From positions 1 to 64,000 of the forward strand of contig NZ_JMME01000014.1 of assembly GCF_000686945.1 (NCBI RefSeq): a DNA stretch of 64,000 bases. The letters run 5' to 3'. Source of the stretch: Selenomonas sp. AE3005 (GTDB lineage Bacteria; Bacillota; Negativicutes; Selenomonadales; Selenomonadaceae). Positions 1 to 64,000 of the stretch are shown piece by piece. Below the pieces are notes generated by a model that was given only the letters and a program-made list of their open reading frames with translations, did not search any database and was not told where the DNA came from. The position numbers and the translations under genes are program-made. The stretch's first letter is position 1, and the number at the start of each line of letters is the position of its first letter.

Positions 1-4
1 AGAA

Positions 5-124
5 TATCTGGTGACGATAGCTGAGTGGTTCCACCTGTTCCCATACCGAACACAGTAGTTAAGCACTCATACGCCGAAAGTACTTGTCTGGAGACGGACT
101 GGGAGGATAGGGCGTTGCCAGTTA
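5..124 (+). rRNA. rrf: 5S ribosomal RNA
   Basis: Typical bacterial 5S rRNA. The closing helix is visible: CTGGTGAC near position 8 pairs with GTTGCCAG ending at 121, and the internal conserved block CCATACCGAACACAGTAGTT is present. It is about 118-120 nt; exact ends are uncertain by a few bases. It is the last gene of an rRNA operon whose 16S and 23S genes would lie before the window. An intrinsic terminator follows directly. Confidence 0.95.
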
Positions 125-130
125 GACGAA

Positions 131-154
131 AGCACCCTGTGGGGTGCTTTTTTT
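131..154 (+). terminator. Intrinsic terminator of the rRNA operon
   Basis: Stem AGCACCC (131-137) pairs with GGGTGCT (142-148) around a TGTG loop and is followed by a T run to 154. It directly follows the 5S gene. Confidence 0.93.
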
Positions 155-178
155 GTGTCTTTCTAGGGGTGATAACGG

Positions 179-207
179 TTTACACAGGTCAGTATCTTTG
201 TTATACT
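179..207 (+). promoter_or_regulatory. Sigma-70-type promoter of the LCP gene
   Basis: -35 TTTACA (179-184), 17-bp spacer, -10 TATACT (202-207). Transcription would start near 214, which rules out the upstream TTG at 215 as the translation start and supports the ATG at 254. Confidence 0.75.
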
Positions 208-253
208 TAGTAGGTTGAATTTTACCCTTGTGTTAGAGGAGATAGATAAAGCT

Positions 254-1576
254 ATGCGGCAGAAACGCACTAAGCGCAGTTTCAAACGAGTAAAATGGAT
301 GTTGGGGATTGTCCTTACATTCCTGGTGGTATGGGCTGGTGTTATGGCAGCTAATCAGTATAGAGGCAGTATAAGTGCGAGCCTTATGGGCGGTGAAAGT
401 CCGGTAGAAAAGAAGGACGATATAGCACGCGTCCTGATTTTAGGTGTTGACCGTCGGGAAGGCGATACGGGCCGCAGTGATACCATGATGGTAGCGGCTT
501 TGGATAAGGACAAGAAAAGCGCAGCGCTGCTGTCGGTGCCCCGTGATACCCGGGTGGATATTGAGGGGAATGGCTTTGAAAAAATAAATCATGCCTACGC
601 CTATGGCGGTCATAAGCTCAGTCAGAAGTCTGTGGAAAAGCTGCTCGGCAATCCTATCGACCATTATATAATCATCGACACCAAGGCGTTTTCGCGTATT
701 ATTGACGCCCTGGACGGTATCGATATAAATGTGGAAAAGCGCATGTACTATGAAGATCCTTGGGATGATAACGGTGGTCTGGTCATTGACCTTTATCCTG
801 GGCAGCAGCATTTAAACGGTGATAAGGCCATTCAGTATGTACGTTATCGTGATGGTGAAGGTGATATCGGCCGCATTGGCCGCCAACAGAAATTTATGAA
901 GGCGGTGCTGGAAAAAGTTGTCTCGCCCAGTGTTCTGCCGCGTTTGCCCAAGCTGGTGGAAGAAATCCGCTCGGCGGTGCAGACAGATATGAGTCTCGGG
1001 GAATTATTGGATTTTGCCGGGATGATGAAGGATGTGCATGACAAGGGCCTGACGGCACAGATGGTGCCGGGACAGCCTGCTTATATAAAGGACGTCAGCT
1101 ATTGGATTCCCGATATTACGGATTTGCGCTCGCTGATGGCTGAGCAGCTAGGTTTGACGCTGACCGCTGAAGAACAGGAACAGGCGCAGGCAGCAGAAGA
1201 TACCTATATGAAGAACCTGCCGGCTGGGATTAAACTGTTGAGTGATAAGAAAACTTCCGGCAATATTCGGGGAACTGAAGAAAAGGCAGCGCCGGAGAGC
1301 AAGGAGCCGATGAAACCGCAGGAGATTTCCGTTATGGTGATTAACGATAGCGGTATCAACGGGGCGGCGGCTGAAGTGGCCAGCATTTTGCAGCGCAAGG
1401 GCTTTATCATTTCCGGCGTGGAAACGGGCAAAACAAGTACGCGTACTCAGACGACCATAACGACTTCCACGCGTAATACGGATGTGTTTTATGGCATGCC
1501 CTTTGCCTGTGTGATTATGGACGGTGGCAGTTCTAATCAGGCTGTAGTCCATATCGGACGGGATTATAAGAAATAA
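254..1576 (+). CDS. LytR-CpsA-Psr (LCP) family glycopolymer transferase with LytR_C domain
   Basis: LCP proteins transfer undecaprenyl-linked glycopolymers to peptidoglycan or related cell-wall acceptors on the outer face of the membrane. The 440-residue product has a basic N-terminus, one membrane segment at about residues 15-33, an LCP domain (LILGVDRREGDTGRSDT, then SVPRDTRVDI), and a C-terminal LytR_C domain beginning near VMVINDSGINGAA. I chose ATG 254 because AGAGGAGAT lies about 10 nt upstream and the promoter start point is near 214; an in-frame TTG at 215 has no ribosome site. The exact polymer substrate cannot be told from sequence. A hairpin (1586-1608) without a U-tract separates it from the ABC-F gene, so read-through is possible. 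Confidence 0.9.
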   Translation: MRQKRTKRSFKRVKWMLGIVLTFLVVWAGVMAANQYRGSISASLMGGESPVEKKDDIARVLILGVDRREGDTGRSDTMMVAALDKDKKSAALLSVPRDTRVDIEGNGFEKINHAYAYGGHKLSQKSVEKLLGNPIDHYIIIDTKAFSRIIDALDGIDINVEKRMYYEDPWDDNGGLVIDLYPGQQHLNGDKAIQYVRYRDGEGDIGRIGRQQKFMKAVLEKVVSPSVLPRLPKLVEEIRSAVQTDMSLGELLDFAGMMKDVHDKGLTAQMVPGQPAYIKDVSYWIPDITDLRSLMAEQLGLTLTAEEQEQAQAAEDTYMKNLPAGIKLLSDKKTSGNIRGTEEKAAPESKEPMKPQEISVMVINDSGINGAAAEVASILQRKGFIISGVETGKTSTRTQTTITTSTRNTDVFYGMPFACVIMDGGSSNQAVVHIGRDYKK

Positions 1577-1636
1577 GTTTTTTATCAGACGGAGCCATGC
1601 TCCGTCTGCTTGTCTATATTTGAGGTGAACTGCAAT

Positions 1637-3619
1637 TTGGGTATTTTAAAGGTGATGAACCTGGCCAAGTCCTTTGGCATTGATGAATTGTTCAAAGATG
1701 TCAATTTTGAAGTACGGGGCAGCGATAAAGTAGGGCTGGTAGGCGCTAATGGTGCCGGCAAGACCACGCTTATGCGCATTATTTTGGGCGAAGAAGAGGC
1801 TGACAGTGGTACGGTACAGCTGGATGCGGCGGAGTCCATCGGTTATGTGGAACAGCAGGCCGATTTTGGTGAAGGCACACTTTACGATGAGTTTTTACGT
1901 GCCTTTGCTGATATAATTGAACTCGCGCAGCGAAAGCGGCAGCTGGAAAAGGAAATCGCCCAGTCCGCTGACGAGGCCCTGCTGGATACGTATGGCAAAG
2001 TCGTGGAACGGTTTGAGCAGTTAAACGGTTATGAATTTGAAAGCCGTATCAAGCGTGTAGCTTATGGTCTGGGCTTTAGTGATGATGACCTGCAGAAAGA
2101 TGTGCAGCATTTTTCCGGCGGTCAGAAAACCCGTATCTGCCTGGCCAAGGCACTATTACGTGAGCCGGATTTCCTCTTTTTGGACGAGCCGACCAACCAT
2201 TTGGACATTGCCATGATTGAATGGCTGGAAGGTTTTCTGCGCACCTATCGGGGCGGCGTGCTGATTATTTCCCATGACCGTTATTTCCTGGATAAAGTGG
2301 CGACGCGGATTGTAGAGCTCGATAATCATACAGCTGTGACCTATGAGGGCAATTATACCTATTTTATGCGTGTCAAGACGGCACGGCGTGAGGCGTTGAA
2401 GTCGGCATACGAGAAACAGCAGGAACAAATCAAAAAGACGGAGGAATATATCCGTAAGTACAAGGCCGGTATTAAATCCAAACAGGCCCGCGGCCGTCAG
2501 AGCCAGCTGAACCGCTTGGAGAGGATTGTCCTGCCGCCGGAGGCTGCGGCTTTTAATTACTTTGCGTTCCATAAGCCGCCTGAGTGTGCTCAGCGTGTGG
2601 CAGAGCTCGAGGAAGTGGGCTTTTCCTATGGTGCAGAGCCAGTGTTTAAGGACGTGTCCCTGCTTATTCGCAATGGCGATGGTGTGGCCTTGGTGGGCCC
2701 CAATGGTGCGGGCAAGACCACCCTGCTGAAGATTTTAGTAGGGGAACTGGAGGCTGGCCAGGGACGGATAAAAATCGGCAGGCGTGTGAAGATCGGCTAT
2801 TTTTCCCAGCAGCATGAAGGCCTGCACATGGATATGACGGTGCTGGACGAAATCATGTACGCCTATGGTGTAGATGAGGAACAGGCACGCCGTTACTTAG
2901 GGGCGTTTCTCTTTCATGGTGATGAGGTGCTGCGGAAAATTGGGGACTTGTCAGGTGGCGAGCAGTCCCGTGTGGCGTTTTTAAAACTCATGCTGACCGG
3001 AGCTAACTTCCTGGTTTTGGACGAACCGACCAACCATTTGGATATTCCGGCCCGGGAGGCTGTCGAGGAGGCCTTGATGGCATATCCCGGCACTTTCCTG
3101 ACGGTTTCCCATGACCGTTATTTCCTGGCCAAGGTAGCCAACTGCACTCTGGAATTAGAAAATGGCGGCCTGACGGAGTATAATGGTGGTTATGAATACT
3201 ATTTGCTGAAAAAAACTGCGCAGCTGGAGGCGGAGGCCGAAGAACGGCAGACCGCGGAGGCAGCGGCGAAATTAAAGGCGCAGCGTGAAAAAGAAAAACG
3301 TGCCAAAGAGGCAAAGAAGGCCGGCCGTCAGATAGAGCATACTGCGGAGGAACAGGCTCGGCAGGCGGCGAAGGAACGGGCTGAGGCCGGTAAAATCCAA
3401 AGCATGAGCGATAGCAAGCGGCAGGAGCTGATTCAGCGTGCTGAGGCGGAAATCGCGATGGCGGAGGCCGAACTCAAAGGACTGGAATATCAGATGAACC
3501 AGCCGGAGATTCAGGCTGATCCGGTAGAAAGCCAGCGAATTGCGGAGGCATACGCCGCCAAAGAGCAGGAAATTGAGGAACGATATGCCAAATGGGAACG
3601 ACTGGCAGCGAGTGAATAA
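1637..3619 (+). CDS. ABC-F family ATPase (Uup/YdiF type)
   Basis: Soluble ABC-F proteins have two ATPase domains and no membrane domain and act on ribosomes (translation factors or antibiotic resistance). In this 660-residue protein the first Walker A (GANGAGKTT) is at about residues 36-44 with signature SGGQKTR; the second (GPNGAGKTT) is near residue 355 with signature SGGEQSR. Both Walker B regions read LDEPTNHLDI. A charged linker joins the domains, and an Ala/Glu/Lys-rich coiled-coil tail of about 130 residues follows the second domain. I chose TTG 1637 because GAGGTGAA ends 7 nt before it; the earlier TTG at 1610 lies in a hairpin. The C-terminal coiled coil fits Uup/YdiF better than EttA. 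Specific function is unproven. Confidence 0.92.
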   Translation: MGILKVMNLAKSFGIDELFKDVNFEVRGSDKVGLVGANGAGKTTLMRIILGEEEADSGTVQLDAAESIGYVEQQADFGEGTLYDEFLRAFADIIELAQRKRQLEKEIAQSADEALLDTYGKVVERFEQLNGYEFESRIKRVAYGLGFSDDDLQKDVQHFSGGQKTRICLAKALLREPDFLFLDEPTNHLDIAMIEWLEGFLRTYRGGVLIISHDRYFLDKVATRIVELDNHTAVTYEGNYTYFMRVKTARREALKSAYEKQQEQIKKTEEYIRKYKAGIKSKQARGRQSQLNRLERIVLPPEAAAFNYFAFHKPPECAQRVAELEEVGFSYGAEPVFKDVSLLIRNGDGVALVGPNGAGKTTLLKILVGELEAGQGRIKIGRRVKIGYFSQQHEGLHMDMTVLDEIMYAYGVDEEQARRYLGAFLFHGDEVLRKIGDLSGGEQSRVAFLKLMLTGANFLVLDEPTNHLDIPAREAVEEALMAYPGTFLTVSHDRYFLAKVANCTLELENGGLTEYNGGYEYYLLKKTAQLEAEAEERQTAEAAAKLKAQREKEKRAKEAKKAGRQIEHTAEEQARQAAKERAEAGKIQSMSDSKRQELIQRAEAEIAMAEAELKGLEYQMNQPEIQADPVESQRIAEAYAAKEQEIEERYAKWERLAASE

Positions 3620-3658
3620 GCAGGTAAGGTATTATAGGGCCGCAGAAAGGAGCAGGCA

Positions 3659-5878
3659 GTGGCAACAGGTTTGGAGACAATGACCTTGAATTTCGGGGGC
3701 GGGGCACAAAGTGAAGAGTTGTCAGGACTGGTGGACAGCATTATTTTTGCCAGCCCGGACGGTAAATTTGCTGTCTTTCGCCTGCAGCCTGCCGGACAGA
3801 ACAGCCGGATAAGCGTTACCTTGAATGCGGAACCGCCGTTGGTGGGGCAGCAGGTACATTTGACTGGTCAATGGGTGACACATCCCCGGTTTGGCCAGCA
3901 GTTTAAGGCGCAGAGCATTCATTTGGAGGCTCCTACCAGTGTGGAGGGGATTGAACGTTTCCTGGCGTCGGGCGTTATCGATGGCGTGGGCCCGGCAATG
4001 GCCAGCCGTCTGGTGGCGAAGTTTGGTGCTGATACTTTGACGGTCATTGAGACGAAACCGCACCTGTTGGAACAGGTGGAGGGCATTGGAAAAAAGACGG
4101 CGCAAAAGATTGTGGAATCATATACGGCGCAGTCTGAGCTCCGTGAAATCATGCTCTGGCTGGAAAGTCATGGTGTGTCCGGGGCCCTGGCGGCGAAGAT
4201 TTTTAAGAAGTACAGCTCGTTTGCGCTGGACGTTTTGGAAAATCACCCCTATAAGCTGGCACAGGAGGTGGAAGGCATAGGCTTTGCGACAGCTGACGCC
4301 ATTGCCGCCAGCCTGGGCATGGCCGGGGACGATGAAAACCGCATTGCCGCCGGGATTGACTATGCCCTGCAGCAGATATCCCTCAACGGTCACTGCTGCA
4401 TTCCCGAAGAGCCGCTGATTCAGCGGACAGCAAAACTTTTGCGTGTGGATGGTCTCAGCGTAGCGGAGGTCCTGCAGAAACAACTTAAAAAACAACGGTT
4501 GTCGGTGGAGTCGCTGGGGGGCGAGACCTTAATATATTCCCCATATCTTTATCGGGCAGAGCAGAAGGTGGCCCGCAAGCTCCTGTATTTGCAGCGTTAT
4601 GCTGATGAGCTGAATGTGGCCAGCCCCGAACAGATGGTAGCTGACTGGGAAGAAATGACGGGCCTGGACCTGGCCAGGGCACAGAAGGAGGCTATGGCCG
4701 CGGTGCTGACGCACGGCATTTTTGTGCTGACCGGCGGCCCTGGTACCGGTAAAACCACCGTGGTACGCGGCATTATCGATATGCTGGAAATGGCCGGCTG
4801 CGAGATACTCTTAGGCGCACCGACCGGCCGGGCAGCTAAGCGGCTGGCAGAGGCTACCGGACGCAAAACCATGACAGTACACCGCATGCTGGAGGCACAG
4901 GGCGGCCGGCAGGAAGATGGTTCCTCCATGTTTGCCAAAGATGCTGATGAACAGCTGGAGGCGGACGCCATTATTCTCGACGAGGTTTCCATGATGGATA
5001 TTGTGTTGATGCAGCATTTTTTGGCGGCAGTGCCCGATGGCTGTCATGTGATACTGGTTGGTGATGTAGACCAGCTGCCGGCTGTCGGTCCCGGAGCGGT
5101 GCTCAAAGATATACTGCGCTCGGAAGTGATTCCCAGCGTGCGGCTGACAGAGGTTTTCCGGCAGGACGAGGCCAGCAGTATCGTTTTAAATGCGCATGCT
5201 ATCAATGCCGGGCGTCTGCCGGTTTGTCAAAATGCCGGCGATTTCCAATTCTGGGAGATAAATGACGCCAATGTTACGGCACAGAGCATTGTCAAGCTGT
5301 GTACGGAAGTATTGCCGGCGCAGGGCTGGAATCCGCTGACAGATGTGCAGGTGCTTTCGCCGATGCACCGGCAGGAGTGCGGCGTGGAAAATCTCAACAA
5401 GCTCCTGCAGGCAGCGCTTAATCCCCCGGCCCCGCATAAGGCGGAATATACCAGCAGCGTGCGTACCTTCCGCCTTTACGATAAAGTCATGCAGACGAAG
5501 AATAATTACACCAAGATGGTGTTTAATGGTGATATCGGCTTTATCACAGAGGTGGAGGCCGACCATTTGACAGTCAAATTCAGTGATGACTTGGAAGTTG
5601 ATTATGAGAAAAATGAGCTGACAGAGTTGCAGCTGGCTTATGCCATGAGTGTCCATAAGAGTCAGGGCAGTGAATATCCTGTAATTATCCTGCCGTTGAC
5701 GGCGGGGCATTACATCATGCTGCAGCGGAATCTGTTGTATACGGCAGTGACCAGAGCCAGCAAGCAGGTGATTCTGTTGGGGACGAAGGCGGCGCTCAAC
5801 ACAGCGGTGGAAAATGACCGTACCCGTAAGCGCTATACCCTGCTGGCCGAACGTTTGGCCGGGGCCTTGACGGAGTAA
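3659..5878 (+). CDS. recD2: ATP-dependent DNA helicase RecD2 (SF1B)
   Basis: RecD2 is a 5'-3' DNA helicase, found without RecBC in many Firmicutes, involved in replication and repair. The 739-residue protein has an OB-like N-terminal region, helix-hairpin-helix repeats at about residues 100-220 (GVGPAMASRLVAKFG, VEGIGKKTAQKI), Walker A GGPGTGKTT at about 359-367, Walker B LDEVSMMD, motif III GDVDQLP and a C-terminal UvrD-like motif MSVHKSQGSEYP. The GTG start at 3659 is preceded by AAAGGAG. It starts 39 bp after the ABC-F gene and is followed 28 bp later by a DUF1232 gene, suggesting one operon. Confidence 0.95.
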   Translation: MATGLETMTLNFGGGAQSEELSGLVDSIIFASPDGKFAVFRLQPAGQNSRISVTLNAEPPLVGQQVHLTGQWVTHPRFGQQFKAQSIHLEAPTSVEGIERFLASGVIDGVGPAMASRLVAKFGADTLTVIETKPHLLEQVEGIGKKTAQKIVESYTAQSELREIMLWLESHGVSGALAAKIFKKYSSFALDVLENHPYKLAQEVEGIGFATADAIAASLGMAGDDENRIAAGIDYALQQISLNGHCCIPEEPLIQRTAKLLRVDGLSVAEVLQKQLKKQRLSVESLGGETLIYSPYLYRAEQKVARKLLYLQRYADELNVASPEQMVADWEEMTGLDLARAQKEAMAAVLTHGIFVLTGGPGTGKTTVVRGIIDMLEMAGCEILLGAPTGRAAKRLAEATGRKTMTVHRMLEAQGGRQEDGSSMFAKDADEQLEADAIILDEVSMMDIVLMQHFLAAVPDGCHVILVGDVDQLPAVGPGAVLKDILRSEVIPSVRLTEVFRQDEASSIVLNAHAINAGRLPVCQNAGDFQFWEINDANVTAQSIVKLCTEVLPAQGWNPLTDVQVLSPMHRQECGVENLNKLLQAALNPPAPHKAEYTSSVRTFRLYDKVMQTKNNYTKMVFNGDIGFITEVEADHLTVKFSDDLEVDYEKNELTELQLAYAMSVHKSQGSEYPVIILPLTAGHYIMLQRNLLYTAVTRASKQVILLGTKAALNTAVENDRTRKRYTLLAERLAGALTE

Positions 5879-5906
5879 GTGCTGCTTATAGATTGGAGGG
5901 CAAAAA

Positions 5907-6275
5907 ATGCGGAGAATCCTGACCTTTTTAAAACTGTTTCGCTATGATTTGCTGGTGATGCTTGTAGCCATAAAGCACCGGGATACACCGAGGAATGTCA
6001 AGGGCCTGCTGCTGGCGGCAATCCTTTACCTGCTGAGTCCGATAGATTTGATTCCTGACGCCATTCCCCTGGCCGGCGTGATTGACGATGTGGTGATTGT
6101 GCCGGCGGCGGTTATGGGACTTACCAAAATGCTGCCCCGGCATGTGCGGTATTATGCCGAGGAACAGGCCGGGCGAATGCTCCGCTATATGCCCGTTATC
6201 CTGGTGATGGCGTCATTGTTTGTGCTGTGCTGGCTGGGACTGCTTATCTATGGCCTGTACAGACTGATTTTCTAG
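5907..6275 (+). CDS. DUF1232 (YkvA-type) membrane protein
   Basis: Small membrane protein of 122 residues. The DUF1232 core is clear: LLLAAILYLLSPIDLIPDAIPLAGVIDDVVIV, here spread over about residues 32-65, with a second hydrophobic stretch near the C-terminus (about residues 92-120). The biochemical role of the family is unknown. GGAGGG precedes the ATG. It lies between recD2 and topB, with 20 bp to topB, so it is probably co-transcribed with them. Confidence 0.88.
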   Translation: MRRILTFLKLFRYDLLVMLVAIKHRDTPRNVKGLLLAAILYLLSPIDLIPDAIPLAGVIDDVVIVPAAVMGLTKMLPRHVRYYAEEQAGRMLRYMPVILVMASLFVLCWLGLLIYGLYRLIF

Positions 6276-6295
6276 TGTTATGAGGTGTATTTAAA

Positions 6296-8788
6296 GTGCG
6301 TTTATACATTGCCGAGAAACCCAGCATGGGCCGGGAAATCGCCAAGTGTTTAAAGGGGCCGGTGCGCCGTGGTGATGGCTATCTGGAAACCGGCGAAGGC
6401 GTGGTGACCTGGCTGTTTGGCCATATTCTGCGGCAGGCGGAGCCCGATGAGTACGACCCGAAGTACAAACGCTGGCGGGCAGAGGATCTGCCTATTATCC
6501 CTCGGGAATGGAAACTTTTCGTAGATAAATCCTGTGAAAAACAGTTTGCCATCGTCAAGGGGCTCATTGACAGGTGTGATGAAATCGTCCATGGGGGAGA
6601 CCCGGACCGGGAGGGACAGCTGCTCGTCGATGAGGTACTGGACTATCTCGGCAATAAAAAGCCGGTGAAACGGATTTTGTTGAACGCTTTGGACGAGGCC
6701 AGTATCAAAAAGGCCAATGCCAATCTGCGTGATAATGCGGACTTTTTCAATCTCAAACAGTCGGCACTGGCCAGAGCCCGGGCCGACTGGCTTATCGGTA
6801 TGAATCTTTCCCGGGCGTATACGTTGGCGGCGCGCCGGGCTGGTCATGACAAGCTGGTGCTGCCCATTGGCCGGGTAAAGACGCCGACACTGTCGCTGGT
6901 CGTGCGGCGTGAACGCGAGATTGAGAACTTTAAGCCAGTGGATTACTACACCATTAAGGCAGAATTTGCCCATGCTAATGGGCATTTTACGGCGCAGTGG
7001 AAACCACAGGATACCATGGCCGGGCTGGACAGCGAAAACCGCCTGATTGACAAGTCAGTGGCGGAGGCCAAATTGGCCGAGTTCCAGCAGGAGCCGCGCG
7101 AGGGCGTAATCTCTGCCTATCAAAAGGCGAAAAAGCAGGAACCGCAGCCGCTGCCGTTTTCCTTGTCGTCTTTGCAGGTGCTGGCCGGCAAGATGTTTGG
7201 CTATGCGCCACAGGTAGTACTCGATACGGCACAAAAACTCTACGAGAAAAAGCTCACGACTTATCCGCGTTCTGACTGTGAGTACCTGCCAACCAATCAG
7301 TTTGGGGACGCAGTGAAGATTATCACGAATCTGGCACAGGCCGGTGATGAAAAAATCGCGGGCTGGACGGCTAAGGTGGATACGAAAATAAAAAGCCGGG
7401 CCTGGAACGACAAAAAGATTTCGGCGCATCATGCCATCATTCCAACAACGGTCAAGGCTAATATGCAGACCATGACCACGGAGGAGCGCAATCTGTACTT
7501 TTTGATTGCCAGGGGGTATATGGCGCAGTTTTATCCCGTACACCTTTATGACCAGACTAAGGTGGAAGTCACTTACAAGGAAGAACTTTTCACTGCCAGT
7601 GGCCGTACAGAACGTGATTTAGGCTGGAAGGTCATGTATCAGACAGCTAAGAAAAAAGCTGCTGATGAGGACAGCGAAAGCGAAAACGATAGTGAGGACA
7701 GCGACGGTACTTTGCCCGTGATGAAGAAAAAGGATAATGTTGCCTACGAAAAGGGCGATATTACCCAGCGGGCCACTAAACCGCCAGTGCGGTTTACAGA
7801 GTCCACGCTGCTGGCCGGCATGAAGGAAATTCACAAGTATGTGAAAAATCCCGAGGCTAAAAAGCAGCTTAAAGATGTCTATGGTATTGGCACTGAGGCG
7901 ACAAGGGCGACGATTATCGAGGATTTGGTCAAGCGTAAGTTTATGCAGAAACAGGGCAAGAAAAAATATCTTGTACCTACGCCGGCGGCCTATCTGTTAG
8001 TGGACGCTTTGCCTGATGAAATGACCTATCCTGATTCCACGGCGATTTGGGAGGATAAGCTGCACTCCATGTCGGAGGGCGATGGTACCTTAGAGGAATT
8101 TCTGACCGGTCAGATAGAGTTTACCAAAAAACTCTGCGGCAAGGCCGGCAATGCCCAAATGGAAGTCACAGGCGAAAATGTCTGTCCGCGCTGTCATAGC
8201 GGTGTACTGACACAGCGCAAGGGCAAGAACGGCCTGTTCTGGGGCTGTTCCAACTATCCCAAATGCCGCATGACCTGCAATGATAAGGACGGCAAGCCGG
8301 ACTTGGACGATGCTAAGGCACGTATGGCCAGAAGTGCGCGCAGCACTGCGCCGGCGGCGGTGTCAGCCAGCCAGTTGGCCAGACAGAGCGGTGGGAGCGT
8401 GCGTACTGCGCCCCGAGTGGCTACGGTGGCTTATGCCCAGACGGGGACTGGCCCCAGTGCCCAGGATATGGCAGATTTAAATTCCCTGTTTGCTGCGGCC
8501 GATTATGAGGCGCAGATGGCGGCAGATATGGCCAGCTATGAGGCCAGCCGTCCGGCGCCACGCCAGTGGCAGAACTGGGGTGATAAGCCCAAGTATTCGG
8601 CCAATCCGCTCGAAAAGGCCGCCAAGGAAAAGACAGCGGCTGATGATAAATATCTGTGCCCCAAGTGCCGGGAAGGCCATTTAAGACTGATTCGCGGCAA
8701 AAACGGGGCGTTCTGGGGCTGCAGCAATTATCCGCGGTGTACTGCGACATTTGATGATAATAAGGGCATGCCATTGTTGGATTCGTAG
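6296..8788 (+). CDS. topB: DNA topoisomerase III (type IA) with two C-terminal zinc ribbons
   Basis: Type IA topoisomerase that decatenates and relaxes DNA through a 5'-phosphotyrosine. The 830-residue protein opens with a TOPRIM domain (AEKPSMGREIA; HGGDPDREGQ), and the catalytic tyrosine lies in TYPRSD at about residue 322. Two four-cysteine zinc ribbons (CPRCHSG near 628, CPKCREG near 787), each ending in WGCSNYP, follow an acidic insert (about 455-475) and are separated by an Ala-rich linker. It is longer than the usual ~700-730 residues because of these ribbons. GTG 6296 is preceded by GAGGTG. It ends at a large nested hairpin shared with the convergent DUF4127 gene. Confidence 0.95.
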   Translation: MRLYIAEKPSMGREIAKCLKGPVRRGDGYLETGEGVVTWLFGHILRQAEPDEYDPKYKRWRAEDLPIIPREWKLFVDKSCEKQFAIVKGLIDRCDEIVHGGDPDREGQLLVDEVLDYLGNKKPVKRILLNALDEASIKKANANLRDNADFFNLKQSALARARADWLIGMNLSRAYTLAARRAGHDKLVLPIGRVKTPTLSLVVRREREIENFKPVDYYTIKAEFAHANGHFTAQWKPQDTMAGLDSENRLIDKSVAEAKLAEFQQEPREGVISAYQKAKKQEPQPLPFSLSSLQVLAGKMFGYAPQVVLDTAQKLYEKKLTTYPRSDCEYLPTNQFGDAVKIITNLAQAGDEKIAGWTAKVDTKIKSRAWNDKKISAHHAIIPTTVKANMQTMTTEERNLYFLIARGYMAQFYPVHLYDQTKVEVTYKEELFTASGRTERDLGWKVMYQTAKKKAADEDSESENDSEDSDGTLPVMKKKDNVAYEKGDITQRATKPPVRFTESTLLAGMKEIHKYVKNPEAKKQLKDVYGIGTEATRATIIEDLVKRKFMQKQGKKKYLVPTPAAYLLVDALPDEMTYPDSTAIWEDKLHSMSEGDGTLEEFLTGQIEFTKKLCGKAGNAQMEVTGENVCPRCHSGVLTQRKGKNGLFWGCSNYPKCRMTCNDKDGKPDLDDAKARMARSARSTAPAAVSASQLARQSGGSVRTAPRVATVAYAQTGTGPSAQDMADLNSLFAAADYEAQMAADMASYEASRPAPRQWQNWGDKPKYSANPLEKAAKEKTAADDKYLCPKCREGHLRLIRGKNGAFWGCSNYPRCTATFDDNKGMPLLDS

Positions 8789-8797
8789 AATTTTATA

Positions 8798-8891
8798 CAA
8801 TAAGACGCCCGCTGGCTGGCAATATCTTTCCTGCGCTGAGACGCAAGCGTCAAACGCTCAGGAAAGGCATTACCAGCCAGCGGGCTTATTG
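8798..8891. repeat. Three-tier nested palindrome between convergent genes (probable bidirectional terminator)
   Basis: Outer arms CAATAAG (8798-8804)/CTTATTG (8885-8891) and CCCGCTGGCTGGCAAT (8808-8823)/ATTACCAGCCAGCGGG (8869-8884, one mismatch); middle arms CTTTCCTG (8826-8833)/CAGGAAAG (8859-8866); apical GACG-CAAG-CGTC (8840-8851). It fills the gap between convergent topB and the DUF4127 gene. The architecture matches 43550-43629. It lacks a strong U-tract on either strand, so it may be a structured repeat rather than a plain terminator. Confidence 0.8.
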
Positions 8892-8959
8892 CGTACATTG
8901 CATTGTGGGGGCAATGATTACCCCGGCTATGCTTATGATAAAGTCAAGAAAGTAATTTT

Positions 8960-10555
8960 TCAGAAGAAGATTTCACATTCAAACAGTCTGTTCCAGGGAT
9001 GGGTGATGTGAAGTTTTGCTAAGGAAAGGCCTGCTGGCAGGTTGATATTCTGCTGGGCAAAATCTTGCAGCAGTTCAGTACCTTTGGCAGCGGCAAAATT
9101 GCGTGCGCCGTCCAGATTGCCTGTCTGGTGGTTGAAACCGGGCTGGCTCCATACGGCACTGGCAAGGCTTTGGCGGACGTTGGCCTGATAGCCCCAGTCC
9201 TCTAAGTATCTGGCCAGCATGAGTTCGTCCCGGGATTGTTTATCCATCCATTTTGTGAGCAGGCCGGTGCCCAGCAGAAAGCCGGTGGTATTAGTGGCGG
9301 TGTTCCAGCCACCGTAGGCCTGCAGTTTGAACTGCAAATCGGCTTTGTGCAGTTCGTTCATCAGGGCGTTGTCGGCACCGTTGCCATAGGCAATGTCGGC
9401 TACGGCTACAGGATATCCCTTGTCAACAAAGTCCTTGACCATCTTTACAAACGGCATGGTTCCTTTGCGGGGCTTGATGGTGTTTTTGGGGGAATTGGCT
9501 TCCAGCGTTTGACCATCGGCGTTGGTGCTGACGGCAAAAACGAGTTCTGCGCGTTGGGGAGCGGGCACCGACATACCGCCGGCGGCGATAATGGTATTGG
9601 CTACATCATCACCGATTTTTTCTACGCAATAGCTGGGAATGGTGTCTGCACCTTTGCCCACGTTGTAGGCCGTGTAGACAAAGGGGATATCCCGTTTGTC
9701 GTCAAGAATTGCGCGGCAGAGCATGACCATGCCCAGTTCGTCAGCGCCGGAGGTTATTTGAAATTTTGTTTTGCCGATGTTCTTTCCGTACTCGCGCAGC
9801 TGGCGGAATTCGTAATGGGTTTGGGAGTAAAAGGCGCCGTCATCGCCGCCGAGGAACAGGAAGGATAAAGCATTTTGTCCCGTAAGGTCGATAAGGGACT
9901 TGTTGGCGCTGAAATTAAGGTTGTGGCGGTGAGCCCAGTCCTCCATGACCGCCGGGGCAATTTCTTTTTCCAGCCTTTGCATTTCACGCTGTTCCTGTTT
10001 GGAGGCCTGCCCCATATCTGCCTTATCCCGCAGCTTGCTGTAATCGTAGATTTTTACGGCGTTCTGCTGGTAGATTTCCGGCTCCATACCTGCACCAGAG
10101 TGAGTAGCGGTCAGCAGGGTACGCAGGATAGTGCCAAAGCCGTAGACGGGGAGACGGGGAAAATCCTGATGGAGTTTTTGAAAGCGGTTTACCCTGTCAG
10201 CAATTTGTTCCTGCGTGAGTTCATGACTGCGAGAGCCCACGAGACTGCCGTAGAGCAGGGCATCGGTAGAAACTACAGCGGCTTTTGCACCGGGTGCGTT
10301 GGCACGCAGCCAGTCCCAAAGACCGTCCGGGTTGCCGTGTTGTTCACGGGTACCTAAGAGATTTTCCGGGGGGACGACCACATCATAGCCGAGTTTTTTG
10401 GCGACATCGACAGTTTCCTTGTCCGTGATGGGACGATTGTCGAGGGGCACAAAGAGAATTTTTTTGCCTTGACCGACATTGGCGGCAAACGCAAAGCTGC
10501 TGGTCAGCAGGGCCAGGCTCATGGTTATGACTAAAAGTAAAAATATTTTTCTCAA
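8960..10555 (-). CDS. DUF4127 family secreted protein
   Basis: The 531-residue product resembles the DUF4127 family, whose function is unknown. It has a signal peptide (RKIFLLLVITMSLALL, cleavage near SFAFA-AN) and the typical start of the mature part, KILFVPLDNRPITDKE, followed by LLYGSLVGSR and later FLGGDDGAFYS. I chose TTG at 10555 because GGAGGTG precedes it by about 8 nt and the signal peptide then begins at residue 1; the earlier in-frame start at 10600 would add 15 residues without a ribosome site. It stands alone between convergent topB and divergent helicase genes. Confidence 0.85.
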   Translation of the reverse strand: MRKIFLLLVITMSLALLTSSFAFAANVGQGKKILFVPLDNRPITDKETVDVAKKLGYDVVVPPENLLGTREQHGNPDGLWDWLRANAPGAKAAVVSTDALLYGSLVGSRSHELTQEQIADRVNRFQKLHQDFPRLPVYGFGTILRTLLTATHSGAGMEPEIYQQNAVKIYDYSKLRDKADMGQASKQEQREMQRLEKEIAPAVMEDWAHRHNLNFSANKSLIDLTGQNALSFLFLGGDDGAFYSQTHYEFRQLREYGKNIGKTKFQITSGADELGMVMLCRAILDDKRDIPFVYTAYNVGKGADTIPSYCVEKIGDDVANTIIAAGGMSVPAPQRAELVFAVSTNADGQTLEANSPKNTIKPRKGTMPFVKMVKDFVDKGYPVAVADIAYGNGADNALMNELHKADLQFKLQAYGGWNTATNTTGFLLGTGLLTKWMDKQSRDELMLARYLEDWGYQANVRQSLASAVWSQPGFNHQTGNLDGARNFAAAKGTELLQDFAQQNINLPAGLSLAKLHITHPWNRLFECEIFF

Positions 10556-10699
10556 AATAAAATACACCTCCGTGACTATGGGATACGATATCAATATCAT
10601 AAAAAATTCGTTGTTGTAAGGTGATTTTCCTGCTTTTAGGCAGAATATAAGGCTGGGGCATATTTAGTGGGGAAGTTTTATGCGTTGTTTGGCCTTTTA

Positions 10700-10708
10700 T
10701 GGTATAAT
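10700..10708 (+). promoter_or_regulatory. Extended -10 promoter of the helicase gene
   Basis: TGG followed by TATAAT (10703-10708) forms an extended -10. No good -35 is seen at the usual distance. Transcription would start near 10715, leaving an ~80-nt leader that contains GAGCG...CGCTC arms. Confidence 0.5.
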
Positions 10709-10794
10709 GCTTTCATGTGATAGTCTGTTTGAGCGCAGGCCTATTGTGTCCTCGCTCTGGCAGGCTTTAATGCGCGTTAAGAAAGGCAAGAAAT

Positions 10795-12006
10795 ATGAGC
10801 AATTTTATAGAACTGGGCGTCAGCGAAAACCTAGCTGATGTATTAAAGAAACAGGGAATTGAAAATCCCATGCCGGTGCAGGCGGCGGTTATTCCCAAAA
10901 TTTTGGGCGGCGGCAATCTGGTGGCGCAGGCGCCAACGGGCACGGGCAAGACGCTGGCGTATCTGCTGCCGGTCTTGCAGGGCCTTGATGCTGCCTCCCG
11001 TGATGTCCAGGCTGTGATTTTAGCGCCGACTTATGAGCTGGCCATGCAGATTGCCGGGATTGCCCGGGAACTTGCGCAGGGGGCTGGCCTGGGCATTAAG
11101 GTGCAGGGGCTTATCGGTGGTGCCAACATAGCCCGGCAGATGGACAAATTAAAAGACAAGCCGCAGTTAATCGTGGGCTCGGCCGGACGTATTTTGGAGC
11201 TGGCCCAAAAGAATAAATTAAAGCTCCATAACGTAAAAATGCTGGTGCTTGATGAATTTGACCGTTTGTTTGATGACCAGAACATCGATAATACCGCTGC
11301 GGTGGTACGGATTTTGCCGGCTGAGCGGCAGGTAGTGCTGGTGTCGGCAACGGCACCGAAAAAGGCTTTGGAACGAGCCGACTTTTTGCAGCACCCGGAA
11401 GTCATTAAAGTGGAAGAGGACAGCGCTGCTCAAGGCCGGCGTGAGAATCTTTACCGCATGACGCCCTTCCGCAACAAGGTAGAAACCGTGCGGCACTTAG
11501 CCCGGCGGCTGGAAGTAAAAAGAGGTCTGGTCTTTATCAACAAGGTATTTGACGCCGAAAGAATTCTGGCGCAGCTGCGCTATGAAGGCTTTATGGTGGG
11601 CACCTTGCTGGGGCATAATAACAAACAGGCCCGGCAGAAGGCGGTGGCTGATTTTAAGGCCGGACGCATAAAATTATTGCTGTCCACGGATTTAGCCGCC
11701 AGAGGGCTGGATATTCCGGACGTTGATTATGTGTTCAATCTTGACCTGCCGGAAAATGCGCAGGTCTACCTGCACAGAGCCGGCCGTACGGCCAGAGCCG
11801 GGGCCAAGGGGACTGTTATCACACTGGCTGATAACAAGGAGGCCTATAAGCTCGCGCAGCTCGAGAAGAAACTCGGTATAGAATTTAAGCCCTTAAAGGG
11901 CGGCGATAAACCAGCCGGTGGCCGGAAAAAGAACAAAGCAGCTCAGGGGAGCAAGGGGAAAGTGACAAAGACGCGGCAGGGGAAAGCTAAACCTGTGGGT
12001 AAATAA
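10795..12006 (+). CDS. DEAD/DEAH-box RNA helicase with DEFD motif
   Basis: SF2 ATP-dependent RNA helicase of 403 residues. Q-like motif region GIENPMPVQAAVI, Walker A APTGTGKT (about 45-52), motif II reads DEFD (about 152-155) instead of DEAD, motif III SATA, and the C-terminal helicase domain has ARGLDIPDVDYV and HRAGRTARAG (about 326). The tail (last ~30 residues) is rich in Lys/Gly and probably binds RNA. The DEFD variant keeps the two acidic positions needed for ATP hydrolysis. It is followed 40 bp later by a CNNM/CorC gene. Related to the CshA/CshB/DbpA-type helicases but not assignable to one. Confidence 0.9.
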   Translation: MSNFIELGVSENLADVLKKQGIENPMPVQAAVIPKILGGGNLVAQAPTGTGKTLAYLLPVLQGLDAASRDVQAVILAPTYELAMQIAGIARELAQGAGLGIKVQGLIGGANIARQMDKLKDKPQLIVGSAGRILELAQKNKLKLHNVKMLVLDEFDRLFDDQNIDNTAAVVRILPAERQVVLVSATAPKKALERADFLQHPEVIKVEEDSAAQGRRENLYRMTPFRNKVETVRHLARRLEVKRGLVFINKVFDAERILAQLRYEGFMVGTLLGHNNKQARQKAVADFKAGRIKLLLSTDLAARGLDIPDVDYVFNLDLPENAQVYLHRAGRTARAGAKGTVITLADNKEAYKLAQLEKKLGIEFKPLKGGDKPAGGRKKNKAAQGSKGKVTKTRQGKAKPVGK

Positions 12007-12046
12007 ACCCGGCGGATTTTGTGCATATTTATGGAGGGAGTAGAAT

Positions 12047-13375
12047 TTGGACATTGTACCGATACTATTGCAGCTGGTACTCGTGGCATTTTTGATATTT
12101 ATGAACGGTTTTTTTGTGGCGGCGGAGTTTGCCTGTGTGAAAATCCGTTCTTCCAGACTGGAAACGCTGATTGCCGAAGGCAGCCGCCGGGCGGTGTATG
12201 CAAAAAGGCTCACAGACCATCTTGACGCCTCTTTGTCGGTGACGCAGCTGGGGATTACGCTGGCGTCCCTGGGGCTTGGCTGGGTTGGTGAGCCTGTGGT
12301 GGCGCAGCTTATCCTGCCGCTCACGCAGCTGGCAGGCCTGGACGATATGGTGGGGCATACGCTGTCGTTGGTCATCGCCTTTTCCATCATCACTGCCGGG
12401 CACATTGTCCTGGGCGAACTGACGCCTAAGACCATGGCCATTCAAAACGTGGAAAAAATCATGCTGGCGGTTGCCCTGCCTATGCTGATTTTTCATAAAG
12501 TCATGTATCCGTTTGTCTGGCTGTTAAATCACGTGGCCAACTGGGTAACAGCCCGTATGGGCTTTAAGGCCGCCAGCGAAAGTGAGTCAGCCCACACGGA
12601 AGAGGAAATCCGCCTGCTTATGGAGGAGAGCCACCGGCAGGGGCTGATTGATGATACAGAGGCGGATTTCGTGGACAATGTTTTTGATTTTACCGAGCTG
12701 AATGTCCGGGAAATTATGACACCGCGGACGGATATGGTGGTCATATATCTGGAGGACAGCTGGCAGGAAAACATGGACGTGATTCTGTCTGAACAAATGA
12801 CCAGATATCCGATATGCAAGGAGGATAAGGACCATATTATCGGGTTTCTGCATGTCAAGGACCTGATGAAGGTCATGGCCAGCGGCAAGAAACCACATTT
12901 GCGAAAATTAGCCAGAAAGGCGCTGGTGGTGCCGGAGAGCATGGACGTCAATGTATTGTTGAAAACTATGCAGGGCAGTCACAGTCAGATGGCTATTGTG
13001 GTTGATGAGTATGGTGGTACTGCCGGCATGGTGACCATCGAGGATATTATGGAAGAAATCGTGGGCGATATACAGGACGAATTCGACGAAGAACGTCCGA
13101 CTGCGGAATCCCGTGGCAATAATGTATATTCTGTTGACGCTAAAATGCTGCTGGAGGAACTGGCCGATATTCTGGAAATCCCCTTGGAGGACGAGGAAGT
13201 GGACAGTGTCGGCGGCTGGCTCTATGACCAAATCGGGACGGAACCGCGTATCGGTCAGATGGCGGCAGCACTGGGCAACCTGTTCTACGTCGAAGAGGTT
13301 GATGGTGCCCGGATAACCAGAGTGCTGATTAAACTGGCACAGGAATTAAAGGAAGAACACGAGGAAATCGTGTAG
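12047..13375 (+). CDS. CNNM/CorC (TlyC, hemolysin-like) transporter-associated protein
   Basis: Family of membrane proteins linked to Mg2+/Co2+ homeostasis. The 442-residue protein has an N-terminal DUF21/CNNM membrane domain (about residues 5-190, four hydrophobic segments; GELTPKTMAIQN), two CBS motifs (about 215-335; REIMTPRTDMVVI and QMAIVVDEYGGTAGMVTIED) and a C-terminal CorC_HlyC domain (about 350-430). The start is TTG 12047, with GGAGGGAG upstream. Older annotations call such proteins hemolysins without direct evidence. Confidence 0.92.
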   Translation: MDIVPILLQLVLVAFLIFMNGFFVAAEFACVKIRSSRLETLIAEGSRRAVYAKRLTDHLDASLSVTQLGITLASLGLGWVGEPVVAQLILPLTQLAGLDDMVGHTLSLVIAFSIITAGHIVLGELTPKTMAIQNVEKIMLAVALPMLIFHKVMYPFVWLLNHVANWVTARMGFKAASESESAHTEEEIRLLMEESHRQGLIDDTEADFVDNVFDFTELNVREIMTPRTDMVVIYLEDSWQENMDVILSEQMTRYPICKEDKDHIIGFLHVKDLMKVMASGKKPHLRKLARKALVVPESMDVNVLLKTMQGSHSQMAIVVDEYGGTAGMVTIEDIMEEIVGDIQDEFDEERPTAESRGNNVYSVDAKMLLEELADILEIPLEDEEVDSVGGWLYDQIGTEPRIGQMAAALGNLFYVEEVDGARITRVLIKLAQELKEEHEEIV

Positions 13376-13376
13376 C

Positions 13377-13405
13377 TTGCACAAAGAAAATTGCTAAGGT
13401 ATAAT
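13377..13405 (+). promoter_or_regulatory. Promoter of the DUF6056-like gene
   Basis: -35 TTGCAC (13377-13382), 17-bp spacer, -10 TATAAT (13400-13405). It begins right after the CNNM stop codon, so the downstream gene is likely transcribed separately. Confidence 0.7.
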
Positions 13406-13476
13406 GAATCGGTGTGTTAACAAATTTGGTATGTTTATTGCCGTGACGAGTTAAAGATAGAAAGTAGGAGGATAAG

Positions 13477-15159
13477 TTGCAGAATAAACAAGTACGAATG
13501 AGCTTGGCTATATTGGCAGGTTTTTTCATAATAATGTATGTGGCTAATGCCTGGATGCCCATGTACAGGGATGATTACTGGCACAGTGTTATCTGGCGTA
13601 CCGGTGAACATTTGCAGTCCATGGGAGATGTTATGTATTCCCTGGAACGCTATTACATAACCCATGGTGGGCGGCTGGTGAGTTTCTTCTTCCAGTTTTT
13701 CTTTATGTGGGTAGGCAAATTTTGGTATAACTGGGCCAATGCTTTTGTGTTCTGTGCGATGCTGGCCGTTATGCTGATGCATTGCCGCCGTGACTGGCAG
13801 TTTTTGCGTGAGCCCAAGGCGCTGCTCTTAATGGGGCTGTTTTCCTGGCTGGGAATTTCGCATTTTGGGGAAGTAATCTTATGGTGCTGCGGTTCTGCTG
13901 TTTATATGTGGACCGGATTGCTGGCGGCTATTTTTCTGCTGCCTTACAATGTTTTTCTGGCAGGCAATATGAAAGGCACGCAGTGGTGGCTCATGCCGGT
14001 CATGTTTATTTTGGGCATGATTGGTGCCTGCTCGGTGGAAAATCTGACTGTTACCACGTCCCTGCTGGCCGTGTTATGTACGTACCTGGCTAAACGCCGC
14101 GGCCTGCTTAAGGGCTGGATGATTACAGGGGCTGTCGGTTCCATTATCGGCACAGTGGCCTGCCTGTTTTCACCGGGTAATCAGCAGCGTATTATTGATG
14201 ATGAGGACCGCTCCTGGTTGTTCCATTTCCTTAATCAGATTCCGGGCAACCTGGAAATGATTATGTATATGATTCCCATCATTTTGACGCTCGTTCTGGC
14301 TTGCCGCATTTTGTTTATGGAGGCGGCACGCAAGCGCGGTCTGGAAGTTCCGGAAACCAGCCAGAGCCCCAGCAAACATTTTGTTTTACTGGGCTTTATG
14401 CTTTTGAGTTTAGTATCATACTCCACCAACGGTTTTATGTCAAATATCATCGAGGCAGCCATTGTCAAGGTACTGCTGGTTCCCATCGGTTTGGGCGACC
14501 CGTTGACGCTGGAGCACTTCAACAATCTTATGGAGAGCTTGGAAGAGGTTCTGCTGTATGTGCTGGCAGTGGCCTGGGTATATCTGGTGACGATTGAACG
14601 CACTGGCCTGTTTAAGGACAGAATCCGTTCCTTGAAACAGCAGATTACCTGGAAACAGCTGGCAGCTGACTTCCCGGAACTGCGTTATGGTGCGTTCCTT
14701 CTTGGCCTGGCTTTCTTTAACAATTTTGTCGTGGTAGGCGCACCGTCCTTCCCTGGGCGTGCATTATACAGCTCTTCGGTTATTTTCATCATCGGTGCGG
14801 TGGTTATCCTGCGGATACCGGCAGTGGCAAAAGTATTGCTGGAAGGCGATGCGGCTAAGATTTTGCGCCGCGGCGGACTGTGTATTGTGGGCTTTATCAT
14901 GATTGCTACATTGGCGGTAATGCATAGTATTTGGCAGGAGGACGCTATCCGTGTAGGGCATATTGCTTATGAGGCCAATCGCGGCAATCTTGTAGTAACG
15001 CTGCCGCCAAGTGCGATTCCGGAAAGACGCCGGGTATTGCGTCATATTGCTTATGATGATTACGATAATGGGTTGACGCGCATACATGTATGCACTTATT
15101 TCGGTATAAATGATGTTATTTTGGACCCCAGCGTGCGGCTGGAAGATATAAAACATTAA
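13477..15159 (+). CDS. Polytopic membrane protein, DUF6056-like (glycan-related)
   Basis: 560-residue integral membrane protein with about ten or more hydrophobic segments. The N-terminal loop YRDDYWHSVIW and the following HGGRLVS fit the DUF6056 family, whose members often lie in surface-polysaccharide contexts; I recognise the family only from these features, so the assignment is tentative. The start is TTG 13477 after AGGAGG. The C-terminal ~60 residues are soluble. It has its own promoter and a strong terminator (15186-15222). A role in glycosyl transfer or polymer export is inference. Confidence 0.65.
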   Translation: MQNKQVRMSLAILAGFFIIMYVANAWMPMYRDDYWHSVIWRTGEHLQSMGDVMYSLERYYITHGGRLVSFFFQFFFMWVGKFWYNWANAFVFCAMLAVMLMHCRRDWQFLREPKALLLMGLFSWLGISHFGEVILWCCGSAVYMWTGLLAAIFLLPYNVFLAGNMKGTQWWLMPVMFILGMIGACSVENLTVTTSLLAVLCTYLAKRRGLLKGWMITGAVGSIIGTVACLFSPGNQQRIIDDEDRSWLFHFLNQIPGNLEMIMYMIPIILTLVLACRILFMEAARKRGLEVPETSQSPSKHFVLLGFMLLSLVSYSTNGFMSNIIEAAIVKVLLVPIGLGDPLTLEHFNNLMESLEEVLLYVLAVAWVYLVTIERTGLFKDRIRSLKQQITWKQLAADFPELRYGAFLLGLAFFNNFVVVGAPSFPGRALYSSSVIFIIGAVVILRIPAVAKVLLEGDAAKILRRGGLCIVGFIMIATLAVMHSIWQEDAIRVGHIAYEANRGNLVVTLPPSAIPERRRVLRHIAYDDYDNGLTRIHVCTYFGINDVILDPSVRLEDIKH

Positions 15160-15185
15160 ATATGCAGGGGAATATACCCTGAGAG

Positions 15186-15222
15186 AAAAATCTGTTGACG
15201 AAAAGCGTCAACAGATTTTTTT
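15186..15222 (+). terminator. Strong intrinsic terminator
   Basis: A 15-bp perfect stem (15186-15200 / 15206-15220, central GACG-AAAAG-CGTC) ends in a run of T. It closes the membrane-protein transcript immediately before the 602-nt non-coding element. Confidence 0.95.
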
Positions 15223-15824
15223 ATTGCAGTTTGACGGTCAATACCTGCTTTATTTTATTTGTTTCAGCTCAGTCGGGTGGAGGTGGTAATACTTTTCGCT
15301 GTTGCACTGAATGACCCACCAGCAAAAGTTTGGTCTTTTCCAGCTGCATGCGCCGGCAAGCAGTCGGCGCGATGGTTCAGCTCAATGTCCAGGGACTGTT
15401 GTTTGTGGGCCAGTCCTCACTGCGTTCGGACAGTCGTTCCACTGCGAAAAGCATCACCACCTCCGCCCTAAGCGACGTCCGTGTAAAATGATTCTTTCTC
15501 AGTGACAGGTAACAAGCACATCGATGTTCTTGTTACGGGAGAACGGGTTCGTGGCAATTGTACAGGCCGTTTGTGGGGGCGAACGGGGGAGTGATTTTTA
15601 TGCGGGGAGCGACTGCCTAAGCGCAGCGAAGGCCGGCACACTGTTGGGCTTAGCTAAGCAACTACGCTGAAAGGAGCGCCGTTGGCCTGCCCGGCGCAGG
15701 TAACTGGACAGCAGTATTTTACGAGGTGTGTCGTTTAGCGGAGGCAGAAAAATTACTCCCCCGTGAACCCCGTGCACGTATTATCGGGATAATTTTTAGC
15801 ACGAACTGACCGTCAAAATGTAAT
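15223..15824 (+). ncRNA. Large structured non-coding element, copy 1 (602 nt)
   Basis: Non-coding block nearly identical in length to 62921-63523, about 85% identical by eye. Its ends pair: ATTGCAGTTTGACGGTCAAT (15223-15242) with 15805-15824, 18 of 20 positions including one G-U. Internal helices seen: 15275-15299 with 15444-15468; 15584-15599 with 15748-15763; hairpin GCGCCG/CGGCGC near 15350; GTAACAAG/CTTGTTAC near 15510; GCGCCG/CGGCGC near 15685. Between copies, pair 15589-15758 is G-C here and T-A in copy 2. G-U pairs mostly favour the + strand as the RNA, but two A/C mismatches (15290, 15293 side) do not. Short reading frames inside are not conserved. No promoter is obvious before this copy; ilvB has its own promoter after it, so it is not an ilvB leader. 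ROOL, OLE or another ornate RNA class, or a mobile element with inverted ends, remain possible. Confidence 0.8.
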
Positions 15825-15916
15825 TTCTCTGTGTGAATAGAATTTAGTATTTCATAAATATTTTTGCTTGTACTTGCTGCCTAGTGCCGCTTTATAAGTA
15901 TAAATGAAAATGTTCG

Positions 15917-15946
15917 TTGTAATATTGTATACAAATAGTGTATAAT
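15917..15946 (+). promoter_or_regulatory. ilvBH promoter with palindromic operator in the spacer
   Basis: -35 TTGTAA (15917-15922), 18-bp spacer, -10 TATAAT (15941-15946). The spacer holds the perfect palindrome TTGTATACAA (15925-15934), placed where a repressor would block RNA polymerase. The leader to ilvB is only ~45 nt, too short for a leader-peptide attenuator or T-box. Confidence 0.7.
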
Positions 15947-15998
15947 AATTAGTGGATTATTATATCAACTGTAAACAATTTGGGGAGGGCTGGCTTTG

Positions 15999-17690
15999 AT
16001 GATGAATGGTGCTCAGGCAGTACTGGAAAGCCTGAAAAGGGAAGGCGTCGAAATGGTGTTTGGCTATCCGGGGGGCGCGGTGCTGACACTTTATGATGCT
16101 GTATATAAGATGAAATTTCCGCATATTTTAACGCGGCATGAACAAGGCGCTATCCATGCGGCTGATGGTTATGCCCGGGCTACTGGCAAGGTGGGCGTGG
16201 TATTTGCCACCTCCGGGCCGGGGGCGACGAACCTCATTACGGGGATAGCTACGGCCTGCACGGACTCAGTGCCGCTGGTTTGCATTACCGGTCAGGTCGC
16301 CAATCCCTATATCGGCAAGGACTCTTTTCAGGAGGCTGATATCTTCGGTATTACGACACCGATAACGAAACATAATTATCTCGTGAAAGATGTTAATGAC
16401 CTGCCGCGGATAATCAAAGAGGCATTCTTTATCGCCAGCACTGGCCGCAAAGGACCGGTGGTCATTGATGTGGCGAAAGATGTCTTTGATGCGAAGATTG
16501 ATTACAAGTATCCGGAAACTGTGAACCTGCGCGGTTATTCCGGTGTTTATGATGGCAACGAGGACGAGATTGCGGCTGCCGTGGCAGCGGTGCAGAAGGC
16601 TGAGCGTCCCTTGATTTTTGCCGGAGGTGGAGTGATCAGCTCCGATACGTCTGCAGAGGTACAGAAACTGGCGCAAACGCTGGGCGTGCCTGTAACTTCC
16701 ACGCTGCTGGGGCTGGGCGCTGTACCTGCCGACACCGAAGGCTTTTTGGGCTTTGCCGGCATGCATGGCAGCTACGCCGCCAATATGGCGATTCAAAAAT
16801 GCGACCTGCTGCTGTGTATCGGTATGCGATTCAGTGACCGGGTGACAGGACGGGTAGACGGCTTTGCGCCTAAGGCTAAAATCCTGCATTTTGAGCTGGA
16901 CCGGGCAGAAATCAACAAGAATGTGACGGCTGATTTAAAAGTACTGGGTGACCTGCGCTGGACGCTGCCGCGCTTTAATCAGCAGCTGCAGGCTGCTGGT
17001 GGACAGCTGGCGGAGAAATTCCAGGGGTGGAAAGCGGAAGTCATGCAAATGCATGCGGAACATCCTTTCAGCTATGTGGAGCAGGGAGAGGCTATAAAAC
17101 CGGGGGCTCTGCTGCGGAAAGTCAGCGAGCTGTCCGACAAGGATACCATTGCGGTTACCGATGTAGGCCAGCACCAGATGTGGGCGGCGCAGTTCTTCGA
17201 TGTGTATAAGCCGCGCCATTTCCTGACCTCCGGCGGTCAGGGGACAATGGGCTACGGCCTGCCGGCGGCTATGGGCGCCAAGGTGGGCTGCCCGGACAGC
17301 AAGGTTGTTTTAATCACGGGTGATGGCAGTATCATGATGAACTGTCAGGAATTTGCCACTATTGCCGACAATGATATCGATGTGAAGGTCGTTATCGTCC
17401 ACAACTGCATTTTGGGCATGGTGGGCCAGTGGCAGCGCCTGTTCTACAACCATCATTACTCGCAGTCCGAACTGAAGGGCAAGACGGATTTTGTCAAACT
17501 GGCGGAGGCCATGGGCTTAAAGGGCTATCGTCTGACGAAAAAAGAGGAACTGGAAACGGTACTGCCCAAGATTATGGCCGAAAAAGGACCAGCCCTTATC
17601 GATGTACTGATTCCCGAGGAAGAAGATGTTCTCCCGATGGTTCCGGGCGGCAAGCGGCTTGACCAAATGGTGCTGGGAGGTAGCAAATGA
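15999..17690 (+). CDS. ilvB: Acetolactate synthase, large (catalytic) subunit
   Basis: Thiamine-diphosphate enzyme that joins two pyruvates, or pyruvate and 2-oxobutyrate, in branched-chain amino acid synthesis. The 563-residue protein shows the three expected domains: pyrimidine-binding (GYPGGAVLTLYDA; catalytic Glu in RHEQGAIHAADGYARATG), central FAD-type domain (about 190-330), and diphosphate-binding (GDGSIMMNCQE). I chose ATG 15999 (GGGGAGG about 10 nt upstream); ATG 16002 and TTG 15996 are also possible. It overlaps ilvH by 4 bp (ATGA), so the subunits are translationally coupled. Confidence 0.96.
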   Translation: MMNGAQAVLESLKREGVEMVFGYPGGAVLTLYDAVYKMKFPHILTRHEQGAIHAADGYARATGKVGVVFATSGPGATNLITGIATACTDSVPLVCITGQVANPYIGKDSFQEADIFGITTPITKHNYLVKDVNDLPRIIKEAFFIASTGRKGPVVIDVAKDVFDAKIDYKYPETVNLRGYSGVYDGNEDEIAAAVAAVQKAERPLIFAGGGVISSDTSAEVQKLAQTLGVPVTSTLLGLGAVPADTEGFLGFAGMHGSYAANMAIQKCDLLLCIGMRFSDRVTGRVDGFAPKAKILHFELDRAEINKNVTADLKVLGDLRWTLPRFNQQLQAAGGQLAEKFQGWKAEVMQMHAEHPFSYVEQGEAIKPGALLRKVSELSDKDTIAVTDVGQHQMWAAQFFDVYKPRHFLTSGGQGTMGYGLPAAMGAKVGCPDSKVVLITGDGSIMMNCQEFATIADNDIDVKVVIVHNCILGMVGQWQRLFYNHHYSQSELKGKTDFVKLAEAMGLKGYRLTKKEELETVLPKIMAEKGPALIDVLIPEEEDVLPMVPGGKRLDQMVLGGSK

Positions 17691-18190
17691 TGAAGAAATA
17701 TTTACTGGCTGTTCTCGTAGACAATAAACCCGGTGTCCTCACGCATGTATCAGGGCTTATCAGCCGCCGGGCCTTTAATATCGAAAGCATTTCCGCCGGC
17801 TATACGGAGGAGGCCGATGTCACCCGTATCAATATCGTGGTATCAGTGGAGTCCAAGAACGAACTGGACCAGGTCATGACGCAGCTGAGCAAACTCATCG
17901 ATGTGATTAAGATTGTAAATCTCACGGAAGTGGACTCCATCGCCCGGGAACTGGTGATGATAAAAGTCCGGGCCACCCGGGAAAACAGGGCGGAGCTCAT
18001 TGATATTGTCAATATCTTCCGGGCCAATATCGTAGACGTCAGTCAGGAAAATGTGGTCATTGAACTTACGGGCCAGCAGAGCAAGATTGACGGCATTATC
18101 GAAGTTCTTTCGGAATACGAGATTATCGAAATCGCCCGCACCGGGGCTATTGCCCTGTCCCGTGGGCCCATACCGGCAAAACACATGTGA
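17687..18190 (+). CDS. ilvH: Acetolactate synthase, small (regulatory) subunit
   Basis: The 167-residue regulatory partner of IlvB. An N-terminal ACT domain (LAVLVDNKPGVLTHVSGLISRR, about residues 5-75) gives feedback control by valine in studied relatives, and a C-terminal ALS_ss_C domain follows (about 85-160). It overlaps ilvB by 4 bp with GGAGGT before its ATG. The transcript ends at a bidirectional terminator shared with the convergent clpX-like gene. Confidence 0.96.
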   Translation: MMKKYLLAVLVDNKPGVLTHVSGLISRRAFNIESISAGYTEEADVTRINIVVSVESKNELDQVMTQLSKLIDVIKIVNLTEVDSIARELVMIKVRATRENRAELIDIVNIFRANIVDVSQENVVIELTGQQSKIDGIIEVLSEYEIIEIARTGAIALSRGPIPAKHM

Positions 18191-18208
18191 CTGTCATTTA
18201 GATAATAA

Positions 18209-18247
18209 AAAATCCCTGTCTGGCAAAGATAACCAGACAGGGATTTT
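18209..18247. terminator. Bidirectional terminator between ilvH and clpX-like gene
   Basis: A 15-bp perfect stem (18209-18223 / 18233-18247) starting AAAATCCCTG and ending CAGGGATTTT. A and T runs at its two ends provide U-tracts in both directions. Confidence 0.92.
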
Positions 18248-18248
18248 G

Positions 18249-19526
18249 TTATTTCTTCACAACTTCAGGTTTGGCATTTTCATCAATGCAGGCCTTGGTA
18301 ATGATGACTTTACGCGGTTCATTTGACTTGGGAATGTCGAACATGACATCGAGCATGATATCCTCGATTATGCCTTTGAGGGAACGGGCTCCGGTCTTGC
18401 GTTCGATGGCTTTGCGAGCCACAGCGCGCAGGGCGTCCTCCTGGAATTCGAGTTCCACATTGTCCATGGCCAGCAGTTTTTGATACTGCTTGACCGGGGC
18501 GTTTTTCGGCTCGGTGAGAATGCGCAGGAGCGCGTCCTCGTCCAAGGTTTCGAGGGTGCAGATTACCGGCAGACGGCCGATGATTTCCGGGATAATGCCA
18601 TACTGCATGAGGTCCTCCGGACGTACCTTGTGTATGAGTTCATCAAACTTGGGCTTGTCGTCCTTGCCCTGAACCTCGGCACCGAAACCGATGGAGCTGG
18701 CCTTGTTGAGGCGCTTGGCAATTACTTCGTCAATGCCGACGAAAGCACCGCCGACGATGAACAGAATGTTTTTCGTGTCGACTTTGATGGTCGGGGCCTC
18801 CGGGTGCTTGCGCTGGCCGCGGGAGGTGAATTCCACCACACTGCCTTCCAGCATTTTGAGCAGGGCCTGCTGTACGCCTTCATGGCCGGGGTCAGCGGTG
18901 ATGGAGTTGTTGGCGCCGGATTTACGGGCGATTTTGTCAAATTCGTCCAGATAGATAATGCCGTGTTCGGCTTTTTCCACGTCCTTGTCCGCGGCGTAGT
19001 AAAGGTTGCGCACAGCCACTTCCACGTCAGCGCCGACAAAGCCGGCCTCTGTGAGGCTGGAGGCGTCAGTTACGGCAAAGGGAATGTCGAGCAGTTTGGA
19101 CAGGTGGGACAGCAGGGCCGTCTTGCCACAGCCGGACGGGCCGAGCATGATGACGTTGGACTTTTCAATTTCCGTACCGTCATCATTCTGATAGCCGTAT
19201 TTCATGCGTTTGTAGTGATTGTAGACCGCCACGGAGAGAATTTTTTTGGCGCGGTCCTGATTGATGATGTACTCATCAAGGTACTGTTTGATGATATGCG
19301 GCTTATTCTTGGCAAGAATATCATCGAGCTGACCGGCAAAGACCTGTTTTTCGTCCTGTTGCTGGGCGGCAGCGTGTTCATCAAGAAAATGATTGATTTC
19401 GCGGATACAGTTGCTGCAAATTGCAAACCCCGTGCTGGGGTCATAGATGGGCATATCGTACTGATTGCGGACTTCAATGGTGCGTTTGCAGAAACTGCAC
19501 TGGTGTTTTACTGATTGAGTTGCCAT
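18249..19526 (-). CDS. clpX: ClpX-type AAA+ unfoldase
   Basis: ATP-driven unfoldase that feeds substrates to ClpP. The 425-residue protein has an N-terminal C4 zinc finger (Cys10, 13, 37, 40), Walker A GPSGCGKT, Walker B IIYLDEFDKI, an RKH loop (RKHPEA) and the ClpP-docking IGF loop (SSIGFGAEV), so partnership with ClpP is expected. The pore-1 loop reads GFVG rather than the usual GYVG, and the sequence is fairly diverged, so it could be a second ClpX paralogue. No clpP is adjacent. It has its own promoter on the - strand (19580-19608). Confidence 0.88.
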   Translation of the reverse strand: MATQSVKHQCSFCKRTIEVRNQYDMPIYDPSTGFAICSNCIREINHFLDEHAAAQQQDEKQVFAGQLDDILAKNKPHIIKQYLDEYIINQDRAKKILSVAVYNHYKRMKYGYQNDDGTEIEKSNVIMLGPSGCGKTALLSHLSKLLDIPFAVTDASSLTEAGFVGADVEVAVRNLYYAADKDVEKAEHGIIYLDEFDKIARKSGANNSITADPGHEGVQQALLKMLEGSVVEFTSRGQRKHPEAPTIKVDTKNILFIVGGAFVGIDEVIAKRLNKASSIGFGAEVQGKDDKPKFDELIHKVRPEDLMQYGIIPEIIGRLPVICTLETLDEDALLRILTEPKNAPVKQYQKLLAMDNVELEFQEDALRAVARKAIERKTGARSLKGIIEDIMLDVMFDIPKSNEPRKVIITKACIDENAKPEVVKK

Positions 19527-19579
19527 AAATAATCCTTTCTGTATATAGCAAGCATATTATTTCGTATTCTGATATTAGT

Positions 19580-19608
19580 ATTATCGTATAGGGACGAAAA
19601 ATTTTCAA
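19580..19608 (-). promoter_or_regulatory. Promoter of the clpX-like gene
   Basis: On the - strand: -35 TTGAAA (19608-19603), 17-bp spacer, -10 GATAAT (19585-19580). It lies divergent to the rpmE promoter with about 20 bp between the two -35 elements. Confidence 0.65.
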
Positions 19609-19627
19609 GCAAATTTTATTTCCTTTC

Positions 19628-19656
19628 TTGCATAGTGAAAAGCAGCGTGCTATAAT
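19628..19656 (+). promoter_or_regulatory. rpmE promoter
   Basis: -35 TTGCAT (19628-19633), 17-bp spacer, consensus -10 TATAAT (19651-19656). It places the transcript start near 19663, leaving a ~140-nt untranslated leader. Confidence 0.8.
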
Positions 19657-19662
19657 ATTCGG

Positions 19663-19804
19663 GTACTGGACGTACTGACGTCTGGTTCCAAGTCAAAATT
19701 TGACTGGCTTTGCCCCACAAGGTAAGCTAGGTCTAAACCAAGCTCGCGCATAGCTTGCTTGTATCAATTCCCAGTTTCGTTGGGGTGAAAGCGAGGTGTA
19801 AATA
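19663..19804 (+). ncRNA. rpmE (L31) 5' leader, candidate autoregulatory RNA
   Basis: About 140 nt between the promoter and rpmE. Hairpins seen include AGTCAAA/TTTGACT (19691-19705) and AAGCTA/TAGCTT arms spanning about 19724-19756. Ribosomal protein L31 leaders that bind their own product are known in several bacterial groups. I cannot confirm that this one matches a known family. Confidence 0.45.
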
Positions 19805-20005
19805 ATGAAACAGGGTATTCATCCGGAATACTTCGAAGCAAAGGTAACCTGCGGTTGCGGCAACACGTTCACCACTGGTTCCACGCAGCAGGAACTGCGC
19901 GTCGATGTTTGCTCCAAGTGCCATCCGTTCTTCACGGGTCGTCAGCGTGACGTTCAGGCAGGCGGTCGTATCGAAAAGTTCAACAAGCGTTACGCCAAGA
20001 AGTAA
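19805..20005 (+). CDS. rpmE: 50S ribosomal protein L31, zinc-binding type
   Basis: The 66-residue L31 of the large subunit. Zinc-ligand cysteines are present (CGCGNTF and CSKCHPF), so this is the zinc-containing form and not the zinc-independent RpmE2 type. GCGAGGTG precedes the ATG. An intrinsic terminator follows at 20019-20045, so the downstream DUF1385-prfA genes depend on read-through or their own promoter. Confidence 0.97.
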
Positions 20006-20018
20006 GACACGTTATGGT

Positions 20019-20045
20019 AAAGCAGAGCATTTTGCTCTGCTTTAT
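20019..20045 (+). terminator. Intrinsic terminator after rpmE
   Basis: An 11-bp stem AAAGCAGAGCA (20019-20029)/TGCTCTGCTTT (20033-20043) with a TTT loop and T-rich 3' side. Confidence 0.9.
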
Positions 20046-20122
20046 TTACTATATTGGAGAAAATGGAACGTTCTAAATATTGATTATGTGGTGTTTTCCT
20101 GTGAAAGTTAGGAGGAAAGACC

Positions 20123-21085
20123 TTGAGTGATAGATTAAATAAATTGATGGTAGGCGGTCAGGCTGTTATTGAGGGCGTGATGATGCGCGGCCCCAAGCTC
20201 ACGGCCACGGCTGTGCGTGACCCGCAGGGAAAAATTCAGGTGGAAACGAAACCGGTAAATTCCATTAGCGACCGTTATCCAATTTTGAAAAAGCCTTTTT
20301 TACGGGGGACGGTGGCCCTGATAGAGTCGCTGGTCATCGGCATGAAGTCCTTGTCTTACTCAGCCAAGATGGCCGGGGAGGAGGACGAGCAGCTGACAGA
20401 CAGGGAAATGGCCGGCACGATTGTCTTTGCCCTGGTTTTGGCCAGTATTCTCTTTATAGCCATTCCCACAGGAGCGGCCAAGTTGTTCCATGTCATTACG
20501 GCTGACCCGATGTTTTTGAATCTGATGGAAGGCTGCCTGCGGCTGGTGATTTTCCTGCTGTATATCTGGGGCATTTCCCGAATGAAGGACATTCGGCGGG
20601 TGTTCCAGTATCATGGGGCTGAGCATAAGACGATTTTCTGCTATGAGGCAGGTCTGCCGCTGACGGTGGAGAATGTACAGAAATTTCCGCGGCTCCACCC
20701 CCGGTGCGGCACTAACTTTTTGCTGATTGTCATGCTGGTGTCCATCTTCGTTTTTGCCTTTTTGGGCTGGCCTTCTTTGGGTGAACGCATTGCCAGCCGC
20801 ATTTTGCTGCTGCCGGTGGTGGCCGGTATTTCCTATGAGATAATCCGTCTGGCCGGGCGCAGTGACAACAGCATAATTCAGACGGCTATCAAGCCCGGGC
20901 TCTGGCTGCAGTATCTTACGACACGTCCCCCTGAGGATGACATGGTGGAAGTAGCCATTGAGTCGTTGAAGGCGGTACTGCCGGCGGAAGAAATCCTGCC
21001 GGGCAGCGGTGAATACAGAAATGAAGAGCCGGCTGCGGCTGAGACAGAAACAGAGGCTCAGGCAGCGGCTATGGTTACGGAATAA
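20123..21085 (+). CDS. DUF1385 family membrane protein
   Basis: 320-residue membrane protein of the DUF1385 family (function unknown), which is commonly found next to prfA in Firmicutes. It opens with GGQAVIEGVMMRGP, the family's hallmark, has four or so hydrophobic segments (about residues 105-125, 140-160, 200-220, 228-245), and the central YHGAEHKTIFCYE motif. TTG 20123 follows AGGAGG. The last ~40 residues are Glu/Ala-rich. It is 17 bp from prfA and probably co-transcribed. Confidence 0.9.
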   Translation: MSDRLNKLMVGGQAVIEGVMMRGPKLTATAVRDPQGKIQVETKPVNSISDRYPILKKPFLRGTVALIESLVIGMKSLSYSAKMAGEEDEQLTDREMAGTIVFALVLASILFIAIPTGAAKLFHVITADPMFLNLMEGCLRLVIFLLYIWGISRMKDIRRVFQYHGAEHKTIFCYEAGLPLTVENVQKFPRLHPRCGTNFLLIVMLVSIFVFAFLGWPSLGERIASRILLLPVVAGISYEIIRLAGRSDNSIIQTAIKPGLWLQYLTTRPPEDDMVEVAIESLKAVLPAEEILPGSGEYRNEEPAAAETETEAQAAAMVTE

Positions 21086-21102
21086 TTTTTGAGGTGAAAT
21101 AA

Positions 21103-22170
21103 GTGCTGGAAAAACTCCAAGCAGTTGAGGATAAATTTTTGGAATTGGAGTCGCTGATTAGTGACCCCGATGTAATTGCCGATATGAACCGCTGGCAAAA
21201 ATACAGCAAGGAACATGCCAGTCTGACACCCATTGTGGAAAAGTTCCGGGAATACAAAGAGGTAGTCAAGGGCATTGACGAGGCCAAGGCCATGTTTGCC
21301 GAGGCCCTGGACGATGATATGCGCAAGTTTGTGGAAGACGAACTGGCGGAATTGAAGGTCCGCAAGGAAGAACTGGACGGCCAGCTGCCGATTCTGCTCC
21401 TGCCCAAAGACCCCAATGATGATAAGAATGTCATTGTGGAAATCCGCGGTGGTGTCGGCGGTGAGGAGGCAGCGCTGTTTGCCGGTGACCTGTTCCGCAT
21501 GTATGGCCGTTATGTGGAGCGGCAGGGTTGGAAGATGGAAATCATCGACGCCAGTCCCACGGAACTGGGCGGCTACAAGGAAATTTCCTTCATGGTGACG
21601 GGCTTTGGCGCTTACAGCAAGCTCAAATACGAAAGCGGCACGCACCGCGTGCAGCGCGTACCGGCGACTGAATCCGGCGGCCGTATTCATACCTCAGCAG
21701 TGACGGTAGCCGTGCTGCCAGAGGCTGAGGACGTTGATGTGGATATCAATCCCAACGACCTGCATATTGACCTTTATTGTGCCTCCGGTGCCGGCGGCCA
21801 GCACGTTAACCGTACGGAAAGTGCTATCCGCATAACCCATATTCCTACAGGAATTGTGGTGCAGTGTCAGGACGAGCGCTCTCAGCTCAAAAATAAGGAT
21901 AAAGCCATGAAGGTACTGCGGGCCAGACTTTTGGATAAAGCCCAGCAGGAACAGATGGACAGCATTTCTGCTGACCGTAAAAATCAGGTGGGAAGCGGCG
22001 ACCGCAGCGAGCGTATCCGCACGTATAACTTTCCGCAGGGCCGGGTGACGGATCATCGTATTGGCCTGACTTTACACCGTATTGACGCGGTACTCAGCGG
22101 CGACCTGGACGAAATCTTAAATGCCCTCATCACCGCAGACCAGGCGGAAAGACTCAAACAGGTGAAGTAA
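21103..22170 (+). CDS. prfA: Peptide chain release factor 1
   Basis: Class I release factor that reads UAA and UAG and triggers peptide release. The 355-residue protein contains the GGQ motif ([10 protein letters not shown], about residue 230) whose glutamine is methylated by PrmC, and the acidic N-terminal coiled region. The GTG start at 21103 follows TGAGGTG. It overlaps prmC by one base, consistent with coupled expression of the factor and its methyltransferase. Confidence 0.97.
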
Positions 22171-23045
22171 TGGCAAGTGAAATCTGGACAATCGGTAAAA
22201 TCCTCAAATGGACAGAGGAATATTTTACGCAAAAAGGGATTGAATCCCCCCGTCTTGACGCGGAAGTGCTGTTGGGGCATGTGCTGAATAAGCAGCGGAT
22301 TTACCTGTATGTGCATTTTGATGAACCGCTCCAGCCGGAAGAACTGGCAGCGTTTCGCGGTATGATAAAACAGCGTATTAACCATGTGCCTGTTGCCTAT
22401 ATTCTGGGCGAAAAAGAATTTATGGGTCTGACCTTTAAGGTCACGGCAGATACATTAGTACCCCGTCCCGATACGGAGATTTTAGTGCAGGCCGCCGTGG
22501 ATAACCTGCGAAAACTGGGCGCAACTGCGCCAAAGATTGCCGATATTGGTACGGGCACCGGGGCGGTGGGGCTTAGTGTCCTGCATTTTGTCAAGGACGC
22601 GCAGCTCGCTACAGTGGATATTTCGCCGGCGGCCCGGGCGGTGGCCGAGGAAAATGCGGCGGCGTTGAATCTGGCAGACAGAGCACAGTTCTTCACCGGT
22701 GATTTACTGGCGCCATTGCAGGGCAACAGCTATACGGCAATTCTCTCCAATCCTCCGTATATTCCTGATGCCGACATTGCCGGGCTGGCGGCCGATGTGC
22801 AGTTAAGTGAACCGCATACGGCACTGGCTGGTGGTGCAGACGGACTTGATTTTTACCGCCGTCTTTGTGCAGACGCACCGGCCATGCTCCTACCGGGGGG
22901 CTTTATGGCTTTTGAGGTCGGCATAAAGCAGGCGCAGGACGTGGCTGGACTGGCACAGGCCAATCCGCTCATTGACCGGACGGAAATCTTAAAGGACTAT
23001 GCAGGCATTGACCGGGTGGTTGTGGCCTGGACAAAAGAGGCATAA
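22170..23045 (+). CDS. prmC: Release factor glutamine methyltransferase
   Basis: SAM-dependent enzyme that methylates the GGQ glutamine of RF1 and RF2. The 291-residue protein has an N-terminal helical domain, a SAM-binding loop (IADIGTGTGAVGLS) and the NPPY catalytic motif (ILSNPPYIP, about residue 194). The ATG overlaps the last base of the prfA stop codon. It is followed 7 bp later by the tRNA-modification gene. Confidence 0.96.
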   Translation: MASEIWTIGKILKWTEEYFTQKGIESPRLDAEVLLGHVLNKQRIYLYVHFDEPLQPEELAAFRGMIKQRINHVPVAYILGEKEFMGLTFKVTADTLVPRPDTEILVQAAVDNLRKLGATAPKIADIGTGTGAVGLSVLHFVKDAQLATVDISPAARAVAEENAAALNLADRAQFFTGDLLAPLQGNSYTAILSNPPYIPDADIAGLAADVQLSEPHTALAGGADGLDFYRRLCADAPAMLLPGGFMAFEVGIKQAQDVAGLAQANPLIDRTEILKDYAGIDRVVVAWTKEA

Positions 23046-23052
23046 ATAATAA

Positions 23053-24114
23053 ATGGAAACCAAGCTGATTAAGATAGACAATGTAAAGGGGCAAAGGGAC
23101 GCTTTGCACGCAGCGGGGGAACTTATCCGCAGTGGTGAGGTCGTGGCGTTCCCCACGGAAACCGTATACGGGCTCGGGGCCAACGGCCTTGACGCTGACG
23201 CCTGCGCCAAAATCTATCAGGCCAAGGGGCGTCCGTCGGATAATCCTTTGATTCTTCATGTGGCCAATCGTTCGATGATAGACCAGGTGGCAGCGGCTAT
23301 TCCCGACAAGGCGGAAAAACTGCTGGCGGCGTTCTGCCCCGGCCCCATTACTTTGATTCTGCCACGGCGCAGTCTGGTGCCGGACAGAATTACCGGCGGT
23401 CTTTCCACGGTGGGCGTGCGTATGCCGGAGCATGATGTGGCGCGTGCTTTAATCGCGGCCGCCGGCGTGCCCATTGCGGCACCATCGGCCAATATCTCCG
23501 GACGCCCCAGCCCCACAACGGCAGAGGCTGTGCTTACGGATATGGACGGGAAAATACCCTTGATTCTCGATGGCGGCAGCTGTGATTTTGGCGTGGAATC
23601 CACCATTGTTGATGCTGTCGGGGACAAGGCTGTTATCCTGCGTCCCGGCGCGATTACAAAGGAAATGCTCGAAGAAGTGCTTGGGGCAGGCAATGTCATT
23701 ATTGACCCGGCCCTGGTGGGGAAAGATTCCGTGCCACGCGCCCCGGGCATGAAATACACGCATTACGCGCCCAAGGCGCCGCTGACACTTATTGAAGGCA
23801 TGCCGACCAGAATGGTACGGGCTTTCAGGCAGGAAATCAGCCGCCTGCAGGCTGCAGGGCATACTGTGGGGGTTATGGCCAGCCATGAGGTACTCCAGGA
23901 ACTGGCCGATATTGTGCCCCGGGAGCTGATGGCTGACTACGGTCATCAGGGCAAGCTCCCCGCTATTGCTGCTAATATTTATGAGGCTCTGCGCTCCTTT
24001 GACGATAAAGAGGCTGACGTATTGCTGGGCGAAGGCACGACGGCGGCTGGCCTGGGCCTGGCGATTATGAACCGCCTGCATAAGGCCAGTGGCTTTAGGT
24101 CGATACAGGCATAA
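23053..24114 (+). CDS. ywlC: L-threonylcarbamoyladenylate synthase (Sua5/YwlC type)
   Basis: Makes threonylcarbamoyl-AMP for the t6A37 modification of tRNAs that read ANN codons. The 353-residue protein combines the YrdC-like catalytic domain (about 20-215; FPTETVYGLGAN, KGRPSDNPLILHV, APSANISGRPSPT) with the C-terminal Sua5 domain (about 225-345), joined by the linker APGMKYTHYAPKAP. It closes the rpmE-prfA-prmC group before a terminator at 24141. Confidence 0.95.
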   Translation: METKLIKIDNVKGQRDALHAAGELIRSGEVVAFPTETVYGLGANGLDADACAKIYQAKGRPSDNPLILHVANRSMIDQVAAAIPDKAEKLLAAFCPGPITLILPRRSLVPDRITGGLSTVGVRMPEHDVARALIAAAGVPIAAPSANISGRPSPTTAEAVLTDMDGKIPLILDGGSCDFGVESTIVDAVGDKAVILRPGAITKEMLEEVLGAGNVIIDPALVGKDSVPRAPGMKYTHYAPKAPLTLIEGMPTRMVRAFRQEISRLQAAGHTVGVMASHEVLQELADIVPRELMADYGHQGKLPAIAANIYEALRSFDDKEADVLLGEGTTAAGLGLAIMNRLHKASGFRSIQA

Positions 24115-24140
24115 ACAAATTAGAAGATAATAAACAAGCA

Positions 24141-24174
24141 GCCCCTGCGAAGTGAAAAACTTGCAGGGGCTTTT
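24141..24174 (+). terminator. Intrinsic terminator after ywlC
   Basis: GCCCCTGC (24141-24148) plus AAGT pairs with ACTT-GCAGGGGC (24159-24170), with one bulged G, followed by TTTT. Confidence 0.88.
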
Positions 24175-24276
24175 CCTGTGCAGGGAGGAAAAAAGCACAG
24201 GCAGGTGGAAAATAGCAAATGATAGTGCCGTATACTGACAGGGCAGTAAATATATAGAGCGGGGGAGGCAACAACT

Positions 24277-25248
24277 ATGAAACGCAGGGAATTTTTACGG
24301 GCGGCAGCGGCTTTTATCGGCTGCCTGTCTTTGGGCTATGTGCCGACGGTTGCAGCCGGTGGGCGAAAAGACTATTACCATATCGTACTCATCAGTGACC
24401 TGCACCTGCCTGTGCGGACTAAGTCTTTTCCTGCTGCGGCTGACCAAAAGAATGTCTGGGAGAAAAAACAAAAACTACTCCAAACCATAAATGCCTGGAC
24501 AGATGTTGACGAGGTGGCACTGCTCGGTGACCTGGCGGCGCGTTATGGCAAAGAGGCGGAGTTTAAAGTGGTGGACGAGTATGTCAGCGCCCTGCGTTAT
24601 CCATACTATGCTGTAGCCGGCAACCATGACTATGCCTATAAAGATGAACCTGTTAACAAGAAAAAGCAGAAATTAGCGCAGGGGACACTGAGCGAGAAAA
24701 AGGCCAAGCTCGCAGCCTTTCAAAAACGTTATCACCTGCCGGCGGCTTATTATGCCCGTGATGTGGGGAACTGCCGCCTGCTCTATTTATCCCCGGACGG
24801 TTGCGGCAGCAACGTGGAGCTGTCAGCGGAACAGCTTGCCTGGCTGCAACAGGAGATTGCCACCCATAAAAACGGGCCCGTGCTCTTTTTCTGTCATGGG
24901 CCGTTAAAAGGAACTTTGCGCACCTATAATAAGAAGATAAATACCGTGTCAGCCACAGCTAAGCCGGATACGAAACTGGCAGAAATCATGGCAGCGGTGC
25001 CGCCGGGCAGTCTATGGATATCAGGCCACACCCATACACCGCCAACAAATGACAGCTATGCCGATATCAGTGTGAACCGTGTGAATAGGAATCTGGTGAA
25101 TATCCATAATCCGACAATAGATGCCAAAAAACTTTATACGAACTCGCTTTATATCTACAAAGACAAAATTGTCATTCGTACCTACGACCACAATAATGGT
25201 ATATGGCTGCAGGAGCTCGAACGCACATTCCCGTTTGTCGATGTATAA
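24277..25248 (+). CDS. Exported metallophosphoesterase (calcineurin-like)
   Basis: 323-residue phosphoesterase with a twin-arginine-like signal (KRREFLRAAAAFIGCLSLG, about residues 2-20), so export by Tat or Sec is likely. The metal-binding motifs appear in order: ISDLHLP, LGDLAAR, AGNHDYAY, FCHGPLKG and GHTHTPP, which fit a two-metal site. The substrate cannot be inferred. GGGGAGG precedes the ATG. It stands alone between two terminated operons. Confidence 0.88.
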   Translation: MKRREFLRAAAAFIGCLSLGYVPTVAAGGRKDYYHIVLISDLHLPVRTKSFPAAADQKNVWEKKQKLLQTINAWTDVDEVALLGDLAARYGKEAEFKVVDEYVSALRYPYYAVAGNHDYAYKDEPVNKKKQKLAQGTLSEKKAKLAAFQKRYHLPAAYYARDVGNCRLLYLSPDGCGSNVELSAEQLAWLQQEIATHKNGPVLFFCHGPLKGTLRTYNKKINTVSATAKPDTKLAEIMAAVPPGSLWISGHTHTPPTNDSYADISVNRVNRNLVNIHNPTIDAKKLYTNSLYIYKDKIVIRTYDHNNGIWLQELERTFPFVDV

Positions 25249-25381
25249 GCGGCAATTAAAATTTAATGCTGATAAATAACGTTCCAAGATTATCTGTGAA
25301 AAGCGACGAAAAAACTTGCGAAATGCTATGAAATTGTGTTACTATGATCTGGAAACTGTAATTAAAGGGAGGCTTTTATAA

Positions 25382-25609
25382 ATGCTTACCGTTTTGATGA
25401 TAATTGATGCCTTGGTGGCCATCGGCCTCATTGCATCGGTACTGGGACAGGAAGCAAAATCTGCCGGCATGGGCGGCATGGGCGGCGGTGCTGATACCGT
25501 ATTTTCCGGCAAGGCACGCGGTATGGATGCCCTGCTTGCGCGTGTGACTGTGGTACTGGCTATCCTGTTTGCGATTATCACCATGGTCATCGCTAAAATG
25601 ACCAGCTAA
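25382..25609 (+). CDS. secG: Preprotein translocase subunit SecG
   Basis: 75-residue SecG with two hydrophobic segments (about 2-20 and 52-72) separated by a Gly/Met-rich loop (GMGGMGGGADTVF). SecG supports SecYE-mediated protein export. GGGAGG precedes the ATG. Its place before the esterase, rnr and smpB matches the secG-est-rnr-smpB order seen in Bacillus subtilis. A hairpin terminator follows directly. Confidence 0.93.
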   Translation: MLTVLMIIDALVAIGLIASVLGQEAKSAGMGGMGGGADTVFSGKARGMDALLARVTVVLAILFAIITMVIAKMTS

Positions 25610-25622
25610 TAAAAAGCGACAC

Positions 25623-25656
25623 ATCCCTGTTCTGCGTTTCAGAGCAGGGATATTTT
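25623..25656 (+). terminator. Intrinsic terminator after secG
   Basis: A 12-bp stem ATCCCTGTTCTG (25623-25634)/CAGAGCAGGGAT (25640-25651) with one G-U, followed by ATTTT. The T-tract is short, so read-through into the esterase gene is likely. Confidence 0.8.
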
Positions 25657-25699
25657 CGTTGCTGTCTGTCAGAGGACGCAGCGGCGTGGAGGTGGAAAA

Positions 25700-26434
25700 A
25701 TGATATTACCGGGAGCAGAACCGTTTCTTATGCCAGGGGGCAAAAAAGGTGTTCTGCTGATTCATGGTTTTACGGGGCTGCCGGCAGAATTGCTGCTGCT
25801 GGGAGAGCGTTTAAATAAGGCAGGTTTTACGGTGCTGGGCGTGCGGCTGGCCGGTCACGGCACCACGGTGGAGGACATGAGCCACATGACCTGGGAGGAC
25901 TGGATGGATTCCGTCCGGGACGGCTATGCGCTGCTGTCCGGCTGTTGTGAGGAAATTTCCGTCATTGGTCACTCCATGGGCGGACTCTTTGCCCTGCTGC
26001 TGGCGACGGAAGAAGTTGTTTCCCATGTGGTGACGCTGGCGGCACCCATCTTTATTCCAGAAGAACGGGGCCTGGCGGCGCTGCCGCCGCGTGAGGCCTG
26101 CTATGGCGGCTATGTGCCCAAGGCCCGCCGCCGCCTGAAGGACGTACCGCCGGCGGCAAACCGCACTTATCGGAAAATGCCGCTGATATCCATTCATGAG
26201 CTGGTAGAGGTTATCGAAAAAACCAAAGGAGCCATTGAAGAAGTCACGGCGCCGCTGCTCATTATGCACAGTCGTGACGACCATACGGCGGCGCCGGTCA
26301 GCGCCGATTACATTCTGGCTCATGTGCAGAGTCAGGCACGCATTGTCTGGCTGGAAAAATCGGGGCATCTGCTGCCCCTGGCCAGCGAACGAGAGAGAGT
26401 TTTTGAAGAGGCTGTGGCCTTCCTGCAGAAATAA
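25700..26434 (+). CDS. Carboxylesterase (alpha/beta hydrolase, Est30-like)
   Basis: 244-residue alpha/beta hydrolase. The nucleophile elbow is GHSMGG, the oxyanion region HGFTGLPAE, and the catalytic Asp and His lie in MHSRDDHTAAP and KSGHLLPL. This matches the Est30/YvaK carboxylesterase family encoded beside secG and rnr. GGAGGTGG precedes the ATG. The physiological substrate is unknown. Confidence 0.92.
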   Translation: MILPGAEPFLMPGGKKGVLLIHGFTGLPAELLLLGERLNKAGFTVLGVRLAGHGTTVEDMSHMTWEDWMDSVRDGYALLSGCCEEISVIGHSMGGLFALLLATEEVVSHVVTLAAPIFIPEERGLAALPPREACYGGYVPKARRRLKDVPPAANRTYRKMPLISIHELVEVIEKTKGAIEEVTAPLLIMHSRDDHTAAPVSADYILAHVQSQARIVWLEKSGHLLPLASERERVFEEAVAFLQK

Positions 26435-26602
26435 GCAAGGTTCATTTCCTTGATGTAAGAAATGGACGAAAAGAAACAGCGGTCAGAAATCCCGTCCGGG
26501 GATTTACGCCCGTGACGTCCGTCCTGGGACGCCGGGGGCATTGGCGTGCTTAAACATTCTGTAGTTCTGTAGGAGAATCGTAAATATCTGTAAGGAGAAC
26601 GC

Positions 26603-29323
26603 ATGGATTTGAAAGAAAGAATCATCGCCTATATGCGGGAAAGTGCATATAAACCGCTGACTGAGGAAGATTTAGGCGAAGCTATGGGCTTGACGGATGA
26701 GGAACTGGTTGATTTTCCCGTAGCCCTGGAAGAACTGGAAAAAGAAGGGGCCATTATCAAGAATCGGAGCGATTTGTACGGTGTGCCCAGCCGTATGCAT
26801 CTGGTGGTGGGCCGGATAGCGATGACAGCCAAAGGCTTTGGCTTTATCATTCCCGATGTACGGGAAACTGAGGATGAAACGGATGTTTTTGTTCCGGCCG
26901 GTGCTATCGGTACGGCTATGCATGGTGACCGCGTGGTGGCCCGCGTGACGCCGGCGCAGGAAGAAGGCCGTTCCCGGGAAGGCGAGATAATCCGTATTTT
27001 GGAACGCGCCAACGAAAAAATTGTTGGCACGTTTGAACGCAGCAAGACTTTTGGCTTTGTGACGCCTGATAATACCAAGCTCACGCAGGATATTTTTGTG
27101 GCCAAAAAGTTTTTTAAAGGCGCTAAGACCGGCAGCAAGGTCGTAGTAAAAATCACGAAATGGCCCAACGGACGCCGCAGCGCTGAGGGTGAAGTCATTG
27201 AAGTTTTGGGCAAGGTCGGTGACCCCGGCGTAGATGTGCTGTCCGTAATGCGTCAGTATGAGCTCTCAGAAACTTTCCCCGAAGATGTACAGGCTGAGGC
27301 TGACGCGGTGGAGCAGGAACCATCTCCGGCTGAATATCAGGGCCGGGCTGACCGCCGTGACCTGCAGATTGTCACGGTGGACGGCGAGGACTCCAAGGAC
27401 CTGGACGATGGTGTCTATGCGCGGAAAAATCCGGACGGTTCGTATTTTTTGGGCGTTTATATCGCCGATGTCAGTCATTATGTGAAGGAACACGCGCCGC
27501 TCGACCGGGAGGCCTACGCTCGTGGCACCAGTGTATATCTGGTGGACAGGGTTATTCCCATGCTGCCCAAGGAACTTTCCAACGGTATTTGCAGCCTGAA
27601 TGCCGGCGTTGACCGCCTGTCTATGGCCTGTGAAATGCAGATTAGCGCGGAAGGCGAGATTACGAGTTATGAGATTTTGCCGACGGTGATTCACGTCTAC
27701 CGCCGCCTGACTTACAATATTGTCAACAAGGTACTGGTGGATAAGGCCGAGCCGTTCCTGTCGGACAATGGCGATATTCTGCCCATGCTGGAAACACTGG
27801 CGGAATTGCGGGGAGCTTTGAAGGCTAAGCGTCATCGCCGCGGTTCCATCGACTTTGACCTGCCGGAGGTAAAGGTAAAGCTCGATGAAAATGGTCACCC
27901 TGTGGCACTCATCAAGCGTGAAGGCAGTCTGGCAGAGTCCATTATTGAAGAATGCATGCTCGCGGCCAATGAAACGGTGGCCAAGCACATGGATACCAAG
28001 AACCTGCCCTTTATGTACCGCGTACATGAGCAGCCCTCAGAGGAAAAAATCGAGCGCCTCAATAATCTGTTGGCGGCTTTCGGTCTGTTTGTAAAGCAGG
28101 ATGAACAGGGGCATATTAAACCTATCGATGTCCAGCAGGTACTGGAGAAGGTGGAAGGCCGTCCCGAGGAACGGATTATCAGCACGGTATCCCTGCGCTC
28201 CATGCAGCAGGCCCGATACAGTGAGCAGAGTCTGGGACATTTTGGTCTGGCGGCCAGATATTACACCCATTTCACGTCACCGATTCGCCGCTATCCTGAC
28301 TTAATCGTACACCGCCTGCTCCGGGAAACCTTTGCTACCGGCAGCCTGCCCCTTGACCGGCAGGCCAAACTCAAAATTGTACTGCCGGAAATCGCTGACC
28401 ACACTTCCAACAGGGAGCGCCTGGCGACTGAGGCGGAACGGGAAACCACCGATATGAAGAAAATTGAGTATATGGCGCAATTTGTCGGGGAAGAATTTAC
28501 GGGCGTTATCAGCGGCGTGACGGCTTTTGGTATCTTTGTGGAGCTCGATAACGGCGTAGAAGGTCTGGTGCATGTGTCCACCATGACCAACGACTATTAC
28601 GAATACGTGGAAGAACAATATGCAATGATTGGTGAGCGCACCCGCACCCAGTACCGTCTGGGGGATGAAGTGGAAGTTATCCTGGCGCGCGCCAATGTGG
28701 AGGAACGGAATTTGGATTTTGTGTTGAAAGACAACGGCCAGTATGTGCCGGAGCGCCCTGCTAAGCCGGGCAATAACAGCAAACAGGGCAAAGGGGATAA
28801 AAAGGCCAAGGCTCCCCGCCCGAAAAAGCAGGTCAAGCCACTGCTCGAGGACGAACTCATTGCTGAGCCCATGCTGACGGAGGAAGAAACCAGACAGAAG
28901 GAGCAGAAAACAGCTCGCAGACGTCATGGCAATAAAAAGCGCGGTGCGTCCGGGGAAAAGCTGCCCCAGACGGAAAAGCGCGAGAACGAAGGCCGTAAGC
29001 CCAGGGCAGAACGCAAGCGCCGGCCGGGCAAGGCGGAGAGCGCTGACAAGGAAAGCCGTATGGGGGCAGGTTCCTTCCGCGGCGAAAACCGCCGCAACCG
29101 GGAAGAACGCCGCAGTGACAAAGAGGCCGGGTATCATCGTGTTTATGTGACGGGGCTTAACAGTGCCGTTTGGCCTGACCCTCCCGGATACCACGAAAAG
29201 AAAGAACGGGAAATGGCAGCGGCAGCTGCCAAGGCCGAGAAGGAAAAGTCCAAGAAATCCCGGGGTTCCCGCCGTCCGCGGCCGCACCGCAAAACAGAAG
29301 GCGGTACGGGAAACAGTAAATAA
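26603..29323 (+). CDS. rnr: Ribonuclease R with long basic C-terminal tail
   Basis: 3'-5' exoribonuclease that degrades structured RNA and works with SmpB/tmRNA. The 906-residue protein has an N-terminal winged helix (about 1-70), cold-shock OB folds (about 75-210), the RNB catalytic domain (about 250-580; SKDLDDGVYARK with the metal-binding Asp residues), and an S1 domain (about 630-715; GEEFTGVISGVTAFGIFVELDNG). The last ~180 residues are a Lys/Arg/Glu-rich low-complexity tail, which makes it longer than typical RNase R (~780-810). ATG 26603 follows AAGGAGA. A 16-bp gap leads to smpB. Confidence 0.95.
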   Translation: MDLKERIIAYMRESAYKPLTEEDLGEAMGLTDEELVDFPVALEELEKEGAIIKNRSDLYGVPSRMHLVVGRIAMTAKGFGFIIPDVRETEDETDVFVPAGAIGTAMHGDRVVARVTPAQEEGRSREGEIIRILERANEKIVGTFERSKTFGFVTPDNTKLTQDIFVAKKFFKGAKTGSKVVVKITKWPNGRRSAEGEVIEVLGKVGDPGVDVLSVMRQYELSETFPEDVQAEADAVEQEPSPAEYQGRADRRDLQIVTVDGEDSKDLDDGVYARKNPDGSYFLGVYIADVSHYVKEHAPLDREAYARGTSVYLVDRVIPMLPKELSNGICSLNAGVDRLSMACEMQISAEGEITSYEILPTVIHVYRRLTYNIVNKVLVDKAEPFLSDNGDILPMLETLAELRGALKAKRHRRGSIDFDLPEVKVKLDENGHPVALIKREGSLAESIIEECMLAANETVAKHMDTKNLPFMYRVHEQPSEEKIERLNNLLAAFGLFVKQDEQGHIKPIDVQQVLEKVEGRPEERIISTVSLRSMQQARYSEQSLGHFGLAARYYTHFTSPIRRYPDLIVHRLLRETFATGSLPLDRQAKLKIVLPEIADHTSNRERLATEAERETTDMKKIEYMAQFVGEEFTGVISGVTAFGIFVELDNGVEGLVHVSTMTNDYYEYVEEQYAMIGERTRTQYRLGDEVEVILARANVEERNLDFVLKDNGQYVPERPAKPGNNSKQGKGDKKAKAPRPKKQVKPLLEDELIAEPMLTEEETRQKEQKTARRRHGNKKRGASGEKLPQTEKRENEGRKPRAERKRRPGKAESADKESRMGAGSFRGENRRNREERRSDKEAGYHRVYVTGLNSAVWPDPPGYHEKKEREMAAAAAKAEKEKSKKSRGSRRPRPHRKTEGGTGNSK

Positions 29324-29339
29324 TCTCGAGGTGAGATAA

Positions 29340-29813
29340 ATGGGCAAGAAAAACATAGGGATGAAAATTGCCTGTGAAAACCGCAAGGCCCGTCATGATT
29401 ATTTCATTCATGAAACCTATGAAACCGGGCTGGCCTTGCAGGGCACGGAAGTAAAATCCCTGCGTGCCGGCAAAGCCAATCTCAAGGACAGCTATGCCGT
29501 CATCAAGAACGGGGAAATATTTGTGGAAAATATGCATGTTTCCCCTTATGAACAGGGCAATATCTTTAATCATGACCCCCTGCGTCCCCGCAAGCTGCTG
29601 ATGCATAAGAGCGAGATAGTCAAGCTGTTTGCCAAGACAAGGGAAAAAGGTTTCACCTTAGTGCCGCTGAAGATTTATTTCAAAAACGGCAAGGCTAAAC
29701 TGGAACTGGCACTGGCCTCTGGTAAGCACAACTACGACAAGCGGCAGGATTTACATGAAAAAGCTGCCAAACGGGAAGTAGAGCGCGCCTTGAAGGACAG
29801 ACAGCGTTATTGA
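29340..29813 (+). CDS. smpB: SsrA-binding protein SmpB
   Basis: 157-residue partner of tmRNA in trans-translation (rescue of stalled ribosomes). Conserved elements: [38 protein letters not shown] and the C-terminal [13 protein letters not shown] with a basic tail. The start is ATG 29340 after GAGGTGA. The tmRNA gene, often next to smpB, is not visible downstream; a permease gene follows within 80 bp. Confidence 0.97.
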
Positions 29814-29828
29814 TGTAACATTGTAATA

Positions 29829-29857
29829 TTGTAAAGTACCTGCCTTTGCGTTATAAT
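29829..29857 (+). promoter_or_regulatory. Permease promoter embedded in the smpB terminator
   Basis: -35 TTGTAA (29829-29834), 17-bp spacer, -10 TATAAT (29852-29857). The spacer is the ascending arm of the smpB terminator and the -10 is its loop, so one short sequence ends one transcript and starts the next. Confidence 0.7.
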
Positions 29858-29873
29858 AGGCAGGTACTTTTTT
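29833..29873 (+). terminator. Intrinsic terminator after smpB (overlaps the permease promoter)
   Basis: A 13-bp stem AAAGTACCTGCCT (29833-29845)/AGGCAGGTACTTT (29858-29870) followed by TTT. The loop contains the -10 element of the next gene. Confidence 0.92.
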
Positions 29874-29894
29874 ATTTAGAAGGGGACTAATTTT

Positions 29895-31232
29895 ATGAAC
29901 GATAACGGTAAATTAAAACGGGGACTGAAGAACCGCCATTTGCAGATGATTGCTTTGGGGGGCGCTATCGGCACGGGCCTGTTCTATGGTTCGGCCTCGA
30001 CAATTGCCCTGGCAGGGCCGGCGGTCATGCTGGCGTACTTAATCGGCGGTATCATGATTTTCTTCATCATGCGTATGCTGGGAGAAATGGCGGTTGATGA
30101 GCCGGTGTCCGGTTCTTTCAGCCATTATGCCACGAAATATTGGGGAAAGTTCCCCGGCTTTATGTCCGGCTGGAATTACTGGTTTAACTATGTGCTGGTA
30201 TCTATGGCTGAGCTTACGGCGGTGGGGATTTACATGCAGTTTTGGTTTCCGGACTTGCCACAGTGGATTGCGGCGCTTATCTGTCTGGTGGCCATTACGG
30301 CTTTGAATCTGATAAACGTCAGACTTTATGGGGAAACGGAATTTTGGATGGCGCTTATTAAAATCACAGCCATTGTGCTGATGATTGTGCTGGGGCTTTA
30401 TCTTCTGCTGGGAAATCCGCAGCCCTTCCCGGATAATCTCAGCAATCTTTGGTCAAATGGCGGCTTCCTGCCCAACGGTCTTTGGGGACTGGCCCTGTCT
30501 ATTGCCGTGGTAATGTTCTCCTTCGGCGGCATTGAGCTTATCGGTATCACTGCCGGCGAGGCGGAAAATCCCGCTAAGACCATTCCGCAGGCCATCAATC
30601 AGGTTATCTGGCGTATTCTGATTTTCTATGTGGGCACCATGGCGGTACTCATGGCGCTGTGGCCTTGGAATGAGGTGGGCATGGAGTCGAGTCCCTTCGT
30701 GCAGATTTTTATGAGTGTGGGGATTCCGGCAGCGGCTCATATCTTAAACTTTGTTGTGCTGACGGCAGCGGTGTCTGTTTATAACTCCGCTATTTACAGC
30801 AACAGCCGTATGCTGTACGGCCTGGCCATGAAAAATGAGGCACCGCAGTTTCTGGGACAGCTTTCCCGGCGTGGCGTACCGGTGCGGGGAATTATGGTGT
30901 CGTCGGGGATTACGCTTATCTGTGTGGCCCTGAACTACTTCTTCCCGGGACAGATATTTATGCTGCTCATGTCGATTGCCACGATTGCAGCTACCATCAG
31001 CTGGCTGACCATTGTCATCACACATTTGAAATTCCGCCAGCATTGTCAGGCTGCCGGCAAGGATACGAAGTTTAAGGCCATCTGGTATCCTGTCATCAAC
31101 TATGTGTGCATTGTCTTCCTGCTGGGTATTTGGATACTTATGACGCAGATTGAAGGCATGGCCCTGGCCGTGTATATCCTGCCGGTGTGGCTGCTGGTGC
31201 TCTGGCTGGGATTCCGTTATCAGAACAAATAA
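29895..31232 (+). CDS. Amino acid permease, APC superfamily (AAT family)
   Basis: 445-residue transporter with about twelve membrane segments. The start NRHLQMIALGGAIGTGLFYGS and the region GEMAVDEPVSGSFSHYA are typical of the amino acid transporter (AAT) family that includes GabP, ProY and AnsP. Proton-coupled uptake of an amino acid is expected; the specific one cannot be told. It has its own promoter and a terminator-like hairpin after it. Confidence 0.9.
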   Translation: MNDNGKLKRGLKNRHLQMIALGGAIGTGLFYGSASTIALAGPAVMLAYLIGGIMIFFIMRMLGEMAVDEPVSGSFSHYATKYWGKFPGFMSGWNYWFNYVLVSMAELTAVGIYMQFWFPDLPQWIAALICLVAITALNLINVRLYGETEFWMALIKITAIVLMIVLGLYLLLGNPQPFPDNLSNLWSNGGFLPNGLWGLALSIAVVMFSFGGIELIGITAGEAENPAKTIPQAINQVIWRILIFYVGTMAVLMALWPWNEVGMESSPFVQIFMSVGIPAAAHILNFVVLTAAVSVYNSAIYSNSRMLYGLAMKNEAPQFLGQLSRRGVPVRGIMVSSGITLICVALNYFFPGQIFMLLMSIATIAATISWLTIVITHLKFRQHCQAAGKDTKFKAIWYPVINYVCIVFLLGIWILMTQIEGMALAVYILPVWLLVLWLGFRYQNK

Positions 31233-31250
31233 CAATCATATATGAAACAA

Positions 31251-31294
31251 AAGCCCGAATGCTTGCATGATTATTCATGCAAGCATTCGGGCTT
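31251..31294 (+). terminator. Long perfect hairpin after the permease gene
   Basis: A 20-bp perfect stem (31251-31270 / 31275-31294, beginning AAGCCCGAATGC) with a four-base loop. It lacks a strong T-run, so termination may be partial. Confidence 0.75.
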
Positions 31295-31321
31295 GTTGCC
31301 TTTGTATAGCTACCGTATAAT
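31293..31321 (+). promoter_or_regulatory. Promoter of the PRD regulator gene
   Basis: -35 TTGTTG (31293-31298), 17-bp spacer, -10 TATAAT (31316-31321). It starts at the foot of the upstream hairpin. Confidence 0.7.
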
Positions 31322-31339
31322 AGACAATGTAAACAGGGG

Positions 31340-33112
31340 GTGATGACAATCGAAGGAACAGAACGACGGCAGCGGCTGTTAAAAACGTTGGGGACAGCAT
31401 TCCCGGCTGCACCGCTGACCATCAAAAAAATTGCCGAACTGTTACATGTATCTGTGCGCACAGTACATTATGATTTGGATTTACTTACAGAGGAACTGGC
31501 AGGCAGCAATATGCGTATCTGCCGCAAGGCGCATAAAGGTGTTTGGCTGGAACAGGCCGCACCGGACAAGAGCCAGCCGGTTGCCGTGGAAAACCCCGTG
31601 TTTATGAGTCCCAAGGAACGGCGGTATCATATCATACTGGCCATGCTGGGGCCGGGCTGGCATGCCATCGATGAAATGGCAGCGGTATTGCAGATTAGCC
31701 GTAATACCCTGCTGGCCGATTTAAAACCCATTCAGGAAATTCTGGAGCGCCGGGGGCTGACTTATGAGTCCAAACGCGGTGCCGGGGTAAGAGTGGGCGG
31801 CAGCGAGCAGGATATACGGGATATGTATATTCATATCTTTGCCCGGGCCGAATACGATTTCCGCGCCGGGGTGACAGCCGGTGAGATACTGCCGGAGCAG
31901 CAGCCTTTCTACGATTACACGCAGGCATTGCCTTTGCAGGAAATGGCGGCTGATTTAATCGGCCTGCTGAATAAATACGGCATTTTAGGCAATGACATGT
32001 CAACCAACCGTATGATTTGCGCTTTGGCAGTGCAGCTGCGCCGCCTGCAGCAGGGCTATCGCCTGCGGCAGCAGCGGCAGGTGGAGTTCCTGGGCAATGA
32101 AGGCGAGGGCCTAAAGGCTTTGGCGAAGGAGATTGCCGCCTGTATGACCGCTTACCATCAGGACGCGGCCAAGGCCGGCGAAGTCCAGTACATTACCAAG
32201 GAATTGCTGCACAGCCGTATCTATTTGTTTTCCGTCAAAGGTGAAAAACAGCAGCGGCAGGAGGTCAATGTCAGCGCGCTGGAACTGGCTCGCAAGCTGG
32301 TGGAATACGCGCAGGTCTGGCTCGGTGATATTTATCAAAATGATGATGAACTCATTTATAATCTGGCCATGCACCTGCAGCCGGCTATTGAACGGGCCCG
32401 GTTTGGCATTGTACTGACCAATCCCCTGCTGGGGCAGATAAAAGAGCAGTATCAGTCCTTGTATATGATTGCTCACAAGGCGGCGGATAAACTTACCCGG
32501 AATATGGGGATAGCCTTTACCGAGGATGAGATTGGCTATCTGACCATTCACCTGGGAGCAGCCGTAGAACGCAAACGCCTGCTGCAAAACAAAAAACTGG
32601 AAGTGCTGCTGGTGTGTGGCAATGGTGTAGGCACGGCCAATCTGCTGGCGATGACGCTCAAAAACCATCTGCCTTACATTCATATCAGCAAAATAGTTTC
32701 CCTCTATAAGCTCGAAGAGTCAGCTTTGGCCGGTATAGATATGGTAATCAGTACGGTGCCGCTGGAGCTGGAACATGTGGCTGTCCTGCGAGTGTCACCC
32801 ATCGCCACGGTCGAGGAGATAAAGGTCATTGAAAGTCAGATAGCCTACTTTTATAACAAGAAATTCAGCGATAGCGGCCAGATAACCGAAAGCAAGGCTT
32901 TGGGCCTGCCTGACCTGCTGTCGCCGGAGATGATTGAACTGGAAAGTGAGGCGCGTGACTGGTCAGAGGCCGTGCGCAGTGCCGGACAGATACTCGTAAA
33001 ATCCGGAGCAGTCAGTGACGGTTATGTGGAACGCATGGTTGATTGTGTCCGGGAAATGGGGCCGTACATTGTGGTTTGTCCCGGCGTGGCCATGCCCCAT
33101 GCCCGTTATTGA
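31340..33112 (+). CDS. PRD-containing BglG/MtlR-type regulator, C-terminally truncated
   Basis: PTS-controlled regulator of 590 residues. Order: N-terminal HTH (RQRLLKTLGTAFP...LLHVSVRTVHYDL, about 8-60), a second HTH (about 95-140), two PRD domains (about 185-280 and 300-395) with phosphorylatable His, an EIIB-like domain (LLVCGNGVGTANL, Cys near 426) and the beginning of an EIIA (Fru/Mtl) domain. The EIIA ends abruptly at the phospho-His motif (CPGVAMPHAR), where the family continues for ~70 more residues. Right after the stop lies a fragment of a PTS EIIC gene in another frame. I read this as a deletion joining the regulator to the end of its former PTS operon. GTG 31340 or ATG 31343 are both possible; the ribosome site is close to either. 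Confidence 0.85.
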   Translation: MMTIEGTERRQRLLKTLGTAFPAAPLTIKKIAELLHVSVRTVHYDLDLLTEELAGSNMRICRKAHKGVWLEQAAPDKSQPVAVENPVFMSPKERRYHIILAMLGPGWHAIDEMAAVLQISRNTLLADLKPIQEILERRGLTYESKRGAGVRVGGSEQDIRDMYIHIFARAEYDFRAGVTAGEILPEQQPFYDYTQALPLQEMAADLIGLLNKYGILGNDMSTNRMICALAVQLRRLQQGYRLRQQRQVEFLGNEGEGLKALAKEIAACMTAYHQDAAKAGEVQYITKELLHSRIYLFSVKGEKQQRQEVNVSALELARKLVEYAQVWLGDIYQNDDELIYNLAMHLQPAIERARFGIVLTNPLLGQIKEQYQSLYMIAHKAADKLTRNMGIAFTEDEIGYLTIHLGAAVERKRLLQNKKLEVLLVCGNGVGTANLLAMTLKNHLPYIHISKIVSLYKLEESALAGIDMVISTVPLELEHVAVLRVSPIATVEEIKVIESQIAYFYNKKFSDSGQITESKALGLPDLLSPEMIELESEARDWSEAVRSAGQILVKSGAVSDGYVERMVDCVREMGPYIVVCPGVAMPHARY

Positions 33113-33216
33113 TGCCGGTACTCGGCAACCTGGGCTTTGCCAATACCACGTTCAGTGACGCTGACTTCTGTGTGGTAGGCACGATTCTGGGCAATGTGAT
33201 TAACTTCCTGAAATAA
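33112..33216 (+). pseudogene. Remnant of a PTS EIIC gene (ascorbate/SgaT-like C-terminus)
   Basis: 34 codons starting MPVLGNLGFANTTF and continuing SDADFCVVGTILGNVINFLK, then TAA. This resembles the last membrane-proximal stretch of UlaA/SgaT-type EIIC proteins (assignment from memory of the family, not searched). It starts at the truncated end of the upstream regulator and has no ribosome site, and the coding frame runs back without a break to the junction (LLMPV). It is the 3' scar of a deleted gene. Confidence 0.6.
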
Positions 33217-33242
33217 ATAGACAGGCGGTTCGTAAATACGCC

Positions 33243-33290
33243 AAAAGGCCAGTGCAGTATCTCGTAAGAGAAATTGCACTGGCCTTTTTT
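33243..33290. terminator. Bidirectional terminator between PTS remnant and dcuC
   Basis: A 14-bp stem AAAAGGCCAGTGCA (33243-33256)/TGCACTGGCCTTTT (33275-33288) with an inner TCTC-GTAA-GAGA helix. A and T runs on both sides serve both converging transcripts. Confidence 0.92.
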
Positions 33291-33311
33291 GGCGTTGTAA
33301 TTATATGATTC

Positions 33312-34697
33312 TTAGAAGAACAATATCAGCGTAACGGCGATATTGACGATGGTCGCAATGGCGACGGGGATAAAGGTGCGTTTGGCCAGGTCCATGGGGG
33401 AGAGGGCGGCGGCACCGGCGACGACAATCATGACGGCAGCTATTGGCGACATGGAGCGCGCCAGGTTGGAAACGAAGTTCATCGGCAGAACCAGCAGTAC
33501 CGGAGCTATGCCGGAAAGGGCGGCCACTTTCGGGGCGAGCGGCACGAAGGCGAAGAAGGTGGCATTGCCGCTGCCGGTGATGAGGGTGGCGGCGATGATG
33601 ATGGCGACAAAGACAAACATCATACCGATACCGCCGAGGCCGGCATTTTGTGCGCCCTGAATCAGGGTGTCGATAGCGCCAAGGGAGATAAGGCCCTTGG
33701 AGAAGGTTTCGGCGGCGACAACCAGGGTGACAACCGTAGCCATTTGCAGGCCCATGCCGTTCCAGAAAGCGGCAATGTCCTTGCAGGCTTTGAGGCCATT
33801 GCGATGGCGGAGAAATTCAATCAGCATGGTGATGAAGATGGACAGCAGCGTAGCCAGATTGATGTCCATCTTGATACCCGTGCCCTCATTGAGGCCGAAG
33901 AACAGCACCAGCAGCAACGGCAGAGTTGGCAGCAGGGCGTAGAAACCGGGGACGTCAGGCGTTTCCTGCGCCTTGGCCTGTTCAGCGGTTACGGCTGCGG
34001 AAACGTCCTTGCCGGCCATGGCGTCAGGATTTTTGGCGTCGAGGTGGCGCTGGACGAAGAAGTGAGCCAGTGCCAGCGCACCGACAGTGCACAGGCCGAC
34101 GGGGACCTGATACTGCATAAAGTAAGGTACGATTTCCATGCCGATGAGTTCGGCGGCAAAAATGCTGTCGGCACCGGCCGGCCCCCAGCCGGGAGCAGAA
34201 GTGGTGGCGATAACCGCACAGGCCGCGATACGGCTGACACCGAGGCGGACGAGGACGGGGTACATGGTCACCATGAGCAGCAGGCCAAAGCCTGAGGCGG
34301 AGCTGATGAACATAGCCAGGAAATTGCCCAGAATGGACGTCAGAGCCAATACTACATAAGGATGGCCGAGTTTCTGCAGGGGCTTGATGGCCAGTCTGAC
34401 CAGGGCGGTGCTGGCACCGATGCAGTCCATGTACTTGGAAAAACCGCCAATCAGCATGATAATCATGCCGAGCTTGGCAGCGCGGCTGCTAAAGGCCAGA
34501 CTGATGGACTGAATGATATCGAGCCACGGCGAACCGGTCGTCTGCTTGGCCGGCAGAATTTCACCCAGCCCGCAGGCAATGGTCAGTATCATCATCACGA
34601 TACCGGCCGTAAACAGAATTGGCTGTGCCGGATATTTTTTCAGCACAAAACGGGCTACCCACGCCACCACGATGATGGCAATGATAAGACCTAACAT
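33312..34697 (-). CDS. dcuC: Anaerobic C4-dicarboxylate carrier, DcuC family
   Basis: 461-residue polytopic transporter. DcuC-type carriers exchange or export succinate and related C4-dicarboxylates in anaerobic metabolism. Family signatures include LIGGFSKYMDCIGAS, NFLAMFISSASGFG and APGWGPAGADS. I chose ATG 34697 because GGAGG lies 7-8 nt upstream; an in-frame start at 34778 would add 27 residues that overlap the leader. Its promoter (34833-34861) and three operator-like repeats give it the richest control region in the window. Succinate export would fit a propionate/succinate-forming rumen-type anaerobe (inference). Confidence 0.9.
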   Translation of the reverse strand: MLGLIIAIIVVAWVARFVLKKYPAQPILFTAGIVMMILTIACGLGEILPAKQTTGSPWLDIIQSISLAFSSRAAKLGMIIMLIGGFSKYMDCIGASTALVRLAIKPLQKLGHPYVVLALTSILGNFLAMFISSASGFGLLLMVTMYPVLVRLGVSRIAACAVIATTSAPGWGPAGADSIFAAELIGMEIVPYFMQYQVPVGLCTVGALALAHFFVQRHLDAKNPDAMAGKDVSAAVTAEQAKAQETPDVPGFYALLPTLPLLLVLFFGLNEGTGIKMDINLATLLSIFITMLIEFLRHRNGLKACKDIAAFWNGMGLQMATVVTLVVAAETFSKGLISLGAIDTLIQGAQNAGLGGIGMMFVFVAIIIAATLITGSGNATFFAFVPLAPKVAALSGIAPVLLVLPMNFVSNLARSMSPIAAVMIVVAGAAALSPMDLAKRTFIPVAIATIVNIAVTLILFF

Positions 34698-34718
34698 AAG
34701 TAAAACCTCCAAATAAAT

Positions 34719-34730
34719 TTGACCAGTCAA
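34719..34730. promoter_or_regulatory. Operator-like repeat TTGACCAGTCAA, site 1
   Basis: Palindromic 12-mer with half-sites TTGAC/GTCAA around a two-base centre. It lies in the dcuC leader just before its ribosome site. An identical copy occurs 144 bp upstream, beyond the -35. Confidence 0.6.
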
Positions 34731-34783
34731 AAAACTGACAGCTTTACAGTCAGGCGTCAGCTTTTGTGTACTGGACAAGTAAT

Positions 34784-34829
34784 TATGTATTATCTATATT
34801 TATTGTAAGATTATATTAGATAATACATA
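34784..34829. promoter_or_regulatory. 13-bp inverted repeat over the dcuC start point
   Basis: Arms TATGTATTATCTA (34784-34796) and TAGATAATACATA (34817-34829) are perfect inverted repeats with 20 bp between. The right arm covers the expected dcuC transcription start (~34826). Confidence 0.6.
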
Positions 34830-34832
34830 GTT

Positions 34833-34861
34833 ATAATACAATAATACACAGAAAATGACAA
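34833..34861 (-). promoter_or_regulatory. dcuC promoter
   Basis: On the - strand: -35 TTGTCA (34861-34856), 17-bp spacer, -10 TATTAT (34838-34833). It predicts a ~130-nt leader before dcuC. Confidence 0.65.
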
Positions 34862-34862
34862 G

Positions 34863-34874
34863 TTGACCAGTCAA
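34863..34874. promoter_or_regulatory. Operator-like repeat TTGACCAGTCAA, site 2
   Basis: Identical to 34719-34730. It abuts the -35 element of dcuC on its upstream side, a position suited to an activator or to looping with site 1. The divergent ABC gene starts ~115 bp away, so the regulator could act on both. Confidence 0.6.
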
Positions 34875-34990
34875 GGCAGGTTCATTTTTGCTGACATTTA
34901 TCCTGTATTTTGGATTGTTTATTATCTTTGTGAGTTTTACAATAACTATAGACTAAGAAATAATAGACAATGCGAATGGAGGAGAGGGCA

Positions 34991-36115
34991 ATGAGTGTTG
35001 CCATTACGGCGGATAAGGTGGTTAAGCGTTATGGGGACCTGACGATAATACCCCAGCTGACGCAGAATATTAAAAACGGAGAGTTCTTCACCCTTCTGGG
35101 GCCATCGGGCTGCGGCAAGACGACGCTCCTGCGCATGATTGCCGGTTTTAACAGCATTGAAGGCGGTCAGATTCGCTTTAATGACCAGGTTATTAACGAT
35201 ATCCCGGCGCATAAGCGCAACATCGGCATGGTGTTCCAGAGCTATGCGATTTTCCCCCATCTGACGGTGCGTGAAAATGTGGAATACGGCTTGAAACTCC
35301 GCAATATGCCGAAGGACGAGATGAAGGCGAAAGTCGATAAGATTCTCGATGTGGTGCAGATTACGGAGTATCAGGACAGACTCCCCGAAAGATTATCCGG
35401 CGGCCAGCAGCAGCGTGTGGCCCTGGCCCGCGCCATTGTCATTCATCCGAGCGTATTGCTGATGGATGAACCGCTGTCCAATCTCGACGCCAAACTGCGT
35501 GTGGAAATGCGTTCGGCTATCCGGGAGGTACAGAAACAGGTAGGCATTACGACGGTGTATGTTACCCATGACCAGGAGGAGGCGCTGGCCATCTCCGACC
35601 GCATTGCGGTCATGAAAAAAGGTGTGATTCAGCAGACGGCATCGCCGCATACTATTTACACCCGTCCGTATAATGTGTTTGTTGCCACGTTTATCGGCCA
35701 CTCCAATCTCTTTAAAGGCCGTATCGAAGAAAGTGGCGGCAGCAAGGCCGTGGTCTTTGCCGACGGTTTCGTGCTGCCCATGCAGACGCTCAGTGAGGAA
35801 GGTAAAATCGGTGATGATGTGACCATTGCCGTGCGTCCGGAGGAATTTTCCATCTGTGGTGAAGGCCAGGGCGTGAAATGCACCATCAAGACCAAGGTGT
35901 TCCTGGGCAAGTATGTCACTTACGGGCTGGAGTTCCCGGAGGATATGCTGGTGCCCGACCAGCCGGCTATCGAGTTCAGTCAGGATTTGGGACATGCGGA
36001 AAAGGTTCTGGAAATTGGCGATACGGTTTATCTGAAACCCAATGCCGCCAAGATAAACGTGTTCCGGGCAGATGGAAGCAAGAGCCTGATGGAAGGTGTG
36101 GTGGAAAATGAATAA
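34991..36115 (+). CDS. ABC transporter ATP-binding protein (FbpC/AfuC-type)
   Basis: 374-residue ATPase of an importer. Walker A GPSGCGKTT (about 40-48), Q-loop VFQSYAIFPH, signature LSGGQQQR, Walker B VLLMDEPLSNLD, H-loop YVTHDQEEA and a C-terminal TOBE-like domain. This matches the ferric-iron/hexose-phosphate/putrescine group of ATPases. ATG 34991 is preceded by GGAGGAGAGG; the in-frame ATG at 34970 lies before that ribosome site. It overlaps the permease gene by 8 bp. Confidence 0.92.
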   Translation: MSVAITADKVVKRYGDLTIIPQLTQNIKNGEFFTLLGPSGCGKTTLLRMIAGFNSIEGGQIRFNDQVINDIPAHKRNIGMVFQSYAIFPHLTVRENVEYGLKLRNMPKDEMKAKVDKILDVVQITEYQDRLPERLSGGQQQRVALARAIVIHPSVLLMDEPLSNLDAKLRVEMRSAIREVQKQVGITTVYVTHDQEEALAISDRIAVMKKGVIQQTASPHTIYTRPYNVFVATFIGHSNLFKGRIEESGGSKAVVFADGFVLPMQTLSEEGKIGDDVTIAVRPEEFSICGEGQGVKCTIKTKVFLGKYVTYGLEFPEDMLVPDQPAIEFSQDLGHAEKVLEIGDTVYLKPNAAKINVFRADGSKSLMEGVVENE

Positions 36116-37757
36116 GAAATTCCAATGGGACTTTTGGGCGTGGATAACCCTGCTCTCCATTGTGGTTTTCGGCCTGTTCCTGATGTATCCGCTGTTTTCC
36201 TTGTTCCTCAGCGCGTTCCAGGACGCGATGACCGGGGAATTCACCATGGAGAACTTCACCCACTTCTTTGACCGTAAATACTATTATCAGTCGATGATTA
36301 ACAGTTTCAGTGTCACTACCTGTGTGACGGTGCTGGCTGTAATTATCGGTACGGCTCTGGCCTACTTTATGACGCTCTTTAAAGTCCGCGGAAAAAGCGT
36401 AGTGGAGATTTGTATTATCATCTCCCTGCTTTCGCCGCCGTTTATCGGTGCGTATTCCTGGATTTTGATTGGCGGCCGCAGTGGTATTCTGACACAGTGG
36501 CTGGCCGGCATGGGGATTGATTTCCCTTCCATTTACGGCTTTGCCGGGATTCTTCTGGTGCTGACTTTGAAACTATATCCGTTTATTTATCTTTATGTGG
36601 CCGGGGCGATGAAAAATATCGATTCGGCGCTGATTGAGGCGGCGGAAAGTCTGGGCTGCAGTGGGATAAAGAAGGTTGTCACCATCATGCTGCCGCTGAT
36701 TACGCCGACCATTTTGGCCGGGGCGCTCATGGTGTTCATGAATGCCATGGCCGACTTCGGTACACCAATGCTGATTGGTGAAGGTTTCAACGTCATGCCG
36801 GTCATGATTTACTCGGAATTCATCAATGAAGTAGGCGACCAGGCCAATTTTGCCGCCGCTATGGCCGCGATTATGGTGCTGATTACTTCGACCATCTTCA
36901 TGCTGCAGAAGTATGTTGTCAATAAAAAATCCTTTACCATGAGTTCCCTGCGGCCACTGCCAGTGGGACAGATGACGGGGATTAAAAATGTCATCATGCA
37001 TGTCTGCATTTACCTGCTGGTGGCCCTGTCAATGATTCCCCAGCTGGTGGTTATTTACACGTCGTTCCTCAAAACCAATGGTTCTATTTTCGTCGACGGT
37101 TATTCGCTGGACAGCTACCGCACGATTTTTGAATCCTTGGGGACGGCCATTACCAACACTTATGTTTACAGTACCGCTGCAATGGCCATGATTGTGTTCC
37201 TGGGCATGACGGTAGCTTACCTGACCACCAGGAAAAAGAGCTGGCTGACGGATATTATTGATACGCTGACCATGTTCCCGTATATCATTCCCGGTTCGGT
37301 ACTTGGTATTACGCTCCTGCTGGCGTTCAATGAGGACCCCATGCTGCTGTCCGGTACGGCGATTATCATCATCATTTCGCTGGTTATCCGCCGTCTGCCG
37401 TACACCCTGCGGTCAAGTTCCGCGATACTTTACCAGCTGAGCCCGAGCCTCGAGGAGGCGTCGATAAGCCTCGGAGCGTCGCCGGTCAAGACCTTCTTCA
37501 AGGTCACGGCGGTGATGATGCTGCCCGGGGTAATGAGTGGTGCTATTATCTCGTGGATTACGGCTATCAATGAGCTGAGTTCTTCGGTAATCCTCTTTAC
37601 AGGGGCGACGAAAACCATGTCCGTTGCTATTTATACGGAGGTTATCCGCGCCAGTTATGGTACAGCGGCAGCGCTGTCCACTATACTTACGTTAACGACC
37701 ATCACGGCTATGGTTATCTTCTTCAAGGTTTCCGGCCGCCGGGATGTTACGTTATAG
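36108..37757 (+). CDS. ABC transporter permease, fused two-domain (FbpB/AfuB-type)
   Basis: 549-residue inner-membrane protein with about twelve membrane segments in two BPD_transp_1 halves (each with an EAA loop: ALIEAAESLGCSGIKK near residue 180 and LEEASISLGASPVKT near 450). Fusion of the two permease halves is usual in the FbpB/AfuB group. ATG 36108 overlaps the end of the ATPase gene by 8 bp. The substrate-binding lipoprotein gene follows 39 bp later. Confidence 0.92.
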   Translation: MNKKFQWDFWAWITLLSIVVFGLFLMYPLFSLFLSAFQDAMTGEFTMENFTHFFDRKYYYQSMINSFSVTTCVTVLAVIIGTALAYFMTLFKVRGKSVVEICIIISLLSPPFIGAYSWILIGGRSGILTQWLAGMGIDFPSIYGFAGILLVLTLKLYPFIYLYVAGAMKNIDSALIEAAESLGCSGIKKVVTIMLPLITPTILAGALMVFMNAMADFGTPMLIGEGFNVMPVMIYSEFINEVGDQANFAAAMAAIMVLITSTIFMLQKYVVNKKSFTMSSLRPLPVGQMTGIKNVIMHVCIYLLVALSMIPQLVVIYTSFLKTNGSIFVDGYSLDSYRTIFESLGTAITNTYVYSTAAMAMIVFLGMTVAYLTTRKKSWLTDIIDTLTMFPYIIPGSVLGITLLLAFNEDPMLLSGTAIIIIISLVIRRLPYTLRSSSAILYQLSPSLEEASISLGASPVKTFFKVTAVMMLPGVMSGAIISWITAINELSSSVILFTGATKTMSVAIYTEVIRASYGTAAALSTILTLTTITAMVIFFKVSGRRDVTL

Positions 37758-37796
37758 ATGGTATGACGTCATATTTTATCAAAGGGAGGTTTCGTT

Positions 37797-38843
37797 ATGA
37801 AGCTGAAAAAAATTATTGCTGGACTTTTAGGTGCGGCAATGCTCACCACGTGTTTTGCCGGTTGCGGCGGTGGTGGGGACACCAAGCAGGCAGGCAAATC
37901 TGCAGGCAGTGATGAAAACAAAGTCGTCATTTACTGCCCACATCCGCTGGCTTTTATCAATCCGTTGGTGGAGGAGTTTGAAAAACAAAGCGGCGTCAAA
38001 GTGGAAGTTGTGGCTGCCGGTACTGGTGAGCTTTTGAAACGTGTGGAATCGGAAAAAGCAAATCCTTTGGCCGATATCTTCTGGGGCGGTTCGCTGGGGA
38101 CCATGAAACCGAAGGCAGCCCTCTTTGAGGAATATCGTTCCGTTAATGAGGACCATGTGCAGAAGGACTTCAAGAATGTCGAAGGTTCTATCACGCGTTT
38201 CACGGATATTCCCAGTGTTATCATGATTAACACCAATCTGATTGGTGATGTGAAGGTTGAAGGTTATGAGGACCTGCTGAATCCGGCACTCAAAGGGCGT
38301 ATCGCTTTTGCTGACCCGTCAAAATCTTCTTCTTCCTATGAACACCTTATCAATATGCTCTATGCAATGGGTAAAGGTGACCCGGACAAAGGCTGGGATT
38401 ATGTGACGAAACTGGCCAAGAATCTCGATGGCAAGCTGCTGTCTGGTTCCTCCGCTGTATATAAAGGCGTAGCTGATGGTGAATATGCCGTGGGCCTGAC
38501 TTTTGAAGAAGGCGGCGCTAAATACGTTGCCGATGGTGCGCCGGTTAAGCTGGTTTACATGAAGGAAGGCGTAATTTCCAAGCCAGACGGCATTTATATC
38601 ATCAAGAATGCCAAGCACATGGAAAATGCCAAGAAGTTCATTGACTTCATCACCAGTAAGGAAGCACAGACGCTCATTACGCAGAAACTCCATCGCCGCA
38701 GTGTCCGCGATGACGTAGCAGCACCGGTAGGCCTGCTGCCCAAGACGGAGATTAACTCCATTTTGGATAACGAAGAAGTTGTGAATAAGAACAAGAAAGC
38801 ATGGCTGGATAAGTTCAAAGATATCTTCACCAGCGTGCAGTAA
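37797..38843 (+). CDS. ABC transporter substrate-binding lipoprotein (FbpA/AfuA-like)
   Basis: 348-residue extracytoplasmic binding protein. It has a lipoprotein signal with lipobox FAGC (Cys at about residue 22) and then a type 2 periplasmic binding fold beginning VVIYCPHPLAFINPLVEEFEKQSGVKVEVV. This start is typical of the FbpA/AfuA family, whose members bind ferric iron, hexose-6-phosphates or phosphonates. The tyrosine pair that marks iron-binding FbpA is not evident near the C-terminus, so a non-iron ligand is plausible. GGGAGG precedes the ATG. The downstream two-component pair may respond to this solute. Confidence 0.88.
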   Translation: MKLKKIIAGLLGAAMLTTCFAGCGGGGDTKQAGKSAGSDENKVVIYCPHPLAFINPLVEEFEKQSGVKVEVVAAGTGELLKRVESEKANPLADIFWGGSLGTMKPKAALFEEYRSVNEDHVQKDFKNVEGSITRFTDIPSVIMINTNLIGDVKVEGYEDLLNPALKGRIAFADPSKSSSSYEHLINMLYAMGKGDPDKGWDYVTKLAKNLDGKLLSGSSAVYKGVADGEYAVGLTFEEGGAKYVADGAPVKLVYMKEGVISKPDGIYIIKNAKHMENAKKFIDFITSKEAQTLITQKLHRRSVRDDVAAPVGLLPKTEINSILDNEEVVNKNKKAWLDKFKDIFTSVQ

Positions 38844-38948
38844 GAAAGCGGGGCACAGCCGGACGGGAAAACTGTCCACGACTTCGCTTTGACCGCTGGC
38901 TAAAACAAATTTTTTCCATCAGGCAGTCTTTCCGTGACAGTTCGTCAG

Positions 38949-39148
38949 GGGTTGTGCCGGATGACTTGCCAACGCTCCGCTTAGACCTTGAACTAAAATT
39001 ATTTTTGCCCTTTTATTATCGGGAAAAAGCCTAAACTCGCTAACGCTCAAACAACGGCTTTTTCCCGATAGTTTTATGTGTGGCAAAAATAATTTCTTGA
39101 CGTTCAAGGTCAAACGCTGCGCTTATGGCAAGTCATCCGGCACAACCC
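38949..39148. repeat. Nested palindrome A (200 bp)
   Basis: Four stacked perfect helices: 38949-38971/39126-39148 (23 bp, GGGTTGTGCCGG...), 38984-38993/39102-39111 (10 bp, GACCTTGAAC), 38996-39009/39082-39095 (14 bp), 39017-39031/39056-39070 (15 bp, TATCGGGAAAAAGCC). The bulges on each side carry AACGCT(C/G)CGCTTA in the same orientation. The 24-nt apical loop (39032-39055) read on the - strand contains TTTGAGCGTTAGCGAG and matches the loop of palindrome B. It lies between the ABC transporter and the two-component genes; there is no protein gene. Confidence 0.92.
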
Positions 39149-39189
39149 AAAAGCGAAGATAGGTGGCGGTATTGGCTGAAAAGTATCTT

Positions 39190-39386
39190 GGGGGAGGGGC
39201 GTGGGGCAGCTGATTGGAGCGTTGGGCTTGCTGCGTTAAGAAATGTTTTTTTGTCTTCCGCTGTCAGTAGATGGAAAAATCTATTGTTTGAGCGATAGCG
39301 AGTTTTGATTTTTCCATCTACATGAGGACAAAAAGCATTTTAGCAGCAAGGACAAGCGGAAAGTAGCTGCCCCACGCCCCTCCCCC
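39190..39386. repeat. Nested palindrome B (197 bp)
   Basis: Outer arms 39190-39211/39365-39386 are a perfect 22 bp (GGGGGAGGGGCGTGGGGCAG...), a middle imperfect helix joins CTTGCTGC...TTTGTC (about 39228-39255) with GACAAAAAGC...GCAGCAAG (about 39327-39350), and the apical arms 39267-39281/39307-39321 (15 bp, GTAGATGGAAAAATC) are perfect. The loop 39282-39306 contains TTTGAGCGATAGCGAG on the + strand, the inverse of palindrome A's loop. It ends 13 bp before the kinase-gene promoter. Confidence 0.92.
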
Positions 39387-39399
39387 GGCATGTATTATC

Positions 39400-39429
39400 T
39401 TGAAAATGCCAGTGTTTTTTCGCTATAAT
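39400..39429 (+). promoter_or_regulatory. Promoter of the two-component operon
   Basis: -35 TTGAAA (39400-39405), 18-bp spacer, -10 TATAAT (39424-39429). It starts directly after palindrome B and gives a leader of about 27 nt. Confidence 0.75.
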
Positions 39430-39462
39430 AGTAGTAGCTTTGCAAAGAAAGGAGCCTCCCTC

Positions 39463-41013
39463 ATGCACCGTTATTTTGAGTCCCGTCTGCAGCGGGCGCT
39501 GGCCTGGTATGCGTTGGTGCCTGTGCTGATAATGGCTTTGCTGGGGGCACTGCTCATGCTGGCCAGCTGGCGTTATGCCGTCACGGGCGTAAACCATGAA
39601 AGCCGGGAACTGGCGGCTGATGTGCTGACAGGTATCAGCAATGATTTTGCCAAACGGGCTGCGGTGGAGGCAGAGTTTTTGGGCAATGTACCGGACTTTG
39701 CGGTCTGGGAACATGATATGGGTATGCGAGCGGCGGCCTTTGGGCGGCTCCATCATGATACCAGCCAGCGGGGCGTAGATTTTTTCCTTGTGGATACGGC
39801 CGGGAAGGTTGTCCTGGGCAGCCGGGATACATTGCCGTCTGACTTACTGCCTGTTGACCATAGCTGGGGCTTGTGGTCGCGGCTGTACGCCCAGCCGCAG
39901 ACTGTGCAGCAGGAGTTTTTGCCTGGTGAGTACGGGCAGGCATTGCTATGTGGGCAGGCGGTCTGTGTTAAGGGGCAGGTGGCAGGATTCCTCATTTATG
40001 TTTTGCCGCCGGCTTACTTGCAGCAGCTGGCTGGTGACGGACGCACGGGGATTATTCTGGCCGACAGCCTTGATAATGCCAGACTGGTGAAAGCCGCTGG
40101 TGATGTTGTGGATTACCGCAAAGTCCGCCACCCCTTTGCTTACGGGCAGAATGGCCTGGTTTCCGCGGGGCAGCGGGTATACTATATTACCGGACAGACA
40201 CTGGCTTTCGGTGGGGAGACGTATTACCTGCAAGCCGTTACGGACGTGTCCGACTTGCTGATACGCTATGCGATTGGCGCCGGGGCTATCCTTTTGGCCG
40301 TGCTGCTCATGGTGCCGCTGATTTTGCGCAGTATTGCCCGGGAAAGCAAGCTGACGGCACAGGCCGTGGACAACCTCACCGTCATTGCCGAACTGCGGGA
40401 ACTGGAGTCGCAGTTTAATCCGCATTTTCTGTTTAATACTCTGGAAAATATAAAATTCATGGTGCGCCTTGACCCGAGTGCGGCTACGGAAATGATTATG
40501 GCCCTGTCGGCGCTGCTGCGTTACAGTATAGCCAGTGGCGGCCGGCAGGTCGAACTGCAGGAAGATATTAAATATCTGGAAAGCTATATGAAGATTCAGC
40601 AGTACCGTTTTGGCAACAGGCTGGAATTTGTGGCTGACATTGACACGCTGGCACGTTTGGCCTTAATACCCAAGCTGCTGTTTCAGCCGCTTTTGGAAAA
40701 TGCCATTAAATACGGGGAAGATGCCGAGGGGCAGCTGCGGATTGTTTTCCGGATAAAGGTCAGGGATAACCGGCTGCTGGTATTGGTAAAGGATGCCGGT
40801 CAAGGCATGGACGCGGCACAGCTGGCGGAATTGCAGAAACTGCTGGCTGGCAGTGAAAACAACACGGGGCACCGGGGCTTATTCAATGTCCAGCGGCGCC
40901 TGCAGCTGATTTACGGTACGGAATACGGACTGACCATTGATTGTCCGCCGGACGGCGGCACGGAGATTCGCCTGTGTCTGCCTTTGGCCAGGAAGGAGCA
41001 GGAACATGCTTAA
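39463..41013 (+). CDS. Membrane sensor histidine kinase (LytS/YesM type)
   Basis: 516-residue sensor kinase. An N-terminal membrane segment (about 8-35), an extracytoplasmic sensing domain of about 220 residues (Cache-like; FFLVDTAGKVVLGS), a second membrane segment (about 268-290), and a His_kinase domain with NPHFLFNTLENIKF (phospho-His near residue 322) followed by HATPase (LLENAIKYGEDAEG; DAGQGM). ATG 39463 follows GGAG and is correct for the promoter at 39400. It overlaps its response regulator gene by 8 bp. The signal may be the solute of the adjacent ABC system (inference). Confidence 0.9.
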   Translation: MHRYFESRLQRALAWYALVPVLIMALLGALLMLASWRYAVTGVNHESRELAADVLTGISNDFAKRAAVEAEFLGNVPDFAVWEHDMGMRAAAFGRLHHDTSQRGVDFFLVDTAGKVVLGSRDTLPSDLLPVDHSWGLWSRLYAQPQTVQQEFLPGEYGQALLCGQAVCVKGQVAGFLIYVLPPAYLQQLAGDGRTGIILADSLDNARLVKAAGDVVDYRKVRHPFAYGQNGLVSAGQRVYYITGQTLAFGGETYYLQAVTDVSDLLIRYAIGAGAILLAVLLMVPLILRSIARESKLTAQAVDNLTVIAELRELESQFNPHFLFNTLENIKFMVRLDPSAATEMIMALSALLRYSIASGGRQVELQEDIKYLESYMKIQQYRFGNRLEFVADIDTLARLALIPKLLFQPLLENAIKYGEDAEGQLRIVFRIKVRDNRLLVLVKDAGQGMDAAQLAELQKLLAGSENNTGHRGLFNVQRRLQLIYGTEYGLTIDCPPDGGTEIRLCLPLARKEQEHA

Positions 41014-41770
41014 TTTGGTTATCGTTGAAGATGAAGAAATAATCCGCCGCGGTCTGGTCTGTACCATTGACTGGCTGAAACTGGGGGCTAAGGTCGTAGG
41101 CGAGGCCGCCAACGGCAAAGAGGCCCTGCAAGTCATTGCTGCTACCCGGCCGGACGTGGTGCTGACGGATATAAAAATGCCGGTGATGGATGGCATTGCC
41201 ATGACGGAGGCACTAAAAACTGCAGAAAATCCTGCCAAAATCGTCTATCTGACCAGCTATGCAGATTTTTCTTATGCGCAGCAGGCACTGAAACTCGGTG
41301 TCAGCGATTATCTCTTAAAACCGGTCAATGAGGCTGACCTGGCCAAGACACTGGCTAAAATCAGCGCTGGCAGGGAGAATGCCGGACAGGAGGAACTGTC
41401 ATGGAATGAAGGCCTGCGTGCGGCTTATCATACGGGCAATCCCTATGTGCAGCAGGTGCTCAAACGCATTGAGGGCGGTTATCAGGGACGGCTCAGCGGT
41501 GAGGCTATTGCGGCGGAACTGGGCGTTTCGGCAAGCTATCTGTCGCGCAAGCTCAAAGAGGAAACGGGCCAGACTTTCGGCGGCCTGTTGGTGCAGTACC
41601 GCCTGCAGCAGGCCGTGGAAATGCTGCAGGCCGGTACCTGGCGCGTCTATGAAGTGGCGGAAAAGACAGGCTTTGGCGATTACAAAAACTTTACGCAGGC
41701 TTTTAAGAAATATCTGCATACAACCCCAAAGGCTTTTATGCAGGAAATAACCGAGGGCATACGGCTGTAA
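41006..41770 (+). CDS. Response regulator with AraC-type DNA-binding domain (YesN-like)
   Basis: 254-residue partner of the upstream kinase. Receiver domain at residues 1-120 with acidic pocket Glu8-Asp9-Glu10, phospho-acceptor Asp55 (VLTDIKMP) and Lys in LLKPVN. The C-terminal AraC/HTH_18 domain (about 155-252; AAELGVSASYLSRKLKEETG) binds DNA. ATG 41006 lies inside the kinase stop region, with AGGAGCAGGAA before it. It probably controls the ABC transporter genes or the nearby HAD genes. Confidence 0.93.
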   Translation: MLNLVIVEDEEIIRRGLVCTIDWLKLGAKVVGEAANGKEALQVIAATRPDVVLTDIKMPVMDGIAMTEALKTAENPAKIVYLTSYADFSYAQQALKLGVSDYLLKPVNEADLAKTLAKISAGRENAGQEELSWNEGLRAAYHTGNPYVQQVLKRIEGGYQGRLSGEAIAAELGVSASYLSRKLKEETGQTFGGLLVQYRLQQAVEMLQAGTWRVYEVAEKTGFGDYKNFTQAFKKYLHTTPKAFMQEITEGIRL

Positions 41771-41796
41771 TTGTTAGCATAGATGGGAGTGTCATT

Positions 41797-42618
41797 ATGG
41801 GAAAATATACAGGAAAAATGATTATTTCGGATTTAGATGGGACGCTTATTCCCCGGGGCGGTGTAATTTCCCAGGAGAACAGACAGGCCATAGAGGCGTT
41901 TGTGGCAGAGGGCGGACGTTTTGCCATAGCCACGGGCCGTACCCCGGAGGCGTCAGCAGGCTATGTGAAAGACCTGCCCATCAATGCGCCCTCGGTGTTT
42001 TTTAACGGCGCCATGTTGTATGACTGGGAAAATAAGCAGGTGCTGAAAACCATGCCACTGACCGCCGGTGATGAGCAGCAGCGGTGGCCGGCCTTTGCCC
42101 GGCGGTGCCTGCAGGAGTTCCCAGAGGCCTGCCTGGAGGTCTATACGGCGGATAACTGCCATATCATTACGCCGGCGGCCAATGATGACCCCCGGCTGCC
42201 ACATGAATATTACCGCTATGCCCATACGGAACTGGCGGAACTGACTGATACCGGCAAAACGCCCTGGCTTAAATTCTTTGCCTGTGACCAGCATGCACAT
42301 TTGGAAAAATATGTGGTATTAGCGGCAGAAATGGGCGTAGCTGCCCTGGGCAACGGGTTTTACTCCGAGGATAATTACTATGAGTTTGTGGCCCGGGGCG
42401 TGTCCAAAGGGGCCATGGTGGCCGCTATCCGCCAGCAGCTGCCCGGCATAAAGATTATTGCCTGCGGTGACTACCTCAATGACAATGAAATGCTGGTCGC
42501 CGCGGATGTGGGTGTAGCTGCGGCCGGTGCCCATGCCGATACGAAAAAAATTGCCGACCATGTCGGCTGTGCGGTAGAGGACCATCTGCTGGCCTGGACC
42601 ATTAACAATATTATTTAA
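41797..42618 (+). CDS. HAD-superfamily Cof-type phosphatase
   Basis: 273-residue HAD hydrolase of the Cof/YidA (IIB) subfamily: motif I ISDLDGTL, motif II AIATGRTP, cap domain about 85-185, motif III Lys in ARGVSKG, motif IV ACGDYLNDNEML. Such enzymes remove phosphate from sugar phosphates and related metabolites. It begins 26 bp after the response regulator gene, so it may belong to that operon. A terminator follows. Confidence 0.9.
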   Translation: MGKYTGKMIISDLDGTLIPRGGVISQENRQAIEAFVAEGGRFAIATGRTPEASAGYVKDLPINAPSVFFNGAMLYDWENKQVLKTMPLTAGDEQQRWPAFARRCLQEFPEACLEVYTADNCHIITPAANDDPRLPHEYYRYAHTELAELTDTGKTPWLKFFACDQHAHLEKYVVLAAEMGVAALGNGFYSEDNYYEFVARGVSKGAMVAAIRQQLPGIKIIACGDYLNDNEMLVAADVGVAAAGAHADTKKIADHVGCAVEDHLLAWTINNII

Positions 42619-42623
42619 GACAA

Positions 42624-42660
42624 AAATCCCTGTATACTATCGACATGTATACAGGGATTT
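42624..42660 (+). terminator. Intrinsic terminator
   Basis: A 13-bp stem AAATCCCTGTATA (42624-42636)/TATACAGGGATTT (42648-42660). Confidence 0.88.
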
Positions 42661-42704
42661 GTTATACTTGGTATTGTTTATGAGTACGAGATAAGGAGAT
42701 TTGC

Positions 42705-43508
42705 ATGATAAAGTTGATTTTGTCCGATATGGATGGCACTTTGCTGGATGAAAACGGCCAGCTGCCGGAGGAATTTGACGCAGTAATGGAAGAACTGCAT
42801 GAACGTGGTGTGCAGTTTGCACCGGCCAGCGGACGGCAGTATTTTTCGTTGTTGAAAAGTTTTAAGAAGTATGAGGACAGATTTATCTTTGTCAGCGATA
42901 ATGGCACCATCGTGCGCCAGCATGGGCAGGAACTGTTTTCTGACGTTATCGAGCATAAGCTGGCGGCGGAAATCTTTAACAGTATGAATGACCATGATGG
43001 TATTTATAATGTCCTCTGCGGCAAGGAGACAGTGTACCTGCTGCGTGATAAACAGCCAGAGGCACAGATGGATGAACTGAAAAAATATTTCCGGCTGGTG
43101 GAAGTGGTGGACAGCTTTGAGGATATCCCCGAGGAGCCCATCAAGATATCTTTCTTTACGCCTGATGGGGACGCGGCAGAAAAAATCTATCCGCTGTTTG
43201 CGCCGTACTATGATTCCATGCAGGTGGTGCTGGCCAGTGCCTACTGGGTGGACGTGACCAATAAGGGCGCGACCAAGGGCTCAGCTGTCAAGGCTTTGCA
43301 GAAACGGCTGGGACTGAAACCGGAAGAATGCGCGGTGTTTGGCGACTATATGAACGACATAGAAATGATGGGCGCGGCCTATTACAGCTATGCTATGGAA
43401 AATGCTTTTCCGCCGGTAAAAGAGGCGGCACGGTTTGTGGCACCCAGCAATGCCGAGCATGGCGTGATAAAGACCATTCGCGGCTTTATGGAGCAGGGGT
43501 TGTGCTAA
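42705..43508 (+). CDS. HAD-superfamily Cof-type phosphatase (second copy)
   Basis: 267-residue Cof/YidA-type HAD hydrolase: motif I LSDMDGTLLDENG, motif II APASGRQY, motif III TNKGATKGSAV, motif IV FGDYMNDIEMM. It is clearly diverged from the neighbouring HAD gene, so the pair is not a recent duplication. AAGGAG precedes the ATG. A nested hairpin separates it from the convergent molybdoenzyme operon. Confidence 0.9.
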   Translation: MIKLILSDMDGTLLDENGQLPEEFDAVMEELHERGVQFAPASGRQYFSLLKSFKKYEDRFIFVSDNGTIVRQHGQELFSDVIEHKLAAEIFNSMNDHDGIYNVLCGKETVYLLRDKQPEAQMDELKKYFRLVEVVDSFEDIPEEPIKISFFTPDGDAAEKIYPLFAPYYDSMQVVLASAYWVDVTNKGATKGSAVKALQKRLGLKPEECAVFGDYMNDIEMMGAAYYSYAMENAFPPVKEAARFVAPSNAEHGVIKTIRGFMEQGLC

Positions 43509-43549
43509 TAGATTAAAGTTTTCTATTGCAAGTTAATAAGGTATATTCA

Positions 43550-43629
43550 AAAGCCGGAAGGTGAGGCCTTTCTGCAACGGTTGACGGCGCAGCCGTCCAA
43601 GCGGCAGATAGGTATCACCTTCCGGCTTT
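43550..43629. repeat. Three-tier nested hairpin between convergent genes (probable bidirectional terminator)
   Basis: Outer arms AAAGCCGGAAGGTGA (43550-43564)/43615-43629, perfect 15 bp; middle arms CCTTTCTGC (43567-43575)/GGCAGATAGG region (43604-43612, one mismatch); apical GACGGC-GCA-GCCGTC (43583-43597). The layout parallels 8798-8891. Confidence 0.82.
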
Positions 43630-43644
43630 GTTTAGGTGCTGGTG

Positions 43645-45648
43645 TCAGCTTAAGGTCCGGATATTTACAAATACATCATAAATAGCTACGCCGGGAGCGC
43701 CGGTGCTGAGGCTGCCCAAATCGGTGGGGCGGCCGGGGTTCAGGACATTTAAGCCGCCATGCCGGCTGGTACCCTGGGCGCTGAGAAGGATGTCTGAGGC
43801 CAGGTCAGGACAGAACTTTATGGTCACGGTCAGGCTGCCATATTCGTTTTCCATAATCGCCGGATGATTGTTGGTCAGGCCGCGCTCCCGGGCCGGCTGC
43901 GGGTGAATATAAACCACAGGATATATAGGGGCGCTTTCCAGCTTGGTATGATTCTGGCCGTTGATATAACTCTGCACATGCGGAGTTATAAGATGAAAAG
44001 GAAAGGCGATGGAGGGCAGGAGCGGTCGCAGGTCCGCTGGCAGCTCGCAGCAGTGGAATTTACCATCGGTATGGGCAAAGCTGTGGTCCTGCCAGGGAAT
44101 CTCAGCATGGGGGAACAGGGCAGGCTTTTGATATAAATCATGCCAGCTGTGCAGGCCCATCTGTTGGCAGAGTTCCGGCGGCAGTTCTTCGTCCAGCAGT
44201 TCAGATTCATTTTTATGGACGGGGAAATTGCTGGTGCCGGGGGCCAGGTCATTCAGCCGCACTGCGAGGCGGCGGGCAATTTCCAGGTCACTGAGGGCGT
44301 CACCACGTGGGGGGATAGCCGGTTCGTTGATACCCAGAAAATGGCGGAAATAACCGCCGAATACATCAAGTGACTCAAATTCAGTTGTTACGGGCAGGAA
44401 TATATCGGACATTTGCGCTGTTTTGGTCATGAACTTATCGGCTGTAACCACGAGTTCCAAATCCTGCCAGGCAGCCCGTAAATCGCGCAGGGCCATATCC
44501 TGCCGCAACGGGTCACGGCAGGCAACCCAGAGGAATTTTACCGGCGGGTCTGACAGCTGCTGCAGTTCATGGGCAAAGTTGTTAATGTTGATAAAACGGG
44601 TATCCGGGCGCTTGGCGATGATAGGCTGGGGAAAATCCCACATGCCGGTATCGGCAAAGTTGACACCGCCGCCGGGAAGGCCAATGTTGCAGGTGAGCAT
44701 GGACAGGGCGTCAATCAGCCGGATGGTGAGGCCGCCGTGAATATGGCGCTGGAGGCCAAAGCCACACCAAATGTGCATGGGCTGGCTGTCGGCGATAAGA
44801 CCGGCTAAAAATTCCACAGTGGCGAGTGGCTGGTCAACGGCGGCCAATAATTCCGCCTGTCTGGCTTTACGTATAGACGTCAGCAGGGGCTGAGCGCCAA
44901 GGACGTGCTGTTCATCGACATGGAGTGCCTGCCGCTTATCAAGTATTTGCAGCAGTAAAATGGCCAGGGCTGTATCACTACCGGGGCGCAGCTGGATGTA
45001 GTAGTCGGCCTTGTGGGCTGTTTCCGTGTATACCGGGTCGATGACGACGACTTTGGCCCCCTGCTGTTTGGCGTTATAAATGGCAGTCATGGTATGTATG
45101 GAGGTCCAGGCAGGATTAACACCCCACAGGATGATGAGCCTGGCGTGCCGGAGCTGCTCTATGGGCATGGTCTTGTTGCCGCCAAAGTCCAGCCGCTGGG
45201 CGTCAATTCCCGAGGAAAAGCAGGGGGTGCCGCAGACCTGTGTGGTGGGCCCCAGGGAATTGAACAGTCCCTCCGGGGCATAGTGGAGCAGGCCGAAATT
45301 ACCGGAATACTTGTTTAGACAAAGGGGCAGCGTGGAGCCGTAGCGTTCTTTGAGGCTGATTATTTTCTGGGCGATGAGGTCAAAGGCCTCAGTCCAGGAA
45401 ATCCTATGCCAGCGTCCGGAACCGCGTTTTTTTTGCCGCATGGGATAGAGAATGCGTTTGGGGTGGTAGACCTGGGCGAGGATTTGTTCTCCCTTGGCGC
45501 AGAGATGACTGGAGGCGCCAGGCACGCTGTTGTCGCCGGTGATTTTTTCGATTCTGCCACCTGTGGTGTAGGCCAGCATGGGGCAGCTGTCATAGCAGTT
45601 ACGGGGGCAGATATGACGGGTCACCTGGTAATTATCTTGGTGAAACAT
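43645..45648 (-). CDS. Molybdopterin (bis-MGD) oxidoreductase, soluble
   Basis: 667-residue DMSO-reductase-superfamily enzyme. The N-terminal [4Fe-4S] motif is CPRNCYDSC plus a distant Cys in HLCAKG; molybdopterin-binding segments follow (LILWGVNPAWTS, VVIDPVYTETAHKADYYIQLRPGSD). The C-terminal dinucleotide-binding domain starts near residue 545. There is no Tat signal, so it works in the cytoplasm. CGTPC near residue 155 is a possible Mo-ligand region. ATG 45648 follows AAAGGAG. It is 16 bp after the ferredoxin-type gene in the same operon. The substrate is unknown; relatives include formate, sulfur-compound and transhydroxylase enzymes. Confidence 0.88.
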   Translation of the reverse strand: MFHQDNYQVTRHICPRNCYDSCPMLAYTTGGRIEKITGDNSVPGASSHLCAKGEQILAQVYHPKRILYPMRQKKRGSGRWHRISWTEAFDLIAQKIISLKERYGSTLPLCLNKYSGNFGLLHYAPEGLFNSLGPTTQVCGTPCFSSGIDAQRLDFGGNKTMPIEQLRHARLIILWGVNPAWTSIHTMTAIYNAKQQGAKVVVIDPVYTETAHKADYYIQLRPGSDTALAILLLQILDKRQALHVDEQHVLGAQPLLTSIRKARQAELLAAVDQPLATVEFLAGLIADSQPMHIWCGFGLQRHIHGGLTIRLIDALSMLTCNIGLPGGGVNFADTGMWDFPQPIIAKRPDTRFININNFAHELQQLSDPPVKFLWVACRDPLRQDMALRDLRAAWQDLELVVTADKFMTKTAQMSDIFLPVTTEFESLDVFGGYFRHFLGINEPAIPPRGDALSDLEIARRLAVRLNDLAPGTSNFPVHKNESELLDEELPPELCQQMGLHSWHDLYQKPALFPHAEIPWQDHSFAHTDGKFHCCELPADLRPLLPSIAFPFHLITPHVQSYINGQNHTKLESAPIYPVVYIHPQPARERGLTNNHPAIMENEYGSLTVTIKFCPDLASDILLSAQGTSRHGGLNVLNPGRPTDLGSLSTGAPGVAIYDVFVNIRTLS

Positions 45649-45664
45649 ACTGCTAACTCCTTTG

Positions 45665-46492
45665 TCAGTGAATTTCCTGCTGGCCGGTGTACTCCGGCAG
45701 CAGCTGCAGGGCATGGGCAGGGCAGCTGTTGACGCAAAGGCCGCAGCCGCTGCATTTTTGCGCGGTGAAAATAAGTTGGCCGCTGTTAAACTGCAGAGCC
45801 TTTTCCGGACACATGTTAATACAGAGACCGCAGTGGCTGCAGGTGCTGTTGATTTTTAGTCCGGGGAACAGGCTGCAGGGGGCAGCGTGCTGTTTTTCCA
45901 GCCAGACCACAGGGTCGAAGGCGTACTGGTATTGCTTTTGGGCCTGTGCCATTTTCTGGGCCTCGTTGGAGGCGGCCTTAAACAGCGACCGGAAAAAAGA
46001 GCGCCGTCCTACCGCTGCCGGCGGCGTGGCAGGTGCCGGCTTGACCTTTACCAGTTTTAGCAGGGGCCGGCCGGCTGCTTGCAGGGCGTCATTACAGGCG
46101 TCGATTTCTGCTGCCAGCCACCGGGCTACGGCAGGTTTGCATTCCTGGCAGCGGGAGGTGTCGATGGCCAGCGGCTGCAAACCTGCCAGCGCCCAAAGTA
46201 TACGGCGGTTTAAAAAGCCCAGACAGGGAAAGCCCTGATGGCTGGCTTTTTGACACATCAGAACAGGTGGCGTGAGGCTGCGAACACTGTTGAGACCGCT
46301 GTCATAGTCCGTATCGCTCAGGATAGCGCCCACGGGACAATGGGCGGTGCAAAGTCCGCAGTTGTCGCATTTGGCAGCGTCGATTTGCCGCTGGCTGACT
46401 GCCTGCTGCGGACAGTGCTCTGCACATTGCTGGCAGTCCGTGCCGGGGTAGCTGCAGAGGCAGCGGATTAAATCAATTGTGCGTTGGGCCAC
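45665..46492 (-). CDS. Polyferredoxin-like 4Fe-4S protein
   Basis: 275-residue electron-transfer protein. Cys-rich clusters occur at both ends: CLCSYPGTDCQQCAEHCP and CDNCGLCTAHCP (about 11-55) and CSHCGLCINMCP and CSGCGLCVNSCP (about 218-262), enough for four [4Fe-4S] centres. The middle has further cysteines (CQECKPAV). It probably passes electrons to or from the molybdoenzyme encoded next. ATG 46492 is divergent from the DmsB-like gene, across a 16-bp palindrome. Confidence 0.85.
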   Translation of the reverse strand: MAQRTIDLIRCLCSYPGTDCQQCAEHCPQQAVSQRQIDAAKCDNCGLCTAHCPVGAILSDTDYDSGLNSVRSLTPPVLMCQKASHQGFPCLGFLNRRILWALAGLQPLAIDTSRCQECKPAVARWLAAEIDACNDALQAAGRPLLKLVKVKPAPATPPAAVGRRSFFRSLFKAASNEAQKMAQAQKQYQYAFDPVVWLEKQHAAPCSLFPGLKINSTCSHCGLCINMCPEKALQFNSGQLIFTAQKCSGCGLCVNSCPAHALQLLPEYTGQQEIH

Positions 46493-46527
46493 ATATTTAG
46501 CCCCCTTTCTGGTATTTTTGTGGTATC

Positions 46528-46543
46528 ATACTATATATAGTAT
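46528..46543. promoter_or_regulatory. Perfect palindrome ATACTATATATAGTAT in the divergent promoter region
   Basis: A 16-bp perfect palindrome in the 78-bp gap between the divergent ferredoxin operons. It overlaps likely -10 sequences (TATAGCATAAT at 46541-46551 on the + strand), so it can serve as an operator for both directions. The adjacent CdaR-like protein is a candidate ligand (inference). Confidence 0.6.
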
Positions 46544-46570
46544 AGCATAATTCTAAGGGAGGGAAGGGCA

Positions 46571-47134
46571 GTGAAACTGCGTCAATTAGGTTTTTCGGTT
46601 GATTTATCACGCTGTGTAGGCTGCCGGGCCTGCGAACTAGCCTGCCAGCATAAGCACCCGGACACCCTGCATGGGTACCGGCGTGTACGCCTGCTGTCGG
46701 AAAAAAGCCGGGAACAGGGATTTTTGACCATGGCCTGTAATCATTGCGTTTCCCCGGAATGTATGCGGGTTTGTCCTGTAGGCTGTTATGAAAAACACCG
46801 TGACGGGATAGTACTGCATAACAGTGTTAAATGTATCGGCTGCGGCCGGTGTGTGGGTGCCTGCCCGTTTCATGCGCCAGTTATCCTGCCGCGGACGGGG
46901 AAAGTTGATAAATGTGATTTCTGCCGGGAACGGCTGCAGGCAGGAAAAATGCCCTTGTGTGTCGAAGCATGTCCTGTCGAGGCTTTGGGCGTGTGTCAGA
47001 TTGACTGCGACGCGGAAATTCGCCGCGATAATATGGTCGAGCAGTACACACAGCCGGCATTGAAGTTTATTAAGGGGAAAGAGCCAATATGTTTTTGGCG
47101 AGGGGAAGAAAATAAAAATGAGGAAAGAAAGTAA
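46571..47134 (+). CDS. DmsB-type 4Fe-4S electron-transfer subunit
   Basis: 187-residue iron-sulfur protein of the molybdoenzyme beta-subunit type. Four Cys clusters: CVGCRACELACQ, CNHCVSPECMRVCP, CIGCGRCVGACP and CDFCRERLQAGKMPLCVEACP (given here in short pieces), enough for four [4Fe-4S] centres. GTG 46571 follows GGGAGGG. It lies divergent to the molybdoenzyme operon and very probably forms its electron-transfer partner. It overlaps the next regulator gene by 17 bp. Confidence 0.88.
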   Translation: MKLRQLGFSVDLSRCVGCRACELACQHKHPDTLHGYRRVRLLSEKSREQGFLTMACNHCVSPECMRVCPVGCYEKHRDGIVLHNSVKCIGCGRCVGACPFHAPVILPRTGKVDKCDFCRERLQAGKMPLCVEACPVEALGVCQIDCDAEIRRDNMVEQYTQPALKFIKGKEPICFWRGEENKNEERK

Positions 47135-48299
47135 AGCTGCGGCTTTATGGCAGGAGCATACTCCTGAGGGGAAGATAACTCTGGCCCGGCAGCTTACAGA
47201 TATAGAGTTTTTGTTATTAGATGACCGGGGAGATCTGCGCTGCCAGACGGCTGCTTTTCCGCCAGCGCAGCTCTCTTTGCTGCGCAACCGCCGGCAGGCG
47301 TTTATCCGTCATGACATGGCGGTTTTTGCGCAACTGACGATACGGGAACTGGAGCAGGATGACCGGGTGCTGGGCTGGCTGATAGCTGACTGTCCGGCAG
47401 AGCAGCTGAAAGCCGATGGCCTGGCTGTGCTGGAAGAACTTTCCCGGCACATGACTTTTTTGCTATGGCATGAGCTGGAGATACGGGAAACCCAGCGGCA
47501 GCACAGGGACCCGTTTTTGTATGATGTGTTGTATAACAACTTTAGCTCGGCAGAAGAAGTTATCCGCATGGGGCGTCTTTGGAAGATGAATTTTGATAAG
47601 CCGCACCATGTGGTCGTGGTCGAATTTGACAAGCCACTGCCTGGAGATAAAAATGACCAGCTGCTGGCTGAGCTGGACAATGAGTGGATGCGCGTGCTGT
47701 CGGCACGGTTTGTGCAGCCGATTTTGATGCTGCTGCGTATGCAGCTGGTGGTGCTCTTTGAGGAAAACCGTACGCCGCCGCGCAGCCAGAGTGAACTGGC
47801 ACAAATTATGGCGGACGCTGTGGCCAAAGTCAAACAGGACTTTCCGAACATACCGCCATTTTCCGTGGGCATTGGCCGGCTGCATTACAGCGTGACGGAA
47901 ATCTGCCGCAGCTTTCAGGAGGCACGGCAGGCGCTGAGCCTGGGGCGTTTCCGGCAGCCGGAAAACGGTATCACCTGTTATGAGAATCTCGGTGTTTTGA
48001 AACTGCTGTCCCATATCCGCATTGAGGAATTGGACGATTATGTGCAGGAAACCTTAGGGACGCTGATTAAATACGATGGTGATAATCATACGGATTATAT
48101 GCACACTTTGGAGATATACTTTCAGGAGAATGAATCCCTGCCACAGGCAGCGGAACGCCTGTTTATCCATGCCAACACCCTGCGCAACCGCCTGCGGAAG
48201 ATTGAAACGGTCATGGGCGTCAATCTGGCACATTCTGAAGTACGGGGCAGGTATTATGTGGCCTGCCTGGCTTTGCGGATTGTGCGTCATTCCATATAA
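47118..48299 (+). CDS. CdaR/PucR-type transcriptional regulator
   Basis: 393-residue regulator. The C-terminal HTH_30 domain (AAERLFIHANTLRNRLRKIE, about 345-365) and the central GGDEF-like fold are typical of the CdaR/PucR group. The N-terminal ~120 residues look like a sensory domain. The ATG lies within the preceding gene (17-bp overlap), so it is co-expressed with the iron-sulfur subunit and probably regulates the divergent molybdoenzyme operon. CdaR proteins usually sense small organic acids; the ligand here is unknown. Confidence 0.85.
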   Translation: MRKESKAAALWQEHTPEGKITLARQLTDIEFLLLDDRGDLRCQTAAFPPAQLSLLRNRRQAFIRHDMAVFAQLTIRELEQDDRVLGWLIADCPAEQLKADGLAVLEELSRHMTFLLWHELEIRETQRQHRDPFLYDVLYNNFSSAEEVIRMGRLWKMNFDKPHHVVVVEFDKPLPGDKNDQLLAELDNEWMRVLSARFVQPILMLLRMQLVVLFEENRTPPRSQSELAQIMADAVAKVKQDFPNIPPFSVGIGRLHYSVTEICRSFQEARQALSLGRFRQPENGITCYENLGVLKLLSHIRIEELDDYVQETLGTLIKYDGDNHTDYMHTLEIYFQENESLPQAAERLFIHANTLRNRLRKIETVMGVNLAHSEVRGRYYVACLALRIVRHSI

Positions 48300-48414
48300 C
48301 TTGCGTATATGTCAGGTGATTGTATTTTTTTATAACTGCGAGGGGCAATTATTGGATAAATTTACAGTTGTGGGGCCGTTATTATGACATATAATAAGCA
48401 TGTAGTGTTCAACA

Positions 48415-48454
48415 GGTATTACTGCTAGTTCCCCAATCCCCTTTCAGTAATACC
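48415..48454. repeat. Hairpin after the CdaR-like gene
   Basis: GGTATTACTG (48415-48424) pairs perfectly with CAGTAATACC (48445-48454) around a C-rich 20-nt loop. No T-run follows. It lies in a 240-bp gap that otherwise holds only the terminator at 48490. Confidence 0.6.
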
Positions 48455-48489
48455 AAGCGGGCTTCCCTATGTTCGCGTAAATAGATAAA

Positions 48490-48540
48490 GACACCAAACA
48501 GGTATAATCCCCAAAATCCTGTTTGGTGTCATTTTTTTTA
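48490..48540. terminator. Terminator between convergent CdaR-like and GGDEF genes
   Basis: A 13-bp stem GACACCAAACAGG (48490-48502)/CCTGTTTGGTGTC (48518-48530) followed by ATTTTTTTTA on the + strand; the last bases form the GGDEF gene's stop codon. Confidence 0.9.
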
Positions 48541-49665
48541 CTGTTTGACCAAAAGTGAGTTTAGCAGTTTTTCCATACAACTGAGGGTGCTTTCCAATTC
48601 CTGGACACGCGCCTGCAGTTCCACAATGGTTTCTGACTGTTCCGTATCGTGGACTGCCTGGGATGATGAAACGGCCGCGGCAGAGTTGTCCTGCCGACCG
48701 ATAAGCTCGGAACTTATCGGCATATCATGGTCGTACAGTACATACTGGCCTTTGCCGCGGCGCTTGGCCTCGTACAAGGCTTGGTCAGCATGATTGAATA
48801 ACTCCCGGTAGCTTTGACCATGCTGTGGAAACTGTGCAGCTCCCACACTGATGGAAAAAGCATGAGTTTTGCTGCCGGCATTAAACACTCGCGACAGACT
48901 GCGGCACAAGCGGGCACAGTGCCTGGCTGTAACTTCCGGGCTGGCCATTCCTGGCAGCATGACGATGAATTCATCGCCGCCGATACGTCCCCTGATATCG
49001 GTTTGCCGGAAATTACTATTGATGGCCCGGCCCATTTCCCTAAGGACCGCGTCACCAAAGAGGTGGCCGAAGGTGTCATTGATGGACTTAAAATCGTCGG
49101 CATCGACAATGAGCAGGGTGACAGAGTCTTTTTCCGGACTCAGCTGGCGCAGGGCCGTACAGATTTGCTTTTGGGCTGTTCCTTTACAGAGCAGGCCCGT
49201 GAGTTCATCGATACTGGCCCGGCGGTTTATCCGCTCCTGCCATAGCCGTTCGGCCTGTATATTGCGAATGTTGCCAAAGGCAACTACCGGGATATGCTTA
49301 TCATTATAATATGTAATTAGGCGTATTTCTGACCATAACCACTGTGGCTTTTTGCGGCCGCGTAGACGCAGCCGGGCAGACAGCTGATGACGCTGGTCTG
49401 CGGAGTGATTATGAAAAATACTGTGAAAATAGGATTCAAGCATGTTGGCATCGTCGGGATGGACTATACCGTCGAGGGCAAGTCGTGTCGAGGCACGGGT
49501 AAAACGGGCAGGCAGGTCATAGCGGTGCCTGCAGGTATTCTTGCGGAGCTTGAATGTATCAGCTGTCAAATCCCATTGGAAAAAGATTACGTTGTCTTGT
49601 GTTTCTAGTGCTTCGTATACGGTAGGAGTGAATTCTTTGGGAATGATAGCGGAGACGTTTGCCAT
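48538..49665 (-). CDS. PAS-GGDEF diguanylate cyclase (with I-site)
   Basis: 375-residue cytosolic enzyme. N-terminal PAS-like domain (about 20-140; LDGIVHPDD), a GGDEF domain (about 155-310) with DADDFKSINDTFGH and the active motif RIGGDEF, and an allosteric I-site RQTD exactly five residues upstream, so product inhibition by c-di-GMP is expected. The C-terminal ~60 residues form a predicted coiled coil (VELQARVQELESTL). ATG 49665 follows GGAG. It lies divergent to levR and upstream of the three tandem membrane cyclases, but unlike them it keeps the I-site. Confidence 0.92.
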   Translation of the reverse strand: MANVSAIIPKEFTPTVYEALETQDNVIFFQWDLTADTFKLRKNTCRHRYDLPARFTRASTRLALDGIVHPDDANMLESYFHSIFHNHSADQRHQLSARLRLRGRKKPQWLWSEIRLITYYNDKHIPVVAFGNIRNIQAERLWQERINRRASIDELTGLLCKGTAQKQICTALRQLSPEKDSVTLLIVDADDFKSINDTFGHLFGDAVLREMGRAINSNFRQTDIRGRIGGDEFIVMLPGMASPEVTARHCARLCRSLSRVFNAGSKTHAFSISVGAAQFPQHGQSYRELFNHADQALYEAKRRGKGQYVLYDHDMPISSELIGRQDNSAAAVSSSQAVHDTEQSETIVELQARVQELESTLSCMEKLLNSLLVKQ

Positions 49666-49832
49666 AGGCTACTCCTTTATCAGATAAAACTTTCCGTAAA
49701 CTATATACAATTATAACAATTAGAAGGCGTTGGTGCAAGCATTCGTAGGGACTTAAGTACCTATTTTGTGTTGATGGCATAAATTTGTTTGGTTGTAGTT
49801 GCTATTTTTAATACACTGTTATATTATCTAGG

Positions 49833-49843
49833 AAGAGTATCGA
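49833..49843 (+). promoter_or_regulatory. Shared 11-mer AAGAGTATCGA upstream of levR
   Basis: The same 11 bases occur at 52734-52744, upstream of the sigma-54 promoter of the PTS operon. It may be a LevR-binding or autoregulatory element. Confidence 0.4.
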
Positions 49844-49856
49844 TAGGAGTGATACA

Positions 49857-52658
49857 GTGAAACGCAGTGAACGAATTTATACCTATATAAAAGAACAGTC
49901 GGCACAGCTGCCGGCGGATAAACTGACAGGTCAGATTGGCCTGGACGCGCAGGAAATAGCAGATAAGCTGGATATTTTGCGCAATAACGTATCCAAGGAA
50001 CTAAATGAACTGCACCGGCAGGATAAAATCGTCAAGTTTACCGGCCGTCCTGTCCGTTATTTTGACAGGGAAACGCTGGCTGCTCTGCTGAATGTGGATT
50101 TGGACCAGGGACCGTATCAGTTCAGGGATATAGAAGAATGCCGGCGCCTGTTCGGGGCTGGCGGTCAGGACGAAAATCCCTTTGCCCGGCTCATCGGTGC
50201 GGATAAGAGTCTTAAACGGCAGGTGGAACAGGGGAAGGCAGCTATCCTCTATCCGCCTGATGGCCTGCATACCCTGATTGTGGGACAGACCGGTGTCGGC
50301 AAGACCTTGTTTGCCCATATGATGTTTGCTTATGGCAAGGCCATGAAAAAATTTGGGGAAGAGGCTCCGTTTATCACCTTTAACTGCGCTGATTACTATA
50401 ACAATCCGCAGCTCCTCATCTCCCATGTGTTCGGCCATATCAAGGGCGCTTTTACCGGGGCGGATACGGCTAAGGCCGGCCTGGTGGAGGCGGCTGACGG
50501 CGGTGTGCTGTTCCTGGACGAAATCCACCGTCTGCCCCCGGAAGGGCAGGAAATGATTTTCTACTTTATGGATACGGGTACGTTCAACCGTCTGGGTGAA
50601 ACAACGCGCAGCCGCCGGGCCAAGGTGCTGATTATCGGCGCTACTACGGAGGACCCTAATTCTGCGCTGACCAAAACCTTTGTGCGCCGTATTCCCAATA
50701 TCATCACGATTAAGCCGCTGGCCGAACGCACCCTGGAAGAAAAGCTGGATATCCTGAAACTGTTGTTTATGGAAGAGGCGCAGCGCGTCAAAAAGCCTAT
50801 CCGTATCAGTGTGGAGGCGGTAAAAGCCCTGATTGGCAGCATCGGTACCGGCAATGTCGGCCAGCTGAAATCCAATATCAAGCTGCTGTGTGCGCAGGCT
50901 TTTTTGAATGGTATCGACAATCCGAGCTTTATCGAGGCTGATTTCCGCATGCTGCCGGCCAGTGTCAGGGATGGGCTGCTTACCCTGTCGGCCAACCGGC
51001 AGGCTCTGGCCGAACTGACGCAGTACGTCAGTGAACCGCTCCTTGTATCACCGCCGGGCGGTAAATTCAAGCTGGCAGACGAAGGCAGCAAGGAAGGCTT
51101 TAACCTTTACCAGGTGGTGGAAAATAAGGTGGCCCTGCTCAAAGGTGAGGGTATCAGCGATGAACTCATCAAGCAGATTGTGGCTACAGATGTGAATGTT
51201 TACGTTAAAGACCTATATAATAAGAAACATTCCGTCAACATGACCACCCGGGAACGGCTGTTAAAGATAGTGGACGAAACGCTGGTGGATTTCTCGGAGC
51301 AGGTTTCCCTGTATGTGCAAAAGCGCATGAACCGCAGTTACCGCGACAGATTCCTTTATGCGTTCAGCCTGCATTTATCCGCGTTCCTGAAACGTGTCAA
51401 GTCCAAGGAAACCATTCCCTACACGGAGATTGAAGGGGCGCTGCCGCAGGATTCCGAGTACATGCGCGTGGCAGAGGAAATCGGCGGCCTGATTGAGGAA
51501 CACTATAATATCGGCGTACCGCAGGCGGAAATCGAATACATCGCCCTGCTGATTGAGTCGGCCAATGATGATGAACTCGAAGAAAAAATCATCATTTTGG
51601 TGGCCACGCATGGCAAGAATACAGCCAGCTCCATGGTGGACGTGGCCAAGCGCCTGTTCAGCTCCACTAATACGGATATCATTGCCATTGATATGCCGCT
51701 GGAGGTCAATCCCCAGGAGATTTTGGACCAGACGACGGCCATGCTGCGCGGTATGGAATGCCAAAAGGGCGTGCTGATACTGGCGGATATGGGCTCGCTC
51801 TGTAATATCGGGGCCTCGCTGTCGGAACAGCTCAAAATTCCGGTACGGACGCTGGACATGGTATCGACGCCGTTGATACTCGAGGCCATGCGCAAAGTGG
51901 ATATCGCCGGTATGGATTTGGATAGTATCTATGAATCCCTGCGCAGTTTCAAAGGGTATGAGGCTGTTGATACACATGAAGAACCGCTTAATACACAGGA
52001 CGCCATTGTGACCATTTGCTCGTCAGGCCACGGGGCAGCCATGAAGATAAAAGCGCTGGTCGAAGATGTACTGCGTCATGCCGGCAGGTTTATGGAAGTC
52101 ATTCCCGTGGGAGTGATGCACCTGGAGGAACGCCTGACGGAGATTGCCGCTGAGTATCATATCGTAGCGGCGGTGGGCATGAAGAAACCGGCAATGAATG
52201 TACCGTTTATTCCGCTGGAACAGCTGATTGACGGGGAAGGGGAGCGTATCCTCATGGAATTGGTGGCTGGCAGTGACATACATATTATGTCGCCGGTGGC
52301 TGATGGCAAGGGAAAAAACACTATGGTCGTACAGCGCCTGTGCGAAGAATCCCTGCAAAGATTCCTGACCTTCCTGAATCCGGCCAAAGTCATGAGTGTA
52401 TTACTGGATTTTGACAGGCAGCTGGAAAAGGAACTGCATTTAAACCTGTCCAATCCGCTGCGCGTGCGCCTGCTGGTACATTGCGGCTGTGCTTTGGAAC
52501 GCGTTGTAACCCGCAGCCCGCTGGTCTATAAGGATGACAAGTCAGCGGTGGACGAAAAGAAACTCATAGCCTTGAAGAAGGCTGCACAAATCTTTGACGA
52601 AACGCTGAAATTGCGGTTTGACGAAGATGAATATTATTTTATGGCGAATATGCTGTGA
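49857..52658 (+). CDS. levR: LevR-type sigma-54-dependent PTS regulator
   Basis: 933-residue activator of sigma-54 RNA polymerase, controlled by PTS phosphorylation. Order: N-terminal HTH (about 1-75), sigma-54 AAA+ domain (Walker A GQTGVGKT near 143; sigma-54 contact loop GAFTGA near 198; Walker B GGVLFLDE), PRD1 (about 455-560), EIIA-Man-like domain (IILVATHGKNTAS, about 575-700), EIIB-like region (TICSSGHGAAMK) and PRD2 (about 825-930). GTG 49857 follows TAGGAG. The adjacent PTS operon has a matching sigma-54 promoter, so it is the obvious target. rpoN is not in this window. Confidence 0.94.
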   Translation: MKRSERIYTYIKEQSAQLPADKLTGQIGLDAQEIADKLDILRNNVSKELNELHRQDKIVKFTGRPVRYFDRETLAALLNVDLDQGPYQFRDIEECRRLFGAGGQDENPFARLIGADKSLKRQVEQGKAAILYPPDGLHTLIVGQTGVGKTLFAHMMFAYGKAMKKFGEEAPFITFNCADYYNNPQLLISHVFGHIKGAFTGADTAKAGLVEAADGGVLFLDEIHRLPPEGQEMIFYFMDTGTFNRLGETTRSRRAKVLIIGATTEDPNSALTKTFVRRIPNIITIKPLAERTLEEKLDILKLLFMEEAQRVKKPIRISVEAVKALIGSIGTGNVGQLKSNIKLLCAQAFLNGIDNPSFIEADFRMLPASVRDGLLTLSANRQALAELTQYVSEPLLVSPPGGKFKLADEGSKEGFNLYQVVENKVALLKGEGISDELIKQIVATDVNVYVKDLYNKKHSVNMTTRERLLKIVDETLVDFSEQVSLYVQKRMNRSYRDRFLYAFSLHLSAFLKRVKSKETIPYTEIEGALPQDSEYMRVAEEIGGLIEEHYNIGVPQAEIEYIALLIESANDDELEEKIIILVATHGKNTASSMVDVAKRLFSSTNTDIIAIDMPLEVNPQEILDQTTAMLRGMECQKGVLILADMGSLCNIGASLSEQLKIPVRTLDMVSTPLILEAMRKVDIAGMDLDSIYESLRSFKGYEAVDTHEEPLNTQDAIVTICSSGHGAAMKIKALVEDVLRHAGRFMEVIPVGVMHLEERLTEIAAEYHIVAAVGMKKPAMNVPFIPLEQLIDGEGERILMELVAGSDIHIMSPVADGKGKNTMVVQRLCEESLQRFLTFLNPAKVMSVLLDFDRQLEKELHLNLSNPLRVRLLVHCGCALERVVTRSPLVYKDDKSAVDEKKLIALKKAAQIFDETLKLRFDEDEYYFMANML

Positions 52659-52669
52659 TACAGATAATG

Positions 52670-52706
52670 CACTATGACAATGACATTTGTCATAGTGTAT
52701 TTTTTT
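52670..52706 (+). terminator. Intrinsic terminator after levR
   Basis: An 11-bp stem CACTATGACAA (52670-52680)/TTGTCATAGTG (52687-52697) followed by a run of eight T. Confidence 0.93.
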
Positions 52707-52733
52707 TGGCGTGATGACGGTCATTTTTATAAA

Positions 52734-52744
52734 AAGAGTATCGA
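52734..52744 (+). promoter_or_regulatory. Shared 11-mer AAGAGTATCGA upstream of the PTS operon
   Basis: Identical to 49833-49843 and about 130 bp upstream of the sigma-54 promoter, a usual distance for an activator site. Near-repeats GAGTGTATTA and AAGTGTATCA follow at 52746-52765 and could be further binding half-sites. Confidence 0.45.
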
Positions 52745-52870
52745 AGAGTGTATTAAAGTGTATCAAAATATCATTTATAGTATCATAAGTCAAATATTTT
52801 TATGAAAAAAACGTGGAAAACCTAGGGAAAACAAACGAAAGAATAAAATTTCGCTTTTGATACACAAAGT

Positions 52871-52886
52871 TGGCACGCTGTTTGCA
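52871..52886 (+). promoter_or_regulatory. Sigma-54 promoter of the mannose-family PTS operon
   Basis: TGGCACG-CTGT-TTGCA matches the sigma-54 consensus exactly at both the -24 and -12 elements. It lies ~90 bp before the EIIA gene and is preceded by the LevR gene, whose AAA+ domain activates this class of promoter. Confidence 0.95.
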
Positions 52887-52975
52887 TTATATAGGGGCGT
52901 AAGGCAAAAAAGCCAAAAGCATTCAAATTAAACCATAAATGGTAATTTTGAGAAAATATTTAGGAGGTAATGCAA

Positions 52976-53407
52976 ATGTTTGGTATTATTGTTGGTACTC
53001 ACGGAATCTTTGCTGAAGAACTTGTTCGTTCCTGCGAAATGATCTGTGGTGAGCAGAAAAATGTTGCTGCTGTTACGCTGGTTCCTGGTGAAGGCCCGGA
53101 TGATGTGGTGGCTAAGTATGAAGAGGCTATCAAAGGTCTTGACTGCGAAGATGGTGTGCTGTTCTTAAATGACCTGTTCGGTGGCAGCCCCTACAACGCC
53201 GCTTGCCGTCTGGTTATCAGCAATGAAAAATATGGCATTGTTACCGGCGTAAGCCTGCCGATGCTCATCGAGATGTGCAGCGCGCAGCTGGCTGATGATG
53301 GTTCGGATATCAAGGCTCTGATGGAACGTGCAGTGGAAGCTGGCCGCAGCGGCTTGCAGACCTTCCATGCCAGCCAGATTGCTGATGATGACGAGGAGGA
53401 ACTGTAA
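52976..53407 (+). CDS. Mannose-family PTS EIIA component
   Basis: 143-residue cytosolic EIIA that accepts phosphate from HPr on His9 (IVGTHGIFAEEL) and passes it to EIIB. The fold and LNDLFGGSPYNAA motif are typical of EIIA-Man. I chose ATG 52976 because GGAGG ends 8 nt before it; the ATG at 52970 is too close to that site. It is the first gene of a four-gene operon; its stop overlaps the EIIB start by one base. Confidence 0.95.
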   Translation: MFGIIVGTHGIFAEELVRSCEMICGEQKNVAAVTLVPGEGPDDVVAKYEEAIKGLDCEDGVLFLNDLFGGSPYNAACRLVISNEKYGIVTGVSLPMLIEMCSAQLADDGSDIKALMERAVEAGRSGLQTFHASQIADDDEEEL

Positions 53408-53883
53408 TGAATATTGTACTTGCAAGAATTGATGACCGTCTGATTCATGGTCAGGTAGCTACTGTTTGGTCCAAGGTTACGGGCTGCACCCGCATTATCG
53501 TCTGCGATGATGATGTGGCTAAGGATACCATCCGCGCAACGCTTTTAAAGCAGGTTGCTCCGGCTGGCATCAAATCCCATGTTGTTGACCTCGAAAAGGC
53601 AGTACGCGTTTACAACAACCCGAAGTATGAAAACGAAAAATGCCTGCTCCTGTTCACGAACCCGACCAGTGTGCTCTACATGGTTGAACATGGTGTGGAT
53701 ATCAAGAGTGTCAACATCGGCGGCATGAGCTTTAAGGAAGGCAAACATCAGATTACCGGTGCTGTTTCCGTTGATGACCAGGATATCGAATCCTTCAAGA
53801 AACTCAACGAAAAAGGCATTGAACTGGAAATCCGCAAGGTAGATACGGATAAGAAAGTTATGCTGATGGATGTTCTCAAATAA
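53407..53883 (+). CDS. Mannose-family PTS EIIB component
   Basis: 158-residue cytosolic EIIB; phosphorylated on His15 in RIDDRLIHGQVAT, then donates phosphate to the sugar entering through EIIC-EIID. Also seen is the GGMSFKEGKHQIT loop. It overlaps EIIA by one base. Substrate range (mannose, fructose, sorbose, glucosamine or others) cannot be told from sequence alone. Confidence 0.95.
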   Translation: MNIVLARIDDRLIHGQVATVWSKVTGCTRIIVCDDDVAKDTIRATLLKQVAPAGIKSHVVDLEKAVRVYNNPKYENEKCLLLFTNPTSVLYMVEHGVDIKSVNIGGMSFKEGKHQITGAVSVDDQDIESFKKLNEKGIELEIRKVDTDKKVMLMDVLK

Positions 53884-53963
53884 TTGGCCGTATTTTTGTG
53901 GCGGCAGGCTGGGGTGTATGCCGGCCTGCTGTCACAGGATTTAAATAATGGAGGGAATATATA

Positions 53964-54758
53964 ATGGGCACTATGCAAATTTTGCTGATCTTTATTTTCG
54001 CAACGATTGCGGGTATGGGTTCCTGCCTCGATGAAATGCAGACTCACCGTCCCCTGATCGCTTGTACTGTTACCGGACTTATCTTAGGCGATATGACAAC
54101 TGGTATTATCATTGGTGGTACTCTGGAAATGATGGCTCTGGGCTGGATGAACATCGGTGCAGCTATCGCACCGGACGCTGCTCTGGCATCCGTAATTTCC
54201 ACGATTCTCGTTGTTGCCAGCCATCAGGATGTGGCAACTGGTATCGCTATCGCCATGCCGCTGGCAGCTGCTGGTCAGGTTCTGGCTATCATTTGTAAGA
54301 CTGTTTCTGTGGTATTCCAGCACAAAGCTGATGACTATGCTGAAGAAGGCAACCTCTTCGGTATTGACCTCTGTAACTATGGCGCACTGCTGCTGCAGGG
54401 CCTCCGCGTTGGTATCCCCGCTCTGCTCGTTGCTATGACGGTTGGTACGGGTGCTGTTGAGGACATGCTCAATGCTATTCCTCCCGTTATCTCCGGTGGT
54501 TTGCAGGTAGCTGGTGGTTTCATCGTAGTAGTTGGTTATGCAATGGTTATCAACATGATGGGTGCACAGTACCTCATGCCGTTCTTCTTCCTCGGTTTCG
54601 TTGTCGCTGCTTTCACGAACTTCAACCTGGTTGCTCTGGGCGTTATCGGCCTCGTTTGCGCTGTGGTTTATGTACAGCTCAATCCTAAGTACCAGGAAGT
54701 TGCTGCTGCTCCGGCTGCTGCTGCCAGCTCCAGCGATCTTGATGACGAACTCGACTAA
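53964..54758 (+). CDS. Mannose-family PTS EIIC component
   Basis: 264-residue membrane permease with about eight hydrophobic segments. DEMQTHRPLIACTVTGLILGD and GIIIGGTLEMMALGWMNIGAA are hallmarks of the EIIC of this family. It lies 80 bp after EIIB and 26 bp before EIID. Codon use is notably biased to GCT/GGT, as expected of a highly expressed operon. Confidence 0.95.
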   Translation: MGTMQILLIFIFATIAGMGSCLDEMQTHRPLIACTVTGLILGDMTTGIIIGGTLEMMALGWMNIGAAIAPDAALASVISTILVVASHQDVATGIAIAMPLAAAGQVLAIICKTVSVVFQHKADDYAEEGNLFGIDLCNYGALLLQGLRVGIPALLVAMTVGTGAVEDMLNAIPPVISGGLQVAGGFIVVVGYAMVINMMGAQYLMPFFFLGFVVAAFTNFNLVALGVIGLVCAVVYVQLNPKYQEVAAAPAAAASSSDLDDELD

Positions 54759-54784
54759 TTGTTGGTTATGAGGAGGATTATATA

Positions 54785-55606
54785 ATGGAAAAGAAGATTA
54801 CTTCTAGCGACTTTTTCTGGACTTTCGTCCGTTCTAATTTCCTGCAGGCATCCTGGAACATGGAACGTATGCAGGGCCTCGGCTACTGCTTTGGTATGGT
54901 GCCTATTCTGCGCCGTCTGTATGAAGGTGAAGAACTCAAGCAGGCTATCAAACGTCACCTGGAATTCTATAACACTCAGCCGTTCGTAACTGCACCGATT
55001 ATCGGTATTACGGCTGCTCTTGAGGAAAAGAAAGCCAACGGTGCTGACATTCCTGATGGTGTTATCAACGGTATCAAAGTTGGTATGATGGGCCCTCTGG
55101 CCGGTGTCGGTGACCCGATTTTCTGGGGTACGCTCCGCCCGATTACCGCTGCTCTCGGTGCCTCCTTCGCTCTGACCGGCAGCATCATCGGTCCTATCCT
55201 GTTCTTCGTACTCTTCAACCTCATCCGTCTCGGCGTTCGTTGGTACGGTATTAAGTACGGCTACGCTAAAGGTACTGATGTTGTACAGGACGTGGCAGGC
55301 AACAAGCTGCAGAAGATTACTGAAGGTGCTTCCATCCTCGGCCTGTTCGTTATGGGTGCTCTCGTAAACAAATGGACTTCCGTTAACATTCCGGTAGTTG
55401 TATCTGAGATTACCAATGCTAAGGGTGAACATGTGGTAACTACGGTTCAGGGTATCCTCGACCAGCTCATGCCGGGTCTCGTTCCCCTGCTCATGACCTT
55501 CGCCTGCATGGCTCTCCTGCGCCGCAAGGTTAACGCCATCTGGATTATCTTTGGTCTCTTTGCTCTCGGTATCGTTTGCTATGCCCTGGGCATCATGAAG
55601 GTGTAA
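54785..55606 (+). CDS. Mannose-family PTS EIID component
   Basis: 273-residue membrane partner of EIIC. It opens with the family pattern RSNFLQASWNMERMQGLGYCFGMVPIL and has FYNTQPFVTAPIIGI and GPLAGVGDPIFWGT. About four hydrophobic segments lie in the C-terminal half. AGGAGG precedes the ATG. A strong terminator follows, so pfkA is transcribed separately. Confidence 0.95.
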   Translation: MEKKITSSDFFWTFVRSNFLQASWNMERMQGLGYCFGMVPILRRLYEGEELKQAIKRHLEFYNTQPFVTAPIIGITAALEEKKANGADIPDGVINGIKVGMMGPLAGVGDPIFWGTLRPITAALGASFALTGSIIGPILFFVLFNLIRLGVRWYGIKYGYAKGTDVVQDVAGNKLQKITEGASILGLFVMGALVNKWTSVNIPVVVSEITNAKGEHVVTTVQGILDQLMPGLVPLLMTFACMALLRRKVNAIWIIFGLFALGIVCYALGIMKV

Positions 55607-55621
55607 GATATTTCTTTAATG

Positions 55622-55648
55622 AAGCCTTCCCCCATTGGGGGAAGGCTT
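55622..55648 (+). terminator. Intrinsic terminator of the PTS operon
   Basis: A 12-bp stem AAGCCTTCCCCC (55622-55633)/GGGGGAAGGCTT (55637-55648) with an ATT loop; T-rich sequence follows. Confidence 0.95.
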
Positions 55649-55695
55649 TAATATTTTCCTTTTTTATATTTACCGAACAAATTGCGCGTAAATAC

Positions 55696-55724
55696 TTTAC
55701 ATTTCCAGGTTACTTGCGTAAAAT
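55696..55724 (+). promoter_or_regulatory. pfkA promoter
   Basis: -35 TTTACA (55696-55701), 17-bp spacer, -10 TAAAAT (55719-55724). Confidence 0.55.
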
Positions 55725-55789
55725 AATAGGTAGATATGCTATGAATTGATAGTGTTATTTATGGATTTCTATATAGGAGAGATGTTTGC

Positions 55790-56755
55790 ATGATTAAAAA
55801 AGCAATTGCCGTAATGACCTCTGGCGGCGACAGCCCTGGAATGAATGCGGCTGCTCGTGCAGTGGTTCGCACTGCCCTGCATGAGGGTGTTAAAGTCTAT
55901 GGTATCTACGATGGCTATGCCGGCATGATTGACGACAATATCGAAGAGCTCACCAGCCGCAGCGTGTCTGATATGATTCAGCGCGGAGGTACCTTCCTGG
56001 GCACGGCCCGCAGCATGGAGTTTAAAACTCCTGAAGGCCGTAAGAAAGGTTTCGACAATCTGATTAAGCGTGGCATTGAAGGTCTGGTTATCATCGGCGG
56101 TGACGGCTCCCTGACGGGTGGTTCCCTTCTCTCCAAAGAAACTGGTATGCCCATTGTCGGCCTGCCTGGTACCATTGATAACGATGTTTGGGGCATGGAC
56201 TACACCATTGGCTGTGATACGGCAGCCAACACTATCGTCGATGCCATCAATAAGCTCCGTGATACGGCGTCTGCACATCGCCGCATTATGCTGGTAGAGG
56301 TTATGGGACGTAATTCCGGCTGGCTGGCTATGATGGCCGGTATTGCTGGTGGTGCTGAGTATGTACTGGTACCGGAAGTTAAATATGACCTTGATGAAAT
56401 GTGCCATGAACTGAAGGCTATGTACGATGCCGGCAAACGCTACAGCATTATCGTGGTAGCTGAAGGTGCTGGTTCCGCTGTGGGCCTGGGCAAAGTCGTT
56501 GAGGACAAGACAGGCATTGATACCCGTGTGTCCGTACTGGGCCACATTCAGCGCGGTGGTTCCCCGACGATTGAGGACCGTATCAAGGCCTCCATGTTGG
56601 GTGAAAAGGCAGCCCTGGCCATCATTTCCGGCGCTACTAACGTAGTATTCGGCTTCAATGAAGGCAAGGTTGTGGGCGTAAATCTCTTTGACGCTGTAAA
56701 CAATAAGAAAACCCTTAACCCGGAACTCGTGCGTCTGGCCCGCGTTCTGGCATAA
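55790..56755 (+). CDS. pfkA: ATP-dependent 6-phosphofructokinase
   Basis: 321-residue glycolytic kinase making fructose-1,6-bisphosphate. Motifs in order: TSGGDSPGMNAAAR, GGDGSLTGG, PGTIDNDVWGMDYTIG (catalytic Asp region), VEVMGRNSGWLA and HIQRGGSPT. The Gly at the GGDGS motif marks the ATP-type enzyme and not the PPi-type. GGAGAG precedes the ATG. It follows the PTS operon that delivers hexose phosphates to glycolysis, with its own promoter and terminator. Confidence 0.97.
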   Translation: MIKKAIAVMTSGGDSPGMNAAARAVVRTALHEGVKVYGIYDGYAGMIDDNIEELTSRSVSDMIQRGGTFLGTARSMEFKTPEGRKKGFDNLIKRGIEGLVIIGGDGSLTGGSLLSKETGMPIVGLPGTIDNDVWGMDYTIGCDTAANTIVDAINKLRDTASAHRRIMLVEVMGRNSGWLAMMAGIAGGAEYVLVPEVKYDLDEMCHELKAMYDAGKRYSIIVVAEGAGSAVGLGKVVEDKTGIDTRVSVLGHIQRGGSPTIEDRIKASMLGEKAALAIISGATNVVFGFNEGKVVGVNLFDAVNNKKTLNPELVRLARVLA

Positions 56756-56774
56756 CTCGACAATAGTCTTAAAT

Positions 56775-56806
56775 AAAGCTCTATCGGTAATCCGGTGGAG
56801 CTTTTT
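56775..56806 (+). terminator. Intrinsic terminator after pfkA
   Basis: A 13-bp stem (56775-56787/56792-56804, AAAGCTC...GAGCTTT) with two G-U pairs and a TAAT loop, followed by T. Confidence 0.85.
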
Positions 56807-56829
56807 GCAAAATGAGGTGAGCGATAGAC

Positions 56830-58569
56830 ATGCAGACAAGGAGATTCCCGGAATACCTGTTGGCTGGTTTGGTGTTTATCAGCTCCCTTTTTTTGTCGCT
56901 GCTGTTTATTCACCCGGCCAAAGGCATGGCGGCTGAACTGGCCGGCAGATGGTACTGGCAGAGCGATGTTGCGGCAGCGGCGCAAGGGGAGTGGCAGCTG
57001 CTGGATTTTCCGCAGACACCGCCGGTGGCGGATGGTGTGAATACCGTATGGTTAAAGACCAGCCTGCCGGATATATTGCCCCATGATGCCTCGCTGCTCA
57101 TGCAGACCAAGGACCAGGCTTTTGAAGTCTGGGTGGATGAGGTGTGTGTTTATAAGTATGGGGATTTTAAGCCGAGCTTTCTGTCATACGGGCAGCGCTG
57201 GCATATTGTGTCGCTGCCGCAGGATGCCGGGGGCAAGGTTTTACGAATACATGCTTATTCCACCACAGCCCACAGCCTGGGTTATTTTGGTAAAATCTGG
57301 CTGGACAGCGATGTCGACCAGGTCCTGCGCATATTCCGCCAGGACGTGCCCTATGTAATGAACATTCCCCTGGCCGGGTTCATGATTATAATGATGATTA
57401 TTTATGCCAGCAGTCCGGCGGCGCCGCGGCGCTTGTATAAATCCTTCATCGCCTTTATGTCAGTGTTCTTCACATGGATGGTCTGTGCCACCAATTCCAA
57501 GCAGTATGTGCTGGATGCTCCGCAGTTCTGGCGGTTTTTGATGATACTGTCAGAGTATCTGCTGCCGCTGTTGGCTAATCTGGTTATCTTTCAGGTGGTG
57601 GACCGCCGTTACAAGATTATACTGCGTTACACGGTCTTTATCTATGCCCTCCTGCTGCTGGCTGCAGTGGTAACGGAAGTCTTGGGCTTTAACGGTATGA
57701 GCCGCGGCCTGGCTGTTTTTTACCTGTTGCTGCCTGTTATGGAGATTACAGCGTTTTATGCTATTATACGTTCGACCTGGCGCGGTAATCTATACGCCCG
57801 GGCGGTTATGGTACCGTTGATTTTTATGGCCGGGGCCGGGACGATTGACGGTATGTCCATGTATCGTCACTGGTATATCATGGACGGGTATCTGCTGCCT
57901 TATACCACCTTATCCCTGTGTGTGTTCTTCGTTTATATCGTCAGCAATCAGATAATGCGTGAGCGCATGCTGATGAGGCGGACGGTGGGCTTGCAGCATG
58001 AGGTGGACCAGGCAATTGAGAAGGCCACGGTGGATAATCTTACCCAATGTTATAACCGCACCAAGCTGGAGGAAGTCCTCACGCAGGAAATAGTGCATCA
58101 TCAAAGTCAGGAAGAGCCTTTCTCGATGATTATGCTGGATATTGATTTCTTTAAAAAGGTCAATGATACTTATGGCCACGAAGTGGGCGATAAGGTGCTG
58201 GCCAGCTTTGCGGAAACTGTTCGGCAAAATGTTAAGCGCAATGATTTATTTGTCCGCTGGGGCGGGGAGGAATTTATCCTTTTATGTCGTAATTGTAATG
58301 GTGAAGAATGTATGCAGATTGCTGAACGCCTGCGTATGAAGGTGGCGGAAAGCCGGCCGCATGACCAGTTGAAAATCACCTGCAGTCTGGGGGTGGCCTC
58401 CTGGCATGGCGCGGAAGATTCAGCGATGAAATTGTTAAAACGGGTGGACGATGCCCTGTATATGGCAAAACGCACAGGGCGCAATCGTGTGTGCCGGGAG
58501 CCTAAAACCAATATGCACTGGTTTGAGAACATTTATTCTGATGATGTTGGTAATGAAGACAAGGATTAA
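56830..58569 (+). CDS. Membrane diguanylate cyclase 1 (extracytoplasmic sensor, 7TM-like, GGEEF)
   Basis: 579 residues. N-terminal membrane/signal segment (about 10-30), an extracytoplasmic domain of about 150 residues (VWLKTSLPD; FEVWVDEVCVYKYGDF), 7TMR-DISM-like, then about seven membrane segments (about 180-380) and a GGDEF domain (about 405-565) with LDIDFFKKVNDTYGH and RWGGEEF. The I-site position reads KRND in place of RxxD, so product inhibition may be absent. TGAGGTGA precedes the ATG. First of three related genes in a row. Confidence 0.9.
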   Translation: MQTRRFPEYLLAGLVFISSLFLSLLFIHPAKGMAAELAGRWYWQSDVAAAAQGEWQLLDFPQTPPVADGVNTVWLKTSLPDILPHDASLLMQTKDQAFEVWVDEVCVYKYGDFKPSFLSYGQRWHIVSLPQDAGGKVLRIHAYSTTAHSLGYFGKIWLDSDVDQVLRIFRQDVPYVMNIPLAGFMIIMMIIYASSPAAPRRLYKSFIAFMSVFFTWMVCATNSKQYVLDAPQFWRFLMILSEYLLPLLANLVIFQVVDRRYKIILRYTVFIYALLLLAAVVTEVLGFNGMSRGLAVFYLLLPVMEITAFYAIIRSTWRGNLYARAVMVPLIFMAGAGTIDGMSMYRHWYIMDGYLLPYTTLSLCVFFVYIVSNQIMRERMLMRRTVGLQHEVDQAIEKATVDNLTQCYNRTKLEEVLTQEIVHHQSQEEPFSMIMLDIDFFKKVNDTYGHEVGDKVLASFAETVRQNVKRNDLFVRWGGEEFILLCRNCNGEECMQIAERLRMKVAESRPHDQLKITCSLGVASWHGAEDSAMKLLKRVDDALYMAKRTGRNRVCREPKTNMHWFENIYSDDVGNEDKD

Positions 58570-58643
58570 GGTTCTGGCTGTGCAGCTGTTTATTGTGTAA
58601 TATAGCCAAGGGATGGCGGGACAGGTGTAGGAGGCGTGAACAA

Positions 58644-60281
58644 ATGAAACGGATAGTACTATTTGTTCTAAGTCTTTTTCTCCTGTCTTTTTTTGTACCC
58701 GTTTTGCCGCCAGTCTGTCAGGCGGCGGTGCTCGATGGTGAATGGCAGTACCGGCTGCGTCCGGACGCTGGCGAATGGGTGAATTACATTGAGAATACAC
58801 CGGTACCTGTGCAGGGCGATGTGCATGAGGTCTGGCTGCGTATCCCGATAAAGGCGGAAACGCCTCAGGCCGATACGCTGCTGTTTACGACCAAAGGTCA
58901 GGCGGTACAGATTTTCCTGGGGGACAGGGAGATTTACCGTGATGGCGAATTTGCGCCGCAACAGCCCTGGGGGCATGGCCGCAAGTGGCATTTGGTCACT
59001 TTGCCGGCCTTTGCACAGGATACTTATCTGACTATGCATATATACGCTGACAGTCCGCGTCAGCTGGGAATTTTTGGACGTTTAACTCTGGACAGCCTGG
59101 ACGACCAGGCCCGGCGGATTTTTCTGACGGACCTGTTGTATATCATTACCCTGCCAGTAGCGGTACTGCTGGGGCTGATATTCCTTATGTATGTAATGAA
59201 CAGCCAGCGGCACAAACGGCTTAATAGACATGTCCTGACCCTGCTGGTTCTGATGGCTGTGTGGACGGTCAGCCTGACAAATGTCAAACAGATGGTCTGG
59301 AATTATCCGGTGTTTTGGGACTTTGTGTCCGGTTATGTCTGTTATCTGCTGCCCATGGTGGCCAATGCTGTGGTCTTGGAGATGGTATCCCGTGCTTACC
59401 GCAAGATAATCTTGCGGACCATTCAGGTTTATGGCTGTATAGCTATACTGGCACTGGTAACGGAGGCCTTTGGTTACGAGGGCTTTATCGGCTGCCGGCA
59501 GCTGCTGTATGCGGCCCTGCTGCTGCTGCAGACAATCGTGGGCTGGGTGATGTGGCAGGCGGCGCAGAAGGGTAATGTCTACTTGAAATACATCATGATT
59601 CCCATGGTGGTTATGGGTGTTTTGGGCATTGCCGACGGTATTTTATTCTACCGGCATTTTTGGAATTGGCATGTCTACTTACTGCCCCTGAGCATTTATA
59701 CCTTCGTTGTCTTTATTGTCTGTATGGTAAGGGATCAGGTTATGTACGAGCGGAGCCTGGCAGCACAGGCTGATGGCCTGCAGGAGGAAATAGCTGTGGC
59801 CCTGCAACGGGCAGAGCGGGACGAACTGACTGGCTGCCGCAACCGCGGTGCCTTTGAAGGTTTCATTCAGCATGAGATTGCCGCTGGCCGGCCTTTTGCC
59901 CTGATTATGCTGGATATTGATTTCTTTAAGAAGATAAATGATACTTATGGGCATGACTGTGGCGACGCAGTGCTGGTAAAATTCTGCCGGACAATTGAGA
60001 CTGTCCTGCCACAGGAATGTGAGTTCTTCCGCTGGGGCGGCGAGGAATTTGTTGTTTATTGCCCTGACGGCTGCAAGGAAGAGGCGGCCGCACTGGCTGG
60101 TAAAATCTGCCACCGTGTGGCGGCTGCGGAACTACTGGCCGGAAAAACGATAACCGTCAGTGCCGGGGTGGCGCAGTGGCATGGACATGCAGATACCCAG
60201 GCCGGGATTTTCCGGCGCATGGATGATGCCTTGTACAGTGCTAAATGCGGCGGCCGCAATCAGGTGGTTACGGAATCGTGA
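58644..60281 (+). CDS. Membrane diguanylate cyclase 2 (same architecture)
   Basis: 545 residues, homologous along its whole length to the preceding gene: signal segment, extracytoplasmic domain (VWLRIPIKAE; VQIFLGDREIYRDGEF), 7TM-like region and GGDEF domain with LDIDFFKKINDTYGH and RWGGEEF. The I-site position reads QECE and carries no RxxD. I chose ATG 58644 because AGGAGGCG precedes it and the signal segment then starts at residue 1. A 21-bp gap leads to the third cyclase. Confidence 0.9.
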   Translation: MKRIVLFVLSLFLLSFFVPVLPPVCQAAVLDGEWQYRLRPDAGEWVNYIENTPVPVQGDVHEVWLRIPIKAETPQADTLLFTTKGQAVQIFLGDREIYRDGEFAPQQPWGHGRKWHLVTLPAFAQDTYLTMHIYADSPRQLGIFGRLTLDSLDDQARRIFLTDLLYIITLPVAVLLGLIFLMYVMNSQRHKRLNRHVLTLLVLMAVWTVSLTNVKQMVWNYPVFWDFVSGYVCYLLPMVANAVVLEMVSRAYRKIILRTIQVYGCIAILALVTEAFGYEGFIGCRQLLYAALLLLQTIVGWVMWQAAQKGNVYLKYIMIPMVVMGVLGIADGILFYRHFWNWHVYLLPLSIYTFVVFIVCMVRDQVMYERSLAAQADGLQEEIAVALQRAERDELTGCRNRGAFEGFIQHEIAAGRPFALIMLDIDFFKKINDTYGHDCGDAVLVKFCRTIETVLPQECEFFRWGGEEFVVYCPDGCKEEAAALAGKICHRVAAAELLAGKTITVSAGVAQWHGHADTQAGIFRRMDDALYSAKCGGRNQVVTES

Positions 60282-60302
60282 GGAAACAGAGGGGTAAGGG
60301 AT

Positions 60303-61517
60303 ATGTTGCAAACTGGCAAGGAAGTGGCGGAAATAGCCGGCCTCTTTTACTCGGACATACCGGTGGTTTTGGCCCTGCCCGTAGGTGTGGCCATCATTAT
60401 CATCATGTTCATATATTATTATTTCAATCCGCAGGGCTGGAAAAAGTTGTACGCCTATATTGTCTTATTTATGGCGGTGTTTACCGTCTGGCTGCTGATG
60501 TCCTCCAATGTGCTGGAAATGCTATGGGGCTGGCAGGACATAAATTACTATGGCCTGCGTCTGATGGCCTATTTTCTGCCCATTACAGCGAATCTGGTCA
60601 TCTATGAACTGCTTAAGGGGCGGAGTTATGCGCACATGGGCTGGGTTCTGGCTGCTTACAGTCTGCTCGGAACGCTGGCCATAGGCGGTCAGCTCAGGGG
60701 CTATGAAACCTTGGACGGCTGTATGAGCTACTATTATCCGTTGCTCGGCATCGGTGAACCTCTGGCTATTTACTGGTGTATAAAGGCGGCCAGGGAAGGT
60801 GATATTCTTTGTAAGGCCGTTGCCCCGTCGGCTATAGCGTTTACATTGCTGGGGCTTTTTGATGGCTTTTCGGATTATTTTGCGATGCATGGCTGGCGCG
60901 TTTTTATGACGCCATTGGCGGTATATGCGTTCCTGCATTTTGTCATAATCATTTTGCGTGAACAGATTCGTTACGAGCAAAAACTGCAGGAACGTATTAT
61001 CGGACTGGAGTATGAGGCCATACAGGCGCAGGCTAAGCTGGAGATTGACCCGCTTACGGGCAGTTACAGCCGTAAAAAATTAAAAAGCCTGCTCCTGCAG
61101 GTTATGAAGAATTGCCGGCAGCAGAATGAAGATTTTGCCATGTTGTTGCTCGATATTGATTTCTTCAAGAAGATAAATGACAGCTACGGTCATGAGGCAG
61201 GGGACGCGGTGCTGCGGGCTTTTGCCATGGCGGTCAGGCAGCAGCTGCGCAAGAATCAGTACTGTGTGCGCTGGGGCGGCGAAGAATTTATTGTCCTGTC
61301 GCCAAATTGTGGGGGAGATAGTATCAGGCAGCTGGCGGAAAATATTCGTCAGCATGTCGAGGCGACCATGCTGGCTGGCCACAAAATAACCTGCAGCATT
61401 GGCATAGCTTTTTGGCAAGGCGAAAAAGACACGGCCGACCAGCTGTTCAAGCGGGTAGACCGTGCCTTGTATAAAGCCAAGAATCAGGGACGCAATTGCG
61501 TGTGTATGGCGGAATAG
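60303..61517 (+). CDS. Membrane diguanylate cyclase 3 (sensor domain lost)
   Basis: 404 residues. It aligns with the 7TM-like and GGDEF parts of the two upstream genes but starts right where their membrane region begins (DIPVVLALPVG against DVPYVMNIPLAG), so the signal peptide and extracytoplasmic sensor are missing. The GGDEF domain keeps LDIDFFKKINDSYGH and RWGGEEF; the I-site position reads RKNQ. It may depend on its siblings for sensing, for example by hetero-oligomers (inference). Confidence 0.88.
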   Translation: MLQTGKEVAEIAGLFYSDIPVVLALPVGVAIIIIMFIYYYFNPQGWKKLYAYIVLFMAVFTVWLLMSSNVLEMLWGWQDINYYGLRLMAYFLPITANLVIYELLKGRSYAHMGWVLAAYSLLGTLAIGGQLRGYETLDGCMSYYYPLLGIGEPLAIYWCIKAAREGDILCKAVAPSAIAFTLLGLFDGFSDYFAMHGWRVFMTPLAVYAFLHFVIIILREQIRYEQKLQERIIGLEYEAIQAQAKLEIDPLTGSYSRKKLKSLLLQVMKNCRQQNEDFAMLLLDIDFFKKINDSYGHEAGDAVLRAFAMAVRQQLRKNQYCVRWGGEEFIVLSPNCGGDSIRQLAENIRQHVEATMLAGHKITCSIGIAFWQGEKDTADQLFKRVDRALYKAKNQGRNCVCMAE

Positions 61518-61531
61518 TATAAGATTGTTGA

Positions 61532-61564
61532 ACCCGGGCTTACAGCAGTGAGCCTGGGTATTTT
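61532..61564. terminator. Terminator between convergent cyclase 3 and LysA-like genes
   Basis: An 11-bp stem ACCCGGGCTTA (61532-61542)/TGAGCCTGGGT (61549-61559) with two G-U pairs, then ATTTT on the + strand. The LysA stop codon lies in the loop-proximal stem. Confidence 0.8.
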
Positions 61565-62796
61565 AATGTGGCAAAATAGTCATCAATTGTCTGAGCGCGG
61601 CGGATGAGTTCAATGGAGCCGTCCTCCCGGAGCAGGAGCTCAGCACACCAGAGCTTGCCGTTGTAGTTAAAGCCCATGGCGCTGCCGTGAGCGCCGGTGT
61701 CGTGAATGATGACAATATCGCCCACATTGATTTCCGGCAGTTTTCTGTCGATGGCAAATTTATCGTTGTTCTCGCAGAGAGAGCCGGTGACATCGTACAC
61801 ATGGTCAAGCGGGGCGTTTTCCTTGCCGGCAACCGTAATGTGGTGGTAAGAACCATAGAGGGCCGGGCGCATCAGATTGGCCATGCAGGAATCAAGACCG
61901 ATATAGTCCTTGTAGGTGTGCTTTTCGTGGAGTACTGTGGACACCAGCCAGCCGGCAGGGCCGGTCATGGCGCGGCCGCTTTCTGTCATAATGGCCGTCT
62001 TGTCGAGGCCGTGGGGTACCATCATTTCCTGATAGAGATGGTGAATGCCTTCACCGATTTCCTGCAGGTTCAGCGGTTCTTCCTCCGGCAGATAGGGAAT
62101 GCCAAAGCCGCCGCCAAGGTTGACGAATTCCACGGTGATATCCAGTTTTTCCTTGAGTTCCACGGCCAGTTCAAACATCAGACGTGCCGTGAGCAGGAAG
62201 GCCTCGGTGCGGCGTTCATTGGAGGCCACCATGGTGTGCAGGCCAAAGCGTTTCACGCCCTTTTCCTTGGCGCGGCGGTAACCTTCGAGCATCTGGTCGT
62301 GCGTGAGGCCGTATTTGGCCTCGGTGGGTTTGCCGATGATATCATTGCCCTCTACGGCGTCGCCGGGATTGTAACGGAAACATAATACCTGTGGCAGGCC
62401 GGCGTGTTTTTCCAGGTAATCAAGATGGGTGATGTCATCAAGGTTGATGATAGCGCCCAGTTCCACAGCTTTTTGAAATTCATCAGCCGGGGTATCGTTG
62501 GAGGTCAGCAGGATTTCTTCGCCTTTGAGGCCGGCAGCCTCAGAGATGAGCAGCTCTGCCAGGCTGCTGCAATCTGTACCGGCACCTTCCTCATGCAGAA
62601 TCTGCACAATCCGGGGATTGGGCAGGGCTTTGACGGCAAACTGCTCATAAAAAGCCGGTGCCCAGGCAAAGGCAGCCTTTAAGGCGCGGATATTCTGACG
62701 GATAGCTTTTTCTTCATATATATGAAAGGGTGTGGGATACTTTTTGATTATTTCTTGTAGTTTGTCAATGGACAAAGGGAAATATTTTTTACTCAT
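61540..62796 (-). CDS. lysA: Diaminopimelate decarboxylase-like PLP enzyme
   Basis: 418-residue fold-III PLP decarboxylase. The PLP lysine lies in FAVKALPNP (about residue 53), followed by GAGTDCSSLAEL, a glycine-rich phosphate-binding loop (FVNLGGGFGIPY), the ESGRAMTGPAG motif and the active-site cysteine region GSLCENNDKFA. The last fits diaminopimelate decarboxylases (final step of lysine synthesis) better than ornithine or arginine decarboxylases. Carboxynorspermidine decarboxylase is a less likely alternative. ATG 62796 follows GGGAGGAAAG. It has a consensus promoter shared back-to-back with the non-coding element. Confidence 0.85.
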   Translation of the reverse strand: MSKKYFPLSIDKLQEIIKKYPTPFHIYEEKAIRQNIRALKAAFAWAPAFYEQFAVKALPNPRIVQILHEEGAGTDCSSLAELLISEAAGLKGEEILLTSNDTPADEFQKAVELGAIINLDDITHLDYLEKHAGLPQVLCFRYNPGDAVEGNDIIGKPTEAKYGLTHDQMLEGYRRAKEKGVKRFGLHTMVASNERRTEAFLLTARLMFELAVELKEKLDITVEFVNLGGGFGIPYLPEEEPLNLQEIGEGIHHLYQEMMVPHGLDKTAIMTESGRAMTGPAGWLVSTVLHEKHTYKDYIGLDSCMANLMRPALYGSYHHITVAGKENAPLDHVYDVTGSLCENNDKFAIDRKLPEINVGDIVIIHDTGAHGSAMGFNYNGKLWCAELLLREDGSIELIRRAQTIDDYFATLKYPGSLL

Positions 62797-62849
62797 TGCT
62801 TTCCTCCCGTGTGTAAAGAGAATGATTATTAGGTGTAAATTTGTAAATA

Positions 62850-62878
62850 ATTATAACAGGAGGGCATACTATTGTCAA
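62850..62878 (-). promoter_or_regulatory. Consensus promoter of the LysA-like gene
   Basis: On the - strand: -35 TTGACA (62878-62873), 17-bp spacer, -10 TATAAT (62855-62850), a full match to the sigma-70 consensus. Its -35 overlaps the region used by the + strand promoter. Confidence 0.9.
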
Positions 62879-62893
62879 TTGATATATGCATGA

Positions 62894-62902
62894 TGTTATA
62901 AT
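62894..62902 (+). promoter_or_regulatory. Extended -10 promoter reading into non-coding element copy 2
   Basis: TGT then TATAAT (62897-62902) forms an extended -10; TTGTCA (62872-62877) lies 19 bp upstream as a possible -35. Transcription would begin near 62909, about 12 nt before the element's first paired base. No protein gene lies within 700 bp downstream, so the element itself is the likely product. Confidence 0.7.
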
Positions 62903-62920
62903 GAGGGAGAACTTCTTTAA

Positions 62921-63523
62921 ATTGCAGTTTGACGGTTAATGCCTGCTTTATTTTATTTGTTACAGCTCAGTGGGGTGGAGGTGGTAATACTTTTCGCTGT
63001 TTCACTAAATGTCCCACCAGCAAACGACTGGGCTTTTTAGCGACTTTGCGCCGGGCAGGCCAGCGGCGCGATTATTCATCATAGTATCCAGGGACTGTTG
63101 TTTGTGGGCCAGTCCTCACTACGTTCGGACGGTCGTTCCACTGCGAAAAGCATCACCACCTCCACCCTAAGCGTCGTCCGTTTAAAAGGATTCTTTCGCA
63201 ATGACATGGAACAAGAACATCGATGTTCTTGTAACGGGAGCAACGGATTCGTGGCAATTGTACAGGCCTTGCCGGGGGCGAACGGGGTAGTGATTTTTAT
63301 GCGGGGAGCGACTGCCTGAGCGCAGCGAAGGCCGGCACACTGTAGTACGCAGCTAAGCAACTACGCTGAAAGGAGCGCCGTTGGCCTGCCCGGCGCAGGT
63401 AACTGGACAGCGCTATTTAACGAGGTGTGTCGTTTAGCGGAGGCAGAAAAATTACTACCCCGTGAACCCCATGCACGCATGAACGGGTTACTTTTAAGAA
63501 CGTATTGACCTAAAAACTGCAAT
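62921..63523 (+). ncRNA. Large structured non-coding element, copy 2 (603 nt)
   Basis: Full-length match to 15223-15824. Ends pair (62921-62942 with 63502-63523; 19 of 22 positions, two G-U). Main helices: 62973-62997 with 63143-63167, where TCCACCC makes the outer part fully paired; 63283-63298 with 63448-63462 region, where T63288-A63457 replaces the G-C of copy 1; GCGCCG/CGGCGC near 63050; a perfect 22-bp palindrome centred on ATCGAT near 63218; ATGC-AC-GCAT at 63471-63480, which is GTGC/GTAT (two G-U) in copy 1. The most variable part is about 63015-63085. A promoter lies directly upstream. No terminator is seen at its 3' end. Confidence 0.82.
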
Positions 63524-63653
63524 TCATCGCAGCCTCCTAAGCATAGGTGATAAGGAAATAACTTAAGTCGGTGGTTTGCAGCTTATGGCTTGACTTATGG
63601 AGTTTTCCTAGTAAACTTACAAGTATATTTTCCGTTGATAAGGTGTGCTAATT

Positions 63654-64000
63654 ATGAATGAACGTAAAAAAGGCCTGGCTATGGTTTGCCTGGGGGCGGC
63701 TATGTGGGGCGGCAGTGGTGTGGCCGGACAGTATTTGCTGCAGGACTGCGGCTTTTCGACGGCCTGGCTGGTGGTGTCACGTATGCTGCTGGCCGGGGTA
63801 ATCCTGCTGCTTATAGATGTTTGGCAATATAAGGAAAGCGTTCTGCGTATCTGGCAGGATAAAAAAGATGCGTGGGACCTGCTGTTGTTTGCTATTATGG
63901 GGCTTTTGGCGGTGCAGTATACATATTTTGCCTGTATAAAATATGGCAATGCGGCGGCTGCTACGGTGCTGCAGTATTTGATGCCGATAATCATCGTGGG
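63654..64000 (+). CDS. EamA/DMT family transporter (partial, cut by window end)
   Basis: First 115 codons of a drug/metabolite transporter family protein: MNERKKGLAMVCLGAAMWGG, then a run of hydrophobic segments (about 8-28, 38-58, 82-100) typical of EamA. AAGGTG precedes the ATG at 63654. The gap between the non-coding element (63523) and this start is 130 bp and holds no clear promoter. Members export amino acids or other metabolites; the substrate is unknown. Confidence 0.85.
   Translation, partial: MNERKKGLAMVCLGAAMWGGSGVAGQYLLQDCGFSTAWLVVSRMLLAGVILLLIDVWQYKESVLRIWQDKKDAWDLLLFAIMGLLAVQYTYFACIKYGNAAAATVLQYLMPIIIV

Follow-up and report, generated by a model that had tools for sequence, protein, structure and literature searches.

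A repeated inverted dimer of structured units in Selenomonas that looks like a so far undescribed type of mobile element

The element at positions 15223-15824 of the window (the whole stretch of 64,000 nt that was analysed, part of the 2.82-Mb draft genome of Selenomonas sp. AE3005, G000:C11) is an inverted dimer: two homologous units, one on each strand, are read away from a palindrome at its centre. It has the look of a mobile element of a kind so far undescribed. It is probably a REPIN-like mobile repeat that is non-autonomous; its unit would function as a single strand, folded as RNA or ssDNA, and an enzyme supplied in trans would move it. An earlier note on this DNA had proposed selection on RNA shape and had compared the size with that of ornate RNAs such as ROOL or OLE. 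What it observed was confirmed and extended, and its interpretation is partly supported. Selection on a fold is borne out, whereas a single ornate RNA of ~600 nt on the plus strand, of the ROOL or OLE kind, is not supported: there was no Rfam match, and we found two outward-reading units, ~36 copies, terminal inverted repeats and variable site occupancy. A twin-unit structured mobile repeat takes its place. The copy number, the inverted dimer, the terminal inverted repeats as unit ends and the adjacency to terminators all lay beyond the earlier note's view.

The second full-length copy that had been claimed is present at 62920-63524 on the same strand, and is 88% identical to copy 1 over almost its entire length (the estimate had been 85%). 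A search of the same genome with window positions 15215-15830 as the query gave 47 matches, which were joined into ~36 places. Twenty eight of these are near-full copies (at least 554 nt); among the remainder one contains an assembly gap, an insertion sequence of 1.5 kb divides another, and six (L031, L032, L034-L037) each lack one inner hairpin domain. As to the claim that no reading frame is conserved, copy 1 is overlapped by no ORF of at least 80 aa, and copy 2 contains a 93-aa minus-strand ORF with no counterpart of such length in copy 1.

An element profile matched all 116 loci (those left after dropping 12 locus ids that were gapped, interrupted, internally deleted or duplicate) on both strands, with weaker-strand E values of 2.9e-11 to 1.8e-71, because of the inverted duplication. 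In an alignment of 19 copies, the left half (minus strand) is homologous to the right half (plus strand) over 166 matching consensus columns. The features of the two copies in the window are as follows.

15186-15222, plus strand: intrinsic terminator of the upstream gene, its T-run abutting the element
15223-15824, no strand: copy 1, full element, inverted dimer of two units
15223-15241, plus strand: left terminal inverted repeat ATTGCAGTTTGACGGTCAA, where the left unit, read on the minus strand, has its 3′ end
15270-15474, minus strand: left unit core (outward strand minus)
15275-15299/15444-15468, minus strand: left unit P1
15315-15319/15405-15409, minus strand: left unit P3
15350-15370, minus strand: left unit P4
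15413-15431, minus strand: left unit P2
15513-15532, no strand: central dyad CAAGnACATCGATGTnCTTG, 20 bp, highly conserved, about which the dimer is symmetrical
15572-15774, plus strand: right unit core (outward strand plus)
15583-15603/15744-15764, plus strand: right unit P1
15615-15633, plus strand: right unit P2
15637-15640/15727-15730, plus strand: right unit P3
15676-15697, plus strand: right unit P4
15806-15824, minus strand: right terminal inverted repeat (CTGACCGTCAAAATGTAAT on the plus strand)
62920-63524, no strand: copy 2, full element, orientation as copy 1
62968-63173, minus strand: copy 2 left unit core, with P1 at 62973-63000/63140-63167; outer limits by homology to copy 1
63271-63473, plus strand: copy 2 right unit core, with P1 within 63270-63302/63443-63475; outer limits by homology to copy 1

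The consensus element runs from AAATTGCAGTTTG to CAAACTGCAATTT. The duplication is inverted about the central dyad, which makes each terminal repeat the 3′ end of one of two related units. The 13-mer end AAATTGCAGTTTG was found in G000 at 25 exact and 27 one-mismatch sites, against none for a reversed control. Their positions place 24 of the exact sites and 17 of those with one mismatch at the ends of elements (41 in total). The other 11 of the 52 lie outside the element, the sole exact one where a coding frame begins. The four of these 11 that were inspected have no second end or unit nearby (own genome, up to one mismatch). By eye, no target-site duplication is consistent over 104 flanks; a possible one of 7 bp occurs at a single locus (L009).

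Each unit of ~200 nt is closed by a long helix, P1, inside which a junction carries helix P3 and the small hairpins P2 and P4. A helix search without an energy model, run on 104 distinct copies from 15 genomes (the 116 loci minus 12 that failed to span the model), returned the stems drawn in the earlier note and the small inner hairpins as seven of its top eight helices; the eighth (15631-15633/15678-15680) lies outside the fold. Both long helices of the copies are genuine inverted repeats. In a core alignment of 60 units (left and right, 15 genomes), 18 of the 30 pairs show double changes, 97.4% of cells are paired vs 83.3% when shuffled, and the covariation score is 0.415 vs 0.168 shuffled, with slid structures scoring 0.03-0.11. 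Left and right units often have different base pairs at the same place (T-A vs C-G, A-T vs G-C). Moreover, the change that the note had called compensatory, at pair 15589-15758 (G-C in copy 1, T-A in copy 2), recurs. Of 50 sequences, 42 have letters at both columns of this pair (375-544), and these read GC 35, TA 5, AT 1 and AC 1 times. Double changes were also seen at 26 of 30 pairs in an alignment of 29 matches (score 0.570 vs 0.155) and at 26 of 29 pairs in one of 33 matches from other genera (0.695 vs 0.177); both were fitted to the model structure and hence lean towards the model, their slid controls reaching at most 0.134, and three rows of the 29-row alignment score below 25 bits, one being a unit's antisense.

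A tree-based covariation test gave 12 pairs at E ≤ 0.05. Six of these are standard pairs in at least 93% of cells: four belong to the fold, one neighbours a fold pair and the other is 15443-15640. The remaining six are not base pairs and reflect clade-specific changes; the fold therefore rested on the alignments of 60, 29 and 33 rows. Covariation in these three strongly supports selection acting on the nucleic-acid fold, as the earlier note had proposed for the shape of the RNA. Positions 15443 and 15640, which join the two halves and lie outside the fold, covary as GC/TA/CG (E 0.03 under the tree-based null) and may form a tertiary or inter-unit contact. In one left unit (L100:929-1147, G005) hairpin P2 contains a 13-nt tandem duplication.

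Folded whole, the element shows no strand preference (-299.7 vs -300.4). The left half folds better on the minus strand (-147.7 vs -130.8 kcal/mol) and the right half on the plus strand (-158.5 vs -138.3), a bias similar to that of a control, the RNase P RNA of the same genus (19 sequences, -107.4 vs -92.9). This per-half test was substituted for a count of pairs possible on both strands (78 GT vs 62 AC), which had first pointed to double-strand DNA, because the RNase P control behaved alike (19 vs 14) and the count was thus non-discriminating. Two A/C mismatches in helix 15275-15299/15444-15468, which the earlier note counted against a pure plus-strand reading, become G.U on the minus strand, where the left half is RNA-like; the columns concerned (20-188 and 23-185) read GT in 90 and 91 of the 104 left units. 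On the outward strands, G.T and A.C cells number 124:17 in the genus set, 16:5 in a second set and 23:5 in the other-genera alignment, the last count omitting two weak antisense rows (the covariation counts use all 33). However, three wobble columns supply 114 of the 124 G.T cells of the genus set; elsewhere G.T is 10 vs A.C 17, against 51 vs 33 for RNase P beyond its six wobble columns. The strand signal therefore rests partly on few positions. Folded singly, the outward strand is the better one in 89/104 left and 95/104 right units; the figures are 19/31 for distant units and 12/19 for RNase P, so that distant units show no clear preference. Taken together, these predictions favour a folded outward single strand as the functional form and do not decide between RNA and ssDNA. 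By rank alone, the best promoter-like positions of both strands lie at the centre (15525 on plus, 15520 on minus; mean percentile 0.97).

Copies tend to lie beside terminators. An intrinsic terminator within 60 nt, its T-run facing the element, was found at 19/28 own copies and 43/76 copies of other genomes, compared with 351 of 2713 intergenic points of the window (13%). In most cases with a terminator the stem ends ~6-13 nt before the element core (40 copies viewed). The adjacency is weaker in other genera (10/41 3′ sides, 3/25 5′ sides). The terminators at many copies (e.g. 15186-15220) share a consensus near CCGTTGAC..GTCAACGG followed by a T-run, which resembles the TTGAC-GTCAA dyad in the element ends. 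The genes flanking the copies are tandem in 32 cases, convergent in 29 and divergent in 13 (n=74), vs 46, 15 and 15 in the control (n=76). Distribution around the chromosome gave a Rayleigh p of 0.014 in G010 and 0.63 in G017.

Twenty four orthologous site pairs were recognised by both flanks, which are ~80-99% identical. The element identity at these pairs is within ~0.04 of the genome-pair average; at one such site it was 0.712, where the average between the two genomes was 0.711 and those within each were 0.865 and 0.942. On this comparison, copies within a genome appear to be homogenised, by concerted evolution or by replacement. A site ~1 kb from rnpB (L057/L318/L330) holds a copy in G000 and G003 and none in G001, G008, G009, G015, G018, G019, G020 and G021. 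The empty site retains ATTGCAG, the terminal 7 nt of the element, in the carriers G008 and G020, whilst this is missing in the non-carriers G009 and G018; in this single case it is possibly an excision footprint. The sequences suggest that copies are or were mobile, with one clean empty site to point to.

The copies are themselves entered by insertion sequences. In G000 an IS110-family element (PF02371, PF01548) interrupts an own copy within hairpin P2 (L033, G000:C3:156811-158905). Five copies in G017:C1 (L303, L304, L305, L306, L307) contain a 1711-bp insertion sequence, 99.9-100% identical among them, at the same stem site or at its mirror position in the other unit, and both orientations occur. 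Its DDE transposase matches PF05598, PF13751 and PF01609; by our reading it is IS1182-like, and it appears to target the repeat. The same contig contains three short forms of ~280 nt (L308, L309, L310) without element positions ~146-459.

The search for further copies that the earlier note had called for succeeded in the own genome and the genus and, by BLAST, went no further. Matches were found in 15/60 genomes of the genus, family and class, including the own one: 14/21 other genus members and 0/38 genomes beyond. A pattern scan of named genomes gave at least 105 stretches, all those listed coming from Selenomonas ruminantium strains or MAGs; strain HD4 is one of the carriers. With a covariance model built from the unit (R1), 380 Negativicutes genomes were then searched under strict filters, few candidates being scored per genome. 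Units were found in 27 genomes, all of one family and none outside it at that sensitivity; three of the 27 are marginal matches (G155, G252, G278; E 8e-5 to 9e-4) on which we do not rely. The carriers comprise 17/22 genus members, including G014 and G015, which have no BLAST match, and 10 genomes in other genera of the family; at this first-look sensitivity the remaining 5/22 genus genomes are without a unit. A second model (R2) recovered 114 units in nine R1-positive genomes. Among R2 neighbours up to 600 nt apart, 9 pairs are head-to-head (6 in G031, 2 in G176, 1 in G286), none tail-to-tail and 9 tandem.

Units in other genera of the family thus occur as singles, tandems and head-to-head pairs, and the centres of four of the latter measure 30-56 nt. 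P1 varies widely in sequence in G031 and G176, with its complementarity largely kept. In G014, 4 of 7 units inspected lie within an element of 727-751 nt that has different ends, AAACTGGAA...TTCCAGTTT (allowing one mismatch), and a left half made of another long-stem sequence; of the remaining three units, two lack one end and the third spans 889 nt. Ends of the AAACTGGAA/TTCCAGTTT type are absent at both G015 units. In genus g11, a CGATGTAAAC-like motif starts the 3′ flank of several units (L370, L374, L385, L387, L394, L395, L399) and is perhaps the true 3′ end of the unit. Three element patterns had no match in viral contigs, nor did the whole element in phages. One plasmid record carries it, pSR1 (NC_002139.1, L242), in a copy cut at element position ~456; this 4.7-kb S. 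ruminantium record also contains two radical-SAM genes and a HAMP gene, and may be a chromosomal fragment.

Scanning the window against all of Rfam 15, as had been recommended, gave nothing on the element at the gathering threshold, whether ROOL, OLE, GOLLD, HEARO or group II introns. At a relaxed threshold, region 15100-15990 gave three sub-gathering matches to short sRNA families, all over the upstream terminator, two of them extending up to 38 nt into the element. Fourteen distant-unit loci yielded no unit match at the gathering threshold. No description of the element was found in the literature searched, which lay mostly outside subscription journals. A systematic ncRNA discovery study reports Selenomonadales and Veillonellales motifs upstream of gltD and Negativicutes motifs before ldh-type genes (PMC8632094), and the element is not described in the parts of that paper available to us. 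The available parts of another paper give Negativicutes only a passing mention and do not describe it (PMC6429828), and those of a MITE review do not contain the word Selenomonas (PMC10969869).

Lastly, four enzyme families were considered as partners, and none tracks with the carriers. The Y1 transposase (PF01797) has no match in 6/14 other carriers (G001, G002, G005, G010, G011 and G017, with G005 only 86% complete), and in G000 is represented by just a fragment with an in-frame stop. Reverse transcriptase (RVT_1) is absent from G000 and 8/14 other carriers, and IscB is present in 5/15 carriers, G000 not among these. TnpB exceeds the cut-off in 12/15 carriers (no match in G001 and G011, below the cut-off in G010) and also in 4/7 genomes without a BLAST match; both it and Y1 occur in element-free genomes. 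TnpB is not required and may be an occasional helper. Two tnpB genes lie less than 1 kb from element copies (G017:C1:2387242-2387445 and G013:C19:198662-198862), either by chance or as part of a neighbouring IS605-type element.

The REPIN-like repeat that we favour is built from the folded unit. In S. ruminantium two units are joined head to head (~600 bp), and each strand has one unit in working orientation. The unit would act as a folded single strand, either as a transcript or as ssDNA that is recognised when transposition takes place, the role proposed for REP hairpins; an enzyme supplied in trans would copy it into new sites. The copies of one genome would be kept alike by gene conversion or by repeated re-insertion, and no host function need be assumed. 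We are doubtful of a bolder version, a protein-less mobile element whose two homologous RNAs, structured and read out to its borders, could also be strand-specific folds of ssDNA, the folded strand directing both where copies land and how alike they stay; this would be an RNA-centred system new in one family.

The element could instead be a divergent pair of homologous noncoding RNA genes with a function in the cell, multiplied and kept alike like rRNA genes, with mobility secondary. The G.U bias and folding asymmetry of the outward strands, similar to those of RNase P, would fit such genes, as would covariation across several genera, the sites retained between species in the 24 orthologous pairs, the 9 to 0 excess of head-to-head over tail-to-tail neighbours and the central position of the top promoter-like sites on both strands. 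However, the short centres in other genera leave scant space for two promoters, which weakens this reading; moreover, many units are single or tandem, 5/22 genus genomes lack a unit at R1 sensitivity, and six own copies do without one hairpin domain. We regard it as unlikely.

Two DNA-level readings seem less probable still. If the element were an ordinary MITE, a DDE transposase would move its terminal inverted repeats, and the interior would be passively inherited or arise from hairpin template switching. The 13-bp end AAATTGCAGTTTG, which 41 element ends in G000 carry with at most one mismatch, and the intergenic, multicopy distribution in both orientations are what a MITE would show, and transcripts of MITEs form stable stem-loops according to the part of the review available (PMC10969869). 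This is nevertheless very unlikely: internal pairs are kept by double changes across genera whose ends differ, single and tandem units exist, and no transposase partner was found in the searches made, whilst template switching leaves the conserved G.U positions, the junction sequence and the strand asymmetry unexplained. Least probable of all is a structure of double-strand DNA (a cruciform or protein-binding palindrome) with a BIME-like nucleoid or termination function. The 20-bp central dyad, the adjacency to terminators and the insertion of IS elements at element stems speak for it, some IS elements being known to land in REPs. Against it stand the outward-strand asymmetry of each half and a chromosome distribution inconsistent between G010 and G017.

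The favoured mobile repeat is built on a strongly covarying, multi-helix unit of ~200 nt, present in up to tens of copies per genome in several genera, that forms a structured family without an Rfam 15 match or a known partner protein or activity. Its head-to-head doublets, terminator targeting and concerted evolution offer a way to test how elements without a protein spread and are maintained, and raise the question of whether units several times larger can also move in the REPIN manner. For annotators, several draft contigs of S. ruminantium terminate inside the element.

Several known systems share part of this anatomy. ROOL, OLE and GOLLD are likewise ~600 nt, noncoding and structured, whereas the element consists of two ~300-nt units on opposite strands, in tens of copies per genome and with no Rfam match. 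In HEARO and the omega-RNA of TnpB a structured unit reads outward to the end of a mobile element; the element shares the outward-reading unit that ends at its border, but has no Rfam match and its carriers do not consistently possess an IscB or TnpB nuclease. Group IIC introns insert next to terminators, as the element does; this candidate was rejected, there being no Rfam intron match at the gathering or relaxed threshold and no RVT_1 in G000 and 8/14 others. With bacterial MITEs it shares the lack of an ORF, terminal inverted repeats, intergenic position, dozens of copies and mobility, and it differs in its conserved, covarying multi-helix interior, its single-unit forms and the absence of a related IS in the searches made. 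MRSC-65-2 is a mobile or repeat structured motif, presumed selfish, described in the available part of its report as a single long stem in diverse phyla with dozens of copies per genome and covariation (PMC11109978); the element resembles it in copy number, in covariation and in being presumably selfish, and differs in having a multi-helix unit found in one family of the class searched. As far as the parts available show, REPINs are REP sequences in inverted doublets for which hairpins in ssDNA or mRNA are predicted, with a link to RAYT transposases (PMC3116915), and REPs are palindromes of 20-40 bp (PMC3733652), whereas the unit here is ~200 nt with several helices. The element further differs in its long-lived site occupancy with concerted evolution and in having no consistent cognate Y1 (RAYT), with 6/14 other carriers lacking a Y1 match. 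Like REPINs and BIMEs, however, it is non-autonomous and extragenic, and its repeated structured unit occurs as inverted doublets, singlets and clusters. In architecture, REPINs are the closest parallel, in likeness of working rather than in membership.
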